Assembly: GCA_018828585.1 (NCBI GenBank) | Contig: JAHJVW010000034.1 | Location: 1 to 64,000, forward strand | Length of the DNA stretch: 64,000 nucleotides | Origin: Bacteroidota bacterium | GTDB lineage: Bacteria; Bacteroidota; Bacteroidia; Sphingobacteriales; Sphingobacteriaceae | Direction of reading: 5' to 3' | In this document: piece after piece, positions 1 to 64,000 of the stretch | Numbering within the stretch: the first letter of the stretch is position 1 | Layout: the number at the start of each line of letters is the position of its first letter | The notes under the pieces: generated by a model | Told to the model about the DNA's origin: nothing | Database searches by the model: none | What the model saw: only the letters and a program-made list of their open reading frames with translations | Made by a program: the position numbers and the translations under genes

Positions 1-225
1 ATAATAGGTTTTAGACTTATCCAGCTTCTCCATTTTATTTATAAAATCAGGAGCCATTACATCCATATTTTTAGCGCCTAGCAAACTACCTGATTGATAT
101 TCACCAAGAGTGCGCACATCTAAGAGCACATGGCTTTTATCTGCTAAATATTGAGTTTTGAATTCCTGACCATCAAGATCACCTTCTTTCTTTTTAAAAA
201 ATAGATCAAACATTTTCTTTATCAT
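1..225 (-). CDS. rhodanese-like domain protein (partial, runs off window start)
   Basis: Reverse-strand reading MIKKMFDLFFKKKEGDLDGQEFKTQYLADKSHVLLDVRTLGEYQSGSLLGAKNMDVMAPDFINKMEKLDKSK...; LLDVRT..EY..G...GAKN is rhodanese-like. Confidence 0.75.
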   Translation of the reverse strand, partial: MIKKMFDLFFKKKEGDLDGQEFKTQYLADKSHVLLDVRTLGEYQSGSLLGAKNMDVMAPDFINKMEKLDKSKTYY

Positions 226-239
226 TTTTAGTTAAAAAA

Positions 240-1658
240 TTATTTTAAAGTACTTGGACAAACAAACGCAGTTGTCTTCAATTTCCCACTGTCTTGAATC
301 GCTTTAAATCCACCCGCCACATCAATTAAATTATCAAAACCTCTAGCTCTTAAGGTAGAATTGAAAATCATGGAACGATAACCGCCCGCACAATGCACAT
401 AGTAGGTTTTGTCTTTATCTATTTGTGCCATGCTATCATTGATATAATCTAAAGGTAAATTGATTGCTTCTTCAACATGCTCACTTTGATATTCGCTTCC
501 TTTTCTTACGTCCACCAAGTTGATGGTTTCTTTATCCATGATATTGGCCAATTCATCTGCTGTAATAGATTTAATAAAATCCACTTCCATTCCTGAATTT
601 TTCCAAGCTTTAAAACCCCCGCTTAAATATCCGATGGTATGGTCATAACCTACTCTGGCCAAACGAGTAATTACTTCTTCTTCTCTACCTTCATCAGTAA
701 CTAACAGGATTTCTTGTTTGATATCAGTAATCATCGCTCCTACCCATGGCGCAAAATTACCATCAATACCAATGTTGATTGCATTTGGAATAAAGCCTTT
801 AGCAAAAGTTTGAGGATCACGTGTATCTAAAATTAGAGCACCTGATTCATTTGCCACCATTTCAAAATCTGCTGGGTTTAAGGCTTGCTGACCACGTTCT
901 AAAACTTCGTCAATACTTTCGTAGCCATGTATATTCATCATTACATTTAAAGGAAAATAAGCTGGTGGCGGTAAAAGACCATCAGTAACTTCTTTAATGA
1001 ATTCTTCCTTTGTCATATCGGCTCTTAACGCATAGTTAGTTGCTTTTTGATGACCTAAAGTATCGGTGGTTTCTTTACTCATGTTTTTGCCACAAGCGCT
1101 ACCTGCACCATGTGCTGGATAAACGGTAATATCATCTGCCAAAGGCATGATTTTATTTCTTAAAGAATCATAAAGGTGTGAAGCTAGGATATCCTGAGTT
1201 AATTCAGCCACCACTTTTTGAGCTAAATCTGGACGACCAACATCTCCAATAAATAAAGTATCTCCAGAGAATAATGCGACTTCCTTACCTTGCTCATCTT
1301 TTAATAAATAACAAGTGCTTTCCATGGTATGTCCAGGAGTATGCAATACTTTAATGCTGATATTTCCCAATTTAAATTCCTGACCATCTTTTGCACTGAT
1401 GAAATCAAAATCTGGTTTTGCATTTGGACCATAAACAATAGGTGCTCCTGATTTTTCAGAAAGATCTAAGTGACCTGAAACAAAATCAGCATGGAAATGC
1501 GTTTCAAAAACATATTTGATGACTGCATCATTTTTAGCCGCTCTATCTAAATAAGGCTGTACTTCTCTTAATGGATCAATAATAGCAGCTTCGCCGTTGC
1601 TTTCGATGTAGTATGCACCTTGTGCTAAACATCCTGTATAAATTTGTTCTATAATCAT
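240..1658 (-). CDS. MBL-fold hydrolase with two C-terminal rhodanese domains (persulfide dioxygenase-like)
   Basis: THFHADFVSGH metal motif, HTPGHT, FSGDTLFIGDVGRPDL; C-terminal rhodanese domain with catalytic-type YYVHCAGGYRS. Confidence 0.9.
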   Translation of the reverse strand: MIIEQIYTGCLAQGAYYIESNGEAAIIDPLREVQPYLDRAAKNDAVIKYVFETHFHADFVSGHLDLSEKSGAPIVYGPNAKPDFDFISAKDGQEFKLGNISIKVLHTPGHTMESTCYLLKDEQGKEVALFSGDTLFIGDVGRPDLAQKVVAELTQDILASHLYDSLRNKIMPLADDITVYPAHGAGSACGKNMSKETTDTLGHQKATNYALRADMTKEEFIKEVTDGLLPPPAYFPLNVMMNIHGYESIDEVLERGQQALNPADFEMVANESGALILDTRDPQTFAKGFIPNAINIGIDGNFAPWVGAMITDIKQEILLVTDEGREEEVITRLARVGYDHTIGYLSGGFKAWKNSGMEVDFIKSITADELANIMDKETINLVDVRKGSEYQSEHVEEAINLPLDYINDSMAQIDKDKTYYVHCAGGYRSMIFNSTLRARGFDNLIDVAGGFKAIQDSGKLKTTAFVCPSTLK

Positions 1659-1708
1659 CGCTTTAATTTATTTTGTTAATCAAAGATGCGGCTTTCATCA
1701 AACAAAAA

Positions 1709-1726
1709 AGGTGACCTAAGTCACCT
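1709..1726. promoter_or_regulatory. candidate Crp/Fnr-type operator AGGTGAC-CTAA-GTCACCT upstream of the MBL/rhodanese gene
   Basis: Perfect inverted repeat with CRP-like architecture GTGA-N6-TCAC, matched by a second copy at 3270-3285. Confidence 0.75.
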
Positions 1727-1748
1727 AGCAATTTTTTATTGGGAAATC

Positions 1749-2195
1749 TTAAATAAATGGAAAAAACCGCCTCGTACGTTGTTGATATTGGGTATAGGTT
1801 GGGAATTTATTTTTCAATAAATTTTCTTCGTAAGAAGATTTGAAATAGAATAATATTAGTAATGAAATAGCAATGAATAGGCGATATTCATTTTCGCTAT
1901 AAATGGCAAATCCAAAAACAAAAAGAATGATACCGCTATAAATTGGATGTCGCATCCATTTATAAAGACCGTTGGTAACAAGCTCGCTATTTGTTTTTGG
2001 TGTTGGAAAAGGAGAAAGGTTTTTATTGAGTTGTAGTAAAGCTAAAGCAAGTATAATTCCTCCTGAAATCCCAATTATCAAACCTACATCAATCAGCCAT
2101 AAAGGGAAACTAAAAAAACCTATTGGAAATACAAATGCGTAACCTATAAAAAGGGTGAACTGGATTGCTACATATATAATATCCTTAATCTTCAC
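1749..2195 (-). CDS. isoprenylcysteine carboxyl methyltransferase / PEMT-like integral membrane protein
   Basis: GLYKWMRHPIYSGIILFVFGFAI...YEENLLKNKFPTYTQYQQRTRRFFPFI, typical of the ICMT/PEMT family. Confidence 0.8.
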   Translation of the reverse strand: MKIKDIIYVAIQFTLFIGYAFVFPIGFFSFPLWLIDVGLIIGISGGIILALALLQLNKNLSPFPTPKTNSELVTNGLYKWMRHPIYSGIILFVFGFAIYSENEYRLFIAISLLILFYFKSSYEENLLKNKFPTYTQYQQRTRRFFPFI

Positions 2196-2206
2196 CCTTT
2201 TTTAAT

Positions 2207-2413
2207 TTAATCCGTTTTAGTTCTTGGTTTAACTTCACAAGAGCCTGACATGGCGCAAGAAGAAACATTCCAGATACTTTGATAAAAGAATAAGGCCGCT
2301 AATAAAAACAATAAATATTCATGCAAATCAACCGCCTGATAGCAGATGTAAATAGCGACAATCAATTTAATTGCTCGCATAAAATTCCAATCTTTTAAAA
2401 CTCTCTCTCTCAT
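2207..2413 (-). CDS. small membrane protein (DUF2892/YgaP-like)
   Basis: 68 aa with two hydrophobic segments and C-terminal CAMSGSC; sits between tauE-like and ICMT-like genes. Confidence 0.55.
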   Translation of the reverse strand: MRERVLKDWNFMRAIKLIVAIYICYQAVDLHEYLLFLLAALFFYQSIWNVSSCAMSGSCEVKPRTKTD

Positions 2414-2420
2414 CTCTATC

Positions 2421-3224
2421 CTATTTTAAAAATAATTCTTTAACAATGATATAGCAACCCATTATCAACACAAAATAACCAAATCCTTTTTTCAGTTTGC
2501 TACCATCAATCTTCTTTCCGATAAACCCACCAATAAAAATCCCTGCAATTGCTATAGCGGTAATTTCTGATAAAAATACCCAATCCATTTTAAAATGACC
2601 TAAATCTCCGGTGAAACCTAGAAGTGAATTCATGGCTATAATTAGTAAAGAAGTCCCTACGGCTTCTTTCATTGGTAAACCCATCAAAATGACTAAAGTC
2701 GGGATTAATAAAAAACCCCCACCAGCGCCTAATAAACCAGTAACAATTCCAATTGCAATTCCATAAATCATCAATTTACCAATTTTCCCTTCACCGGGTT
2801 TTACAGCATTTTCATCTGCCTTTTGTTGGCCATTTCTAATCATCGCGGTAGCTGCTGCTACCATTAAAACGGCAAATAAAACCATGGTAAGAATATTCTC
2901 AGTCACAACAAAATCTCCAACAGTAAAAATTTCTTTTGGGATGATAGGAATAACGAACTTACGAGTAATGAAAACAGTAATGATGGATGAAACTCCAAAC
3001 AGCAAGGCTGTTTTTACATTCACAAATCCTTTTTTTAAGTTATTGAGAGCTCCCACTAAACTGGTAGAGCCTACAATAAATAAGGAATAAGAGGTAGATA
3101 ATAAAGGACTTACCCCAAATAGATACACGAGAACGGGCACTGTTAATATAGATCCTCCGCCACCTATTAACCCTAACGAAATTCCAATTAATGCTGAAGC
3201 GAGATACGCGAAAATAATTTCCAT
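2421..3224 (-). CDS. sulfite exporter TauE/SafE family protein
   Basis: GISLGLIGGGGSILTVPVLVYLFG and GIVTGLLGAGGGFLLIPTLVILMGLPMKEAVGTSLLIIAMNS duplicated TauE motifs. Confidence 0.92.
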   Translation of the reverse strand: MEIIFAYLASALIGISLGLIGGGGSILTVPVLVYLFGVSPLLSTSYSLFIVGSTSLVGALNNLKKGFVNVKTALLFGVSSIITVFITRKFVIPIIPKEIFTVGDFVVTENILTMVLFAVLMVAAATAMIRNGQQKADENAVKPGEGKIGKLMIYGIAIGIVTGLLGAGGGFLLIPTLVILMGLPMKEAVGTSLLIIAMNSLLGFTGDLGHFKMDWVFLSEITAIAIAGIFIGGFIGKKIDGSKLKKGFGYFVLIMGCYIIVKELFLK

Positions 3225-3269
3225 CTTTAAATAATTTAAACAAAAATGGAGATTACATTAAGCTAAAAA

Positions 3270-3285
3270 GGTGACCAAAGTCACC
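3270..3285. promoter_or_regulatory. candidate Crp/Fnr-type operator GGTGAC-CAAA-GTCACC upstream of the tauE-like gene
   Basis: Same palindrome as 1710-1725, at the same offset from a CATnTTTG -10-like box. Confidence 0.75.
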
Positions 3286-3292
3286 CAGCTAT

Positions 3293-3931
3293 TTATTTAA
3301 GCCATTCGATGCTGTTTCTGTGAAGTAGAACTTCCCCTCTTTGCTCTAATTTCTTTAATAATCTGGAAATTACTTCACGAGAAGAGTTTAAATCATTTGC
3401 AATTTCTTGATGAGTGATATTTAATTCGCGATTCTTAGATTTTTTATATTGATTTTTTAGATAAAACAACAAACGTTCATCCAATGCTTTAAAGGCAATG
3501 CTATCCAAAACCATTAAAAGCTCTTCGAAACGATTACGATAGGTTTCCAAAACAAAATAATACCATGTTTTATATTCCCGCATCAGTTGATCCATCATGG
3601 CAATAGGTATGGTTAATGCTTTGGTGTTTTCAACAGATTTAGCTTTAATTTGGCTTGTTTCCTGTTTGGTAGCACAAATTAATGAAAGTGCGCAGGCATC
3701 GCCTGGCTCTAAATAGTACATAAAAAATTCATCCCCTTCATCTCCCTCTCTATACAATTTCACTTTTCCTTCTACTATCAGCATGGTGGAGCGGAAATAT
3801 TGCCCTGTTTCCATCATCATTTCACCATCAGTAAAATCTTTTATGGAGGCAATTTCTATCAGCTTAGTTTTAAGTGCAGGCTCAAACTGAGGGAATAACT
3901 GATCTATATAATGTGAAACTTCTTGACTCAT
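3293..3931 (-). CDS. Crp/Fnr family transcriptional regulator
   Basis: N-terminal cyclic-nucleotide-binding-like domain; C-terminal HTH ITHQEIANDLNSSREVISRLLKKLEQRGEV. Confidence 0.92.
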   Translation of the reverse strand: MSQEVSHYIDQLFPQFEPALKTKLIEIASIKDFTDGEMMMETGQYFRSTMLIVEGKVKLYREGDEGDEFFMYYLEPGDACALSLICATKQETSQIKAKSVENTKALTIPIAMMDQLMREYKTWYYFVLETYRNRFEELLMVLDSIAFKALDERLLFYLKNQYKKSKNRELNITHQEIANDLNSSREVISRLLKKLEQRGEVLLHRNSIEWLK

Positions 3932-3937
3932 GTTTAT

Positions 3938-5536
3938 TTATTTGGCTAGCATTTCCCATTCTGATGTTTCGTGGAAACTGATTTCAGGAAATTGTTTAAT
4001 TGCATAATCAATATCAAATTGAGATCCCGCTAAAAATACAGGTTTATTTTCTTTATCGTAAGCAGTTTTTTGATGGTAACGTTGGGTGAATTTTTCCAGT
4101 TCTTCGCTTGAAGTTGCTGACACCCACATGGCTTTGGAAGTGTTCATGTGACGGAAAATACAAGAAGCGCCATATTCATTTTTTAATCTGAACTGTATTA
4201 CTTCAAATTGTAGTTCTCCTACCGTACCAATAATTTTTCGGTTTCCCGGATTTTGGATAAACAATTGTGCTACTCCTTCATCACTTAATTGGTGAATCCC
4301 TTTTTCCAATTGCTTGGTTTTCATGGGGTCAGTATTTTCCAGTTCTTTAAAAATTTCGGGAGAGAAACTTGGAATTCCTACATATTGTAAAGCTTCTCCC
4401 TCTGTTAAAGTATCCCCAATTTTAAAATTCCCTGAATCGTACAAGCCCACCACATCACCAGGGAAAGCCTCTTCAACCAAACTTTTGCTATCTGCCATAA
4501 AACTGGTAGGTGAAGCAAATTTTAATTTCTTATTCAGTCGGTTATGCTGGTAAAAAGTATTACGTTCAAATTTACCCGAAACAATGCGACAAAATGCAAT
4601 TCTATCCCGGTGATTAGGATCTAAATTGGCGTGTATCTTAAAAATAAAACCAGTGAATTTATTTTCTATCGGTTCCACTTTACGAGAATCGGTCTCTCGG
4701 CCTTGCGGCGATGGTGCGATTTTAATGAAGGTTTCTAATAGTTCCTGTACCCCAAAATTATTGATCGCACTGCCAAAAAAAACTGGAGCCAAATATCCTG
4801 AAAGGTATAAATCCCTATCAAAAGGTTCGGCAACTGCCTCAATCAATTCTACTTCTTCTCTTAACTTATTTGCCATTTTATCACCTACCAATTCATCAAC
4901 TTTTTTATCATTTAAATCGTTAATGGTAATTAAATCGTCGGCAATATGCTTCTTATTGGCACTAAAAAGATTTAAACTTTTATTATTGAGCTGATAAACT
5001 CCTTTGAAAGAGTGTCCAATACCAATTGGCCAACTTAATGGTCGGGTGGATATGTTCAACTCTTTTTCTAACTCTTCTAACAAATCGAATGGGTCTTTAC
5101 CTTCCCTATCCATTTTATTGATAAAGATGATCACTGGCGTATGGCGCATTCTACAAACCTGCATCAACTTTTTAGTCTGCTCCTCTACCCCCTTCACACA
5201 GTCAACCACTAAAATCACCGAATCTACAGCCGTTAAAGTACGGTAAGTATCTTCAGCAAAATCCTTGTGACCCGGTGTATCCAAAATATTGATTTTGGTA
5301 TTCAGATACTCAAATCCCATGACAGAGGTTGCTACAGAAATACCACGCTGCTTTTCAATCTCCATAAAATCCGAAGTTGCAGCTTTATCAGCCTTATTGC
5401 TTTTTACGGCTCCTGCCTTTTGAATTGCACCTCCAAAAAGCAATAACTTTTCGGTTAACGTAGTTTTTCCTGCATCGGGGTGACTGATGATTCCGAATGT
5501 TCTTCTTTTGGCTATTTCCTGCTGTAGTGTACTCAT
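3938..5536 (-). CDS. prfC: peptide chain release factor 3
   Basis: [32 protein letters not shown]...[24 protein letters not shown]3 GTPase signature; about 530 aa. Confidence 0.96.
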
Positions 5537-5564
5537 AAATTTTTAGCAACGATGCGTTAAATAA

Positions 5565-5596
5565 AAATCGTCCTTAAAATAATCTAAGGACGATTT
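5565..5596 (-). terminator. intrinsic-terminator-like hairpin in the prfC 5' leader
   Basis: 12-bp perfect stem AAATCGTCCTTA...TAAGGACGATTT followed on the minus strand by TTTTTATTT, about 30 nt upstream of the prfC start. Confidence 0.65.
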
Positions 5597-5891
5597 AATT
5601 TTCTAAAGCTTGGCAAAGTTACAAAAATGCACCATTTACCTATGCAATTATTTTAGGGCTTTATTAAGGCTACAAACATAACTTTTAGAGATCAATTAAA
5701 TATAAAAGTAAGAATTACAATTTTATTTGAATTCGTTTTTATTGTGATATTTCCTCTCCTTCATCACTATATTTAATAAACTTCTTGTTAATATTTAAAC
5801 AATAGTTTCCATTCTATATAAACCATCAAAATTGAAATTCACATTTTTATAATAAAAATTTTATTTGTTAAAAGTTATTCTTAAAATTGTA

Positions 5892-5907
5892 TCAACCAAA
5901 TGGTTGA
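5892..5907. promoter_or_regulatory. candidate TetR operator TCAACCA-AA-TGGTTGA
   Basis: Perfect inverted repeat directly upstream of the TetR gene; extra half-site TGGTTGA at 5914-5920. Confidence 0.7.
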
Positions 5908-5925
5908 ATTTTTTGGTTGAACACA

Positions 5926-6549
5926 ATGGAAGGATTAGAAAGTAATAAAACAGAGCAACAAATTTTAGAAGCTGCTTATCGTGTTTTTCAGAAAAAAGGA
6001 AAAGCTGGGGCTAGAATGCAAGAAATTGCAGATGAAGCTGGCATCAATAAATCAATGTTGCATTATTATTTTCGAAACAAAGACAGTCTTTTCAAAAAGA
6101 TATTCCTGCAATCTATTACAGAGTTTTTAGGGTCGGTCATTCCTTTAATTAACGATCAAGAAACTACATGGGAAGAAAAAATTAAAGGATTAATTGGCCA
6201 TTATATAAATTTTATGCGCCACAGACCAGATTTGCCTTTCTTTGTGATGAATGAGATTAATCAAAACTCTGTAGAGTTTTTCAATCATTTAAACTTAAAT
6301 ATTGGAAGCACCTTGATGAATAGCTATTTCTTTATTCAGCTTCAAGAAGAAATGAAAGCAGGGAAAATCAGAAATCTAAATCCACTGCAAATATTCATTA
6401 GTATTTTATCAAATGTGATATTCCCGTTTATTGCTGCCCCAATGATTAAGAGAGTAGGCAAAATGTCTGATGAAGACTGGGACAGCTTTATAAGTCAACG
6501 TGAATTATTTACTAGTGAGCTTATTATTAATTATATAGTCAAAATATAA
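5926..6549 (+). CDS. TetR/AcrR family transcriptional regulator
   Basis: ILEAAYRVFQKKGKAGARMQEIADEAGINKSMLHYYFRNKDSLFKKIF HTH; ATG at 5926 preferred over TTG at 5917. Confidence 0.93.
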   Translation: MEGLESNKTEQQILEAAYRVFQKKGKAGARMQEIADEAGINKSMLHYYFRNKDSLFKKIFLQSITEFLGSVIPLINDQETTWEEKIKGLIGHYINFMRHRPDLPFFVMNEINQNSVEFFNHLNLNIGSTLMNSYFFIQLQEEMKAGKIRNLNPLQIFISILSNVIFPFIAAPMIKRVGKMSDEDWDSFISQRELFTSELIINYIVKI

Positions 6550-6560
6550 AATTTTTTGTC

Positions 6561-7835
6561 ATGAAATCAACCAAATGGTTAGTTCAAATAGTTAAATCGA
6601 TAATGCTATGTTTATTCTTTGTTTTGATTGTTTATCAATCTGAAGCTCAAACCATTAGTTTAAGTGAGATTTATGATGCAGCCGAACAGCATTATCCATT
6701 AATTAATAGGACTGCTATCATCAAACAAATCACAGAAGAAAATGATGTAAAACTTAAAAAGGCTTATTTACCCATATTACAAGCATCGGCGCAAGCCACT
6801 TACCAAAATGAAGTAACCGCTATAGCAGGAGGTTTTATTGCTCCACCTAAAAAAGACCAGTATAAAATAGGATTAAGTGCCAATGAAACCTTGTTTGATG
6901 GAGGTGAAATAAAAGCTCAAAGAGATTTAAACGAAGTTAGTGGAGCCATCTCTTTACAACAAAACGAGATTGATTTATATACCGTGAAAGAAAGAGCAAG
7001 CACTTTTTTCTTTACCGCTTTACTTTTAAATGAGAACCTCAAAATTACCAATACAACATTAAAAGAATTGCAGACTAGATTAGCATCCAGAAAAGGAGCT
7101 TTCAAGTATGGAACAGCACAAGAGTCAGAAATTTTTTCTATCGAGGCAGAAGTACTGAAGATAAAACAACAAATTACTTCATTAGAAGAGGATAAAACGT
7201 CAAATATTAACAGTCTGAATTTACTTACGGGTTTAAACTTATCTCAAAACGCTACGCTAACCTATCAGGATGAAACTAAACCTATCAACTTCAATAAAGA
7301 TAGACCTGAATATCAATTTTTTGATTTACAAAAGAAAGGATTCGATAATCAGCTTAAGGTTGTCAACAGCAAGTTGCTACCTAAAATAAGTTTGTTTGGC
7401 GAGGCTAATTATGGCAGACCGGGCTTTAATTTTTTAAGAACCGATTTTGGCGAGTTTTGGATAGTTGGCGCTAAAATTAGCTGGAACATCAGCAGCTTAT
7501 ACAACAAAAAACAGGAAAGTAACCTCATCAACCTTCAGCAAAAACAAGTAGATATTCAATCGGATGTTTTTAGTTTGAATCAATCCATCAACTTTAACAG
7601 GCAACAAAGCAACATCAACAAATTAGAAAAACTATTGACTCAAGATGATGAAATTATTGATTTAAAGCAGAAGGTTTTAAAAGCATCGGCGGCAAAATTA
7701 GAGAATGGAACAATGTCGATTACAGATTATTTAACTGATGTGCAAGCTGAGCAACAAGCAGAGCAAAATAAAGCTTTACACCAAGCTCGAAAAATGCAGT
7801 CTATAGCGCAATTAAAGCTAATTAATGGTAATTAA
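6561..7835 (+). CDS. TolC family outer membrane efflux protein
   Basis: Signal peptide; TolC-like architecture SLSEIYDAAEQHYPLI...ENGTMSITDYLTDVQAEQQAEQNK. Confidence 0.9.
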   Translation: MKSTKWLVQIVKSIMLCLFFVLIVYQSEAQTISLSEIYDAAEQHYPLINRTAIIKQITEENDVKLKKAYLPILQASAQATYQNEVTAIAGGFIAPPKKDQYKIGLSANETLFDGGEIKAQRDLNEVSGAISLQQNEIDLYTVKERASTFFFTALLLNENLKITNTTLKELQTRLASRKGAFKYGTAQESEIFSIEAEVLKIKQQITSLEEDKTSNINSLNLLTGLNLSQNATLTYQDETKPINFNKDRPEYQFFDLQKKGFDNQLKVVNSKLLPKISLFGEANYGRPGFNFLRTDFGEFWIVGAKISWNISSLYNKKQESNLINLQQKQVDIQSDVFSLNQSINFNRQQSNINKLEKLLTQDDEIIDLKQKVLKASAAKLENGTMSITDYLTDVQAEQQAEQNKALHQARKMQSIAQLKLINGN

Positions 7836-7851
7836 TTAAAGAATATTATAC

Positions 7852-8787
7852 ATGAAAGCAATGAATACCAGACAAAATTTTATCGCATTATCTGTAATGA
7901 TGATGCTCCTTTCATCGGCATGTAAAAACAATGAAAGCGAGCCGGATGCTTACGGGAACTTTGAAGCCGTAGAAACAATTGTTTCTGCTAGAACGGAAGG
8001 GAATTTAGAGAAATTTACCATTCAAGAGGGTCAGGTTTTAGAAGCAGGGCAAGAGGTTGGTTTGGTAGACACAACCCAGCTGTATCTCAAAAAACAGCAG
8101 TTAATCGCTAATAAAAATGGTTTAAGAGAAAAACTTCCCTCCATACAGCCCGAGCTGGATGTTTTAAAAGCGCAAATTGCGATACAAGAAAGAGAGAAGA
8201 CTAGAGTAGAAAATTTACTGAAAGTTGGCGCTGCTACTGGGAAACAGTTAGACGATATCAATGCTCAAATCAATATCTTAAAAAGCCAGTTATCAGCAAG
8301 AAAATCACAATTGAATACACAAACTTCAGCTACGCTGTCTGAAAGTCAGCCTATACAAGAACAAATTGCTCAAATCAACGACCAATTAGCAAAAAGTCAC
8401 ATCCTCAATCCTGAAAAAGGGGTGGTTTTGGTGAAATATGCCGAGCCAGGTGAAACCGTTAGATATGGAACACCACTTTATAAAACGGGCGATTTGGAAC
8501 AAATTATTTTGAGAGCTTATGTTGCCGAAGATCAATTAAGTAAAGTAAAATTGAACGGAGATGTTAAAGTAAGAATCGACATTGCTGATGGTGCCTTTAA
8601 ATATTTTGATGGAAAGGTAGAATGGATAAGTAGCCAAGCAGAATTTACACCTAAAATTATACAAACTAAAGAAGACCGGGTAAACATGGTTTATGCCGTT
8701 AAAATAAGAATCAAAAATACCGGAGAAATAAAAATTGGAATGCCGGGTGAAGTATTTTTAAATGCAAATTCTACAGAAAGTAAATAA
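7852..8787 (+). CDS. HlyD family efflux periplasmic adaptor (lipoprotein, YbhG-like)
   Basis: Lipobox LLSSAC; VSARTEGNLEKFTIQEGQVLEAGQEVGLVDT lipoyl-type domain and coiled coil. Confidence 0.9.
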   Translation: MKAMNTRQNFIALSVMMMLLSSACKNNESEPDAYGNFEAVETIVSARTEGNLEKFTIQEGQVLEAGQEVGLVDTTQLYLKKQQLIANKNGLREKLPSIQPELDVLKAQIAIQEREKTRVENLLKVGAATGKQLDDINAQINILKSQLSARKSQLNTQTSATLSESQPIQEQIAQINDQLAKSHILNPEKGVVLVKYAEPGETVRYGTPLYKTGDLEQIILRAYVAEDQLSKVKLNGDVKVRIDIADGAFKYFDGKVEWISSQAEFTPKIIQTKEDRVNMVYAVKIRIKNTGEIKIGMPGEVFLNANSTESK

Positions 8788-8789
8788 TC

Positions 8790-9701
8790 ATGGCAGCTAT
8801 CGAAGTTCATCAAATCAGTAAAAGCTTTGGGGAAACTAAGGCGGTAAAAGACATGTCTTTTAATGTTAATGATGGCGAATTATTTGGCTTAATTGGCCCT
8901 GATGGAGCAGGAAAAACTACCCTTATTAAAATTTTAGTTACCCTACAAAAACCCGACTCAGGCTCTGCTAAAGTTGATGGACAAGATGTAGTTTCTGGCT
9001 ATCATCATATCAGAAATATTATTGGCTATATGCCTGGAAAATTTGCCCTTTATCAGGATTTGAGCATTGAAGAGAACATGTCCTTTTTCGCTGATATTTT
9101 TGGAACAAAAATAGAAGAGCAAATGGAATTGATGGGTGATATTTACAAGCAAATAGAACCTTTCAAAAAACGAAAAGCGGGACAGCTCTCGGGAGGAATG
9201 AAACAGAAGTTAGCTTTGTGTTGCGCCCTCATCCATAAACCTAAAATTTTGGTATTAGACGAGCCCACAACGGGTGTGGATGCTGTATCAAGACGAGAGT
9301 TTTGGGATATGTTGTCGCACATTAAAAAGCAAGGCATCAGTATTTTGGTGAGTACGCCCTATATGGATGAAGCTGCCCGTTGTGATAGAATTGCTTTGGT
9401 ACAAGAAGGTAGTATCATTGCGCTTGATACTCCAAAAGGAATTATTAAAGATTTTGCTCATCCCATTTTCGGCATTAAAGGAGACAATAACTATCACTTG
9501 ATTGAAGAATTGAAAAACATGCCGGGGCTGCGTTCGCTCTATCCTTCCGGAGAATATGCTCATTTAGTGATGGATGACAAAAATCAATCAAGTGAAGAAA
9601 TCAAAAATTATGCAGCCGCTAAAACTCATCAAAAGATAGAAATTGAACCCATTGAAGCAGATATTGAAGACTGTTTTATTGAAATGATGCAACATGGATA
9701 A
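8790..9701 (+). CDS. ABC transporter ATP-binding protein (YbhF N-half-like)
   Basis: Walker A GPDGAGKTT, signature LSGGMKQ, Walker B ILVLDEP; H-loop region VSTPYMDEA. Confidence 0.95.
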   Translation: MAAIEVHQISKSFGETKAVKDMSFNVNDGELFGLIGPDGAGKTTLIKILVTLQKPDSGSAKVDGQDVVSGYHHIRNIIGYMPGKFALYQDLSIEENMSFFADIFGTKIEEQMELMGDIYKQIEPFKKRKAGQLSGGMKQKLALCCALIHKPKILVLDEPTTGVDAVSRREFWDMLSHIKKQGISILVSTPYMDEAARCDRIALVQEGSIIALDTPKGIIKDFAHPIFGIKGDNNYHLIEELKNMPGLRSLYPSGEYAHLVMDDKNQSSEEIKNYAAAKTHQKIEIEPIEADIEDCFIEMMQHG

Positions 9702-10440
9702 TCAAGAAAATATCGCTGTAAAAACAAATAAACTCACCCGTAAATTTGGTGATTTCATTGCCACGGATGAGTTGACTCTGGAAGTAAAAAAAGGGGAAAT
9801 ATTCGGCTTTTTAGGTGCAAATGGCGCTGGTAAAACTACCGCCATGCGGATGCTATGTGGGCTTTTAAAACCCAGTTCGGGCGAGGCCACAGTAGCTGGA
9901 TTCGATGTATATAAACAGGCAGAAAAAATCAAGAAAAATATTGGTTATATGAGCCAAAAATTCTCTTTGTATGAGGATTTAAAAGTGAAAGAAAACATTG
10001 AATTATATGGTGGAATTTATGGGCTTAGCAGAAAGGAAATCAAAGAAAAAACTAAGCATATTATCGATGATTTGAATATGAAATCTGTCGAAAATAAACT
10101 GGTAGCTGAAATCCCATTAGGATGGAAACAAAAATTAGCTTTCTCGGTAGCTCAAATTCATGATCCAAAAATTATTTTTTTAGATGAACCGACCGGAGGA
10201 GTAGACCCATTAACAAGAAGGCAATTTTGGAATGGCATTTATGCTTCCGCAGATAGAGGCTTAACCATTTTTGTAACTACGCATTACATGGATGAGGCAG
10301 AATATTGCAACCGCGTATCTATTATGGTTGATGGAAAAGTAAAAGCTTTGGGTACACCCAGAGCATTAAAAGATGAATATAAAGTAGGGAGCATGGATGA
10401 TGTTTTTACCGAGCTTGCAAGAGGAACTTCAACAAAATAA
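9694..10440 (+). CDS. ABC transporter ATP-binding protein (YbhF C-half-like)
   Basis: Walker A GANGAGKTT, degenerate signature IPLGWKQ, Walker B IIFLDEP, H-loop VTTHYMDEA; overlaps the previous CDS by 8 bp. Confidence 0.95.
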   Translation: MDNQENIAVKTNKLTRKFGDFIATDELTLEVKKGEIFGFLGANGAGKTTAMRMLCGLLKPSSGEATVAGFDVYKQAEKIKKNIGYMSQKFSLYEDLKVKENIELYGGIYGLSRKEIKEKTKHIIDDLNMKSVENKLVAEIPLGWKQKLAFSVAQIHDPKIIFLDEPTGGVDPLTRRQFWNGIYASADRGLTIFVTTHYMDEAEYCNRVSIMVDGKVKALGTPRALKDEYKVGSMDDVFTELARGTSTK

Positions 10441-10443
10441 AGG

Positions 10444-11544
10444 ATGTTAAAAGGACTGATCTTAAAGGAATTTCGTCACATTATGCGTGACCCAAGGACG
10501 CTGCTCATCCTTTTTGGAATGCCGCTTTTACAACTCCTATTGTTTGGTTTTGCGCTTTCTACCGAAATTAAAGATGCACCAATAGCGGTATTAGATCAAT
10601 CAAAAGATGCACAGAGCTATGCTTTACAATCAAAATTATTCTCATCAGGATATTTCAAATTAGAGCAAAAACTCATAAATGCGAAACAGATTGAAAAAAG
10701 CTTTGAGACTGGAAAAGTAAAGATGGCTTTAGTTATTCCACCGCAATTTGGCTATCAATTAAATCATGGGAAACATGTTCAGGTACAATTGATAGTAGAT
10801 GCTTCTGATATCAATACTGGAATTACCTTAAGAAATTATGCTGAAAATATTATCAGAGATTATCAAAATCAAGAAAATCCAACCGAACGACCTTTTATGC
10901 AAATAGTTCCTAAAATCAGGATGATTTTTAACCCTGGTTTAGCATCTGTTTATTCTTTCGTACCCGGAGTTTCTGCATTGGTATTAATTCTGATTTCGTC
11001 AATGCTTACTTCGGTTACCATCGCTAGGGAAAAAGAACTTGGAACCATGGAAGTCATTAGTATTTCACCATTAAAAAAACATCATATCGTCATTGGTAAA
11101 GTCATTCCTTATTTAGGCTTGTCTTTATTAAATGCCATCATCATCATTATTGTTGGAGTTTGGGTTTTTGATATGCCCATGAAGGGGAATATTTTCATTC
11201 TATTATTAGAGTGCTTGTTGTACGTTTTAGTAGCATTAGCATTAGGTGTACTCATTTCTATAAGAGCGAATACACAACAAGAAGCCATGTTCACCTCACT
11301 TCTTTCTATGATGTTACCTACCCTATTACTTTCAGGTTTTCTTTTTCCGGTAGAAAGTATGCCGTGGGTTTTACAACAAATTTCAAAGATTATACCAGCT
11401 ACCTATTTTATAGAAGTCATCAAATCTATCATGATAAAAGGAGGTGGCTTCGAATTGGTTTGGAAACCAACTTTAGTATTGGCATTCATGGCGTTTGTAC
11501 TGATTTCTATCAGTATTAAAAGTCTAAAAACTAGGATAGATTGA
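10444..11544 (+). CDS. ABC transporter permease (ABC-2 type)
   Basis: LKEFRHIMRDPRTLLILFGMPLLQLLLFGFAL, REKELGTMEVISISPL. Confidence 0.94.
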   Translation: MLKGLILKEFRHIMRDPRTLLILFGMPLLQLLLFGFALSTEIKDAPIAVLDQSKDAQSYALQSKLFSSGYFKLEQKLINAKQIEKSFETGKVKMALVIPPQFGYQLNHGKHVQVQLIVDASDINTGITLRNYAENIIRDYQNQENPTERPFMQIVPKIRMIFNPGLASVYSFVPGVSALVLILISSMLTSVTIAREKELGTMEVISISPLKKHHIVIGKVIPYLGLSLLNAIIIIIVGVWVFDMPMKGNIFILLLECLLYVLVALALGVLISIRANTQQEAMFTSLLSMMLPTLLLSGFLFPVESMPWVLQQISKIIPATYFIEVIKSIMIKGGGFELVWKPTLVLAFMAFVLISISIKSLKTRID

Positions 11545-11545
11545 T

Positions 11546-12664
11546 ATGAAAATAATATTTCATCTGGTTAAGAAAGAGTTTCTGCAGATTCTACGAAGCA
11601 AATTTATGATTGCTTTGATGACAGGTGTGCCGGTAATACAATTGATTTTACTTTCGTTTGCCGCTAATTACGATATCAAAAATTTAAAGGTTTACATGGT
11701 TGATAACGACCTGAGTCCATCATCCAGATTAATTGCAACTACTTTACAGGGATCTAGCTTTTTTGATTTTAAGGGCTATACTTTCTCTCAAAAAGAAGCT
11801 TTTGATGCCCTTTCAAAAGATAAAGCCGACATCATTATTGAGATTCCACATCATTTCGAGAGAGATTTGGTAAAGGAAAATAACGCCAGTGTACAAGTTC
11901 TGATCAATGCCATCAACAATACAAAAGCTGGACTGGCAAATGGTTACGTACAAGCTGTACTACAGGATGTGAATGCAAATATCAGAAGCGAATGGAAAAC
12001 AGCACCGCAATTAAACAGCACCGGACAAATTGAAGTTGTTTCTGTAAACTGGTACAATCCTACCTTAGATTATCCAACGTTAATGGTCCCTGGCATATTA
12101 GCCGAATTACTTTCGCTACTGACTATTATTCTTACTGCTTTAAACATCGTCAAAGAAAAAGAGATAGGTACTTTGGAACAGATAAATGTTACTCCGGTTA
12201 CTAAATTTCAGTTTATTTTAGGAAAATTATTGCCCTTTTGGGTGATTGGACATATCATCTTTTGGACCGGGTTAAGTGTAGGAAAAATGGTTTTCGGCAT
12301 CCCGATTTTGGGCTCTTTGTTAGTCATCGAAGCTTTTTTATCTGTTTATCTTTTTGTGGTTTTAGGCATTGGATTGTTCATCAGTAATATGGCTGAGACC
12401 CAACAACAAGCCATGTTCGTGGCCTTCTTTTTCATTATGGCTTTTATCCTTTTGTGTGGATTATTTACTCCGGCAGAAAATATGCCCCAATGGGCACAAT
12501 GGTTAAACATTATTAATCCGCTTTATTACTTTGTAGAAGTAAACCGATTAGTGATTATAAAAGGTAGCGGATTAAAAATTATAGCTCCATTTATTGGTTA
12601 TATGGCTATTTATGCGATAGGCATTAATGGTTTGGCCATTTGGAGATATAAGAAAACCACTTAA
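11546..12664 (+). CDS. ABC transporter permease (ABC-2 type)
   Basis: VKKEFLQILRSKFMIALMTGVPVIQLILLSFAANYDIKNL, KEKEIGTLEQINVTPV. Confidence 0.94.
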   Translation: MKIIFHLVKKEFLQILRSKFMIALMTGVPVIQLILLSFAANYDIKNLKVYMVDNDLSPSSRLIATTLQGSSFFDFKGYTFSQKEAFDALSKDKADIIIEIPHHFERDLVKENNASVQVLINAINNTKAGLANGYVQAVLQDVNANIRSEWKTAPQLNSTGQIEVVSVNWYNPTLDYPTLMVPGILAELLSLLTIILTALNIVKEKEIGTLEQINVTPVTKFQFILGKLLPFWVIGHIIFWTGLSVGKMVFGIPILGSLLVIEAFLSVYLFVVLGIGLFISNMAETQQQAMFVAFFFIMAFILLCGLFTPAENMPQWAQWLNIINPLYYFVEVNRLVIIKGSGLKIIAPFIGYMAIYAIGINGLAIWRYKKTT

Positions 12665-13167
12665 AATTTGAAATCAGCATTTAGATGACTTATCTCAAAT
12701 ACCAAGTCGCCACCTTTAATCAATTGTTCGTAATTGATAAATGGCTTAGCTAAAGTCTGCCCGTTAAAAGTCACTTTCTTTACATAAACATTCTGCTCGC
12801 TTTGATTTTTAGCTGTAACGATTAATGATTTTCCATTTTCTAAATTCATTTTCGCATTTACTGTACTCACTGGAGAAAGCGCAAATTTAATATCTATTTT
12901 TTCGCCCTCTTGAGTGTCAAAATCAATTAGCTTTACCGCATCCTTAAAAATAAAATTCTCATTTTCATAGCCATTACCTCCTATTCTTATGGCTTGATAA
13001 TGAACTGATTTAATTGGATATTCAACTCTAAATATTTCGCTTGGACCCCAAGCATTTTGTCCGAATAGGTAAGGACTTATTTTTGTCTGCGAAAAAACAG
13101 GAATTGAAAAAATACTAAGCGATAAAAAAATTAACGCTTTAAACTTTGTGGATTTAACCATCTTCAT
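12661..13167 (-). pseudogene. mosaic exported remnant: glycosidase-like N-terminus fused to GH92-like segments lacking the catalytic domain
   Basis: N-terminus ISPYLFGQNAW...IRIGGNGYE; FDTQEGEKIDIKFALSPVSTVNAKMNLE resembles GH92 N-domain; VTAKNQSEQNVYVKKVTFNGQTLAKPFINYEQLIKGGDLVFEI resembles the GH92 C-terminus. Could be annotated as a 168-aa CDS. Confidence 0.6.
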
Positions 13168-13204
13168 TAAATAATACTTTATTGATTATTTACGCTGATT
13201 TTAA

Positions 13205-15061
13205 TTATTTTTTATCCTTTAAATTCTTATCCACTGGATTTTCATATTTCTTTTCCATTTGATCATAAAAATCTTTCAAAGTATAAAATGCAAGTTTTTT
13301 CTGTCCAGTGTTAGAAATCAAACCTTTTCTGTTCCAAAAATCTTGATAGACAGGATGTGGTCTTCTCGGAGATCTGAAATCTACCAAAATCCAAGGTGTC
13401 ATCCCTCTCAATCCATCCAGTTTACTTAAGAGGTTAAACTGGTTTTTATAAAGTTTTTGTTGGTACTCTTCGGACCAACGGGTGTCCTTATCCGCATGAA
13501 AGCCTGCTAAAGCACTTCCACCCAATTCAGAAACTACCACAGGTTTATTAAATTTCACATTCCAATCATATTCAGATAAATCATCATCATTTCCACTACT
13601 CCAATACCAACCAGCATATTCGTTAAAACTGGCTAAATCAAGCTTATTTCCTAAAACATCATCCACAATAATATGCTTTCCTTCTCTGTGTAATTCTAAA
13701 GCTGCAGCAATTAATCGAGTATTATCCAGTGACCGAGCCTTATCCACTAAATTGCCCATAAACCTATTTCTTGGTTCGCTTATTGGTGTTTCGTTTCCAA
13801 CAGACCAAATAATTACAGCCGCCCTATTCTTATTCAAATCAATCAAATCAGAAAGTTGCTTTTGTGCATTTTGATAAGTTTCGGGGTTTTCCCAAGAGAT
13901 GGTCCAATACACAGGTACTTCAGCCCAAACCATTAAGCCCATTTCATCTGCTAAACGCAACATTTTTTCGTTGTGGGGATAGTGCGCAAGCCTGACATAA
14001 TTGCAATTCAACTCTTTTGCCCAAGTTAAAAGCATTCTTAAATCTGCTTCTGATCGTGGTCTACCAGGGATGAACGGATTTTCGTCATGTATGGCAATTC
14101 CTCTTAAGAAAACTGATTTTCCATTTAAAAGAATGTCTTTACCACTTGTGGCAATGGTTCTAAAACCAATTTTATCAGTCACTTCATCACTAGCTGTTTT
14201 AATATTTACCTGATAAAGTTTTGGGTCTTCTGGCGACCAATACTCCAATTTTTTAACCGGTATTTTGAAAGAAACATATCCTTCAGCATTTGTTTTAACG
14301 GATGTTTTGATGTTAGCTTGCGGAATATCAATAGTTACATCCTGAGATTTATTTGCTCCATTAATTTGAACAAAACCATCAATTTCATTTGGATTCCCTT
14401 TAGCCAATTGAACTTTATAATTATTCACATAAGTTTCAGGCACTTCTGCTAAATAAACATCCCTAGTAATTCCGCCATAATTCCACCAATCAGTATTTAT
14501 CGTTGGTACTTCATCTTGTTTTCTGGTATTGTCTACCTTCACTACGATGGAGTTTTCTCCACTTTTTAATTGATCCGTCACCTCAAATTGAAAAGGAGTA
14601 AATCCTCCCTTGTGCATGCCAAGTTTTTTGCCATTTAGATAAACATGTGTTTCATAATTTGCCGCAGCAAAATAAAGTAAATACCTTTTCCCGCTTTCTG
14701 GATGAGCATTAAAATGTCTTCTATACCAGATTGTACCCTCATAAAACTTTAATTCTGGCGCTTGCGAGTTCCAATCACCTGGAACGCTGAGTGTAGCTGA
14801 ATGATCAAAATCATATTCTATTAACTCTCCCTTGTTTGTAGGTTGTTTATCATCATAATATCCTCCCTTGCCTGTTTCAGATTCATCAAAAGGTTTTCTT
14901 CGGTAGTCAAAATATCCATTCTGATATGGATCAATAATGTAGTTCCAACTACCGTTTAAACTAATACTTTTTCTACCCCCAATATTCTGAATGAAATCTT
15001 GGGAAAAACCTTGCGAAAGAAAGAACAAAAAGAAAGAAAGAAGAAATAATTGCTTTTGCAT
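13205..15061 (-). CDS. glycoside hydrolase family 2 (beta-glucuronidase/galactosidase-like), exported
   Basis: LNGSWNYIIDPYQ...FYEGTIWYRRHF, LRGIAIHDENPF, SVGNETP (acid/base), VVVSELGG (nucleophile). Confidence 0.93.
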   Translation of the reverse strand: MQKQLFLLSFFLFFLSQGFSQDFIQNIGGRKSISLNGSWNYIIDPYQNGYFDYRRKPFDESETGKGGYYDDKQPTNKGELIEYDFDHSATLSVPGDWNSQAPELKFYEGTIWYRRHFNAHPESGKRYLLYFAAANYETHVYLNGKKLGMHKGGFTPFQFEVTDQLKSGENSIVVKVDNTRKQDEVPTINTDWWNYGGITRDVYLAEVPETYVNNYKVQLAKGNPNEIDGFVQINGANKSQDVTIDIPQANIKTSVKTNAEGYVSFKIPVKKLEYWSPEDPKLYQVNIKTASDEVTDKIGFRTIATSGKDILLNGKSVFLRGIAIHDENPFIPGRPRSEADLRMLLTWAKELNCNYVRLAHYPHNEKMLRLADEMGLMVWAEVPVYWTISWENPETYQNAQKQLSDLIDLNKNRAAVIIWSVGNETPISEPRNRFMGNLVDKARSLDNTRLIAAALELHREGKHIIVDDVLGNKLDLASFNEYAGWYWSSGNDDDLSEYDWNVKFNKPVVVSELGGSALAGFHADKDTRWSEEYQQKLYKNQFNLLSKLDGLRGMTPWILVDFRSPRRPHPVYQDFWNRKGLISNTGQKKLAFYTLKDFYDQMEKKYENPVDKNLKDKK

Positions 15062-15106
15062 ATTAAATTTTATAAAAATGTGTAATTAAGTATAATTATA
15101 AAAAAA

Positions 15107-15135
15107 TCCCCTAAGATTATTACTTTTCTTAGGGA
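15107..15135 (-). terminator. intrinsic terminator on the minus strand, upstream of GH2
   Basis: Minus strand TCCCTAAG...CTTAGGGGATTTTTTT; lies just after the SusD-like C-terminus at 15145-15171. Confidence 0.65.
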
Positions 15136-15144
15136 ATATATAAA

Positions 15145-15171
15145 TTAGTATCCTTGGTTTTGCGGGAAATT
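15145..15171 (-). pseudogene. possible SusD-type C-terminal remnant (NFPQNQGY*)
   Basis: Only 8 codons plus stop, but they match the typical SusD/RagB C-terminus and are followed by a minus-strand terminator. Confidence 0.4.
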
Positions 15172-15183
15172 TTACTCCCTTCC

Positions 15184-15351
15184 GTTACACCATCAGTAAA
15201 AAGATGAAGAGATTTCACCAAAATATATTTAGAGCCCGGTCAATCTAAAGAAGTCACTTCCAAATTATCGACTAAAGATTTAGCCTTCGTAGGAAGAAAT
15301 TTAAAAAGGATAACCGAACCTATCGAGTTTGATATTAGTACAGAAAATTAA
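15184..15351 (+). pseudogene. C-terminal remnant of a GH3 beta-glucosidase (FnIII-like domain)
   Basis: Frame reads VTPSVKR*RDFTKIYLEPGQSKEVTSKLSTKDLAFVGRNLKRITEPIEFDISTEN*, matching the GH3 FnIII-like C-terminal pattern, with one internal TGA. Confidence 0.65.
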
Positions 15352-15411
15352 AAGAAGAGATGAGCTGATATAAATGAATAATTATTAACTTAATCAAAAA
15401 AATCATGATTG

Positions 15412-16185
15412 ATGAGAAGAAAAACCTTTAATTATTATTTGCTGTTCTTTATGTGTCTAATAGGCATGAATGTTTCCGCACAGGAGAAAAAACAGTTTAA
15501 TGCTTTACTCATTACCAAAACAGCAGGCTGGCATCATGAATCAATCAACGAAGGTGTAGCCGCAATAAAAGCTTTAGGCGAAAGAAATTTCTTTAATGTG
15601 ACTTGGAATCAAGATGGTATACCCATTACGGAAAAGTATCTTCAAAACTTTCAGGTGATTATATTTTTAAATACTACAGGTGATATCTTTAAGGATGATG
15701 AACAAAAGGCCATCGAGAAATTTATACAATCAGGACATGGATATGTAGGCATTCATAGCGCTTCAGATACAGAGTATGATTGGCCTTGGTACACCAAAAT
15801 GGTGGGTAGGATGTTCCATATCCACCCCGTAATTCAAACTGCAAAATTAAGGTTGACAGCTAATAAATTTCCAGGTTTGGAAGGCTTTTCTGATGGGCAG
15901 TTATGGACAGATGAATGGTATGAATTCAGTCCAGAAACAACCAGCGGACTTAAATACATTCTGGCTGTTGATGAATCTTCCTATAACCCAAAAGTAGAAT
16001 GGGCTGATAGAAATTTAAAAGGGATGGGTATGGGTAATTTTCATCCAATAGCATGGTATCATGAATATGATGGTGGGCGCTCATTTTATACCGCTTTAGG
16101 GCATTTACCAACAGATTACAACAATCCTGCTTTTTTAAATCACGTTTTCGCAGGTATTTATTGGGCAGCGACAGGTAAAAAGTAA
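15412..16185 (+). CDS. ThuA domain-containing protein (exported)
   Basis: ALLITKTAGWHHESINEGVAAIKALG...HGYVGIHSASDTEYDWPWYTKMVGRMFHIHP; ATG at 15412 preferred over TTG at 15409. Confidence 0.92.
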   Translation: MRRKTFNYYLLFFMCLIGMNVSAQEKKQFNALLITKTAGWHHESINEGVAAIKALGERNFFNVTWNQDGIPITEKYLQNFQVIIFLNTTGDIFKDDEQKAIEKFIQSGHGYVGIHSASDTEYDWPWYTKMVGRMFHIHPVIQTAKLRLTANKFPGLEGFSDGQLWTDEWYEFSPETTSGLKYILAVDESSYNPKVEWADRNLKGMGMGNFHPIAWYHEYDGGRSFYTALGHLPTDYNNPAFLNHVFAGIYWAATGKK

Positions 16186-16217
16186 ATTATAAAAATTAAT
16201 AACAAAAGATTTTAAGC

Positions 16218-17213
16218 ATGACATATATTCCTTCTGAGGACAGATACTCGAAAATGATTTACAACCGATGCGGAAAAAGCGGGCTATTACTCCCTGCTTT
16301 ATCCTTGGGGCTTTGGCACAACTTCGGTGATATTGATAATTTTGAAAACGCCCGTAACATTTTACAGGTAGCATTTGATAATGGCATCACCCATTTCGAT
16401 TTAGCCAATAATTATGGTCCACCTGTAGGTTCTGCGGAATCAAATTTTGGGAAAATTTTTAAACAAGATTTTTTACCTTATCGAGATGAATTAGTGATAT
16501 CTACAAAAGCTGGCTGGGGAATGTGGGCAGGGCCTTACGGCGATTGGGGATCTAAAAAATATTTGGTCGCCAGTTTAGATCAAAGTCTAAAAAGAATGGG
16601 ATTAGCATATGTAGACATATTCTATCACCATCGCCCTGATCCAGAAACTCCCTTAGAAGAGACAATGGCAACCCTCGATTTAATGGTACGTCAAGGAAAA
16701 GCATTATACATTGGAATATCTAGCTACGAGCCTAAGGAAGCCGCACAAGCTTTCAAAATCTTAAAAGAATTAGGAACGCCTTGTTTAATTCATCAACCAA
16801 AATACTCGATGTTCGATCGTTGGGTCGAGGATGGATTATTAGACGTATTAGAAGAAAATGGCGTGGGTTGTATCCCCTTCTCTCCACTAGCGCAAGGCTT
16901 ATTAACCAACAAATATCTACATGGAATTCCTGAAAATTCTAGAGCAGCTAGCCATAGAGGCAACGGAGCAATAGATGAAGATGAAATCTCAGAAGAAAAA
17001 ATAGAAAAAGCCCTACAATTGAATACCATAGCGGAAGAAAGAGGTCAAAATTTAGCACAAATGGCTTTATCTTGGATATTAAAAGACCCTAGAATTACTT
17101 CTGTAATTCTAGGTGCAAGTAAATCATCCCAAGTTTTGGACTCTATTAAATGTTTAGAGAATTGCGCTTTCTCAGCCCAAGAGCTTCAAAAAATCAATCA
17201 AATTTTATCCTAA
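16218..17213 (+). CDS. aldo/keto reductase, YghZ-like (L-glyceraldehyde 3-phosphate reductase)
   Basis: YNRCGKSGLLLPALSLGLWHNFG...FDLANNYGPPVGSAESNFG...STKAGWGMWAGPYGDWGSKKYL. Confidence 0.93.
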   Translation: MTYIPSEDRYSKMIYNRCGKSGLLLPALSLGLWHNFGDIDNFENARNILQVAFDNGITHFDLANNYGPPVGSAESNFGKIFKQDFLPYRDELVISTKAGWGMWAGPYGDWGSKKYLVASLDQSLKRMGLAYVDIFYHHRPDPETPLEETMATLDLMVRQGKALYIGISSYEPKEAAQAFKILKELGTPCLIHQPKYSMFDRWVEDGLLDVLEENGVGCIPFSPLAQGLLTNKYLHGIPENSRAASHRGNGAIDEDEISEEKIEKALQLNTIAEERGQNLAQMALSWILKDPRITSVILGASKSSQVLDSIKCLENCAFSAQELQKINQILS

Positions 17214-17217
17214 AAAA

Positions 17218-18720
17218 ATGAAACTAAAATTCATCTTAAGTGCAGTAGGTCTAACGCTGCTTTTTCAAGCAAAGGCACAAGTTCCTGAAGCTAAAATTGG
17301 CTCATTTGATCAGTTTGCTGATATTGGGTCTCCTCAAATCAAAGGGAGTGCGAGTTATCAGGAACCTTCACAAACTTATCTTTTAAGTGGTTCAGGAAGT
17401 AATATTTGGTTTAATCAGGATAGCTTTTCTTTCCTCAGCAAAAAAATGAACGGAGATTTTATTTTACAAACTCAAGTTAAGTTTTTAGGCGAAGGACATG
17501 AGCCGCATCGCAAAGCTGGCTTAATGATCAGAAGTTCAAATGCGACCAATTCAGCAGTGATTGCTTGTACCGTTCATGGAGATGGTTTAACATCATTCCA
17601 ATATAGAACAAACGCTGGTGAAAACATGAAAGAGATAAAGCTGGAAATAAAAGCACCAGACATGCTTCAATTAGAAAAGAAAGGAAATACTTATACCATG
17701 TCTGTCGCTCATTTCGGAGAAGTTTATCAGGTTGAAAAGCTGGATAATATTGATTTAGGAGATGAGGTGTTAGCTGGCTTATTCATTTGTGCACATACCA
17801 CTAAATTCTCGGAAGAAGCCGAATTTAGCAATACTCGGATTTTTAAGCCTGCTCCCGAGACTCTGGTACAGTATAAAGCATACCTACCTAGCGCATTAGA
17901 GATAATGGATGTTAAAACTGGCCAACGAGAGGTAATAGCAAGTAATGAAGGTTCTTTTCAAGCACCAAACTGGACACCAGATGGCAAAACCTTAATCTAT
18001 AATGAAAGTGGAAAGCTCTACAATTTCGATTTAAAAAGTAGAACTGCCAGCGTATTAAACACCGATTTTGCCGATAAAAACAATAATGATCATGTGCTCA
18101 CATTTGATGGCACACAAATCGGCATAAGTCATCAGGATGCTAGTAACAATGGGCAGTCAGCAGTATATACGGTGGCTATTACCGGTGGCATACCCAAAAA
18201 AATAACTGAAAAAACACCTTCCTATTTTCATGGATGGTCTCCAGATAATCAATTTCTACTTTACACTGGCGAAAGAAATGGAGATTACGATATCTACAAA
18301 ATCTCTAAAGATGGGGGAAAAGAAACTCAGCTAACAAAAGCAAAAGGATTAGACGATGGACCTGAATATTCTCCCGATGGGAAATACATTTATTTCTGCT
18401 CTACTAGAACAGGGAAAATGCAAATATGGAGGATGGATCCTGACGGAAAAAATCAAACTCAACTTACGTTTGATGAACTTAACAATTGGTTCCCTCACGT
18501 ATCGCCAGATAATAAATGGTTAGTTTTTATTTCATTCTCAAAAGATGTCCCTGCAGACAAACATCCGTTTTATGAAAGGGTATATATCAGGCTGATGCCG
18601 ATTGCTGGTGGAGAACCTAAAGTAATCTCTTACTTATATGGTGGTCAAGGAACCATGAATGTCCCTAGCTGGTCTCCGGACAGTAAGAAAATAGCTTTTG
18701 TAAGCAATGGAATTTATTAA
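17218..18720 (+). CDS. TolB-like beta-propeller protein with N-terminal LamG/DUF1349-like domain, exported
   Basis: WTPDGKTLIYN, WSPDNQFLLYTGERNGDYDIYKISKDGGKETQLT, YSPDGKYIYFCSTRTGKMQIWRMDPDG repeats. Confidence 0.85.
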   Translation: MKLKFILSAVGLTLLFQAKAQVPEAKIGSFDQFADIGSPQIKGSASYQEPSQTYLLSGSGSNIWFNQDSFSFLSKKMNGDFILQTQVKFLGEGHEPHRKAGLMIRSSNATNSAVIACTVHGDGLTSFQYRTNAGENMKEIKLEIKAPDMLQLEKKGNTYTMSVAHFGEVYQVEKLDNIDLGDEVLAGLFICAHTTKFSEEAEFSNTRIFKPAPETLVQYKAYLPSALEIMDVKTGQREVIASNEGSFQAPNWTPDGKTLIYNESGKLYNFDLKSRTASVLNTDFADKNNNDHVLTFDGTQIGISHQDASNNGQSAVYTVAITGGIPKKITEKTPSYFHGWSPDNQFLLYTGERNGDYDIYKISKDGGKETQLTKAKGLDDGPEYSPDGKYIYFCSTRTGKMQIWRMDPDGKNQTQLTFDELNNWFPHVSPDNKWLVFISFSKDVPADKHPFYERVYIRLMPIAGGEPKVISYLYGGQGTMNVPSWSPDSKKIAFVSNGIY

Positions 18721-18759
18721 AATGGAATTGGGAATAGATCGCGTTTAAGTAAACAAATC

Positions 18760-18892
18760 ATGCGCTTGCATGAGGGGAATATTTGAATATAAAGAAGTTT
18801 GGTATAACAGAAAAAGAAGGCATTCAACACTTGGATATCTGACGCCTAAAGAGTCTGAAAAAATATTAAATAGTAACAAAACAGCAACTTAG
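18760..18892 (+). pseudogene. IS3-family transposase C-terminal remnant
   Basis: Frame reads MRGIFEYKEVWYNRKRRHSTLGYLTPKESEKILNSNKTAT*, the typical IS3 OrfB end. Confidence 0.85.
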
Positions 18893-19068
18893 TAGAAGCT
18901 AAAGTAATGATTCTCAAAAAAACAATCTGACAATAAAAAACCTCTAGTAAACTATAGCAATTCCAGTTGTTTAGATTAGCTAATTTACAGAGCAAAAAAC
19001 AGTGCCAAATCGTACCGAGGTTTAAGAGGAGAAACTGTGCCGCTATAAGTGCCAATTAGGGACAAAAA

Positions 19069-19101
19069 GGAGCCCTCCAGTAGTTATACTGAAGGGCTCT
19101 G
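19069..19101 (-). terminator. intrinsic terminator downstream of tRNA-Phe
   Basis: Minus strand CAGAGCCCTTCAGTATAACTACTGGAGGGCTCCTTTTTG. Confidence 0.8.
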
Positions 19102-19105
19102 AGTG

Positions 19106-19178
19106 TGGTGCCTGCTGGGATCGAACCAGCGACACAAGGATTTTCAGTCCTTTGCTCTACCAACTGAGCTAAGGCACC
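19106..19178 (-). tRNA. tRNA-Phe (GAA)
   Basis: GGTGCCTTAGCTCAGTTGGTAGAGCAAAGGACTGAAAATCCTTGTGTCGCTGGTTCGATCCCAGCAGGCACCA; cloverleaf with GAA anticodon. Confidence 0.96.
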
Positions 19179-19419
19179 CTACCATTCCCTCATTTGGTAA
19201 TTGTTAGGGATTGCAAATGTAGGCTCTTTTTGTTAAATCACAAATAAATATTTAAAAAAACCAAGGGCCATATGATTAAAAATAGTAAACACCTCATAAT
19301 CATCATAATAGAAAGCCATTTTCCATTAAAATCATTCTAAATAAAAATAGAATGCATGCATAGTAAATTTATTCCCTCCACTTTCATTATCTTAGCTTTT
19401 AAAACCAATTAATTGATAA

Positions 19420-20718
19420 ATGATAGCGCAAATCATCTTTCTAATCATCTTTCTAGCCGCCTCTATCCTATTCACCATTCAGGTGCGCAAAATTATCCGC
19501 AATATCAATTTAGGTAAAGACATCAACCGCTCTGATCATACCACCGAGCGTTGGAAAGTGATGGCAAAAGTAGCCCTAGGGCAAACCAAAATGGTACGCC
19601 GCCCTATTGCAGGCATCATGCATATTTTTGTTTATCTAGGCTTTATCATCATTAATTTAGAAGTATTAGAAATTATTATAGATGGCTTGTTCGGCACACA
19701 CCGTATCTTCTCCTTCTTAGGGAGTTTTTATAACTTCCTGATAGGCTCATTCGAAATCCTAGCGCTCTTAGTTTTAGTGGGAGTCATTGTTTTCTTAGCC
19801 CGCAGATTAATTTTAGGCTTAAAAAGATTCTCTGGTGTAGAGATGAAGGCTTGGCCCAAAGCCGATGCCCTATACATTTTAATCATTGAAGTATTGTTAA
19901 TGAGTGCATTCCTCACCATGAATGCCGCAGATTACAAATTACAATTAGCCGGATACGGACATTACATCCTAGCAGGAAGCTTTCCGATATCTCAATTCTT
20001 AACTGGTTTATTACCCAACAGTCCCGAAGCATTAGAATGGATAGAAAGAGCTTGCTGGTGGTTTCACATTGTGGGTATATTGGCATTTTTAAATTACCTG
20101 CCCATATCTAAGCACTTCCACATCATACTAGCATTTCCAAATACCTGGTATAGCAACCTCCATAAAAAAGGAAAATTCACCAATATGGAAACGGTAACAA
20201 ACGAAGTGAAAGCCATGCTCGATCCATCATTTACACCTCCACCTGCCGATGCGATCGGTCGCTTTGGAGCTAAAGATGTGCAAGATTTGAATTGGGTACA
20301 ATTGATGAATGCGTACACCTGTACCGAGTGTGGCCGTTGTACGGATGTTTGCCCAGCCAATCAAACAGGTAAGCTGCTTTCTCCTCGTAAAATCATGATG
20401 GATACCCGAGACCGTTTAGAAGAAGTGGGTAATCATAAGGCTAAAAACGGAAAAGATGACGACGATGGCAAGTCACTATTAGATGACTATATCAGCCGCG
20501 AAGAAATATGGGCTTGTACCACTTGTAACGCTTGTACAGAAGCTTGTCCAGTAAACATCGATCCACTTTCCATCATCGTCGATTTACGTCGCTATGCCGT
20601 GATGGAGGAATCAAACGTAGCCGGAAGTTTAAATGCCATGTTCTCCAACGTCGAAAATAATGGCGCTCCGTGGAAATATTCACCCGCCGACAGGTTAAAT
20701 TGGGCAACTAAAGATTAA
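19420..20718 (+). CDS. membrane-bound (Fe-S) oxidoreductase, HdrC/HdrD-like
   Basis: Transmembrane N-half; CTECGRCTDVCPA and CTTCNACTEACPV 4Fe-4S motifs. Confidence 0.9.
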   Translation: MIAQIIFLIIFLAASILFTIQVRKIIRNINLGKDINRSDHTTERWKVMAKVALGQTKMVRRPIAGIMHIFVYLGFIIINLEVLEIIIDGLFGTHRIFSFLGSFYNFLIGSFEILALLVLVGVIVFLARRLILGLKRFSGVEMKAWPKADALYILIIEVLLMSAFLTMNAADYKLQLAGYGHYILAGSFPISQFLTGLLPNSPEALEWIERACWWFHIVGILAFLNYLPISKHFHIILAFPNTWYSNLHKKGKFTNMETVTNEVKAMLDPSFTPPPADAIGRFGAKDVQDLNWVQLMNAYTCTECGRCTDVCPANQTGKLLSPRKIMMDTRDRLEEVGNHKAKNGKDDDDGKSLLDDYISREEIWACTTCNACTEACPVNIDPLSIIVDLRRYAVMEESNVAGSLNAMFSNVENNGAPWKYSPADRLNWATKD

Positions 20719-20723
20719 GATAA

Positions 20724-20817
20724 GGGCGTTCGGGCGGGCTTTACACTATATCTTTTTTGTGATCCTGAGCGGAGTCGAAGGGCGCACAAAAAAGGATGTC
20801 GTTTCAATCCCTAACGC
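20724..20817. repeat. intergenic imperfect-palindrome (REP-like) element
   Basis: GGGCGTT...ATCTTTTTTGTG...CACAAAAAAGGAT...CCCTAACGC with nested inverted arms; non-coding. Confidence 0.6.
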
Positions 20818-20900
20818 AAAAAACTAAAAACTCACCACTCGAAACTCATAACTATCAAACTGACAACTAACTACTAACAAACGAACCAACGAACAAACAA

Positions 20901-21692
20901 ATGACTGAACAAATAAAAATACCCACCATGGCAGAGATGATGGCTGCCGGAGAAAAACCAGAAATCCTATTTTGGGTAGGTTGTGCGGGTAGTTATGATG
21001 AAAGAGCGCAACGCATCACCAGAGCTTTCGCTAAAATCTTAACCCATGTAGGGATTAAGTTCGCCGTTTTAGGAACCGAAGAAAGCTGTACCGGTGACCC
21101 CGCAAAAAGAGCTGGAAATGAATTTCTCTTTCAAATGCAAGCCATGATGAACATTCAGGTTTTAGATGGCTACCAAGTTAAAAAAATAGTTACCGCTTGC
21201 CCACACTGCTTCAACACCCTAAAAAATGAATATCCCCAGCTAGGCGGTAATTACGAGGTCATTCATCATACCCAACTCATTCAAGATTTAATCACTCAAG
21301 GAAAGTTAAAAGCCGAAGGTGGCGATTTTAAAGGCAAGAAAATCACTTTTCACGATCCTTGTTATCTTGGTCGAGGAAATGGAGTTTACGAAGCGCCAAG
21401 AGCAGCGCTAGAGATTTTAGATGCCGATTTGGTAGAAATGAAAAGATGTAAGTCTAATGGTTTATGTTGCGGTGCAGGCGGCGCTCAAATGTTCAAAGAA
21501 CCAGAAAAAGGAAAAAAAGACATCAACATAGAAAGAATGGAAGATGTTTTAGCATCAAAAGCCGAAATTGTAGCGGTTGGCTGTCCATTTTGTATGACCA
21601 TGATGAATGACGGCGTTAAAAATTTTAATAAAGAAAATGAAATTGAAGTTTTAGATATTGCAGAAATATCAGCAAGAGTAAACGGACTTTAA
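20901..21692 (+). CDS. (Fe-S)-binding protein with CCG domains (LldE/HdrB-like)
   Basis: HDPCYLGRGNGVYEAPR...CKSNGLCCGAGGAQMF and ACPHCFNTLKNEY motifs. Confidence 0.92.
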   Translation: MTEQIKIPTMAEMMAAGEKPEILFWVGCAGSYDERAQRITRAFAKILTHVGIKFAVLGTEESCTGDPAKRAGNEFLFQMQAMMNIQVLDGYQVKKIVTACPHCFNTLKNEYPQLGGNYEVIHHTQLIQDLITQGKLKAEGGDFKGKKITFHDPCYLGRGNGVYEAPRAALEILDADLVEMKRCKSNGLCCGAGGAQMFKEPEKGKKDINIERMEDVLASKAEIVAVGCPFCMTMMNDGVKNFNKENEIEVLDIAEISARVNGL

Positions 21693-21736
21693 GTCTATCT
21701 CCAAATCAATTTAAGAATTGTACTTTTAACGCATTC

Positions 21737-22387
21737 ATGATCAATATTGTAATAGCCGATGATCACACCTTATTTGCAAAAGGCTTAGCAAGTATCCTTT
21801 CAGAAGAGCAAGATTTTAACATTAAAGGGATTTTTAATGATGGCAGATCTATGATTGATTTTGTAAAGAATCAGGAAGTAGACATCGCCATAATAGATTT
21901 AAATATGCCTCGATTCGATGGAAGAGACACGCTAGCTAATCTAAACGAATTAGAAGATTTTAATCTTAAAAGAATCATTGTTTCTATGTATGCCGAAGAA
22001 ACGTTGCTTAATGATTGTTATGATTTAGGGATAGACGCGTATGTTTTGAAAGATACCGAGCCAGACATTTTAAAAAATATTATTAGAGAGGTTTATGAGG
22101 GGGAATACATTATAAATGATAATCAGATTTCAAAACCGAAAAAAGGAAACTATTTTAGAGACGATTTTATAAGCAAGTACAGACTTTCAAAAAGAGAGAT
22201 TGAGATCATTAATTTAATTGTAGAGGGGCACTCAAACGTAAAAATTGCCGAAATGCTTTTTCTATCTTCCTTTACAATAGACACCCATCGAAAAAATAGC
22301 CTTAGAAAACTCGGTCTGAAAAATATTGCAGAGTTGATCAAATTCGCCATCGAACAAAATGTGAAAAACCAGAAAGGTACGCTTTAA
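21737..22387 (+). CDS. response regulator, LuxR/NarL family
   Basis: Receiver domain VIADDHTLFAKGL...IIDLNMPRFDG; HTH LSKREIEIINLIVEGHSNVKIAEMLFLSSFTIDTHRKNSLRKLG. Confidence 0.95.
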   Translation: MINIVIADDHTLFAKGLASILSEEQDFNIKGIFNDGRSMIDFVKNQEVDIAIIDLNMPRFDGRDTLANLNELEDFNLKRIIVSMYAEETLLNDCYDLGIDAYVLKDTEPDILKNIIREVYEGEYIINDNQISKPKKGNYFRDDFISKYRLSKREIEIINLIVEGHSNVKIAEMLFLSSFTIDTHRKNSLRKLGLKNIAELIKFAIEQNVKNQKGTL

Positions 22388-22715
22388 AAAATCCGAAATA
22401 TTTCCTTCAAATTTAAGGTGTGCCAATATCTTGATTAAGCAACCTCTTTTCGACTCCTAATATTAAATTTACTGCTTATTAATCTATTATCAAATCAGAA
22501 ATAGGTAATAACATCCTTGCATTCAAACTGGGATGTTTAGATTCCTCCACGCTAACTCTTTTTGGTAAAGTAGGTCAAGATGATAACCAGAAGCTAAGCC
22601 GTACGGTATTCGTTCGTAAAACCGCAAATAAAATCAACAAATAGATTATATTTTTATTTTTGCTCCTACTCTTTCAACGTGACTAAGTCAAAAATATAGC
22701 TTTCATAAAAAATAC

Positions 22716-23183
22716 CTATTTGTAGGTATTTACGAACATCTGTTTCAGGTTCATTAAATTAGTTCTTAAATCCATCATTTGATCCATGGGGATATTTTTC
22801 ATAGGAATCTTCATTTCTTTTTCCATTTCATCTATATCCCCGCCTTTTGCTCCATAGGTCTGAAAAATGATAGATGAATCTTCACATTTAAACACCAACA
22901 AACAGGCATTCTCCGAACCTAAAAAGTCAACATCTTTAAATTTATCTAATCTAAAACTATAATATTCAACAGATTTATCTGATTTTTCTCTCTTATACCT
23001 GATGAAGCCTTCTTTAGTTATTTCTAATTTACTATTTCGATGACCTAATAACTCTTCAGCATTAAATTTATGATGGAGCTCCAAAATATTCTTTCTGGAG
23101 TCTTCAAAGCTTAATATTCCGTTAATAAATAAACTAAGAATATATATAGAAATGAAATTTTTGATATTAAGGAGATTCATCAC
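22716..23183 (-). CDS. hypothetical exported/anchored protein
   Basis: 155-aa ORF with N-terminal hydrophobic segment; no family recognised. Confidence 0.5.
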   Translation of the reverse strand: MMNLLNIKNFISIYILSLFINGILSFEDSRKNILELHHKFNAEELLGHRNSKLEITKEGFIRYKREKSDKSVEYYSFRLDKFKDVDFLGSENACLLVFKCEDSSIIFQTYGAKGGDIDEMEKEMKIPMKNIPMDQMMDLRTNLMNLKQMFVNTYK

Positions 23184-23339
23184 TTAAATTTAAGCTCCGA
23201 AATAATCATCTTATTAAATATTTTTCAACTTATTAACGTCTTTAAATAATTTCATTCATCTAAACACAGTTATTTATACAGTAAATAAGATTTACATTTT
23301 TTAGATAAGCCATTTTATAAAATTGACTAATTTTGAATC

Positions 23340-23822
23340 ATGATGAATCATCAATCCAGAGTTTGGGTCTATCAATCAAACAGAGTTTTAAGTGCTGAAG
23401 AAACTGAAACAATCAATAATGCTTTAATAAATTTTACTAAAAGTTGGACAGCGCACAACCAACAACTAAAAGCTGCTTTTGAAATTAAGTATCATCGCTT
23501 TTTGGTTTTAATTGTTGATGAAACCCAAGCTGGAGCTAGCGGTTGCTCAATTGATAAATCTGTTCATCTGATGAAGGAATTGGAACAACAGTTTCATATT
23601 GATCTATTTGATAGATTTAACATCGCCTATAAGTTAGATGAGGAGGTTAAATCAGCCCCTAAAGAGGCTTTTGAAGAATTAATTAAAGCAGGAGCAATCG
23701 ATTCTAATACAATTGTTTTTAATAATTTGGTTCCTGATTATGGTCAGTATCTAGAAAAATGGGAAGTTCCTTTTAAAGATAGTTGGCATGCAAAGGTTTT
23801 TAAATTAGAAAGCGTTCTTTAA
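23340..23822 (+). CDS. conserved Bacteroidota hypothetical protein (often labelled 'ABC transporter ATPase')
   Basis: 160-aa ORF; no Walker A/B or signature motif present. Confidence 0.7.
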   Translation: MMNHQSRVWVYQSNRVLSAEETETINNALINFTKSWTAHNQQLKAAFEIKYHRFLVLIVDETQAGASGCSIDKSVHLMKELEQQFHIDLFDRFNIAYKLDEEVKSAPKEAFEELIKAGAIDSNTIVFNNLVPDYGQYLEKWEVPFKDSWHAKVFKLESVL

Positions 23823-24536
23823 AACTCCTAGTCTCTCTAAATTTGCGATATTTCTTAAAATAAGATATTGCCGATGGTAAATATAAGCTGTTGGATGAGC
23901 TGGAGACCATTTTAATGGATTTGGTAATACAGCAATCAAAAGCGCCGCCTGCCCTTTTGACAAGTTATCTGCTGATTTCCCATAATAGGTTTGACAAGCT
24001 TGTTCGGCACCATAAATTCCATCTCCCATCTCTATCATATTAAGATATACTTCTAAAATTCTTTTTTTACTCCAAAAAAGCTCAATTAAAAAGGTGAAAT
24101 AAGCCTCAAAACCCTTCCTAATGTAAGAACGTCCTGACCATAGAAAAACATTCTTTGCTGTTTGTTGACTTATGGTACTCCCTCCTCTCATCTTCTTACC
24201 TTGCTTGTTCTTATCATAAGCTTTCTCTATGGCCTCAAAATCAAAACCATGATGACTGATAAACCTTGCGTCTTCTCCAGCAATAGCCGCTTTCTTTAAA
24301 TTCAAAGAAAGCTCATCAAAATTTTTCCATTTTTTATCAATCTTCCAGTCTTTACCCTCAAACTTTCGTTCAAATCCACGTTCGACCATTAAATAAGTAA
24401 TAGGTGGATTAATAAATTTATACAATAGAACCCAAAAAATACTGATGGCAAAAAACCAAAGCATCGCTTTCAAAAACAGCCTGCTTAACTTTTTTAAATT
24501 AAATTTTGATCTATTGGTTTTTGTTTTATTGGGCAT
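23805..24536 (-). CDS. mtgA: monofunctional biosynthetic peptidoglycan transglycosylase
   Basis: EDARFISHHGFDFEAIEKAYDKN...RGGSTISQQTAKNVFLWSGRSYIRKGFEAYFT...KRILEVYLNMIEMGDGIYGAEQA. Confidence 0.95.
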   Translation of the reverse strand: MPNKTKTNRSKFNLKKLSRLFLKAMLWFFAISIFWVLLYKFINPPITYLMVERGFERKFEGKDWKIDKKWKNFDELSLNLKKAAIAGEDARFISHHGFDFEAIEKAYDKNKQGKKMRGGSTISQQTAKNVFLWSGRSYIRKGFEAYFTFLIELFWSKKRILEVYLNMIEMGDGIYGAEQACQTYYGKSADNLSKGQAALLIAVLPNPLKWSPAHPTAYIYHRQYLILRNIANLERLGVLKNAF

Positions 24537-24553
24537 AAAGCTCTAAAATAAAA

Positions 24554-24582
24554 AATGCTTCCTGAATAATTCAGAAAGCATT
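24554..24582 (-). terminator. intrinsic terminator after rplI
   Basis: AATGCTTCCTGAAT/ATTCAGAAAGCATT hairpin between rplI and mtgA. Confidence 0.65.
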
Positions 24583-24605
24583 CAAATAAATTTTAATAGG
24601 GTTAC

Positions 24606-25049
24606 TTATTCAGCAACTACATTAAAAGGAACTTTCACTTTAACTTCTTTATGTAAATTTAAGTTAGCGATATAATCTCCAACAAATTTTACATCAGTTT
24701 CGAAAGTAATTCTTCTCCTATCTACATCAAAGCCTAATTTCTTTAATGCATCAGCTACTTGAATAGTATTCACTGCACCAAATATTTTTCCGCTTTCACC
24801 AGCTTTTGCACCTATAGAAAGCGTAACACCTTCTAATTTAACTGCAATTGCATCTGCATCTTTCTTAATTTTATCTTGTTTAAACTGAGCTTGTTTAATA
24901 TTCTCAGCTAAAACTTTTCTTGCCGACTCGGTAGCTAAAATAGCTTGACCTTGAGGAATCAAATAATTACGGCCATAACCCGGCTTCACAGAAACGACAT
25001 CGTCTTTCTCGCCTAGGTTCTTTACATCTTGTTTTAATATTACTTCCAT
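24606..25049 (-). CDS. rplI: 50S ribosomal protein L9
   Basis: MEVILKQDVKNLGEKDDVVSVKPGYGRNYLIPQG. Confidence 0.97.
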   Translation of the reverse strand: MEVILKQDVKNLGEKDDVVSVKPGYGRNYLIPQGQAILATESARKVLAENIKQAQFKQDKIKKDADAIAVKLEGVTLSIGAKAGESGKIFGAVNTIQVADALKKLGFDVDRRRITFETDVKFVGDYIANLNLHKEVKVKVPFNVVAE

Positions 25050-25060
25050 GTTAGCCTCCC

Positions 25061-25324
25061 TTATTTTAAACCATCAGTTACGAATGGCAATATACCAATA
25101 TGACGAGCTCTCTTTACCGCTTGAGCTACTTTACGCTGATATTTCAAAGAAGTACCTGTCAATCTTCTTGGTAAAATTTTACCCTGATCGTTAATGAACT
25201 TTAAAAGGAAATTTCCGTCTTTGTAATCAATATACTTAATTCCGTTCTTTTTGAAACGGCAATATTTCTTTCTGTTATCCTCCACCTTGGGAGCAGTCAC
25301 ATACTGGATTTTGTCTTGTGCCAT
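25061..25324 (-). CDS. rpsR: 30S ribosomal protein S18
   Basis: [18 protein letters not shown]...[32 protein letters not shown]. Confidence 0.97.
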
Positions 25325-25686
25325 TAGTTTGCTACCTCCGCTTTGTCTTTTTTCTTGTTAAAAGCACCGCCACGTTTCTTATCGTTATACGCAACAGCAT
25401 GCTTATTTAAACTAATTGTTAAAAATCGCATTACACGCTCATCTCGCTTTAACTCGATTTCTAATTTGCCGATAACCTCTCCTGAGCATTTGTATTCAGT
25501 CAAGTGATAGTATCCAGTTGATTTTTTTTCAATTAGATACGCCAGTTTTTTCAAACCCCAATTGTCTTCCATAACAATTTCGGCTCCGTTATCAGTAAGT
25601 ACTTTAGAGAATTTTGCAATTACTTCTTTAGCAACTTCTTCTGATAACAATGGGGTAAGAATGATAGTGGTTTCGTATTGATTCAT
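25324..25686 (-). CDS. rpsF: 30S ribosomal protein S6
   Basis: [26 protein letters not shown]...[18 protein letters not shown]. Confidence 0.97.
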
Positions 25687-25729
25687 TTCTTACAATATTG
25701 TTTTTAAGTTTCCGCTTTTTGCGGGACTG

Positions 25730-25760
25730 CAAAAGTAGAGATTATTAAATTGAAAAACAA
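25730..25760 (-). promoter_or_regulatory. candidate rpsF promoter (TTG-N20-TACTTTTG)
   Basis: Minus strand TTG...TACTTTTGCAGTCCCGC; fits the Bacteroidota sigma consensus. Confidence 0.6.
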
Positions 25761-26015
25761 TAGTTTAGGAAAGGTTTTTCTATCATTTATAAGACCAATC
25801 TCGTTTGGTATCAGGCTGCTTTGCTAAACTTCTAAGTCATTTTTCATCAGAACAAGCAAATTTCCGATTGATGACGCTTTCACCATCGGTTTAATTAACC
25901 TTATATCTATAAAAATTATTCTTAACGCCTTAGCGACAGCCATTGGATACTTAACTAGTAAGAGCAAAAGTAAGACTTAAGAAATCGATAAGCTTTACAG
26001 CGCCGTTTCTAAAGC

Positions 26016-26050
26016 AAAAGACCTCTAACATTAAATGTTAAAGGTCTTTT
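26016..26050 (-). terminator. intrinsic terminator downstream of rplQ
   Basis: AAAAGACCTCTAACATT/AAATGTTAAAGGTCTTTT hairpin with T-run. Confidence 0.75.
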
Positions 26051-26071
26051 TATTATTCTAATCAACAATTA

Positions 26072-26623
26072 CTATGCTGATTTTTCCTCTTCAGAATCTG
26101 GTGTTTCTTCTACTGCTGGAGTTTCTTTAACTTTAGGAGCTTTTTCTTCAACTACCACTGCTTCTTCAGCTTTAGCATCTGCTACCGGAGCATCAGCTTT
26201 TTTAGTTTTAGCACCTCTTCTACGTGTTGTTTTCTTCTCTGGTGTTGCAGAAGGATTGTAAGTTTCATTGAAATCAACTAACTCGATAATTGCCATTTCA
26301 GCGTTATCACCTAAACGGTTTCCTAATTTAACAATTCTAGTATATCCACCTGGACGAGTTGCTACTTTCTCTGCCACTTCACGGAATAAAGTAGTAACTA
26401 CTTCTTTATTTTGTAAGTAAGCAAATACGGTACGACGAGAATGTGTAGTATCGTTTTTAGACTTTGTAATTAATGGCTCAACATAAATACGTAATGCTTT
26501 TGCTTTTGCAATAGTTGTTGTAATACGCTTGTGCTCGATAAGCGAAGAGGCCATATTCGCCAACATTGATTTTCTGTGGGCTGTCTTACGACCTAAGTGA
26601 TTAAATTTCTTTCCGTGTCTCAT
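26072..26623 (-). CDS. rplQ: 50S ribosomal protein L17
   Basis: [37 protein letters not shown]; Ala/Lys/Glu-rich C-terminal extension. Confidence 0.97.
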
Positions 26624-26698
26624 TACTTTATTTATTTGCGCATACCGTCAGCTCTAGCCTCAATGGCGAGCCGGGAATTATGCGTCATTTTCGCTTTA

Positions 26699-27691
26699 TT
26701 ATTCTTCGTCTAATTTAAACTTAGACAAGTTCATACCAAAAGATAAACCTTTTGACTTTACTAATTCTTGTATCTCAGTTAATGATTTCTTACCAAAGTT
26801 TCTGAATTTTAACATATCAGCAACGTCATAAGAAACTAGCTCAGCTAAAGTTCTAATATCCGCAGCTTTTAAGCAATTTAATGCTCTAACTGAAAGATCA
26901 AGATCTACTAATTCTGTCTTCAATATTTTACGCATATGTAAAACTTCTTCGTCAACTTCTTTAGTTTCTTCTTTAGCTTGTGATTCTAATACTAAATTCT
27001 CGTCAGAGAACAACATAAAGTGCTGGATTAAAATCTTAGCAGCTTCTTTTAATGCCTCTTCTGGGTTAATTGAACCGTCAGTTGTGATATCTAAAACTAA
27101 TTTCTCATAATCAGTCTTTTGTTCAACTCTGAAGTTTTCAATAGTATATTTAACGTTTTTAATTGGCGTGTAAATAGAATCGATAGCAATCACTCCAACT
27201 GGTGCATCAGCGTTTTTGTTCTCTTCTGCCGCAATGTAACCTCTTCCTTTGTTGATAGTTAATTCAATTTCTAAAGTAACTGAATCTTCCATATTACAAA
27301 TCACAAAATCAGGATTTAATACCTCGAAATTGTTTGAAAATTTAGTGATGTCGCCGGCTTTAAAAGACTCTTGACCACTGATAATCACAAATATTTTTTC
27401 AGAATCACCAGAATCTCCGGTCTTCTTAAAACGCACTTGCTTTAAGTTCAAAATAATATCTACCACATCTTCGGCAACTCCTTTAATAGTTGAGAATTCG
27501 TGGGAAACACCTGAGAAACGTACTGAGGTAATTGCGTAACCTTCTAATGAAGAAAGCAGGATTCTTCTTAAAGCATTACCAATGGTAACACCAAATCCAG
27601 GTTCCAACGGACGAAATTCAAACGTACCATCGAAATCTGTTGATTTCTGCATAATAACTTTATCGGGTCTCTGAAATGCTAAAATTGTCAT
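26699..27691 (-). CDS. rpoA: DNA-directed RNA polymerase subunit alpha
   Basis: [38 protein letters not shown]; alpha-[19 protein letters not shown]. Confidence 0.98.
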
Positions 27692-27775
27692 TTATTTTGC
27701 CTTATGTTTATCGTTAATTTTTGGATAAAACCACTAATTGCCGACTCTAAAAAGTCAGCAATTAGTAGTTTATCA

Positions 27776-28384
27776 TTATTTAGAGTACAATTCGACGATT
27801 AAGTTTTCCTTAATGTTTTCTGGGATACTTTCACGATCAGGATATTGTAAGAATTTTCCTGATAATGCTTTACCATCCCATGCTAACCAATTGTATTTAT
27901 TTATCATATGACCAGCAACTGAAATTGAAATAGCTTCCATTGATTTTGATTTCTCTCTTACTTCTACAACATCACCTGCCTTTAAAGTATAAGATGGAAT
28001 GTTAACTACTTCTCCGTTAACTAAGATGTGTCTGTGAGAAACCAATTGACGAGCACCAGATCTAGTTGGAGCAATACCGAAACGGTAAACTGCATTATCC
28101 AATCTTGCCTCTAACAATTGTAATAAGTTTGTACCAGTGATACCTTCTCTAGCGGATGCTTTTTTGAAAAGGTTAGAGAATTGCTTCTCTAATACACCGT
28201 AAGTGTATTTTACTTTCTGCTTCTCTTGTAATTGAGTTGCATATTCTGATTGCTTTCCTCTTCTTTTAGAAGCACCATGCTGACCTGGAGGATAGTTTTT
28301 TCTGTCTAATGCCTTATCAGGACCGAAGATTGGTTCTCTGAATTTACGGGCGATCTTTGATTTTGGACCTGTATATCTTGCCAT
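27776..28384 (-). CDS. rpsD: 30S ribosomal protein S4
   Basis: [21 protein letters not shown]...PPGQHG. Confidence 0.98.
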
Positions 28385-28450
28385 TTTTGTGTTTTTTAAA
28401 GTATCAACTCAGCAAAACCTGAGTGAATCTTAGCTTTAAAACTTAATTAA

Positions 28451-28840
28451 TTAAACTCTTCTTCTTTTAGGTGGACGACATCCGTTGTGAGGAAGTGGCG
28501 TAATATCTTTTATAGTTGTTACTTCCAATCCTGAACTTTGTAATGTACGAATTGCTGATTCACGACCAGAGCCCGGACCTTTTACAAATACTTCAACTTT
28601 ACGTAATCCTAAATCATGTGCTACTTTACCGCAATCAATTGCAGCCTGCGAAGCAGCATATGGAGTGTTCTTTTTAGAACCTTTAAATCCTTGCTTTCCA
28701 GCAGATGACCAGGAAATTGTTTGTCCCTGATTGTTGGTTAGCGTGATAATGATGTTATTAAATGTCGCGTTGATATGAGCTTGACCAATTGGTTCAACTA
28801 CAACAACACGTTTTTTAGTAACTTTTTTTGACTTAGCCAT
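28451..28840 (-). CDS. rpsK: 30S ribosomal protein S11
   Basis: [19 protein letters not shown]...[18 protein letters not shown]. Confidence 0.98.
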
Positions 28841-28856
28841 CTTTTACTATCAATTA

Positions 28857-29234
28857 TTATTTAGTAGCCTTTTTCTTATTCGCAACAGTTTTTCTCTTTC
28901 CTTTACGAGTACGAGAATTGTTCTTAGTTCTCTGACCACGTAATGGTAATCCTTTTCTGTGACGTAACCCTCTGTAACATCCAATATCCATTAAACGTTT
29001 GATGTTTAATTGAACCTCTGAGCGAAGTTGACCTTCTACTTTGATAGATTCATTGATAATGTTACGGATTGCTGTTAACTCTTCATCGGTCCAATCTTGA
29101 ACTTTTTTATCTACATTGATATCTGCCTGCTCCAATATTGACTGTGCAGTGCTTCTTCCGATACCGAAGATATAAGTAAGGCCGATCTCTCCTCTTTTGT
29201 TTTTTGGTAAATCAATACCTGCTATCCTTGCCAT
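28857..29234 (-). CDS. rpsM: 30S ribosomal protein S13
   Basis: [30 protein letters not shown]. Confidence 0.98.
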
Positions 29235-29259
29235 TTATTATTTGTTGATAGTTTAAAAA

Positions 29260-29376
29260 TTAACCTTGACGCTGTTTAAACTTTGGATTCTTTTTGTTGA
29301 TCACATAAAGTTTTCCTTTTCTGCGAATCACTTTGCAATCAGCGCTGCGTTTCTTAATGGATGCTCTAACTTTCAT
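29260..29376 (-). CDS. rpmJ: 50S ribosomal protein L36 (not in supplied ORF track)
   Basis: [38 protein letters not shown] read from the minus strand. Confidence 0.95.
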
Positions 29377-29377
29377 T

Positions 29378-29596
29378 TTATTTATATCTATAAGTTATTC
29401 TACCTTTGGTTAGATCATATGGAGACATCTCCAATTTCACACGGTCTCCAGGTAAAATTTTAATGTAGTGCATTCTCATTTTACCAGAAATATGTGCTAT
29501 AATCTCATGCCCGTTCTCTAACTCAACACGGAACATTGCATTTGATAATGCTTCTTTTATTACTCCGTCTTGCTCTATCGAGGACTGTTTCGCCAT
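29378..29596 (-). CDS. infA: translation initiation factor IF-1
   Basis: [51 protein letters not shown]. Confidence 0.98.
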
Positions 29597-29667
29597 ATTT
29601 ATTTGATATTTACCTATTTAGCACCGCCCAAAGCGGGATGCAAAATTAAGTAAAAATATTTAAAATC

Positions 29668-30450
29668 CTATTTTTTATTTAAAACTTCTTCTACGTATTC
29701 AAAAGTTGATAAAACATCAGCTTTACCCTTCTTAATCGCAACTGTATGCTCAAAATGTGCTGAAGGTTTTTGATCAATCGTTGAAACTGTCCAACCATCA
29801 TCCCAAAATTTAACTCCTGCTCTTCCAGCATTAATCATCGGCTCTATTGCCAATACCATGCCTTCTTCCAATTTTATCCCACTTCCTCTTTTCCCGTAGT
29901 TTGGAACTTCTGGCTTTTCATGCAAAGCTCTACCAACGCCATGTCCTACCAATTCTCTAACTACTCCAAATCCATTCTTCTCGGCATGTTCTTGAACTGC
30001 AAAGCCTATATCTCCAATTCTAGATCCAACAACCGCTTTCTCAATACCTAAAGCTAAACACTCCTTAGTTACATCTAGTAACTTTTGAGTTTCCTCAGCT
30101 ATGTTTCCGATTGTAAAAGTATATGCAGAATCTCCAAAATATTTATTCTTTATTACTCCACAATCAACAGAAACAATGTCTCCATCTTTCAGTATATATT
30201 CGCTTGGAAAACCATGTACTACTTGATCATTTAATGAAATACACAAGGTATACGGAAATCCATTATAATTTAAGAATGCCGGAACCGCTTTATGATCACG
30301 AATAAATTCCTCGGCAATTTTATTTAAGTAAGCTGTACTTACTCCTTCTTTAATTACTTTGGCAACTTCTGCATGAGTTTTTGAAACTAATAAAGAGCTT
30401 TCTCTAATGAGTTCAATTTCTTCTGCAGATTTGTAAGTTATTTTAGGCAT
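29668..30450 (-). CDS. map: type I methionyl aminopeptidase
   Basis: FPYTLCISLNDQVVHGFPSEYILKDGDIVSVDCG...VGHGVGRALHEKPEVPNY. Confidence 0.97.
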   Translation of the reverse strand: MPKITYKSAEEIELIRESSLLVSKTHAEVAKVIKEGVSTAYLNKIAEEFIRDHKAVPAFLNYNGFPYTLCISLNDQVVHGFPSEYILKDGDIVSVDCGVIKNKYFGDSAYTFTIGNIAEETQKLLDVTKECLALGIEKAVVGSRIGDIGFAVQEHAEKNGFGVVRELVGHGVGRALHEKPEVPNYGKRGSGIKLEEGMVLAIEPMINAGRAGVKFWDDGWTVSTIDQKPSAHFEHTVAIKKGKADVLSTFEYVEEVLNKK

Positions 30451-30458
30451 TATAAATA

Positions 30459-31793
30459 TTAAATTGCAGCTCCTGATCCTGTTGATACAGGTGAAGTACG
30501 CCCTTTAATCCTTCCTGTTTTCATTAACCCATCATAATGACGCATTAATAAGTGACTTTCTACTTGTTGCAAAGTGTCTAATACAACTGCTACTAAAATC
30601 AAAAGAGAAGTTCCCCCAAAGAAGTGAGCAAATTGTGAATTAACACCTGCAATAATAGCTAACGATGGTAATACTGCAATGATAGCCAGAAAAACAGACC
30701 CAGGAAAAGTAATCTTTGAAATGATACCATCAATAAAATCAGCAGTAGTTTTTCCTGGCTTAATACCCGGAACAAATCCACCATTCTTTTTCATATCATC
30801 TGCCATTTGATTAGGATTAATTGTAATGGCAGTATAGAAAAATGTAAATAGAATAATCAAAATAGCAAAAGTCAAATTATAATTAAAGGACGTATAATCA
30901 CTAAATGATGCTAAAATTGAGGATTGCGCATTTGGAAAAAATTGACCAATTGTTGATGGAATGAACATAATTGCTTGTGCAAAAATGATAGGCATAACAC
31001 CAGCTGCGTTCAATTTTAGAGGAATATACTGACGAACACCACCATATTGCTTATTACCAACAATCTTTTTAGCGTATTGAACAGGAACTTTTCTAGTTCC
31101 TTGAATAACTAATACAGTAAATATTACAACTCCGAATAAAGCTACAAACTCAATAAAAAAGGCAATTAATCCCCCTTGACCATTTTGGCGACTTAAGAAT
31201 TCGGCACCAATACCATAAGGCAATTGTGCGATAATTCCAACCATAATCAATATAGAAATACCATTACCAATACCTTTATCAGTAATTTTCTCTCCCATCC
31301 ACATCACAAACATAGTCCCTGCAGTTAAGATAAAAACGGAAGAAATAGTGAATAATGGGTCGCCAAATAATCTTGCGTCTGGTGCAATTTGAGATTTGAT
31401 ATATCCAATCGCTTGAAGTGCTGTTATACCTATGGTTAGATATCGAGTAATCTGATTGATTTTCTTCTGACCACTTTCACCTTCTTTTTGCATCTTTTGG
31501 AAATAAGGAACGGCTATACCTAATAACTGAACCACAATAGATGCAGAAATATATGGCATTACCCCTAATGCAAATATGGATGCCCTTGAGAAAGAACCTC
31601 CAGCGAACATGTTCAATAAGCCTAATAATCCTTCTTTAGCTTGTTGGTTGTTCAATGAGTTATGATCAACTCCAGGGAGAACAATAAAAGAACCAATTCT
31701 ATACACTAAAAGAATTAAAAGAGTGTATAATATACGCTCTCTTAATTCTTCAATTTTCCAAATATTGGATAAAGTTGTAAACAGCTTCTTCAT
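30459..31793 (-). CDS. secY: preprotein translocase subunit SecY
   Basis: 444-aa multi-spanning protein with SecY motifs (ALGVMPYISASIVVQL). Confidence 0.98.
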   Translation of the reverse strand: MKKLFTTLSNIWKIEELRERILYTLLILLVYRIGSFIVLPGVDHNSLNNQQAKEGLLGLLNMFAGGSFSRASIFALGVMPYISASIVVQLLGIAVPYFQKMQKEGESGQKKINQITRYLTIGITALQAIGYIKSQIAPDARLFGDPLFTISSVFILTAGTMFVMWMGEKITDKGIGNGISILIMVGIIAQLPYGIGAEFLSRQNGQGGLIAFFIEFVALFGVVIFTVLVIQGTRKVPVQYAKKIVGNKQYGGVRQYIPLKLNAAGVMPIIFAQAIMFIPSTIGQFFPNAQSSILASFSDYTSFNYNLTFAILIILFTFFYTAITINPNQMADDMKKNGGFVPGIKPGKTTADFIDGIISKITFPGSVFLAIIAVLPSLAIIAGVNSQFAHFFGGTSLLILVAVVLDTLQQVESHLLMRHYDGLMKTGRIKGRTSPVSTGSGAAI

Positions 31794-31796
31794 TAA

Positions 31797-32243
31797 TTAT
31801 ATTTTTTCAACAGAACCGCCTAAAGCTTCAATAGCTTTTTGAGCAGCCGCTGTAAATGCATGTGCTTTAACCTCTAATTTAATTTTAACTTCACCTCTAC
31901 CCATGATTTTAACTAAATCATTTTTAGAAACTAAACCGTGTGATTTCATAGCCTCGAAATCAACAACTTTCAAATCAAATTTTTCAGATAAATTTTGTAG
32001 AACATCTAAATTAACACCTACATATTCTACTCTGTTTGGATTTTTAAATCCAACTTTAGGCACACGACGCTGTAAAGGCATTTGACCACCTTCAAAACCA
32101 ACTTTCGATTTATAACCAGAACGAGATCCAGCACCTTTATGTCCACGTGTTGATGTTCCACCACGTCCAGAACCGGTACCACGACCTATTCTTTTTCTGT
32201 TTTTTGTTGAACCTTCTGCAGGTTTTAAATTACTTAAATTCAT
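31797..32243 (-). CDS. rplO: 50S ribosomal protein L15
   Basis: [38 protein letters not shown]. Confidence 0.97.
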
Positions 32244-32248
32244 GGTAA

Positions 32249-32428
32249 TTATACTTTTTCTATGGCTACCAAATGATTTACTTTCTTCACCATTCCGATA
32301 ATTGCCGGATTAGCTTCTACTTCTACGCTAGAGCTGATTTTTGTTAAACCTAAAGCTTGCATAGTTCTTTTTTGGCGTTCACTTCTGTCGATAACGCTCT
32401 TAATCTGGGTGATTTTTATCTTAGCCAT
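32249..32428 (-). CDS. rpmD: 50S ribosomal protein L30 (not in supplied ORF track)
   Basis: [59 protein letters not shown]. Confidence 0.95.
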
Positions 32429-32432
32429 CTTC

Positions 32433-32951
32433 TTAACCGTTAAAAACTTTACTTAATGAAACACCTCTTTGTTGCGCAACTGAATGTGCATCTCTCAATT
32501 GTGATAAAGCAGAAATTGTTGCTTTAACCACGTTGTGAGGATTTGATGAACCTTTAGATTTAGCCAATACATTATGTACACCAGCAGATTCTAACACAGC
32601 TCTCATCGCACCACCAGCAATAACACCAGTACCATTTGCAGCAGGTTTTAAGAAAACAAAACCGCCTGAAAATTTACCAATTTGCTCATGAGGAATAGTT
32701 CCGTTAATAATAGGAACTTTTACCAAATTCTTCTTCGCATCATCAATTCCTTTAGCTATTGCCTCAGTAACTTCTTTTGCTTTACCTAAACCATAGCCTA
32801 CAACTCCATGCTCATCACCTACCACTACGATAGCAGAAAAACTGAAAGTACGACCACCCTTGGTAACCTTAGCAACACGTTGGATGCTAACCAAACGATC
32901 CTTTAATTCGATCTCGTTTGCTTTTACTCTTTTTATATTTATAGTTGACAT
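32433..32951 (-). CDS. rpsE: 30S ribosomal protein S5
   Basis: [31 protein letters not shown]. Confidence 0.98.
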
Positions 32952-32965
32952 CTCTACTTCTAAAA

Positions 32966-33322
32966 TTAAAAGATTAAACCAGCTTCACGAGCACCTTCGG
33001 CCAAAGATTTAACACGACCATGGTACAAGTAACCATTTCTATCAAAAACAACTTCTTTAATTCCAGCTGCAATTGCTTTCTCAGCAACTTTTTTACCTAC
33101 CTCTTTAGACTGATCTATTTTGGTACCTTTTGCACTGAAATCTTTTTCTGAAGATGAGGCAGCAACTAACGTTATGCCGCCATTGTCATCGATAATTTGA
33201 GCATAAATTCCTTTGTTACTTCTGAATACAGATAAACGTGGACGCTCTGGTGAACCAGTAATTCTTTTTCTGATTCCCTTTTTTATTCTCTCCCTGCGGG
33301 ATAATTTAATTTTTCCTGCCAT
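32966..33322 (-). CDS. rplR: 50S ribosomal protein L18
   Basis: [38 protein letters not shown]. Confidence 0.97.
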
Positions 33323-33327
33323 GACAA

Positions 33328-33885
33328 TTATTTTTTAGATGCTGACTTACCTGCTTTTCTTCTCAATTGCTCACCAACAAACTTGATACCTTTACCTTTG
33401 TAAGGTTCTGGTGCTCTTAATGAACGAATTTTAGCTGCTACCTGACCAAGCAATTGCTTATCAATAGATTCTAAAATAATTGTTGGATTCTTTCCTTTTT
33501 CTGCTGTAGTTACAACTTTAATTTCTGGAGGAAGTGCAAATACAATATGGTGAGAGTATCCTAAAACTAAATCTAAGGTATTCCCTTGATTCGTTGCTCT
33601 ATAACCAACACCTACTAATTCTTGTTCTACTTTATAACCTTCAGTTACACCAACAACCATATTGTTGATCAAAGAACGGTACAAACCATGTAATGCTTTG
33701 TGACGTTTTTGTTCTGATGGACGTGTTACTAAAATATTACCATCTTCTTGAGATACGGTAATATCTGAATCAACTTTCTGACTCAATTCTCCTTTAGGGC
33801 CTTTTACAGTTACTGTATTATCAGAAGCTAATGTAAAAGTTACACCAGATGGGATTGCTATTGGGGCTTTTCCTATTCTTGACAT
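33328..33885 (-). CDS. rplF: 50S ribosomal protein L6
   Basis: [19 protein letters not shown]...PEPYKGKGI. Confidence 0.97.
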
Positions 33886-33901
33886 CTCTTTATCCTCCTA
33901 A

Positions 33902-34300
33902 TTAGTATACGTAACATAAAACTTCACCGCCAACATTTAATTGCTTCGCTTCTTTGTCGGTCATTACACCTTTAGAAGTTGACATGATAGCGATTCCTAA
34001 ACCATTTAATACTCTTGGCATATTGCCCATACCTGCATACTTTCTCAAACCTGGTTTACTTGCTCTCGCAATGCTGCGAATAGCAGGAATTTTAGTTATT
34101 GGATGATATTTTAAAGCTACTTTTATAGTGCCTTGAACATCATTATCTTCAAACTTGTAATTCGTAATGTAACCTTTATCAAAAAGTACTTTTGTAATTT
34201 CCTTTTTGAGGTTTGATGCAGGAATTTCTACAACCCTGTGGTTGGCCTTTATGGCATTCCTTACTCTTGTAAGATAATCTGCGATTGGATCTGTGTACAT
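33902..34300 (-). CDS. rpsH: 30S ribosomal protein S8
   Basis: MYTDPIADYLTRVRNAIKANHRVVEIPASNLKKEI; ATG at 34300 preferred over the ORF-track start at 34339. Confidence 0.96.
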   Translation of the reverse strand: MYTDPIADYLTRVRNAIKANHRVVEIPASNLKKEITKVLFDKGYITNYKFEDNDVQGTIKVALKYHPITKIPAIRSIARASKPGLRKYAGMGNMPRVLNGLGIAIMSTSKGVMTDKEAKQLNVGGEVLCYVY

Positions 34301-34374
34301 TTTATTATTTATAAATAAAAAGAATTTTTCGGACCGCAAAGGTACAAAAAATCCTCATTGTTTTGTTTTTATAT

Positions 34375-34644
34375 TTACCAGCTGGCTTTTCTTACTCCTG
34401 GGATTTTACCTGCTAATGCCATTTCGCGGAAAGTTACCCTTGAAATACCAAATTGACGCATGTAACCTCTAGGGCGCCCTGTTAGTTTACAACGATTGTG
34501 TAAACGAACTGGTGAAGAATTTTTAGGTAATTTATCTAAACCTTCAAAATCTCCAGCTGCTTTCAATGCTTCTCTTTTTGAAGCATATTTGGCAACCATT
34601 TTCTGACGCTTTAACTCGCGAGCTTTTATTCCTTCTTTAGCCAT
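34375..34644 (-). CDS. rpsN: 30S ribosomal protein S14 (Zn-free type)
   Basis: [43 protein letters not shown]. Confidence 0.97.
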
Positions 34645-35206
34645 TATGAACTATGTTATGATTTTTAAATGGTAAACCGAATTGCTTCAATAACTCTAGT
34701 GCTTCCAAATCAGTAGCTGCTGTAGTTACAAAAGTGATATCCATACCTTGAATTTTATTGATTTTATCGATATTGATTTCAGGGAATATGATTTGTTCAG
34801 AAACACCTAAAGTATAGTTTCCTCTTCCATCAAAACCTTTATCATTAATACCTTTGAAATCACGAATACGAGGCAATGCAACAGAAATCAAACGATCTAA
34901 GAATTCAAACATTTGATTATCGCGTAAAGTTACACGAACACCAACTGGCATTCCCTTACGTAATTTGAAGTTTGAAATATCTTTTTTAGACTTTGCAGAA
35001 ACTGCTTGTTGTCCAGTAATAGTAGTTAATTCAGAAATTGCTGATTCAACTACTTTCTTATCAGTTACTCCTGCGCCAACACCTTGGTTAATCGCAATTT
35101 TGAGCAACTTAGGTACTTGCATTACACTCTTATATTGGAATTTATCCTTCAAAGATGATACAATTTCCTCTTTATATTTATTTTTTAATCTTGGTGCGTA
35201 AGCCAT
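34637..35206 (-). CDS. rplE: 50S ribosomal protein L5
   Basis: [21 protein letters not shown]...[15 protein letters not shown]. Confidence 0.97.
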
Positions 35207-35538
35207 TACTTAATTTCCTCCCCAGATTTTTTAGCTATTCTAATTACTTTCCCATCTTCATTTCTCTTTTTAGCTATTCTAGTTGCATTTCCTGATTTAG
35301 GGTCAATTAAACTAACATTAGAAATATGAATTGGGGCTTCCATTTTATTAATTCCGCCGTTTGGATTAGCTGCATTTGGTTTAGTGTGCTTTGAAACCAT
35401 ATTCGCTCCCTCTACTAAAACTCTATCAGTTTTAGTGATCACTTCTAATACCTTACCTTGCTGACCCTTAGAGTCTCCGGCTATCACTTTTACTAAATCA
35501 CCTTTACGGATATTTAGTTTTACATTTTTCTTTTCCAT
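35206..35538 (-). CDS. rplX: 50S ribosomal protein L24
   Basis: [46 protein letters not shown]. Confidence 0.97.
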
Positions 35539-35539
35539 A

Positions 35540-35908
35540 TTATAAAACCTCCGGCGCTAATGATACAATTTTCATGAATTGTTTCTCACGCAACTCTCTA
35601 GCTACTGGACCAAAGATACGAGTACCTCTTGGCTCATCTTGAGCGTTTAACAATACAGCTGCGTTATCGTCGAAACGGATATAAGAACCGTCTTTTCTTC
35701 TGATTTCCTTTTTAGTTCTTACAACTACGGCCTTAGATACTGTTCCTTTTTTGATGTTTCCTGATGGAATTGCACTTTTAACAGTTACAACCACCTTATC
35801 ACCAATAGAGGCATATCTTTTACCGGTACCGCCCAACACTCTAATCACTAAAACTTCTTTAGCTCCAGAGTTGTCGGCAACATTCAATCTTGATTCTTGT
35901 TGTACCAT
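35540..35908 (-). CDS. rplN: 50S ribosomal protein L14
   Basis: [27 protein letters not shown]. Confidence 0.98.
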
Positions 35909-35909
35909 T

Positions 35910-36164
35910 TTATTTAGCCCTTTCTAAAATTTCAACTAATCTCCAGTTCTTATTCTTACTCAGCGGACGTGTCTCCATGATCAGAACGGTATCACCGATA
36001 CCGCAATCATTTTTCTCGTCATGAGCCATAAATTTGGTAGTCGTCTTTACGAACTTACCATAAATTGGGTGCTTCACTTTTCTCTCAACTGCAACTACAA
36101 TAGACTTGTCCATCTTATTGCTCATCACTAACCCAGATCTTGTTTTTCTTAATTTTCTTTCCAT
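35910..36164 (-). CDS. rpsQ: 30S ribosomal protein S17
   Basis: [34 protein letters not shown]. Confidence 0.97.
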
Positions 36165-36178
36165 TTCGACTGTAAAAA

Positions 36179-36391
36179 TTATGAATTACTTTCAGAAGCT
36201 GTCTTAGCTTTACGCTGAGTTAATTCAGTATTTAGGCGAGCAACAACCTTTCTCGCTTTGTTTATTCTTGTAGGATTTTCAATTGCAGAAACTGCATGAG
36301 CAAATTTTAACTTCGTTAAAGTTGCTTTCTCCTCCTGAATTCTGGTAACGACTTCCTCGTTAGACAGATCTTTTATTTCTGAGTATTTCAT
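36179..36391 (-). CDS. rpmC: 50S ribosomal protein L29
   Basis: [43 protein letters not shown]. Confidence 0.96.
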
Positions 36392-36402
36392 TGTTGTTAT
36401 GA

Positions 36403-36825
36403 TTATGCTTCTACGTAATCTCTACGTACTACAAACTTTGTTTGAACTGGTAACTTTTGTGCAGCTAAACGCATTGCTTCCTTAGCTACTTCAAATGGCA
36501 CACCTTCTGCTTCGAAAAGGATTCTTCCTGGTCTTACAACGGCAACCCAATATTCTGGAGCACCCTTACCCTTACCCATACGAACCTCTGCAGGTTTTTT
36601 AGTAACTGGCTTATCAGGAAATATACGAATCCATACTTGACCTTCACGTTTCATAAAACGAGTTACGGCAATACGGGCAGCTTCAATCTGACGGCTGGTA
36701 ATCCAGCATTCTTCTAATGATTTTATTCCGAATGATCCAAAAGACAACTCAGCACCACGAGAGGCTAACCCCTTCATTCTGCCTTTTTGCATCTTTCTGA
36801 ACTTCGTTCTTTTTGGCTGTAACAT
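36403..36825 (-). CDS. rplP: 50S ribosomal protein L16
   Basis: [38 protein letters not shown]. Confidence 0.98.
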
Positions 36826-36857
36826 TACTTTAATCTTAAATCGTTAAACGATAGTTT

Positions 36858-37652
36858 TTAATTTCTTTTTCCTCTTGCGGCACCTGCACCACCTCTGTTG
36901 TTTCCACCACGGTTTCCACCTTTTCTATCTCCTCGGTCATTACGATCACCTCTTGGAGCAAAGTTTCCACCTTCTGGCTTACCACCTTTACCAGTGTTTG
37001 CACCTATGTTAGGAGAAAGATCTCTCTTACCATAAACTTCGCCTTTACAAATCCATACTTTAACACCTATTTTTCCATAGGTAGTTAAAGCTTCACCTAA
37101 AGCATAATCTATATCAGCTCTCAAAGTATGCAATGGAGTTCTTCCATCTTTATATTGTTCGCTACGAGCCATCTCTGCTCCGCCTAAACGGCCAGAACAC
37201 ATTATTTTAATTCCTTCAGCACCCATTCTCATGGTAGCAGCAATAGATGTTTTCATTGCTCTTCTAAAAGAAATTCTTGCTTCTAGTTGTTTAGCAACAC
37301 CGTCAGCTACTAATTGAGCATCTAACTCAGGACGTTTGATTTCGAAAATATTGATTTGAACATCCTTTTTAGTTAGTTTCTTCAACTCTTCTTTAATCTT
37401 GTCTACTTCCTGGCCACCTTTACCTATTACAATACCCGGACGAGCAGTGTGAATAGTTACAGTGATACGCTTTAAAGTTCTTTCGATGACTACTTTAGAA
37501 ACACCACCTTTTGCAATACGAGCAGAGATGTATTTACGAATTTTTTCGTCCTCAACTAATTTATCTGCGTATTTGTTACCGCCATACCAGTTAGAGTCCC
37601 ATCCTTTGATGATTCCTAATCTGAGTCCTATTGGATTAGCTTTTTGTCCCAT
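36858..37652 (-). CDS. rpsC: 30S ribosomal protein S3 with Gly/Arg/Asn-rich tail
   Basis: [26 protein letters not shown]-terminal [37 protein letters not shown]. Confidence 0.98.
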
Positions 37653-37661
37653 TTCTACTTA

Positions 37662-38024
37662 TTAATTAGTTTGAGGTTCAACATTCTTACTATCTACTAC
37701 CAAAGTTACATGGTTAGAACGCTTACGAATTCTGTATCCACGACCTTGAGGCGCTGGTCTTAAACGCTTTAACTGACGACCACCGTCAACCATAATCGTT
37801 TTCACGAAAAGTTGTGCATCCTCAGGGCGTTGACCCTCATTTTTTGATTCCCAATTTTTAATCGCAGATAATAATAGTTTCTCAACTCTTATAGCCGCTT
37901 CTTTATTGGTAAATTTTAAGATATATAATGCCTTTTCTACACGTTCTCCTCTGATCAGGTCAACAACCAGTCTCATTTTACGAGGTGAAGTGGGGCAATT
38001 ATTTAATTTTGCTACTGCTTCCAT
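37662..38024 (-). CDS. rplV: 50S ribosomal protein L22
   Basis: [29 protein letters not shown]. Confidence 0.97.
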
Positions 38025-38031
38025 TGCTTAA

Positions 38032-38298
38032 TTATTTTCTTTTTTCAGCGTGACCTCTAAATGTTCTGGTTGGAGCAAACTCTCCTAGTTTATGACCAAC
38101 CATATTTTCAGTTACGTAAACAGGAATAAACTTATTTCCATTATGTACTGCAAATGTATGACCTACGAAATCCGGAGAAATCATTGATCTTCTTGACCAA
38201 GTTTTAATTACGGTCTTTTTACCTGCATCATTCATCGTAGATACTTTCTTCTCTACGTTGTGATCTATATAAGGTCCTTTTTTTATCGAACGAGCCAT
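38032..38298 (-). CDS. rpsS: 30S ribosomal protein S19
   Basis: [19 protein letters not shown]...[15 protein letters not shown]. Confidence 0.98.
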
Positions 38299-39122
38299 TA
38301 TTTCTTCCTCCTAGCTATGATGAAACGATTTGAGTATTTCTTCTTATCACGGGTTTTGAAACCTTTTGACAATAACCCTTTTCTTGAACGTGGGTGACCA
38401 CCTGATGATCTACCCTCACCACCACCCATTGGGTGATCTACTGGGTTCATCGCAACACCTCTTACTCTTGGCCTTCTTCCTAACCAACGTTTTCTTCCAG
38501 CTTTACCTAAAACCTCATTGGCATGTTCTGAGTTTGAAACTGAACCAATAGTAGCAGTACAAGTTACCAAAATCATACGTGTTTCACCTGAAGGCATTTT
38601 CACAGTTGCATATTTACCGTCTCTTGCTGCTAATTGAGCATAAGCACCAGCACTCCTTGCAATTTGTGCACCTCTACCTGGAGTTAATTCAATATTATGA
38701 ATTATTGATCCAAGAGGAATGTTAGCTAATTTGATGTTGTTTCCAACTTCTGGCACAACTGCATCACCTGCAATTACTTTTGATCCAACTTGCAACCCTT
38801 CAGGTGCAACGATGTATCTTTTTTCACCATCAGCATAATGTAACAGCGCAATACGGGCAGTACGATTTGGATCGTATTCTATAGTTGCTACTGTTGCGGG
38901 GATATCTTTTTTGTCGCGTTTAAAATCTATTAATCGGTACAATTGCTTGTGACCCCCACCGATATAACGCATAGTCATTTTACCAGTATTGTTACGACCA
39001 CCCGACTTACTACTTTTTACAGTAAGAGACTTTTCTGGAGTACTTGTAGTAATTTCACTGAAATCACTACCCACTCTGAAACGTGTTCCTGGTGTTACTG
39101 GTTTAAATTTTCTTAAGCCCAT
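38298..39122 (-). CDS. rplB: 50S ribosomal protein L2
   Basis: [15 protein letters not shown]...[24 protein letters not shown]. Confidence 0.98.
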
Positions 39123-39129
39123 AATTCAA

Positions 39130-39420
39130 TTAAATATTGCTATAAAAGTCAATAACTTCACCTTCTTTTAAGGTAATCACTGCTTTTTTAAGTTTTGCAG
39201 CTCTACCTGAAACCATGCCAGCTTTAGTTGATCTTGTTTTTAATTTTCCAACAACAACTGTTGTATTTACTGACGTTACAGTTACACCATACATGGCTTC
39301 TACTGCTGATTTGATTTGTAATTTGTTTGCTCTATGATCACACTGAAAAGTATAACGGTTCAACTTTTCAGTTAACATAGTGGCTTTTTCTGTTAATACA
39401 GGTTTTTTTAAGATTTCCAT
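39130..39420 (-). CDS. rplW: 50S ribosomal protein L23
   Basis: MEILKKPVLTEKATMLTEKLNRYTFQCDHRANKLQIKSAVEAMYGV. Confidence 0.97.
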   Translation of the reverse strand: MEILKKPVLTEKATMLTEKLNRYTFQCDHRANKLQIKSAVEAMYGVTVTSVNTTVVVGKLKTRSTKAGMVSGRAAKLKKAVITLKEGEVIDFYSNI

Positions 39421-39421
39421 A

Positions 39422-40051
39422 TTACTTGGCTAATGCCTCCTCCAATGTTTTTACCGAACCGGTAGTTAATACTAATTTTCCAGCGTTTAATACATCATAT
39501 GTATTTAACTGATCAGCAGTGATTACTTTTGTACCTTGAATATTTCTACTTGATAAGTAAACATTATCATTTGCTGAAGCAAGAACTATTAAAGTTTTTT
39601 GCCCTACAAAATTTAATGCCCCTAATAAGCTGGCAAAGTTTTTAGTTTTTGAAGTTTCGAAATTGAAATCCTCTAAAACTACTACACTGTTATCTTTAAC
39701 TTTATAAGCTAATGCCGATTTACGAGCTAATGCTTTTAGTTTCTTATTTAACTTAAAGCTATAATCACGTGGTTGAGGACCGAAAATTCTACCACCACCA
39801 TTAAATAATGGAGACTTAATACTTCCTGCTCTTGCACCACCTGTTCCTTTTTGCTTGTATAACTTACGGGTAGAACCTGCAATCTCATTACGTTGTTTAG
39901 ACTTATGAGTTCCTTGACGCTGATTAGCTAAAAACTGTTTTACATCTAAGTAAATAGCATGATCATTTGGTTCGATACCGAAGATATCCTCAGAAAGCTG
40001 CACCTTGGCACCTGTTTCTTTACCTGAGACGTTTAATACTTTAACTTCCAT
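39422..40051 (-). CDS. rplD: 50S ribosomal protein L4
   Basis: [43 protein letters not shown]. Confidence 0.97.
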
Positions 40052-40052
40052 C

Positions 40053-40670
40053 TTACTTCTCGATTAATACGTACGAACCCTTAGCGCCCGGAATAGATCC
40101 GCTTACTACTAATAAATTTTGCTCAGCAAAAACTTTAACGATTTGTAGGTTTTGAATTTTCACTCTATCACCACCTGTTCTACCTGCCATTCTCATTCCT
40201 TTAAATACTCTTGAAGGATATGAAGAAGCACCTAATGAACCAGGAGCTCTTAAACGGTTATGCTGACCGTGAGTTTGCATACCCACACCGCTAAATCCGT
40301 GGCGTTTTACAACACCTTGAAAACCTTTACCTTTAGAAGTACCCACTACATCAACGTAGTCTCCTTCTACAAAAAGATTAACATCTACAGTGTCTCCTAA
40401 AGTTTTGTCTTCTGTGAAATACTTAAATTCCACAACCTTACGCTTAGGTGTAGAACCTGCTTTCGCAAAATGACCTTTTAAAGAAGAAGTAGTGTTTTTT
40501 TCTTTTTTCTCATCGTAAGCTAACTGCACAGCAGCATAGCCATCATTCTCGATGGTTTTAACTTGTGTTACAACACAAGGTCCAGCTTCAATCACAGTAC
40601 ATGGTATGTTTTTACCCTCTGCGTCGAAAATGCTGGTCATTCCTACTTTTTTTCCAATTATTCCTGACAT
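40053..40670 (-). CDS. rplC: 50S ribosomal protein L3
   Basis: [37 protein letters not shown]. Confidence 0.98.
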
Positions 40671-40745
40671 TTCTTAATTTAATTAACACCCATCGAAGCA
40701 GTAGGGCTTCGTTCAAGGTGGATATAATATCCCTAAAAGGGACGG

Positions 40746-40776
40746 CAAAGATAGGAAAGTCTTATTAATTATCAAA
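40746..40776 (-). promoter_or_regulatory. candidate rplC promoter TTTG-N19-TATCTTTG
   Basis: Exact match to the Bacteroidota sigma consensus (TTTG-N19-TAnnTTTG) on the minus strand, about 75 nt upstream of rplC. Confidence 0.75.
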
Positions 40777-40952
40777 CACTTATGCACTTATTTTTCATAT
40801 TTTTTTAATAAGGTGAATTCTAAATAAAAAAGCGTCTTAACTTCCCTAATTATAAGATTAAATTAAAGAGAATATTTAAGCACTGCTTGACCTGAAAAAT
40901 AGAAAGTGTTTTCTATCGTATACAATTAAAAAAATACAGATTTACCTTTAGA

Positions 40953-40976
40953 GATATTTTATTGCAATAAAATATC
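40953..40976. promoter_or_regulatory. perfect 24-bp palindrome GATATTTTATTGCAATAAAATATC
   Basis: Self-complementary over 24 nt, just downstream of a TACCTTTA -10-like box and 46 bp before the first lipoprotein. Confidence 0.6.
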
Positions 40977-41022
40977 AATGGTCTACTTATTGTAAACAAT
41001 TAGTGAACTAAAAAATTAAATC

Positions 41023-41454
41023 ATGAAAACATTCAAAACCTTATTCAAAACAGCATTAATGATTACTCCAATTTTACTCACTGTTGCTTGTAATAAAAAT
41101 GCAGGAAAATATGAGAATCTTAAAAGTGGAGAAAAAGTAACAATCATAAAAGATCCAACAACAGGTTATGCAATTGACAGTATAACAAAAGAGCCTGTAG
41201 ACTTTTATGTTAATTTAGAAACAAAAGATACTATTTATGGTAAAACAGGAATTGTTGTCAATAATGCGTTAATAAAAACCCCAGAAGGTTCTTATATGGT
41301 TGATAATGCAAAGATTAAATCTGATGGCGATGAGTTTAAAAGTAATGCTGAAAATGTGAAAATCAAAATTGACGGTGACGAAACAAAAATTAAAACTGAC
41401 AACAAAAAAATTAAAATTAAAGACGGCGAGAAAAAAGTAAAATATAAGGACTAA
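41023..41454 (+). CDS. lipoprotein with KIKxDGD-rich C-terminal repeats (paralogue 1)
   Basis: Lipobox LLTVAC; C-terminus VKIKIDGDETKIKTDNKKIKIKDGEKKVKYKD. Confidence 0.75.
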   Translation: MKTFKTLFKTALMITPILLTVACNKNAGKYENLKSGEKVTIIKDPTTGYAIDSITKEPVDFYVNLETKDTIYGKTGIVVNNALIKTPEGSYMVDNAKIKSDGDEFKSNAENVKIKIDGDETKIKTDNKKIKIKDGEKKVKYKD

Positions 41455-41466
41455 AACAAATAAATC

Positions 41467-41958
41467 ATGAAAAAAAAATTAATATTAAGCTTAGTTGTAC
41501 TCGCAAGTATTTCTACTGCATGTAACAATGCCAAAAACACTTCAAACGAATCTGATTCAACAATTAACACTTCTGAAGAAGGAATGATGAAAGTTGATAA
41601 GCCTACTGTAAAATCTGGGAGTTATGTGAATTTAAGTACTGGAAAAAAAGTTTATGTGATACCTGATCCAATAACTGGAGTTGCAATTGATAGTATTACT
41701 CAAATCCCAATTGAATTTTATTATAATCCGATTACTTTGGATACCATTTATCAAAATGGATTAACGGTGAATCATATGCTGATTAATCTTGGTAACGGAA
41801 AATACAAATTGGATGATATGAAAATCAAAATAGATGGTGATGAAATAAAAATTAAAACAGATACTTCTAAAATTAAAATTGATGGTACTGACATGAAAAT
41901 TAAATCTGGCGACCAAAAAACAAAAATCACTGACGATACTATAAAAGTTAAAAATTAG
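41467..41958 (+). CDS. lipoprotein with KIKxDGD-rich C-terminal repeats (paralogue 2)
   Basis: Lipobox ISTAC; shares DPxTGxAIDSITxxPxxFYxNxxTxDTIY with the preceding gene. Confidence 0.75.
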   Translation: MKKKLILSLVVLASISTACNNAKNTSNESDSTINTSEEGMMKVDKPTVKSGSYVNLSTGKKVYVIPDPITGVAIDSITQIPIEFYYNPITLDTIYQNGLTVNHMLINLGNGKYKLDDMKIKIDGDEIKIKTDTSKIKIDGTDMKIKSGDQKTKITDDTIKVKN

Positions 41959-42003
41959 GTAAGGAGATTAAGAATTAAGTCTCATATTTTTTTAGTGAAT
42001 TAA

Positions 42004-42041
42004 AAAGAAGCTGTTTCAAAATAAATGAGGCAGCTTCTTTT
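42004..42041. terminator. bidirectional terminator between lipoprotein pair and GH13
   Basis: AAAGAAGCTG...CAGCTTCTTTT hairpin between convergent genes. Confidence 0.65.
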
Positions 42042-42094
42042 GTTGTTTATTTCCCATTATGAAATAGTATATCAAAAAATAAGTCTCTAACATA

Positions 42095-43906
42095 TTAATC
42101 TTTCGACAAGATAATGGCTGTATAAGGTGCAATAGAAACTTCGGCACTCTGCTCAAAACCATCACAATTTTCATCTTGAGTTTCTACATCAAAAGAATCA
42201 TAATCTCCAAATTCTTCATCGTATCCTTTCCAGTCAGAGTTGAAACGAATTTTCCACAAACCTTTTTCTGGAAATCCAACTCGATAAACTGATTTATCAG
42301 AGTCGGCAAAATTTAATATAATCACAGTAGTATCTTTAGGACCTCCATCCTTCCATCTTTGAAAAGCAACAATTTTTTGCTCGTCATCTTTTCTAATTAT
42401 TTGAATATGCTGACCAGTTAAGCCGTTCGTAAAACCTTTCTTATTCAATCTCAAAGAGATTAAATCTTTATGAAGGTTAAAATAGCCATTAAATTTATCG
42501 AGTCTTTTCCAGTCAATAGGGTCAGTATCAGAGAACCATTTATCTTCTAAAAGTTCTTGCCCCTGAAATAGCATAGGGATACCTGGCGCAGTTAAAACCA
42601 TTGCAACACCTAAAGATGCTCGTTTCTTAGAGAACCAATTATTCACATCTCCATTGGCTATTTCTTCTGCAACTCGAGCACTTCCATTAGCAACTTCATC
42701 ATGCGATTCTGTATAAATTACCCGTCTAAAATAATCATTACTGTAGCGTTTGGTTAGCGCAATAACTACATCATCCATACTTCGATTCTCATCATTCTGT
42801 TCGGTTAATATTTTTCTTACCGGATGAACAAATGTAGCGTCCCACTGGCTACCAAAACCTAAACCATCACCCTCGCCAACCCTATCAGTTACCCAATCTA
42901 ATTGATGTAAATCTTCTGCAACAGTTAATTTATATGGATATTTTTCAGAAATCTCCTTATTTATCCATCTTAAAAGATCTAGACCTTCATCTAATCTACT
43001 ATCTGGATTTTCATCTGCATGGACATTTCTGATATATGGAATCATATCCATTCTTAGTCCATCTACATGAAATTCCTCCAACCACATCATCGCATTATCT
43101 CTGATATATTTTCTCACCTCTTCTCTTCCATAATCAGGACGAGTATCTCCCCATGGCGTTTGTGACTTCCAATCGTTATAAAAATAAATTCCGCCCTTTC
43201 CGTTCTCACTCCAACCATCAAATTGCCAAAGATCTAAATCAGATGGACCAAAATGGTTATAGACAGCATCTAACATTACTGCTATGCCCATAACATGTGC
43301 GGCTTTCACCAATTCCTTTAGCGCATCCGGACCACCGTACTCAGATTCAATTGCGAATGGATAAGATGGATTATATCCCCATGAAAAACCTCCAGGAAAT
43401 TCAAACGGAGGCATAATTTCTATCACATTGATTCCTAATTCTTTTAAATAAGGTAACTTTTCTTTTAGCGTCAAGAAATCTCCTGGTTTCCCTTCTTCTT
43501 TCACATTAAAGGTCCCTAAATGCAACTCATATATTACCGCCTCATTCCAATACGGCATAAAAGATTCATCATCACCCCAATCGAAAGCATGGTTATCATA
43601 CACCACAGAATTTCCCGCCGAATTAGTCATTTCCCTAGCATAAGGGTCATTTTTCAATAAATTTCCTTGCTCGGTTTGAATAACAAATTTATATTGATTA
43701 CCTACTTTAGCAGATGAAACATTACTCCCGAAATAACCATTATCCTCATGATCCAATTTAAACTCCTTTTGGTTCCAATTATTAAAATCTCCTGTTATAA
43801 AGACTTCTTGGGCATGAGGGGCCCATACTCTAAAAAACACCCCACTCTCATGCAAAATGGCACCCATACCATTCATATATATTTTTTCTTGTAACTGATT
43901 TTCCAT
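42095..43906 (-). CDS. alpha-amylase family (GH13) glycosidase / glucan branching enzyme-like, CBM48
   Basis: RVWAPHAQEVFITGDFNNWN; YNPSYPFAIESEYGG; VMLDAVYNHFG; VDGLRMDMI; VIYTESHDEVANG. Confidence 0.92.
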   Translation of the reverse strand: MENQLQEKIYMNGMGAILHESGVFFRVWAPHAQEVFITGDFNNWNQKEFKLDHEDNGYFGSNVSSAKVGNQYKFVIQTEQGNLLKNDPYAREMTNSAGNSVVYDNHAFDWGDDESFMPYWNEAVIYELHLGTFNVKEEGKPGDFLTLKEKLPYLKELGINVIEIMPPFEFPGGFSWGYNPSYPFAIESEYGGPDALKELVKAAHVMGIAVMLDAVYNHFGPSDLDLWQFDGWSENGKGGIYFYNDWKSQTPWGDTRPDYGREEVRKYIRDNAMMWLEEFHVDGLRMDMIPYIRNVHADENPDSRLDEGLDLLRWINKEISEKYPYKLTVAEDLHQLDWVTDRVGEGDGLGFGSQWDATFVHPVRKILTEQNDENRSMDDVVIALTKRYSNDYFRRVIYTESHDEVANGSARVAEEIANGDVNNWFSKKRASLGVAMVLTAPGIPMLFQGQELLEDKWFSDTDPIDWKRLDKFNGYFNLHKDLISLRLNKKGFTNGLTGQHIQIIRKDDEQKIVAFQRWKDGGPKDTTVIILNFADSDKSVYRVGFPEKGLWKIRFNSDWKGYDEEFGDYDSFDVETQDENCDGFEQSAEVSIAPYTAIILSKD

Positions 43907-43993
43907 TTGATATCTGATTTATCCTCCGATATCTAAATGTTTGCCAATATTTCTTCAAATGAAAAGTAGGACGTTTAAACGCTGTATTTAGCA

Positions 43994-44075
43994 CTTCACT
44001 ATTGCTTTGGTTTTTCGCTGCGAAAAACAGCCAAAGAACTGGCTTTTGTAAAGCAATGCTACAGCCAGCTAATGC
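43994..44075. repeat. nested-hairpin intergenic element
   Basis: ATTGCTTTGGTTTTTCGCTGCGAAAAACAGCCAAAG...AAAGCAAT, with GTTTTTCGC-T-GCGAAAAAC core and outer ATTGCTTT/AAAGCAAT arms. Confidence 0.55.
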
Positions 44076-44090
44076 AAAACCTTAAAAATG

Positions 44091-44127
44091 AAACTGATTT
44101 AATGATTTCAAGAACTGAAATCAGTTT
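44091..44127 (-). terminator. putative terminator downstream of the prephenate dehydrogenase-like gene
   Basis: AAACTGATTT...AAATCAGTTT inverted repeat. Confidence 0.5.
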
Positions 44128-44143
44128 TAAAGGAAATTAAAAA

Positions 44144-45397
44144 TTAGCTTAATCTTTTAATTAAAAGCGCACTTTGTTCTCTTCCTTTTTCTAACAAGGG
44201 TTCGAAAAAATCTTTCGCCGCTTTAAAATGGGATTTGTAACCCTCCATATCTTTGTATTTAATAATAGACGCCCATTCTCTCACCGCGGTATGAAATTCC
44301 AAATCATCTCCTCTGATACTTTTATCATATAATGCAGTTCGGATAGTTTCTTCTAACAATTCATCATTTTTAAATAAATATTCAACTATCCCTAAACGAA
44401 GTTTGAAAGGGGGCGTTTGCCCAACAAGGTTATCATAAGGATTAATCTGAAGTTGATACCAAGCATCAACCATTGCCAATAAACTCAAATGCGAATTTGA
44501 TTTTGCCAATGCGCTATTATCACCTATGCTAAATTCTTTCATGATGGCATCATCAAATAAAATTAAGTCATGCTGTTCATGAAAAACAAAATCCCTCGCT
44601 TTATAAATTCGTTCACGGAAATTTGCTTCATCTTCCTGAATCATCATCTTAAATAAAGCAGATTCAGATTGCGCATAAGCTTCAATCTGTTTGGAGGCAT
44701 AAGGATTTAGGATAGCCAATCCCGCATAAATGTGAGCCTTGTAACTAAATATCCTAAGCGTAGTTAAAATCTTTACGTTATCAATTCCTGATACATAAGC
44801 ACCACTTTCCCAAGGATAAGTTCCTGCATTTTTCCAAGCTGTACCCATACTTTCGAAACCCATATGGGTAACGGCTTGTGTATCTGCCATGATTTGGTCA
44901 TGCTGATGATAATCTTCTAGTTCGATTATTTCAGATTCTAATAATTTTAAAACCTTCAATGCCTTTTGATAATTCTTTTTGCTGATGCGATGTGGAGCAA
45001 CAATCAGTTTTTGCCCTTTGGTTTCGAATCCAGGACCATGTAAAGCATGCGTTAATATAATCTCACTATCCGTAGGAAGGTATTTTTCAAAAGCAGCCAC
45101 TTCGGGTGTTTTAACAGAAGTCATACCCGTAACTATTGCGCCAGACTTAGTTGCGTATGCTGTTTGGGAAACCACTTCATCTATTTTTTCAGCTTCTACC
45201 GCATAAAAAATGAAATCGGCAACATGAGAAACTTCTCTGGAATCATCTAAAATTTGAATATCGAAAGGAGCTAATTCTTCCTGTAAAGCTGATTTATGTT
45301 CTGGTATATCGCATCCCACAACTGTAAGGCCTGCTTTAGCAAAAGTAAGGGCATACAATTTACCCATATCTCCTAATCCGATGATACCGATTTTCAT
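44144..45397 (-). CDS. prephenate dehydrogenase, fungal TYR1-like
   Basis: GIIGLGDMGKLYALTFAKAGLTVVGCD; AAFEKYLPTDSEIILTHALHGPGFETKGQ; DQIMADTQAVTHMGFESMGTAW. Confidence 0.8.
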   Translation of the reverse strand: MKIGIIGLGDMGKLYALTFAKAGLTVVGCDIPEHKSALQEELAPFDIQILDDSREVSHVADFIFYAVEAEKIDEVVSQTAYATKSGAIVTGMTSVKTPEVAAFEKYLPTDSEIILTHALHGPGFETKGQKLIVAPHRISKKNYQKALKVLKLLESEIIELEDYHQHDQIMADTQAVTHMGFESMGTAWKNAGTYPWESGAYVSGIDNVKILTTLRIFSYKAHIYAGLAILNPYASKQIEAYAQSESALFKMMIQEDEANFRERIYKARDFVFHEQHDLILFDDAIMKEFSIGDNSALAKSNSHLSLLAMVDAWYQLQINPYDNLVGQTPPFKLRLGIVEYLFKNDELLEETIRTALYDKSIRGDDLEFHTAVREWASIIKYKDMEGYKSHFKAAKDFFEPLLEKGREQSALLIKRLS

Positions 45398-45535
45398 GGT
45401 GGCTAAGATAGAAATTTGATAAGAAGAATAGATTCCTTTAATAAAAAGATAGAAAAAAGTTGAATCAGATAAATATAAACTAAACCATTATTTTTAGTGT
45501 ATTAAAAATAGAGACCAGCTATACCATTAAATTAA

Positions 45536-46582
45536 TTAAACTCCTAGAATATTACAGTATCTTTTTAGCGATTGCAGTTCTTCATTAGCCACAAATAGAT
45601 GAAAATCTTCCTTTTTCCCTTCTACTTGAGCATTTTCTAGCGTCTGGTAATATTTCATTCTATTTTCTGCATCACCTTTAATATTAGCTATTACATATCC
45701 ATTCTTTAAAAGAACAAGGTTCATAATTAACCTTGAAGTTCTACCATTTCCATCTATAAAAGGGTGTATGGTTACCAATCTTTCACTCAACTCCGCAGCC
45801 AATACAACTGAGTGCAATTGATTTTTATGCGCCACATACCAAAAAAATAGCTCTTCCATTTGCTTTTTGATGATATAAGGTTGTGGGGGTAAATGTCTAC
45901 TCCCATTTATCATTACTTGAACATCACGGTAATTACCAGCATATTTAGAATCAATCCCCTTTAGTATCAAAGCGTGTAGTTGCAATAAATCTCTTTCAGA
46001 AAAATCTGAATCCTTCTGAATCAACTCCTTTAAATAATTTATAGCCTCTTTGTGATTGATGGCTTCTAAATGTTCCCGCATAGTTTTTCCAGAAATAGTA
46101 ATCCCTTCATTAACCACCAAATCTGTTTCTCTCAGCGTAAGCGTATTTCCTTCAATCCTGTTACTTTCAAAAGTATATTCCAATTCCAAAGCTTGGCTTA
46201 TTCTATAACTATCTAATTTTCTGTATTCATTTAATTTAACCTTTAAATCATCAATTTCATCTAAAAGGATTTCTAAACTACCTTTATGTTGGTGATCAAC
46301 TTTTGCATGATACTTAATTTTTTCTTCAGCAACAGACAGCACTTCTAATGCAAAGTCTCCATAGCCAATATCTTCAACTATTTGATTACTAAACCAGTCT
46401 ATCAATAAATCATGCGCATCCAATTCTAGTAAATGAGCAATTTTAATCACTTGTTCCCTAGTTGGTTTTCTGCTCCCACTTTCGAACTTACTGATTAAAG
46501 ATGCGTCTACCTTTAGTGCTTCTGCGACTTCTCGTATTTTAAGGTTTTTGTTAATCCTCGTTTCTTTGATTTTATTATTCAT
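45536..46582 (-). CDS. Fic family protein with N-terminal XRE-type HTH
   Basis: HTH KIREVAEALKVDASLISKFESGSRKPTREQ; SNRIEGNTLT inhibitory motif; HPFIDGNGRTSRL Fic motif. Confidence 0.95.
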   Translation of the reverse strand: MNNKIKETRINKNLKIREVAEALKVDASLISKFESGSRKPTREQVIKIAHLLELDAHDLLIDWFSNQIVEDIGYGDFALEVLSVAEEKIKYHAKVDHQHKGSLEILLDEIDDLKVKLNEYRKLDSYRISQALELEYTFESNRIEGNTLTLRETDLVVNEGITISGKTMREHLEAINHKEAINYLKELIQKDSDFSERDLLQLHALILKGIDSKYAGNYRDVQVMINGSRHLPPQPYIIKKQMEELFFWYVAHKNQLHSVVLAAELSERLVTIHPFIDGNGRTSRLIMNLVLLKNGYVIANIKGDAENRMKYYQTLENAQVEGKKEDFHLFVANEELQSLKRYCNILGV

Positions 46583-46655
46583 GATTTAATGACTAAAAAA
46601 TACCTGACAAATATAGTCATGTTCTACTGGTTTAACAATAAAAATATACCAACAA

Positions 46656-46691
46656 AAAAAGCCCCTTCTGAAAATTCAGAAAGGGCTTTTT
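46656..46691 (-). terminator. intrinsic terminator downstream of rpsJ
   Basis: AAAAAGCCCCTTCTGAAAATTCAGAAAGGGCTTTTT hairpin. Confidence 0.8.
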
Positions 46692-46709
46692 AAATAATTT
46701 TAAAATTTA

Positions 46710-47015
46710 TCAGACTTTGATTTCAACTTCAACACCTGAAGGCAATTCCAACTTCATCAAAGCATCAACTGTTTTTGCTGAAGCACTATAGATGTCTAAC
46801 AATCTTTTGTAAGAACACAATTGAAATTGCTCTCTTGCTTTTTTGTTCACATGCGGAGAACGCAGGACAGTGTAAATTTTCTTCTCGGTTGGAAGAGGAA
46901 TTGGACCACTAACTACTGCACCCGTAGGTTTCACAGTTTTTACAATTTTCTCAGCAGATTTATCTACCAGGTTGTAATCGTAAGATTTTAATTTAATTCT
47001 GATTCTTTGGCTCAT
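46710..47015 (-). CDS. rpsJ: 30S ribosomal protein S10
   Basis: [43 protein letters not shown]. Confidence 0.98.
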
Positions 47016-47157
47016 TGCTTTTGTTTTATGCTTAATCGTTAGAGCTATTTGTAACGGTAAGCGGGTTTATTTTTATTGCAAAGTTTTAAGTAATAGGTTA
47101 TAAGTCTTAAGTATACTAAGTTTTCACTTATAACTTTAAACTTACAATCTATAACTT

Positions 47158-49260
47158 CTATGCGTTTACTTTTCCTTTAGCTTTTGCAATTACTTCCTCC
47201 ATCACAGTTTTAGGTGCTGGTTCGTAATGATCAAACTCCATTGTAGAAGTTGCTCTACCAGAAGTAATGGTACGTAACTGAGTCACATAACCAAACATTT
47301 CTGAAAGCGGAACTAAGGCTTTAATTACTTGAGCTCCTGCTCTCGTATCCATACCTTGTAACTGACCTCTTCTTCTGTTTAAGTCACCCATTACATCTCC
47401 CATATTTTCTTCGGGAGTTAACACTTCAATCTTCATGATTGGCTCCATTAACACCGGCTTACATTTTGGCAATGCTTCGCGATATGCGTTACGGGCTGCT
47501 AATTCAAAAGATAAAGCATCTGAATCGACAGCGTGGAATGATCCATCAATTAAACGAACTTTCATACCTGTTACTGGGTAACCAGCTAAAACACCGTTTG
47601 CTAAAGATCCTTCAAATCCTTTTTGAACAGATGGAATAAATTCACGTGGAATAGATCCACCAGAAATTTCATTCACAAACTGAAGACCTGTTTTATCATC
47701 ATCATTCGGAGAAATGATAATTTGAATATCAGCAAATTTACCACGACCACCTGTTTGTTTTTTGTAAGTTTCTCTGTGCTGAGTAGTACCAGTAATTGCT
47801 TCTTTGTAAGCAACTTGTGGCGCACCTTGGTTTACTTCTACTTTAAATTCACGCTTTAAACGATCCATTAAAATATCTAAGTGAAGCTCGCCCATACCTT
47901 GGATAATGGTTTGACCAGAATCTTCATCCGTATGAACTTTGAAGGTTGGATCTTCTTCAGCCAATTTATTTAAGGCCATACCTAGTTTATCCATATCAGC
48001 CTGAGTTTTTGGCTCAATAGCTAATCCAATAACAGGATCAGGGAAGTTCATTGATTCCAAAATAATTGGATTCTTTTCTTCGCAAAGTGTATCTCCAGTT
48101 TTGATATCTTTAAATCCAACTACCGCAGCAATATCTCCAGCCCCTACGTTAGGAATTGGGTTTTGCTTGTTAGCATGCATTTGGAAAATCCTTGAAATAC
48201 GTTCTTTGTTTCCTGAACGTACGTTATAAATATAAGAACCTGCCTCTAAGTTTCCAGAGTAAACTCTGATGAAACATAAACGACCTACGAAAGGATCTGT
48301 TGCAATTTTAAAAGCTAAAGCTGCAAATGGTCCTTTCTCATCTGGCTTACGTGTTAATTCAGCACCAGTATCTGGGTGAGTTCCTTTAATAGCTTCTTGA
48401 TCCATTGGAGAAGGCAATAATTCCATCACATAATCCAACATGGTTTGTACGCCTTTATTTTTGAAAGATGAGCCACAAACCATAGGAACAATAGAAGCAT
48501 CAATCACTGCTTTACGTAACGCATCTAAGATTTCACGCTCAGTAATGGTTTCTGGAGCATCAAAAAATTTCTCCATTAAAGATTCATCATAATCAGCAAC
48601 TGATTCTAACAATTTCTCTCTCCACTCTGTTGCTTCTTCAATCAAATCTTCAGGAATAGGAATTTCTGTAAAAGTCATTCCTTTATCTTCTTCATTCCAG
48701 ATAATTCCTCTCCAGTTGATTAAATCAACCACTCCTTTGAAACCGTCTTCAGAACCGATAGGAATTTGTAATGGCACAGCATTACTTCCCAACATATCTT
48801 TCACCTGCTTAACAACTTTTAAGAAATCGGCACCAGCTCTGTCCATTTTGTTAACAAAGCCAATACGAGATACGTTGTAATTATTTGCTAAACGCCAGTT
48901 AGTTTCTGATTGTGGCTCAACACCATCAACTGCAGAAAACAAAAATACTAATCCGTCTAACACACGTAAAGAACGGTTTACCTCAACAGTAAAATCTACG
49001 TGTCCTGGAGTATCAATAATATTGATATGGTAATTTTGACCTCTATATTTCCAATCAACTGTAGTGGCAGCAGAAGTAATGGTAATACCACGTTCTTGCT
49101 CTTGTGCCATCCAGTCCATTGTTGCAGCACCATCATGTACCTCACCAATTTTATGGCTCACACCAGAATAGTAAAGAATACGCTCTGTTGTTGTTGTTTT
49201 ACCCGCATCAATGTGGGCAGCAATTCCAATGTTTCTTGTATATCTTAAATCTCTTGACAT
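47158..49260 (-). CDS. fusA: elongation factor G
   Basis: [44 protein letters not shown]. Confidence 0.98.
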
Positions 49261-49356
49261 TATAAATGTTTTTATTGGGATTTTAAATAATTACACCGAT
49301 TAATAGTTTGAGGCTAAAAATCGGTGTAATCAAATTAATCTATTTAATCTGTAATC

Positions 49357-49824
49357 TTAGAATCTAAAGTGAGAGAAAGCTTTGTTAGCCTCCGCCATTT
49401 TATGTGTATCTTCTTTCTTCTTTACAGCCGCACCTTCACCTTTTGCTGCAGATATGATTTCACCAGCTAATTTCTCAGTCATGGTTTTTTCGCCACGTTT
49501 TCTGCTGAAATTAATTAACCATTTCATACCTAAAGCGGTTTTACGCTCTGGTCTTACTTCTGTTGGAACTTGAAAGTTAGCACCACCCACACGTCTTGAT
49601 TTTACTTCAACAGCTGGGCTAATGTTCACTAATGCTTTTTTCCATTGCTCTAAACCATTTTCACTGGTTTTAGTTTCTACAATTTCTATAGCTCCGTAGA
49701 ATATATCGTATGCAATGGATTTTTTTCCATCATACATCATGTTATTTACAAATCTGGTAACCATCACGTCGTTAAACTTTGGGTCAGGCAGAATGATTCT
49801 CTTTTTTGGTTTCGATTTTCTCAT
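49357..49824 (-). CDS. rpsG: 30S ribosomal protein S7
   Basis: [38 protein letters not shown]. Confidence 0.98.
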
Positions 49825-49843
49825 TGTCTTGTCCTCCGTTTAA

Positions 49844-50260
49844 TTATTTCTTTTTACCACCTTTTGCTGGTGCTGCTGCAACTTGCCCTGGTTTAGGTTT
49901 TTTAGTACCATATTTAGAACGACGCTGATTTCTTCCTGCAACTCCTGCTGTATCTAATGCACCACGTACGATGTGATAACGTACACCTGGTAAATCTTTC
50001 ACTCTTCCACCACGTACCAAAACAATAGAGTGTTCCTGTAAGTTGTGACCTTCACCCGGAATATATGCGTTCACCTCTTTTCCATTGGTTAAACGAACAC
50101 GGGCAACTTTACGCATTGCTGAGTTTGGTTTTTTAGGGGTAGTAGTATATACACGGGTACATACGCCTCTTCGCTGTGGACAGCTGTCCAACGCTGGGGA
50201 TTTACTCTTATCCTCCAGAGCTACTCTACCTTTCCTAACTAATTGTTGAATGGTTGGCAT
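49844..50260 (-). CDS. rpsL: 30S ribosomal protein S12
   Basis: [48 protein letters not shown]. Confidence 0.98.
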
Positions 50261-50337
50261 TAAGCTTTTTTAAATTTTAGTTACTATTTTTTAATCTTCT
50301 GTCTCAGAGCTTTTAACATCCCTAAGCAAAAGGACTG

Positions 50338-50368
50338 CAAAAGTAAGATTTTATTTTTTGATTTTCAA
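50338..50368 (-). promoter_or_regulatory. candidate rpsL (str operon) promoter TTG-N20-TACTTTTG
   Basis: Minus strand TTG...TACTTTTGCAGTCC about 80 nt upstream of rpsL. Confidence 0.6.
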
Positions 50369-50566
50369 TAGGTTGGGAGAAATAATTTTGATTGGGGGGA
50401 AGTCGGAGGTCAGATGATGGAGGCCCGAAGACTGGGTTGATAAACTTAGCGAACTATTTTACTAATGAAATTAATGATAGCGTGTGCTGAAAAAGTACCA
50501 GGATATCCATTCATACTACTCAGACCTTAGCCACAAGAGGCAGGTATCCCTACCCGTTACGTTCAG

Positions 50567-52018
50567 CTACCATTAGGACACAAATATAAAATATCTTTGA
50601 GAGATGGAACATATAAAACAAAAGCCAGATTTTGAAGGAATTTTAGGAGATAAGCGGCTGGAGCGTCGAGCAGAAATGATTTCATCCTCCTTACTGGTAA
50701 GCAGATCTTCTATTATACATTCAGCGACTAAAAGCGAAGCAGAGCAGAAAGGGTTTTATCGATTTTTGGGTAATGAGTCTGTTAAGGAATCTAGTTTGAT
50801 TAGTGAAATGACCCAAAGATGTTCCAAAAACGCAGTGGGGAGAGAGGTTTTGGTGATTCAGGACAGCAGTTCTATGGGTTTAAGTAAGAATGCTAAAAAC
50901 ATCAAACCAGCGAGTGGATTAGGTTTGGTAGGCAATAAATTAGGATTAGGTTTTCTTTCTCATGTAAGCTTGGTGCTGGATGCCAATAACGAAAGTATTC
51001 TTGGTTTTTGTGACCTTCAGTTATGGAATCGCACAAGTGACAAATCAAATAATACTACCAGAATTTATAAAACAGAACCAATAGAAGAGAAAGAATCATA
51101 TAAGTGGATTAAAGCAAGTAATAAAGCTAAGGAGAATTTAGCACAAGCCACCCATATTACTATTATTCAGGATAGAGAGGGAGATATTTATGAACAGTTC
51201 TGCTTAATCCCTGATCATCGTACCAGTTTGATTATTCGAAGCAGAGACAACCGAAGATTAGCCGATGGGTCTAAGCTATATTCAGTACTGAAAGAGGCTC
51301 CTGTTTTAGGAGAATATTTACTATCCCTACCAGCCGACCTTCGTAAGAATAAAAACAAAAGAGTTGTTGAGATGGAAGTAAGATACCAAAAAGTAAGTAT
51401 CAAAAAGCCCACTAAAGGTGTAAGTAAAGGAATTATAGAAGAAAAAGAATTATACGTAATAGAGGTAAAAGAAAAAAATAATGATACTAAAGATTGTATT
51501 TGCTGGAGATTGCTAACAGATCAAGTCACTTTAAGCTTAGAAGAAGCCTTAATGGTTGTTTACAGATATAAACAGCGATGGTATATTGAACAACTGTTTC
51601 GTTTACTAAAAAAGCAAGGTTTCCAAATAGAAGATAGCCCATTAGAAACCGGATGGGCAATTAGAAAACTATTTATATTAGTATTAAATACTGCATTAAG
51701 AGTGATGCAACTTTATCTAGCCTATGGAAAAGAGGACAGTCAAGAGATTAGTGAAGTGTTTGATCACCAAGAGATCCATTGTTTAACTGCTATTGAAAAA
51801 AATCATTTACCTAAAACCAATAAAACAAGTAATCCATACTCAAAAAATAAACTCTCTTGGGCTAGCTGGATTATTGCCAGATTAGGAGGTTGGAAAGGAA
51901 ATTGTAAATCACAACTAGCAGGACCCATAATCATAAAAAGAGGACTTGATAAATTTGAAAATATTTATCAGGGCTGGAAACTTGCCGCTTTTGAAACTTA
52001 GATGTGTCCTAATGGTAG
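50567..52018 (+). mobile_element. complete IS4-family insertion sequence (1452 bp)
   Basis: 16-bp perfect IRs CTACCATTAGGACACA / TGTGTCCTAATGGTAG flanked by 11-bp direct repeats GTTACGTTCAG (50556-50566 and 52019-52029). Confidence 0.95.
50604..52001 (+). CDS. IS4 family DDE transposase
   Basis: IQDSSSM (D), IQDREGD (D), YKQRWYIEQLFRLLK matching Y-(2)-R-(3)-E-(6)-K. Confidence 0.95.
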   Translation: MEHIKQKPDFEGILGDKRLERRAEMISSSLLVSRSSIIHSATKSEAEQKGFYRFLGNESVKESSLISEMTQRCSKNAVGREVLVIQDSSSMGLSKNAKNIKPASGLGLVGNKLGLGFLSHVSLVLDANNESILGFCDLQLWNRTSDKSNNTTRIYKTEPIEEKESYKWIKASNKAKENLAQATHITIIQDREGDIYEQFCLIPDHRTSLIIRSRDNRRLADGSKLYSVLKEAPVLGEYLLSLPADLRKNKNKRVVEMEVRYQKVSIKKPTKGVSKGIIEEKELYVIEVKEKNNDTKDCICWRLLTDQVTLSLEEALMVVYRYKQRWYIEQLFRLLKKQGFQIEDSPLETGWAIRKLFILVLNTALRVMQLYLAYGKEDSQEISEVFDHQEIHCLTAIEKNHLPKTNKTSNPYSKNKLSWASWIIARLGGWKGNCKSQLAGPIIIKRGLDKFENIYQGWKLAAFET

Positions 52019-52059
52019 GTTACGTTCAGACGGGCATTTCTATCTTTTACGCAAAAAAC

Positions 52060-52401
52060 CTACACCTTTTTCACAAACTCCGATTTTAAATTCATCGCAC
52101 CAAATCCATCAATTTTACAAGAGATATTATGATCGCCATCTGTCAAGCGAATGTTTTTAACTTTAGTTCCTGCTTTTAAAGGTTTAGGTGAACCTTTTAC
52201 AGGGAGATCTTTTATTACCATCACCGAATCGCCGTTAACCAATTCATTACCATTTGAGTCTAAAACTTTATCCGTTGCATCTGCTTCTACAGTTTCCTCC
52301 GATGGGACCCATTCATGAAAGCATTGAGAGCAAACCATATGGTCCTGGTCTTGGTAAGTAAATTCTGAATTGCACTTAGGGCAAACGCTATTATTGCTCA
52401 T
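52060..52401 (-). CDS. yjdM: zinc ribbon YjdM/PhnA family protein
   Basis: [25 protein letters not shown]...[39 protein letters not shown]. Confidence 0.92.
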
Positions 52402-52463
52402 TTTTTTTTATTTAAAACCAAAGGTACGTACTCTAGACAAAATCAATAGACTAAACTCAATTG

Positions 52464-54035
52464 TTAATAAGCATGTCTTAAAGCCATTCCATTTCTTGCT
52501 CCAGTATGTTTTCCATTCTCCACCGTTAAGCCCCCATTCACTAAAACATATTCAAAACCGGTGGAAAATGCATGGGGTTTCTCATAAGTGGCTTTATCAA
52601 TTACTGTTTCAGGATTAAAAATCACAATATCCGCTTTCATTCCTTCTTTAATTAAACCACGGTCTTTCAATTGAAATTTTTGAGCGGGTAATGAAGTCAT
52701 TCTTCTAATTGCTTCCTCTAAAGTTATTATATGCTCTTCTCTCACATACTTTCCTAATACTCGAGCATTGGTTCCATATCCTCTTGGATGAGGCATTCCT
52801 GCTCCAAATTCTCTGATTCCAGCATCGGAAGCAGGCATATTAAAAGGATATTTCATGATGTTTTTCAAATCATCATCTCCCATTCCATGAAAAACAGCAC
52901 TTGCTCCGCCATGCTCCGTGATACATAAAACCGTTTCTGCTTCAGCTTTAGCCTGATGTTTTCCTCCACGCATCAAATTAATTTCTTCGATGCTTTTACC
53001 ATTATAAGAAGTATCAGGAGTATAATAAGCAACTACCGCATAATCAAAATGCTTCAATTTCCTTCTTTTTAAACTAGCTAACATCTCTTCAATCGCTTTC
53101 TTTCTGATTTCAGGATTAGCTAACCTGGCATTGATGGAATCCTGCCCGTCTGCTAAAATATCATCAGGAACTAAAGTGCTGATGGAAGTGCTGCTCGCTG
53201 TATAGGGATATTGGTCGATAGTCACATCCATTCCTTCTAAACGGGCTTGTTTTACCATAGCCAAGGTTTGGACGCTTTCTCCCCAATTCTGTTGACCACC
53301 AATTTTAAAATGAGAAATTTCCACTGGTAAATTCGCTTCTTTCCCTATTGTTAAAGCCTCTGTGATGGCTTCTTTAACTTGATCAGATTCGCTGCGCATG
53401 TGTGTGGCGTAAACTCCATGATATTTGGAAGCAACTTTCGCCAAGGCCACAATCTCAGGTGTTTTGGTATAAGTCCCTGGAATGTAAATCAAGCCTGTTG
53501 ATAAGCCAACAGCACCATCCTTCATTCCCTGCGCTACAATCGCTTCCATTTTTTCTAACTCCTGTGCTAATGGGTCCCGATTTGCTTTTCCCATCACCAA
53601 TTTTCTCACATCATTATGCCCGATTAAAACGCCCACATTAATAGATAGTTTAACAGAATCAATGAAATCAAGATATTTTTTGATATTGGTTTGGGAAGAA
53701 CCGCAATTACCGGTAATTACCGAAGTCACTCCATCGTAAACAAAACTTTGTGCAGTTGGCGTTTTGGCTTCGTCTCCTTCAATGTGTGTATGAACGTCTA
53801 TAAAGCCTGGGGAAAGTATATTATTTTTTGCATCAATCACTTTGGTAGCGCTACCATTAATGAATGGGGCAATTTTTACAATCAAATTTCCTTTAACTGC
53901 TAGGTCAGATTTATACCAGCTGTTTCCTGTTCCATCTAAAATCCTAGCATTTTTTATTAATATATCGTATTGTTGAGCTTTTACAACAAAGGAAGATAAT
54001 ATCAAAAATAAAATTGTGAAATACTTCATGAACAC
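52464..54035 (-). CDS. N-acyl-D-amino-acid deacylase / D-aminoacylase family amidohydrolase, exported
   Basis: LSPGFIDVHTHIEGDE; SVITGNCGSS; GLSTGLIYIPGTY; THMRSESDQVKEAI. Confidence 0.92.
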   Translation of the reverse strand: MFMKYFTILFLILSSFVVKAQQYDILIKNARILDGTGNSWYKSDLAVKGNLIVKIAPFINGSATKVIDAKNNILSPGFIDVHTHIEGDEAKTPTAQSFVYDGVTSVITGNCGSSQTNIKKYLDFIDSVKLSINVGVLIGHNDVRKLVMGKANRDPLAQELEKMEAIVAQGMKDGAVGLSTGLIYIPGTYTKTPEIVALAKVASKYHGVYATHMRSESDQVKEAITEALTIGKEANLPVEISHFKIGGQQNWGESVQTLAMVKQARLEGMDVTIDQYPYTASSTSISTLVPDDILADGQDSINARLANPEIRKKAIEEMLASLKRRKLKHFDYAVVAYYTPDTSYNGKSIEEINLMRGGKHQAKAEAETVLCITEHGGASAVFHGMGDDDLKNIMKYPFNMPASDAGIREFGAGMPHPRGYGTNARVLGKYVREEHIITLEEAIRRMTSLPAQKFQLKDRGLIKEGMKADIVIFNPETVIDKATYEKPHAFSTGFEYVLVNGGLTVENGKHTGARNGMALRHAY

Positions 54036-54479
54036 AATCTACTAAAGAATCTGGGTTTCAAAACAAAAAAAGCAAAATCCTATATTAAACGATAGACAAA
54101 AATTAATAAATTTTTATATATCCCAAATTATATTCTATAAAGTGTATTAAAGTGTATTAAAATCAGAATTAATTTTAATCAATTAGTCCTGAGACTACAC
54201 TTATTCCCCATTTTAGAGCATAAATTCTATTTCTTTGTACTTTAAATTAAATAATTTAAAGAAATAATAAATTATTATCACTTTTTTTAAATGAGCTGAT
54301 TCTTAATTAATAACAGAGCTGCTACCCTATAGAGACCGTATTTTACTCAAAAAAAAAATACTATAGTTCTGCTTCGTATCTTAAAAATCAAAGTAAGCAC
54401 TCACTTTGTATATGTTATTCTATAAAGTCCAAAATTCCAACAATGGAATTAAAAGACCCATCACTTAACTTAATTCATC

Positions 54480-56735
54480 ATGAATAAAAAAACTACTTTG
54501 AATTTGAACATATTCAAAAACAAAGGCTACATCAAAACTCTCCAAACTATTGGAGCTTTATTATTATTTTTTGGAATTTTCATAACTGCTTGTAAAAAAG
54601 ATACCTTCACAGGAGAAGTTGTTGGACTTTGCCCTAAGGTTACGACAGATCCAATGGATAAAGCAGTAGACGTTGTATTAGATAAAACGGTTACACTTAC
54701 CTTTAATACCGCAATGAATGCAGCAACCATCAATAAGACTACATTCACAATTAAACAAAATGGTGTTTTGGTTGACGGTACAATTGCAGCAACTGCAAAT
54801 CCAGCTGTTTACACCTTCAAACCAACTGTTCCATTAAATCCTTATGTTCTTTACACTGGAACTGTAACAACTGGAGCAAGGGATACCTTACGTACAGCCT
54901 TACAGGCAGATTATGTTTGGACATTTACTTCTATTCCAAATATTTCATTAACTGCAAACCCGACGGCTGGTGGAATACCTAATGGTGCAGGAAATTTTGC
55001 GCAAGGTTCTACAACTACTGTTACCGCTACTGCGCTACCCACTTTCGTATTCACCAACTGGACAGAAAATGGAACCATTGTTTCTACTAGTACCAGCTAT
55101 ACTTTTAAAGTGAATGGGAATAGGGCTTTAGTAGCTAATTTTATTCCGATTCCAGTTGGTAACTCATCTGTTAATTTATCTTCTTCTCCTGCTGTTGGTG
55201 GAAATACAAGTGGCGCTGGAGCATACCCTACAGGTTCATCAGTAACAGTTACGGCCTCAGCAAATGCGGGTTATACCTTTACTAATTGGACAGACAATAA
55301 TGTGGTGGTATCTACAAGTTCTAATTATCAGTTTACGCTAACCGGAAATAGGACTTTGGTAGCTAATTTCAAATTAGTCCCTTCTTCTCAATTTGCTTTA
55401 ATTTTATCTTCAAGCCCAGCTGCAGGCGGAATGACGGCTGGAGAAGGAGCTTATAATGCTGGTACATCAGTAACTGCTAAAGCGACTGCTAATACCGGTT
55501 ATAATTTTACCAACTGGACAGAAAACGGAGTTGTTGTTTCAACCAGTGCTAACTATACATTTGCATTAAATGGCAATAGAACACTAGTTGCCAATTTTGC
55601 GATAAATGTGTACGCATTAAATGTTACAGCCGTAAATGGATCCGTGAGTAAATCTCCTAATCAGGCAAATTATAATTATGGCACCAATGTGATCTTAACG
55701 GCAACACCAAATGTGGGCTACACATTCTCTTCTTGGAGTGGGGATGCCTCTGGAAATGCCAATCCATTAACTGTAGCGATGAATAGTGATAAAAATATCA
55801 CTGCTAACTTTGTTGCAATACCCCCCAATAACTATACTTTAACGGTAACTGCTACTAATGGAACGGTTACTAAAAATCCAAATCAACCTACTTATAATAG
55901 CGGAACTTCGGTTCAATTAACCGCGACACCAAATGCGGGCTACACTTTCTCTTCTTGGAGTGGGGATGCCTCTGGAAATGCCAATCCATTAACTGTAGTA
56001 ATGAATAACAACAAAAACATTACTGCTAATTTCATATTAATCCCCCCAAGTACTGGTACAGGTCCAATACTTCCGAGTTTAGGTTTAGCTGGTAATTTTG
56101 CAGTACTTACCAAATCAGGAATATCCACTACGGGTATCACTTCTATTACAGGAGATATTGGCGTGAGTCCTGCCGCTGCTACAGCTATTACAGGCTTTGG
56201 ATTAATCATGGACACCAATGGACAAACGTCTCATACGCCGATAGTAACCGGAAAAGTTTATGCCGCTGATTATGCCGCTCCAACTCCTGCTTACCTAACA
56301 ACGGCCGTACTTAATATGGAAACCGCTTTTACATCATCTAACAATTTAACAGTCCCAGCGCCTGTTGTGAATTTAGGTGCCGGAAATTTAAGTGGACTAA
56401 CAATTCCTCCTGGATTGTACAAATTTAGTACTGGTGTTTTAATTACGAGTCCAGTTTATTTAAATGGTAACGCTAATGACACTTGGGTATTTACCATTGC
56501 ACAGGATTTAACTGCAAACAGTGGTGCTCAAATCATACTAGGCCCAAATGTTCAAGCAAAAAATATTTATTGGGTAGTTTCTGGTCAGGCGATATTAGGA
56601 ACAGGTGTAGATTTTAGTGGAATTATCTTAAGTAAAACACTCATCTCTTTAAATACTGGAGCTAAGGTTACTGGAAGATTACTTGCACAAACAGCAGTTA
56701 CCTTAAACGCTAGTACGGTTATACAACCCAAATAA
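54480..56735 (+). CDS. ice-binding-like (DUF3494) lipoprotein with Ig-like domain and five InlB-B-repeat-type units
   Basis: Lipobox FITAC; BIG_5-like segment; repeats ending GYTFTNW/GYTFSSWSGDASGNANPLTV...; C-terminal LGLAGNFAVLTKSGISTTGITSITGDIGVSPAA...WVFTIAQDLTANSGAQIIL typical of DUF3494. Confidence 0.88.
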   Translation: MNKKTTLNLNIFKNKGYIKTLQTIGALLLFFGIFITACKKDTFTGEVVGLCPKVTTDPMDKAVDVVLDKTVTLTFNTAMNAATINKTTFTIKQNGVLVDGTIAATANPAVYTFKPTVPLNPYVLYTGTVTTGARDTLRTALQADYVWTFTSIPNISLTANPTAGGIPNGAGNFAQGSTTTVTATALPTFVFTNWTENGTIVSTSTSYTFKVNGNRALVANFIPIPVGNSSVNLSSSPAVGGNTSGAGAYPTGSSVTVTASANAGYTFTNWTDNNVVVSTSSNYQFTLTGNRTLVANFKLVPSSQFALILSSSPAAGGMTAGEGAYNAGTSVTAKATANTGYNFTNWTENGVVVSTSANYTFALNGNRTLVANFAINVYALNVTAVNGSVSKSPNQANYNYGTNVILTATPNVGYTFSSWSGDASGNANPLTVAMNSDKNITANFVAIPPNNYTLTVTATNGTVTKNPNQPTYNSGTSVQLTATPNAGYTFSSWSGDASGNANPLTVVMNNNKNITANFILIPPSTGTGPILPSLGLAGNFAVLTKSGISTTGITSITGDIGVSPAAATAITGFGLIMDTNGQTSHTPIVTGKVYAADYAAPTPAYLTTAVLNMETAFTSSNNLTVPAPVVNLGAGNLSGLTIPPGLYKFSTGVLITSPVYLNGNANDTWVFTIAQDLTANSGAQIILGPNVQAKNIYWVVSGQAILGTGVDFSGIILSKTLISLNTGAKVTGRLLAQTAVTLNASTVIQPK
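55725..55998 (+). repeat. 52-bp perfect direct repeat (55725-55776 and 55947-55998)
   Basis: TTCTCTTCTTGGAGTGGGGATGCCTCTGGAAATGCCAATCCATTAACTGTAG twice, 222 bp (74 codons) apart, in frame. Confidence 0.9.
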
Positions 56736-56742
56736 TCATTCT

Positions 56743-56769
56743 AAATCACTAGCCAATGGCTAGTGATTT
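56743..56769. terminator. perfect hairpin between ice-binding and OmpA genes
   Basis: AAATCACTAGCCA-A-TGGCTAGTGATTT. Confidence 0.6.
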
Positions 56770-56808
56770 ATTCAATTGTTTAATACAATCATTTAAAAAA
56801 TAAAAATC

Positions 56809-58737
56809 ATGTCACCCATCAATAAAATACTAAAACCAGCTATCATCTGCATCATCATGATGACGGCCGCAGTAAATACAGTGAAGGCACAGAACTGGAT
56901 GTTCGGTTTATCCGGAGCTGGTAATTTGAATTACTTAACTGGTACTACCCAAAGATTAGACAACAGTTATTTTGTACCTACTGCTTTTCATAAAGGAACT
57001 AGCATCCGTCCGTTTGGTTCAATTTTACTAGAATACAATCCTCACAAAATTTTCGGAGGAATGCTGAACGTTGGTTACGACGGTCGTGGAGCAGATTTTG
57101 ATAATGTAATTGCTCCTTGTAACTGCCCAGCAACTTTAACAACTAACCTTTCTTATGTTACTGTTGAACCTAGCTTACGTATGAATTTAGGTAATGCTTC
57201 TAATTTGTTCTTTTTTCTAGGCCCAAGAGTTGCGTTTAATCTAGATAAAAATTACGATTATACACAATTAAAACAGGCAGATAGATCTGGAGACCTTAGT
57301 GCAGTTAAGAAAACCATATTCTCTGGCCAGGTTGGATTAGGTTATGATTACACGATTACCAATCCTGGTAGTCCTACAAAAGTTGTTCTTTCTCCATTTG
57401 TATCTTATCATCCTTATTTTGGACAAGACCCCAGAACAATTGAAAGTTTGTCAGTTACCACCGGTAGAGCTGGCGTAGCAATTAAATTTGGAAAAGGATC
57501 GAAAGTGGAACCTATAAAAGATAATAAAGTCATGGTTCCAACTCGCGAAGTAGACTTTAGCGTAAGAGCACCAAAAATGATCTCAACAGATCGTAAAGTC
57601 AGCGAAACCCTTCCCCTATTGAATTATGTGTTTTTTGACGAAGGATCTAATGCTATTCCTGATCGTTATGTTAAGCTGAGTAATACAGATGCTTCTAATT
57701 TCAAAGAAGCTCAATTACAAACCGAGCAAACAATCAGCACTAACGGAAGGTCATCCAGACAATTAAATGTTTACTATAACATCCTGAATATCATTGGGGA
57801 CCGTATGCGTTCTAATCCTGGTTCTTCGGTAGACTTAAGCGGTGCATCTACAAATGGGCAGGAAGAAGGAAAACTTTTTGCTGAAGAAATTAAACAATAT
57901 TTAGTTTCTATGTTTAACATCAATGACTCAAGAATTACTACTCAGGGAAGAATTAAACCTTTAATTCCTTCTGAGCAGCCAGGCGGCACCAAAGAACTTG
58001 TATTATTGAGACAAGGTGATAGAAGAGTAGATATTACCAGCTCTTCTCCTGAATTAGCCTTAGAGGTAGGAGGTAAAATGATGAAGCCAGTTATTATCCA
58101 ATCAAACATAGAAGATCCATTAGATAGTCACTTAATATTTAATGTAGATGGCGCTAGTGATTTATTAAAATCTTACACTATTGATTTGACTGATAACCAA
58201 GGTAAAATTCAACATTATGGACCTTATTATCATGATCAAGAAAGCGTTTCTGGGAATACCATCCTAGCGGGAAATAAAGAAGGTGATTATACAGTCACCA
58301 TGAATGGCATTAATAAAAACGGAACCTTGGTGAAAAAAGTAAAAACCGTTCATTTAGTACGCCAAGATGGAGTGATTGAAAAAGGTTATCGTTACAGCAT
58401 CCTATTTAATTTTGATAAAGCAGAGACGATTGCATCTTATGAAAAATTCCTTACTGATGAGGTAAGCTCTTTGATCACAGATGGATCTAACGTTATTATA
58501 CATGGACATACAGATATTATTGGTTCTGAAGAATATAACCATACCCTATCTCATAATAGAGCTTTAGAAACACAAAAAATCTTAGAACGGGCATTAAGCA
58601 ATGCTGGTAAAAAGAATGTGACTTTTGAAACCTACGGTTTTGGAGAAGAATTGGATAAGGCTCCTTTTGGAAACACTTTGCCTGAAGAGCGCTCTTACAA
58701 CAGAACTGTTATTATTGACATCAGTTCTTCAAAATAG
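56809..58737 (+). CDS. OmpA family outer membrane protein with N-terminal beta-barrel-like domain
   Basis: Signal peptide; C-terminal ILFNFDKAETIASYEKFLTDEVSSL...VIIHGHTDIIGSEEYNHTLSHNRALETQKIL. Confidence 0.9.
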   Translation: MSPINKILKPAIICIIMMTAAVNTVKAQNWMFGLSGAGNLNYLTGTTQRLDNSYFVPTAFHKGTSIRPFGSILLEYNPHKIFGGMLNVGYDGRGADFDNVIAPCNCPATLTTNLSYVTVEPSLRMNLGNASNLFFFLGPRVAFNLDKNYDYTQLKQADRSGDLSAVKKTIFSGQVGLGYDYTITNPGSPTKVVLSPFVSYHPYFGQDPRTIESLSVTTGRAGVAIKFGKGSKVEPIKDNKVMVPTREVDFSVRAPKMISTDRKVSETLPLLNYVFFDEGSNAIPDRYVKLSNTDASNFKEAQLQTEQTISTNGRSSRQLNVYYNILNIIGDRMRSNPGSSVDLSGASTNGQEEGKLFAEEIKQYLVSMFNINDSRITTQGRIKPLIPSEQPGGTKELVLLRQGDRRVDITSSSPELALEVGGKMMKPVIIQSNIEDPLDSHLIFNVDGASDLLKSYTIDLTDNQGKIQHYGPYYHDQESVSGNTILAGNKEGDYTVTMNGINKNGTLVKKVKTVHLVRQDGVIEKGYRYSILFNFDKAETIASYEKFLTDEVSSLITDGSNVIIHGHTDIIGSEEYNHTLSHNRALETQKILERALSNAGKKNVTFETYGFGEELDKAPFGNTLPEERSYNRTVIIDISSSK

Positions 58738-58758
58738 ACGTTTTATTTAATTAATTTT

Positions 58759-58792
58759 TAGAAAAAGAGGAGCTTAAATTCCTCTTTTTCTA
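58759..58792. terminator. bidirectional terminator
   Basis: TAGAAAAAGAGGA...TTCCTCTTTTTCTA between convergent genes. Confidence 0.75.
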
Positions 58793-58801
58793 TTTAAATT
58801 T

Positions 58802-59758
58802 TTAACTAAACGTAATTTTTAACTTTAACAAAACCTGTTTTGAAAAAGGAAAATTAGAGGGTGGTAAATCTAAAATTTCTGCAATTTCATCCCCTAATAA
58901 AAACCGCATAAATCCTACTATCTCTTTGTTACTTATTTCACTTTGATCATTTAACTGATAAAAGCAATTCAATAAAGACAAAGTCAACTTCTTCCCTGCT
59001 TCTGAAGTTTTAAACTGTCGCTTGGCTATAGTTCTATCTAAATCATGAGCCTCTTTACCATTTGCTGGCAATATTTCAGACTTGACTCCTAACATTGCAC
59101 CTACCCAACTCCAATATTTGATATAACTCATTTGTTCTTCATAGCTAATGGTAAATCCCATTTTTCTTAGCCCTCTAATTACTATTAATGAGAAAGACAA
59201 GTTAGTACCCGCCATATCTTCCTGATTTACTGGTAAGCCAAAGGCTGGGTTCCACTTGGTTTTCTTTAGATAATATCGAGCAGCAGCATGCATTACTCTT
59301 ACTTTAAAAAGTTGAACTTTCCCTTCACCTTTTAAATCCATTGTATTCAATTGCATCATGGCTTTTACAAATCCAGCTGTTTCCTCCAACCTAGTTTTAA
59401 TATCCTTATACATTCGTTCCGTTTGGTATAAAACTTCAGCACCCTCAGCAGCAGCGTAGCAATACGGAAGAGAAAGCAAACCTAGAAGTTGTAAAATGTA
59501 AATTTCCTTAGATTGAAAAAAGTGTATTGCTGTAGCCCTTGACTTTTCGTCAGGCAAAGGGATATTGATGATCTCTTTATCAAACCATTTGGCTTCAGGA
59601 ATAGATTTTAGAAACTGTGCCCAATCTGAATTTGATTTAAGTAATGCTAAAGCTTCATATAAAAGCTTCTTTTTAGTATCAAATTCAAAATAGTTATTTA
59701 CAAACTTGTCTGCTTTTTGATCTCCAATGTTTCTATAAGTATTTAGATCTAACTTCAT
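58802..59758 (-). CDS. oxygenase MpaB family protein (DUF2236-like)
   Basis: HFFQSKEIYILQLLGLLSLPYCYAAAEGAEVLYQTERM...KVRVMHAAARYYLKK...NQEDMAGTNLSFS. Confidence 0.8.
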   Translation of the reverse strand: MKLDLNTYRNIGDQKADKFVNNYFEFDTKKKLLYEALALLKSNSDWAQFLKSIPEAKWFDKEIINIPLPDEKSRATAIHFFQSKEIYILQLLGLLSLPYCYAAAEGAEVLYQTERMYKDIKTRLEETAGFVKAMMQLNTMDLKGEGKVQLFKVRVMHAAARYYLKKTKWNPAFGLPVNQEDMAGTNLSFSLIVIRGLRKMGFTISYEEQMSYIKYWSWVGAMLGVKSEILPANGKEAHDLDRTIAKRQFKTSEAGKKLTLSLLNCFYQLNDQSEISNKEIVGFMRFLLGDEIAEILDLPPSNFPFSKQVLLKLKITFS

Positions 59759-59826
59759 TAATCAAGAGAAAGAAAGAAACAAAAGAATTGTTTGCTAAAA
59801 TTTGAAGCAAAATATTTTTGACATAA

Positions 59827-59856
59827 AAAAACCCATAAGGGTTACTTACGGGTTTT
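59827..59856 (-). terminator. terminator downstream of histone H1-like gene
   Basis: AAAACCCATAAGGGTTACTTACGGGTTTT hairpin. Confidence 0.65.
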
Positions 59857-59875
59857 CTATAATGGATAATAAAAA

Positions 59876-60061
59876 TTATTTTCCAGCTTCTTTATTCTTC
59901 ATTTCTTGAACTTCAAGACGAATAGCTTGAGAAAGATTTTTCAAATCTTGCATTCCTTTTCTAACTCTTGTTCCAGCAGCGCTGTTACCTTTGTTATAAA
60001 ACTTGTCTGCATCGCCTTCTAATTCGGCTACTAATTTTTTTACTTCTTCGAATTTTTTCAT
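59876..60061 (-). CDS. histone H1-like (Hc1-type) small protein
   Basis: MKKFEEVKKLVAELEGDADKFYNKGNSAAGTRVRKGMQDLKNLSQAIRLEVQEMKNKEAGK. Confidence 0.85.
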   Translation of the reverse strand: MKKFEEVKKLVAELEGDADKFYNKGNSAAGTRVRKGMQDLKNLSQAIRLEVQEMKNKEAGK

Positions 60062-60271
60062 TTTAAATACTCCTTTTAGTTTTTATGGTTAGTAAATATT
60101 TTACTTATTTAGCTAATGTAGAATGTTTTTTCGTAATAAAAAATGATTTCAAATTTTAAAATAGCCTCTAAAAGCCTTTTTTTTCCACATTTTTAAAGCT
60201 TTAAACAATTTAAATTTCTTTAAAAAAATCTATTTATTTGAAAATCAGTAGATTATAGATTATTGCAAAAT

Positions 60272-60306
60272 AAAAACGCCTCTAAATGAATTTTAGAGGC
60301 GTTTTT
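60272..60306 (-). terminator. terminator downstream of alpha-oxoamine synthase gene
   Basis: AAAAACGCCTCTAAA-TGAA-TTTTAGAGGCGTTTTT. Confidence 0.8.
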
Positions 60307-60321
60307 AAACTCAATAAAGAA

Positions 60322-61563
60322 TTAAGCAGTAACTTCTTTTTTCTCTTTATAATATCCTTGTTCTAACTTATCTCGGACTTCGCTAAACGCTGCTAAAGTT
60401 CTGTTGACATCTTCCAAAGTATGCATGGCTGTTGGGATTAATCTTAACATGATTAAACCTTTAGGAATTACTGGATAAATTACAATTGAGCAAAATATTC
60501 CGTAATTCTCTCTCAGATCCATTGTGATTGCGGTAGCTTCACTTAACTCTCCTTTAAAGAAAACGGGCGTAACAACCGAGTTGGTACTCCCAATATTAAA
60601 TCCTTTTTCTTTCAATCCCGATTGTAACGCTGTCGCAATTTTCCAAAGTTTTGCTTTAAGCTCTGGCTTAGTTCTCAATAACTCTAATCTCTTTTTCAAA
60701 CCAATAACCATTGGCATAGGAAGAGATTTCGCGAAAGTTTGAGACCGCATATTGTAACGTAAATAATTAGTAATTTCTTCTGTTGATGCAATGAAAGCGC
60801 CAATACCAGCCATTGATTTGGCAAAAGTACCAAAGTAAACATCAATACCTTTTAAACAATCTTGTTCTTCATGAGTCCCAGAACCTGTTTTTCCCATGGT
60901 TCCAAAACCATGTGCATCATCAATTAGTAATCGGAATTTAAATTGATTTTTAAAATCAACAATTTCTTTCAATTTACCCTGCGCTCCAGACATTCCGAAA
61001 ACACCTTCAGTAATTACCAAAATACCTCCACCGCTTTCCTGTGTTAATTTAGTAGCTCGCTCTAATTGCTTTTTCAAGCTATCCATGTCATTGTGTTGGT
61101 AAACATACCGTTTACCCATGTGCAAACGCACACCATCAATGATACAAGCATGAGCCTCGGCATCATAAACAATTACATCATTTCTATCTACTAATGCATC
61201 AATTGCAGATAAAATTCCCTGATAACCATAATTTAATAAAAAAGCATCTTCAAAACCCGTAAACTCTGCCAATGATTTTTCTAATTCTTCATGATGATTA
61301 GAGTTTCCAGACATCATTCGGGCACCCATTGGGTAAGCCATACCATAATCTGCTGCTGCTTTTGCGTCTGTTTCTCGTACTTCAGGGTGGTTTGCCAAAC
61401 CTAAATAGTTATTTAAGCTCCAAACTAAGTGTTCTTTTCCTCTAAAATTCATATGAGGAGCGATCTCTCCTTCCAACTTAGGAAAAGAGAAATATCCATG
61501 AGACCATTTTTGATGTTGACCTAAGGGTCCCATGTTCTTCGCAATCTTATCGAAAATATCCAA
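60322..61563 (-). CDS. PLP-dependent alpha-oxoamine synthase family protein (KBL/AONS/SPT-like)
   Basis: WSLNNYLGLANHPEVR; DAEAHACIIDGVRL; LLIDDAHGFGTMGKTGSGTHE; FGTFAKSMAGIGAFIA. Confidence 0.9.
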   Translation of the reverse strand: MDIFDKIAKNMGPLGQHQKWSHGYFSFPKLEGEIAPHMNFRGKEHLVWSLNNYLGLANHPEVRETDAKAAADYGMAYPMGARMMSGNSNHHEELEKSLAEFTGFEDAFLLNYGYQGILSAIDALVDRNDVIVYDAEAHACIIDGVRLHMGKRYVYQHNDMDSLKKQLERATKLTQESGGGILVITEGVFGMSGAQGKLKEIVDFKNQFKFRLLIDDAHGFGTMGKTGSGTHEEQDCLKGIDVYFGTFAKSMAGIGAFIASTEEITNYLRYNMRSQTFAKSLPMPMVIGLKKRLELLRTKPELKAKLWKIATALQSGLKEKGFNIGSTNSVVTPVFFKGELSEATAITMDLRENYGIFCSIVIYPVIPKGLIMLRLIPTAMHTLEDVNRTLAAFSEVRDKLEQGYYKEKKEVTA

Positions 61564-61668
61564 ATCGTTATTTCTTTTAATTCTATACTAAATAAAAACC
61601 TCGCAAATTTAAGCTTTCTACACTTGATTAACAAAGATTAGGAATTTTATGATTTTTGATAAACACAA

Positions 61669-61695
61669 AAGCCATTCAGAAAAACTGAATGGCTT
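61669..61695 (-). terminator. terminator downstream of ftsZ
   Basis: AAGCCATTCAG-AAAAA-CTGAATGGCTT. Confidence 0.75.
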
Positions 61696-61713
61696 ATTTA
61701 TAAGTTTGATTTA

Positions 61714-63330
61714 CTAATCTACATTGTCATGTAAAAAAGAATTATTTGGTCTTATTTCTGTTTGTCCGTCATCATCGCTCCCTAAAGTAAATCTAGAGAC
61801 CTGTGATTCTGATGAATGAGGAACCTCTTTCAATTGCATTTGCTTTCGCTTGTACGCAGGTTCATTTTCCAACTCTTGCAATCCACTAGTAGAACGTAAC
61901 TTCATACTTAAATCCTTTAGTCTTAAGATTCTTTCTTTAGACTTACGCAGTTGTTCTTCAATAGACTCGTCTGTTTTATGTTCATCCTCATTTAAGGCTA
62001 ATACTTCTTCTACCTGAATATCCTCATCTACTTGAGCTGGTTGATCAAATTCTGAAGCTGAGAACTTTAAATTAAAACCAAAATCTTCTACTTCTTCAAC
62101 AGCCTCTTCTCTGTCTTCTTCAAATAATTGATGCTTTACTACTTCATCACCTTCATCAGAAATATCATCATTTTTATTACTGAACATATCCCCAAAAAGA
62201 TTAGCCTGCGGGACTTTAGTCTCTTCTTGTTTTAAAACAGGAACTCTTTCTGAATCTTCTTTTTTAATTGATTCTGACTTTTTTGTAAATTCATTGATGG
62301 GTTTAATTAAAGGCGTATCAGTAGTTAAGAATTGTTTCTTTGGTGCAGTTTGTTTAGTTAATTCTCTTTCTTCTTTGGTTTGGAAACCAGTAGCGATGAT
62401 GGTAACCGAAATATTATCCCCAAGAGCAGAATCGCTACAGTTACCCCAAATTAAATCGGCAGATAAACCTGCTTGTTCCTGAATAAAATCAGTAATTATA
62501 CTCACCTCATCCATGGTTACTTCCTTGTCACCAGAACTAATGTTTAATAAAATATATCTAGCTCCTTCAATCTCATTATCTTTTAATAGTGGAGATGAAA
62601 GCGCACCTTCAACCGCTTTTAAGGCTCTATTTTCGCCTTCGGCAGAGTAGCTTCCCATGATAGCCACACCACTATCTTTCATAACAGTGCGGACATCTTT
62701 AAAATCCACGTTGATATAGCCAGGTACTGTTATAATCTCCGCAATACCTTTGGCAGCTGTAGTTAAAATATCATCAGCTTGACCAAATGCTGATCCTAAA
62801 GTCAGGTTTCCAAAAATTTCTCTTAATCTATCGTTAGAAATCACTAGGAATGAATCCACGTATTTCTTTAGCTCTTCCAAACCTTCTTCTGCCTGCATTC
62901 TACGACGTTTACCTTCAAATGAGAACGGAGTAGTTACAATAGCAACCGTAAGGATATCTAATTCTTTTGCAGCTTTAGCAATAATAGGACTAGCGCCAGT
63001 TCCAGTACCACCACCCATTCCTGCTGTAATGAAAAGCATTCGAGTGTTAGCACCCAACATATCTTTAACATCATCAATATTTTCGATGGCAGAGTTTTTA
63101 CCGACCTCAGGAATTGAACCTGCCCCCATTCCTTCTGTTAAGCTTGCACCTAATTGGACTTTATTTGGGATTGGACTTAATTCTAAAGCTTGTGCATCCG
63201 TATTACAAATAATGAAATCAACACCCGTGATTCCTTGTCTGTACATATGGTTAACTGCATTACCACCGCCACCACCAACACCAATAACTTTGATGATTGA
63301 TGATTTTTCTTTTAACATTTCAAACTGCAT
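61714..63330 (-). CDS. ftsZ: cell division protein FtsZ (long acidic linker)
   Basis: IKVIGVGGGGGNAVNHMYRQG; GGGTGTGASPIIAKAAKE; C-terminal NSFLHDNVD. Confidence 0.97.
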   Translation of the reverse strand: MQFEMLKEKSSIIKVIGVGGGGGNAVNHMYRQGITGVDFIICNTDAQALELSPIPNKVQLGASLTEGMGAGSIPEVGKNSAIENIDDVKDMLGANTRMLFITAGMGGGTGTGASPIIAKAAKELDILTVAIVTTPFSFEGKRRRMQAEEGLEELKKYVDSFLVISNDRLREIFGNLTLGSAFGQADDILTTAAKGIAEIITVPGYINVDFKDVRTVMKDSGVAIMGSYSAEGENRALKAVEGALSSPLLKDNEIEGARYILLNISSGDKEVTMDEVSIITDFIQEQAGLSADLIWGNCSDSALGDNISVTIIATGFQTKEERELTKQTAPKKQFLTTDTPLIKPINEFTKKSESIKKEDSERVPVLKQEETKVPQANLFGDMFSNKNDDISDEGDEVVKHQLFEEDREEAVEEVEDFGFNLKFSASEFDQPAQVDEDIQVEEVLALNEDEHKTDESIEEQLRKSKERILRLKDLSMKLRSTSGLQELENEPAYKRKQMQLKEVPHSSESQVSRFTLGSDDDGQTEIRPNNSFLHDNVD

Positions 63331-63455
63331 ATTCTTAATAATCAGTCAATAAAATTTTATTTTACTACCTTTAATGTACTTGTAATAATAGAGAATTTTC
63401 CACATTAGTTATCCACAATTGTTGATTCTGTGGAAAACTTATCGATTGTTGAAAA

Positions 63456-64000
63456 TTACTTTAAAAAGTCTTGATCAGAGATGTCATCCTTGATAAATTT
63501 CTTAGTCCCTTCTAATAAAGAAGCAAATAATCCTCTATTTTTTCTTGGGCTAGACTCAGTTATTACATCAACTTTTCTTTCTTTATAATTATCTCTCTGC
63601 ATATCAATTTCTACTCGCTCAATCCCTTTGATCAATAATCCAATACCCGTTGCATACATCGGACTTTTTAAATCCTCATAGATGTTTTTAGGTAAACTTT
63701 CGTTCTTAGCCAAGTGCTCATTTGGATAACCCAATCGGCAATCTAAGCCTGTAACGTATTCAATTAATTGAGGAAGATGTTTTAGTAATGATCCCCCACC
63801 TGTTACCACAATACCACCAATTAGTTTTTTCTCGAAACCTGAGGATTTTATTTCGTAATGAACATGGTCTATAATTTCTTCCATTCTAGCTTGAATCACA
63901 AAAGCTAGATTTTTAATAGAGATTTCTTTTGGCTCGCGACCTCTTAAGCCAGGAACACAAATAATTTCGTTTTCTTTATTTTCTTCAGCTAAAGCTGATC
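63456..64000 (-). CDS. ftsA: cell division protein FtsA (partial, start outside window)
   Basis: GGIVVTGGGSLLKHLPQLIEYVTGLDCRLGYPNEHL; frame stays open to the window end (SALAEENKENEIICVPGLRGREPKEISIKNLAFVIQARMEEI). Confidence 0.93.
   Translation of the reverse strand, partial: SALAEENKENEIICVPGLRGREPKEISIKNLAFVIQARMEEIIDHVHYEIKSSGFEKKLIGGIVVTGGGSLLKHLPQLIEYVTGLDCRLGYPNEHLAKNESLPKNIYEDLKSPMYATGIGLLIKGIERVEIDMQRDNYKERKVDVITESSPRKNRGLFASLLEGTKKFIKDDISDQDFLK

Follow-up and report, generated by a model that had tools for sequence, protein, structure and literature searches.

A probable new Crp/Fnr subfamily predicted to activate sulfide and persulfide oxidation genes as a class II regulator across Bacteroidota

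Genes, operators and promoters at the start of the window

The window (the whole stretch of DNA analysed, 64,000 nucleotides) opens with a block of genes that all lie on the minus strand and include a Crp/Fnr-family regulator and two operons (Table 1). The MBL-rhodanese protein of operon 1 has 3tp9 ('beta-lactamase and rhodanese domain protein') as its best PDB match, followed by 3r2u, both over the full length. Its HxHxD motif is present and, of the two rhodanese domains, the first is without the Cys loop and the second has CAGGYR; this arrangement of an MBL domain, a degenerate rhodanese and an active-type rhodanese is that expected of a CstB-like persulfide dioxygenase-sulfurtransferase. 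A second MBL-rhodanese copy (C119:21081-22478, L273; 65% identical) is found elsewhere in the genome without an operator and also exists in the close relative G005. The incomplete rhodanese gene at the window edge is probably the second gene of operon 1; its PF00581 score falls just under the cut-off because the gene is truncated. In operon 2, the 68-residue membrane protein ends in the tail SSCAMSGSCE. It is a recurrent regulon member in relatives, where its own gene can bear the operator-promoter element described below.

Table 1. Features of the gene block at the start of the window.
Feature	Position	Strand	Remarks
Single-domain rhodanese gene, start only (window edge)	1-225	-	PF00581, E 0.00036
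MBL-rhodanese-rhodanese protein (putative CstB-like persulfide dioxygenase/sulfurtransferase), operon 1	240-1658	-	Pfam Lactamase_B and two Rhodanese stretches
-7-like box of promoter 1	1681-1688	-	CATCTTTG
Operator 1, GGTGAC-N4-GTCACC, before MBL-rhodanese operon	1710-1725	-	Exact match, GGTGACCTAAGTCACC
ICMT/PEMT-like membrane methyltransferase, operon 2	1749-2195	-	PF04191, PF04140
68-aa membrane protein, Cys-containing tail, operon 2	2207-2413	-	Without Pfam family
TauE/SafE sulfite exporter family gene (tauE), first gene of operon 2	2421-3224	-	PF01925, E 1.8e-39
-7-like box of promoter 2	3241-3248	-	CATTTTTG
Operator 2, GGTGAC-N4-GTCACC, before tauE	3270-3285	-	Exact match, GGTGACCAAAGTCACC; kept in relatives
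Crp/Fnr-family regulator, 212 aa	3293-3931	-	Pfam cNMP_binding, HTH_Crp_2 and Crp above cut-off
Recognition helix SSREVISRLL	3356-3385	-	Residues 183-192
Cys86 codon	3674-3676	-	Invariant (81/81) in close family; candidate partner of Cys80
Cys80 codon	3692-3694	-	Invariant (81/81) and kept throughout the aligned wider family; candidate sensor residue
prfC	3938-5536	-	Neighbour of the regulator in the same block

Both palindromes reported in the preliminary description are exact, and the identical promoter geometry claimed for them was confirmed, with TTTG lying exactly 26 nt after the inner palindrome GTGAC-N4-GTCAC in each case. Transcription start mapping in Flavobacterium places the sigma-A element TAnnTTTG at -12 to -5 (PMC9723704), and the operator centre therefore falls at -41.5, the classical class II position. 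The class II assignment thus stands, but the centre near -43 that had accompanied it does not. On this numbering both window promoters appear to have class II geometry, with the operator replacing the upstream core element. With up to two mismatches allowed, the palindrome is expected 0.43 times in the window, and two or more matches arose in six of 100 shuffles; both window copies have no mismatch. The first interpretation presupposed that the palindrome is not common genome-wide, and its perfect form has just two copies in the whole 3.58 Mb genome, both in the window.

The operator-promoter element in related genomes and its link to the regulator

With the regulator alignment, 80 named loci were found in Pedobacter, Mucilaginibacter, Dyadobacter, Parapedobacter, Chitinophaga and Flavobacteriales. 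The placement of the window sites, in front of the MBL-rhodanese and tauE operons, recurs in ten relatives whose regulator is at least 70% identical, wherever these genes are present. An unbiased count of all inverted 5-mers (spacers of 0-12) in 132 regions upstream of tauE and MBL-rhodanese homologues, in which the motif was not assumed, put the dyad GTGAC-N4-GTCAC first, in 67 of these regions. GGTGA-N6-TCACC ranked second (12 regions) and is the same site in a shifted register. When one mismatch is allowed, GTGAC-N4-GTCAC is present in 116 of the 132 regions, and TTTG follows the operator at an offset of 26 in 108 of these 116 sites and of 27 in six, against a mean of 0.25 at other offsets. 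Across the related loci (945 kb), the composite GTGAC-N4-GTCAC-N26-TTTG (≤ 1 mismatch) has 151 matches and its reversed control 0. The logo of the sites reads kGTGAC-WWWW-GTCACm, followed by an nAnnTTTG box that mostly lies 14-65 nt before the start codon; nothing is conserved at the -33 position of the aligned promoters. Counts of the perfect 16-mer across relatives are uninformative because the outer base varies. Perfect palindromes inside a coding frame (G018) or with GC-rich spacers unlike the operator (G037, G044 and G048) were treated as chance occurrences.

The recognition helix SSREVISRLL named in the preliminary description is present with its R-E-x-x-x-R spacing, and R185, E186 and R190 are invariant in all 81 sequences; these residues would give the regulator a CRP-type DNA specificity in which R-E-x-x-x-R reads GTGA. 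It is established that residue 181 of CRP reads operator base 3. The equivalent position here is residue 186, where Glu pairs with GTGAC and Val with GTAAC: beside distant Val186 homologues, genes of the same types are preceded by GTAAC-N4-GTTAC-N26-TTTG. In exact composites, the base 3 half-sites are 227 G and 29 A at Glu loci versus 0 G and 8 A at Val loci (p = 1e-6 by locus, Fisher test with related loci taken as independent). With ≤ 1 mismatch, Val loci give 24 A, 5 T and 0 G, and the reversed control gives 0 in 243 kb. The tree requires at least four Glu/Val changes at residue 186, and G003, with Glu and GTGAC, branches within a group of Val/GTAAC relatives as sister to G048, a reversal in the tree. 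G050 and G055 are exceptions, having Val186 regulators yet some GTGAC promoters, and a strict Glu/Val-to-base rule was softened owing to them. The operator change that accompanies Glu or Val at residue 186 provides a test, by natural variation, of the classical CRP rule for recognition by residue 181.

Two explanations would dissociate the sites from the neighbouring regulator gene. The first, chance palindromes with coincidental promoter spacing, draws on the genome itself, where palindromes with two mismatches are not enriched (37 sites versus 55 for the reversed control), so that near-perfect sites alone are meaningful; the analysis was accordingly confined to exact or composite ones. The composite with ≤ 1 mismatch is likewise not commoner than its control in the own genome alone (5 versus 4), and significance therefore has to come from exact matches and the cross-species comparison. 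This comparison refutes chance by the conservation, the fixed spacing and the empty control in 945 kb, and we regard the explanation as practically untenable. The other possibility, that another regulator binds the palindrome and the gene at 3293-3931 is a mere neighbour, draws on the five Crp/Fnr-type proteins above the Pfam cut-off that the genome encodes and on G022, a 1.7 Mb genome with an exact operator-promoter element before its MBL-rhodanese gene (C1:44384-44427, L153) and no detected regulator homologue. However, among the proteins of this genome that contain a cNMP-binding domain, the window regulator alone has the R-E-x-x-x-R helix, and the motif tracks its orthologue. In a comparison of 60 genomes by regulator status (≤ 1 mismatch, reversed control), those with a close orthologue held 51 composites versus 13 in the control, those with distant homologues 39 versus 22 and those without a homologue 9 versus 24; the element precedes the MBL-rhodanese gene in 10 of 10 genomes with a close orthologue and in one of nine without a homologue. 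Since operator base 3 also tracks residue 186 of this same protein, control by another regulator is highly unlikely. Together, the tracking of the regulator by the element and of residue 186 by base 3 points to direct binding of the operator by the window regulator's family.

Regulon content, candidate sensor and proposed mechanism

Besides the MBL-rhodanese and tauE-smp-icmt targets in the window, the genome has an exact composite before a methyltransferase-rhodanese operon (C53) and composites with one mismatch before a SoxA/TsdA cytochrome with SoxB (C40) and before a DUF2490 protein (C149:66454-66497). The latter site is kept in G005 (C13:4611-4654), and the DUF2490 protein is without a clear sulfur role. 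A YgaP-TM gene and SQR, adjoining SoxB (C20), carry a two-mismatch element 18 nt upstream of the start codon. In relatives the targets extend to YeeE/YedE, thioredoxin, rhodanese, a CoA-disulfide-reductase-like protein and a DsbD-like protein, and the regulator gene itself carries the element in five loci. The proposal of a local sulfur-detoxification regulon under the Crp/Fnr protein therefore holds for its sulfur theme, which the target list bears out, but not for 'local': SQR, SoxA/TsdA-SoxB and the rhodanese operon lie elsewhere, and the regulon is genome-wide. On C53 (about 39000-40050, L135) a YgaP-TM gene that has a weak operator is followed by SQR-like and 5'-nucleotidase/SoxB-like fragments with broken frames, an arrangement that resembles the remains of a second SQR locus. 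A near-perfect operator, GGTGACCAAAGTCACA, occurs at the very end of a further contig (C18:2-17, L003), so that the assembly stops short of its promoter and target gene.

Pfam matches above cut-off, the predicted model and PDB matches place the regulator in the Crp/Fnr superfamily, with its cNMP-binding-like β-barrel, long dimerisation helix and C-terminal winged helix; the AlphaFold model (pLDDT 84) has the Crp/Fnr fold, and the nearest PDB entry is 3DV8. It is not a cAMP-responsive CRP by alignment, in which the cAMP contacts Glu72 and Arg82 are absent, and it scores 54 bits against a cut-off of 266 with the NCBIfam CRP model. The N-terminal [4Fe-4S] Cys cluster of FNR is also absent. In 54 of the 81 sequences (the window protein and 53 others) there are only two Cys residues, both in the sensor region. 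Cys80 aligns with Ile70 of CRP, and the short helix after it (81-89) contains Cys86. In the tree alignment of 39 homologues with the window protein, Cys80 is kept in all 39 and Cys86 is lost in one distant Val186 clade and two further rows. Genomes of this clade still bear the element at similar genes, and the idea that the Cys pair is essential was dropped because of the loss of Cys86. The conserved C80/C86 pair is at most suggestive of a persulfide sensor, a type in which persulfide or polysulfide cross-links at a reactive Cys alter DNA binding.

We consider it very probable that the gene at 3293-3931 encodes an activator that binds GTGAC-N4-GTCAC in class II fashion and governs a sulfide/persulfide/thiosulfate regulon. 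The regulator would bind the operator as a dimer centred at -41.5, immediately upstream of the -7 box of Bacteroidota sigma-A promoters, where a -33 element would otherwise lie. Because the operator takes the place of that element, recruitment of RNA polymerase as a class II activator is the most likely mode of action, and we infer activation rather than repression. Genes for sulfide, persulfide and thiosulfate oxidation and for sulfite export would thereby be switched on. We suggest that reactive sulfur species (persulfide or polysulfide) are sensed at Cys80, next to the part that in CRP forms the phosphate-binding cassette for cAMP, with Cys86 as its partner in the close family. More widely, and as something a little short of an even call, a widespread Bacteroidota Crp/Fnr branch may have turned the cAMP pocket into a cysteine sensor of reactive sulfur that governs a class II regulon, with repeated switches between Glu186/GTGAC and Val186/GTAAC.

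The same protein and sites could also serve another logic. Several known persulfide sensors are repressors, and the regulator might block RNA polymerase from -41.5 until reactive sulfur removes it, as with CstR, SqrR and BigR; the class II activator position, the unvarying distance to the -7 box and the lack of a conserved -33 element speak against this, and a repressor would not need the exact helical phasing of 108 of the 116 sites. We judge repression to be very unlikely. The main rival concerns the signal, which could be redox state, oxygen, NO or haem, with the sulfur oxidation genes induced because they feed or protect respiration. The Porphyromonas Crp/Fnr protein PgRsp, for which 3DV8 served as the modelling template, is a haem binder that has been termed redox-sensing (PMC6955866). 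Since the structure most similar to the window regulator is likewise 3DV8, and the targets in relatives include thioredoxin and DsbD-like genes, haem or redox sensing has some appeal. However, sulfide, persulfide and thiosulfate genes dominate the targets, among which no respiratory or nitrosative genes were found, the FNR-type Cys cluster is missing from the regulator, and Cys76 of PgRsp was not needed for haem (PMC6955866). We therefore rate a redox, oxygen, NO or haem signal as rather unlikely and favour activation by reactive sulfur.

Relation to known regulators

The first interpretation of this locus is supported overall by the dyad enumeration, the fixed spacing, the co-occurrence with the regulator and the covariation of residue 186 with base 3. 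Judged from these sequence comparisons, the regulator probably represents a new Crp/Fnr subfamily that acts as a class II activator of sulfide and persulfide oxidation across Bacteroidota. No description of the regulator, nor of the control of these sulfur enzymes in Bacteroidota, was found in the open literature searched; the bacterial regulators known to respond to reactive sulfur come from the CsoR, ArsR and sigma-54 families. What our analysis adds is an operator with an invariant promoter layout, residues that may act as the sensor, and lists of targets in named, culturable species (Pedobacter, Dyadobacter and Mucilaginibacter).

HcpR (Porphyromonas, PDB 9day), which controls nitrosative stress, and FNR share the Crp/Fnr fold with the window regulator, from which FNR differs by its N-terminal [4Fe-4S] Cys set. 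PgRsp (Porphyromonas gingivalis) and 3DV8 (Eubacterium rectale) are likewise Crp/Fnr proteins of ∼ 210 residues. 3DV8 has Cys at both positions aligned with Cys80 and Cys86, and PgRsp has Cys76; PgRsp binds haem and is linked to oxidative stress and virulence, and the passages of its study that were consulted (PMC6955866) do not describe a sulfur operator. The target set itself (SQR, persulfide dioxygenase-rhodanese, TauE and YeeE/YedE) is that of the CstR, SqrR/BigR and FisR regulons. CstR controls this toolkit in Staphylococcus (PMC8148161), and FisR and BigR do so in Acinetobacter (PMC7315123). CstR is CsoR-like, SqrR/BigR are ArsR-type and FisR is a sigma-54 activator, whereas here the regulator is a Crp/Fnr protein. 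With Escherichia coli CRP it has in common the GTGA-N6-TCAC operator, the R-E-x-x-x-R helix and the centre at -41.5; it differs in lacking the cAMP contacts, in its sulfur targets and in its promoters, which have the -7 box of Bacteroidota rather than a -10 element.
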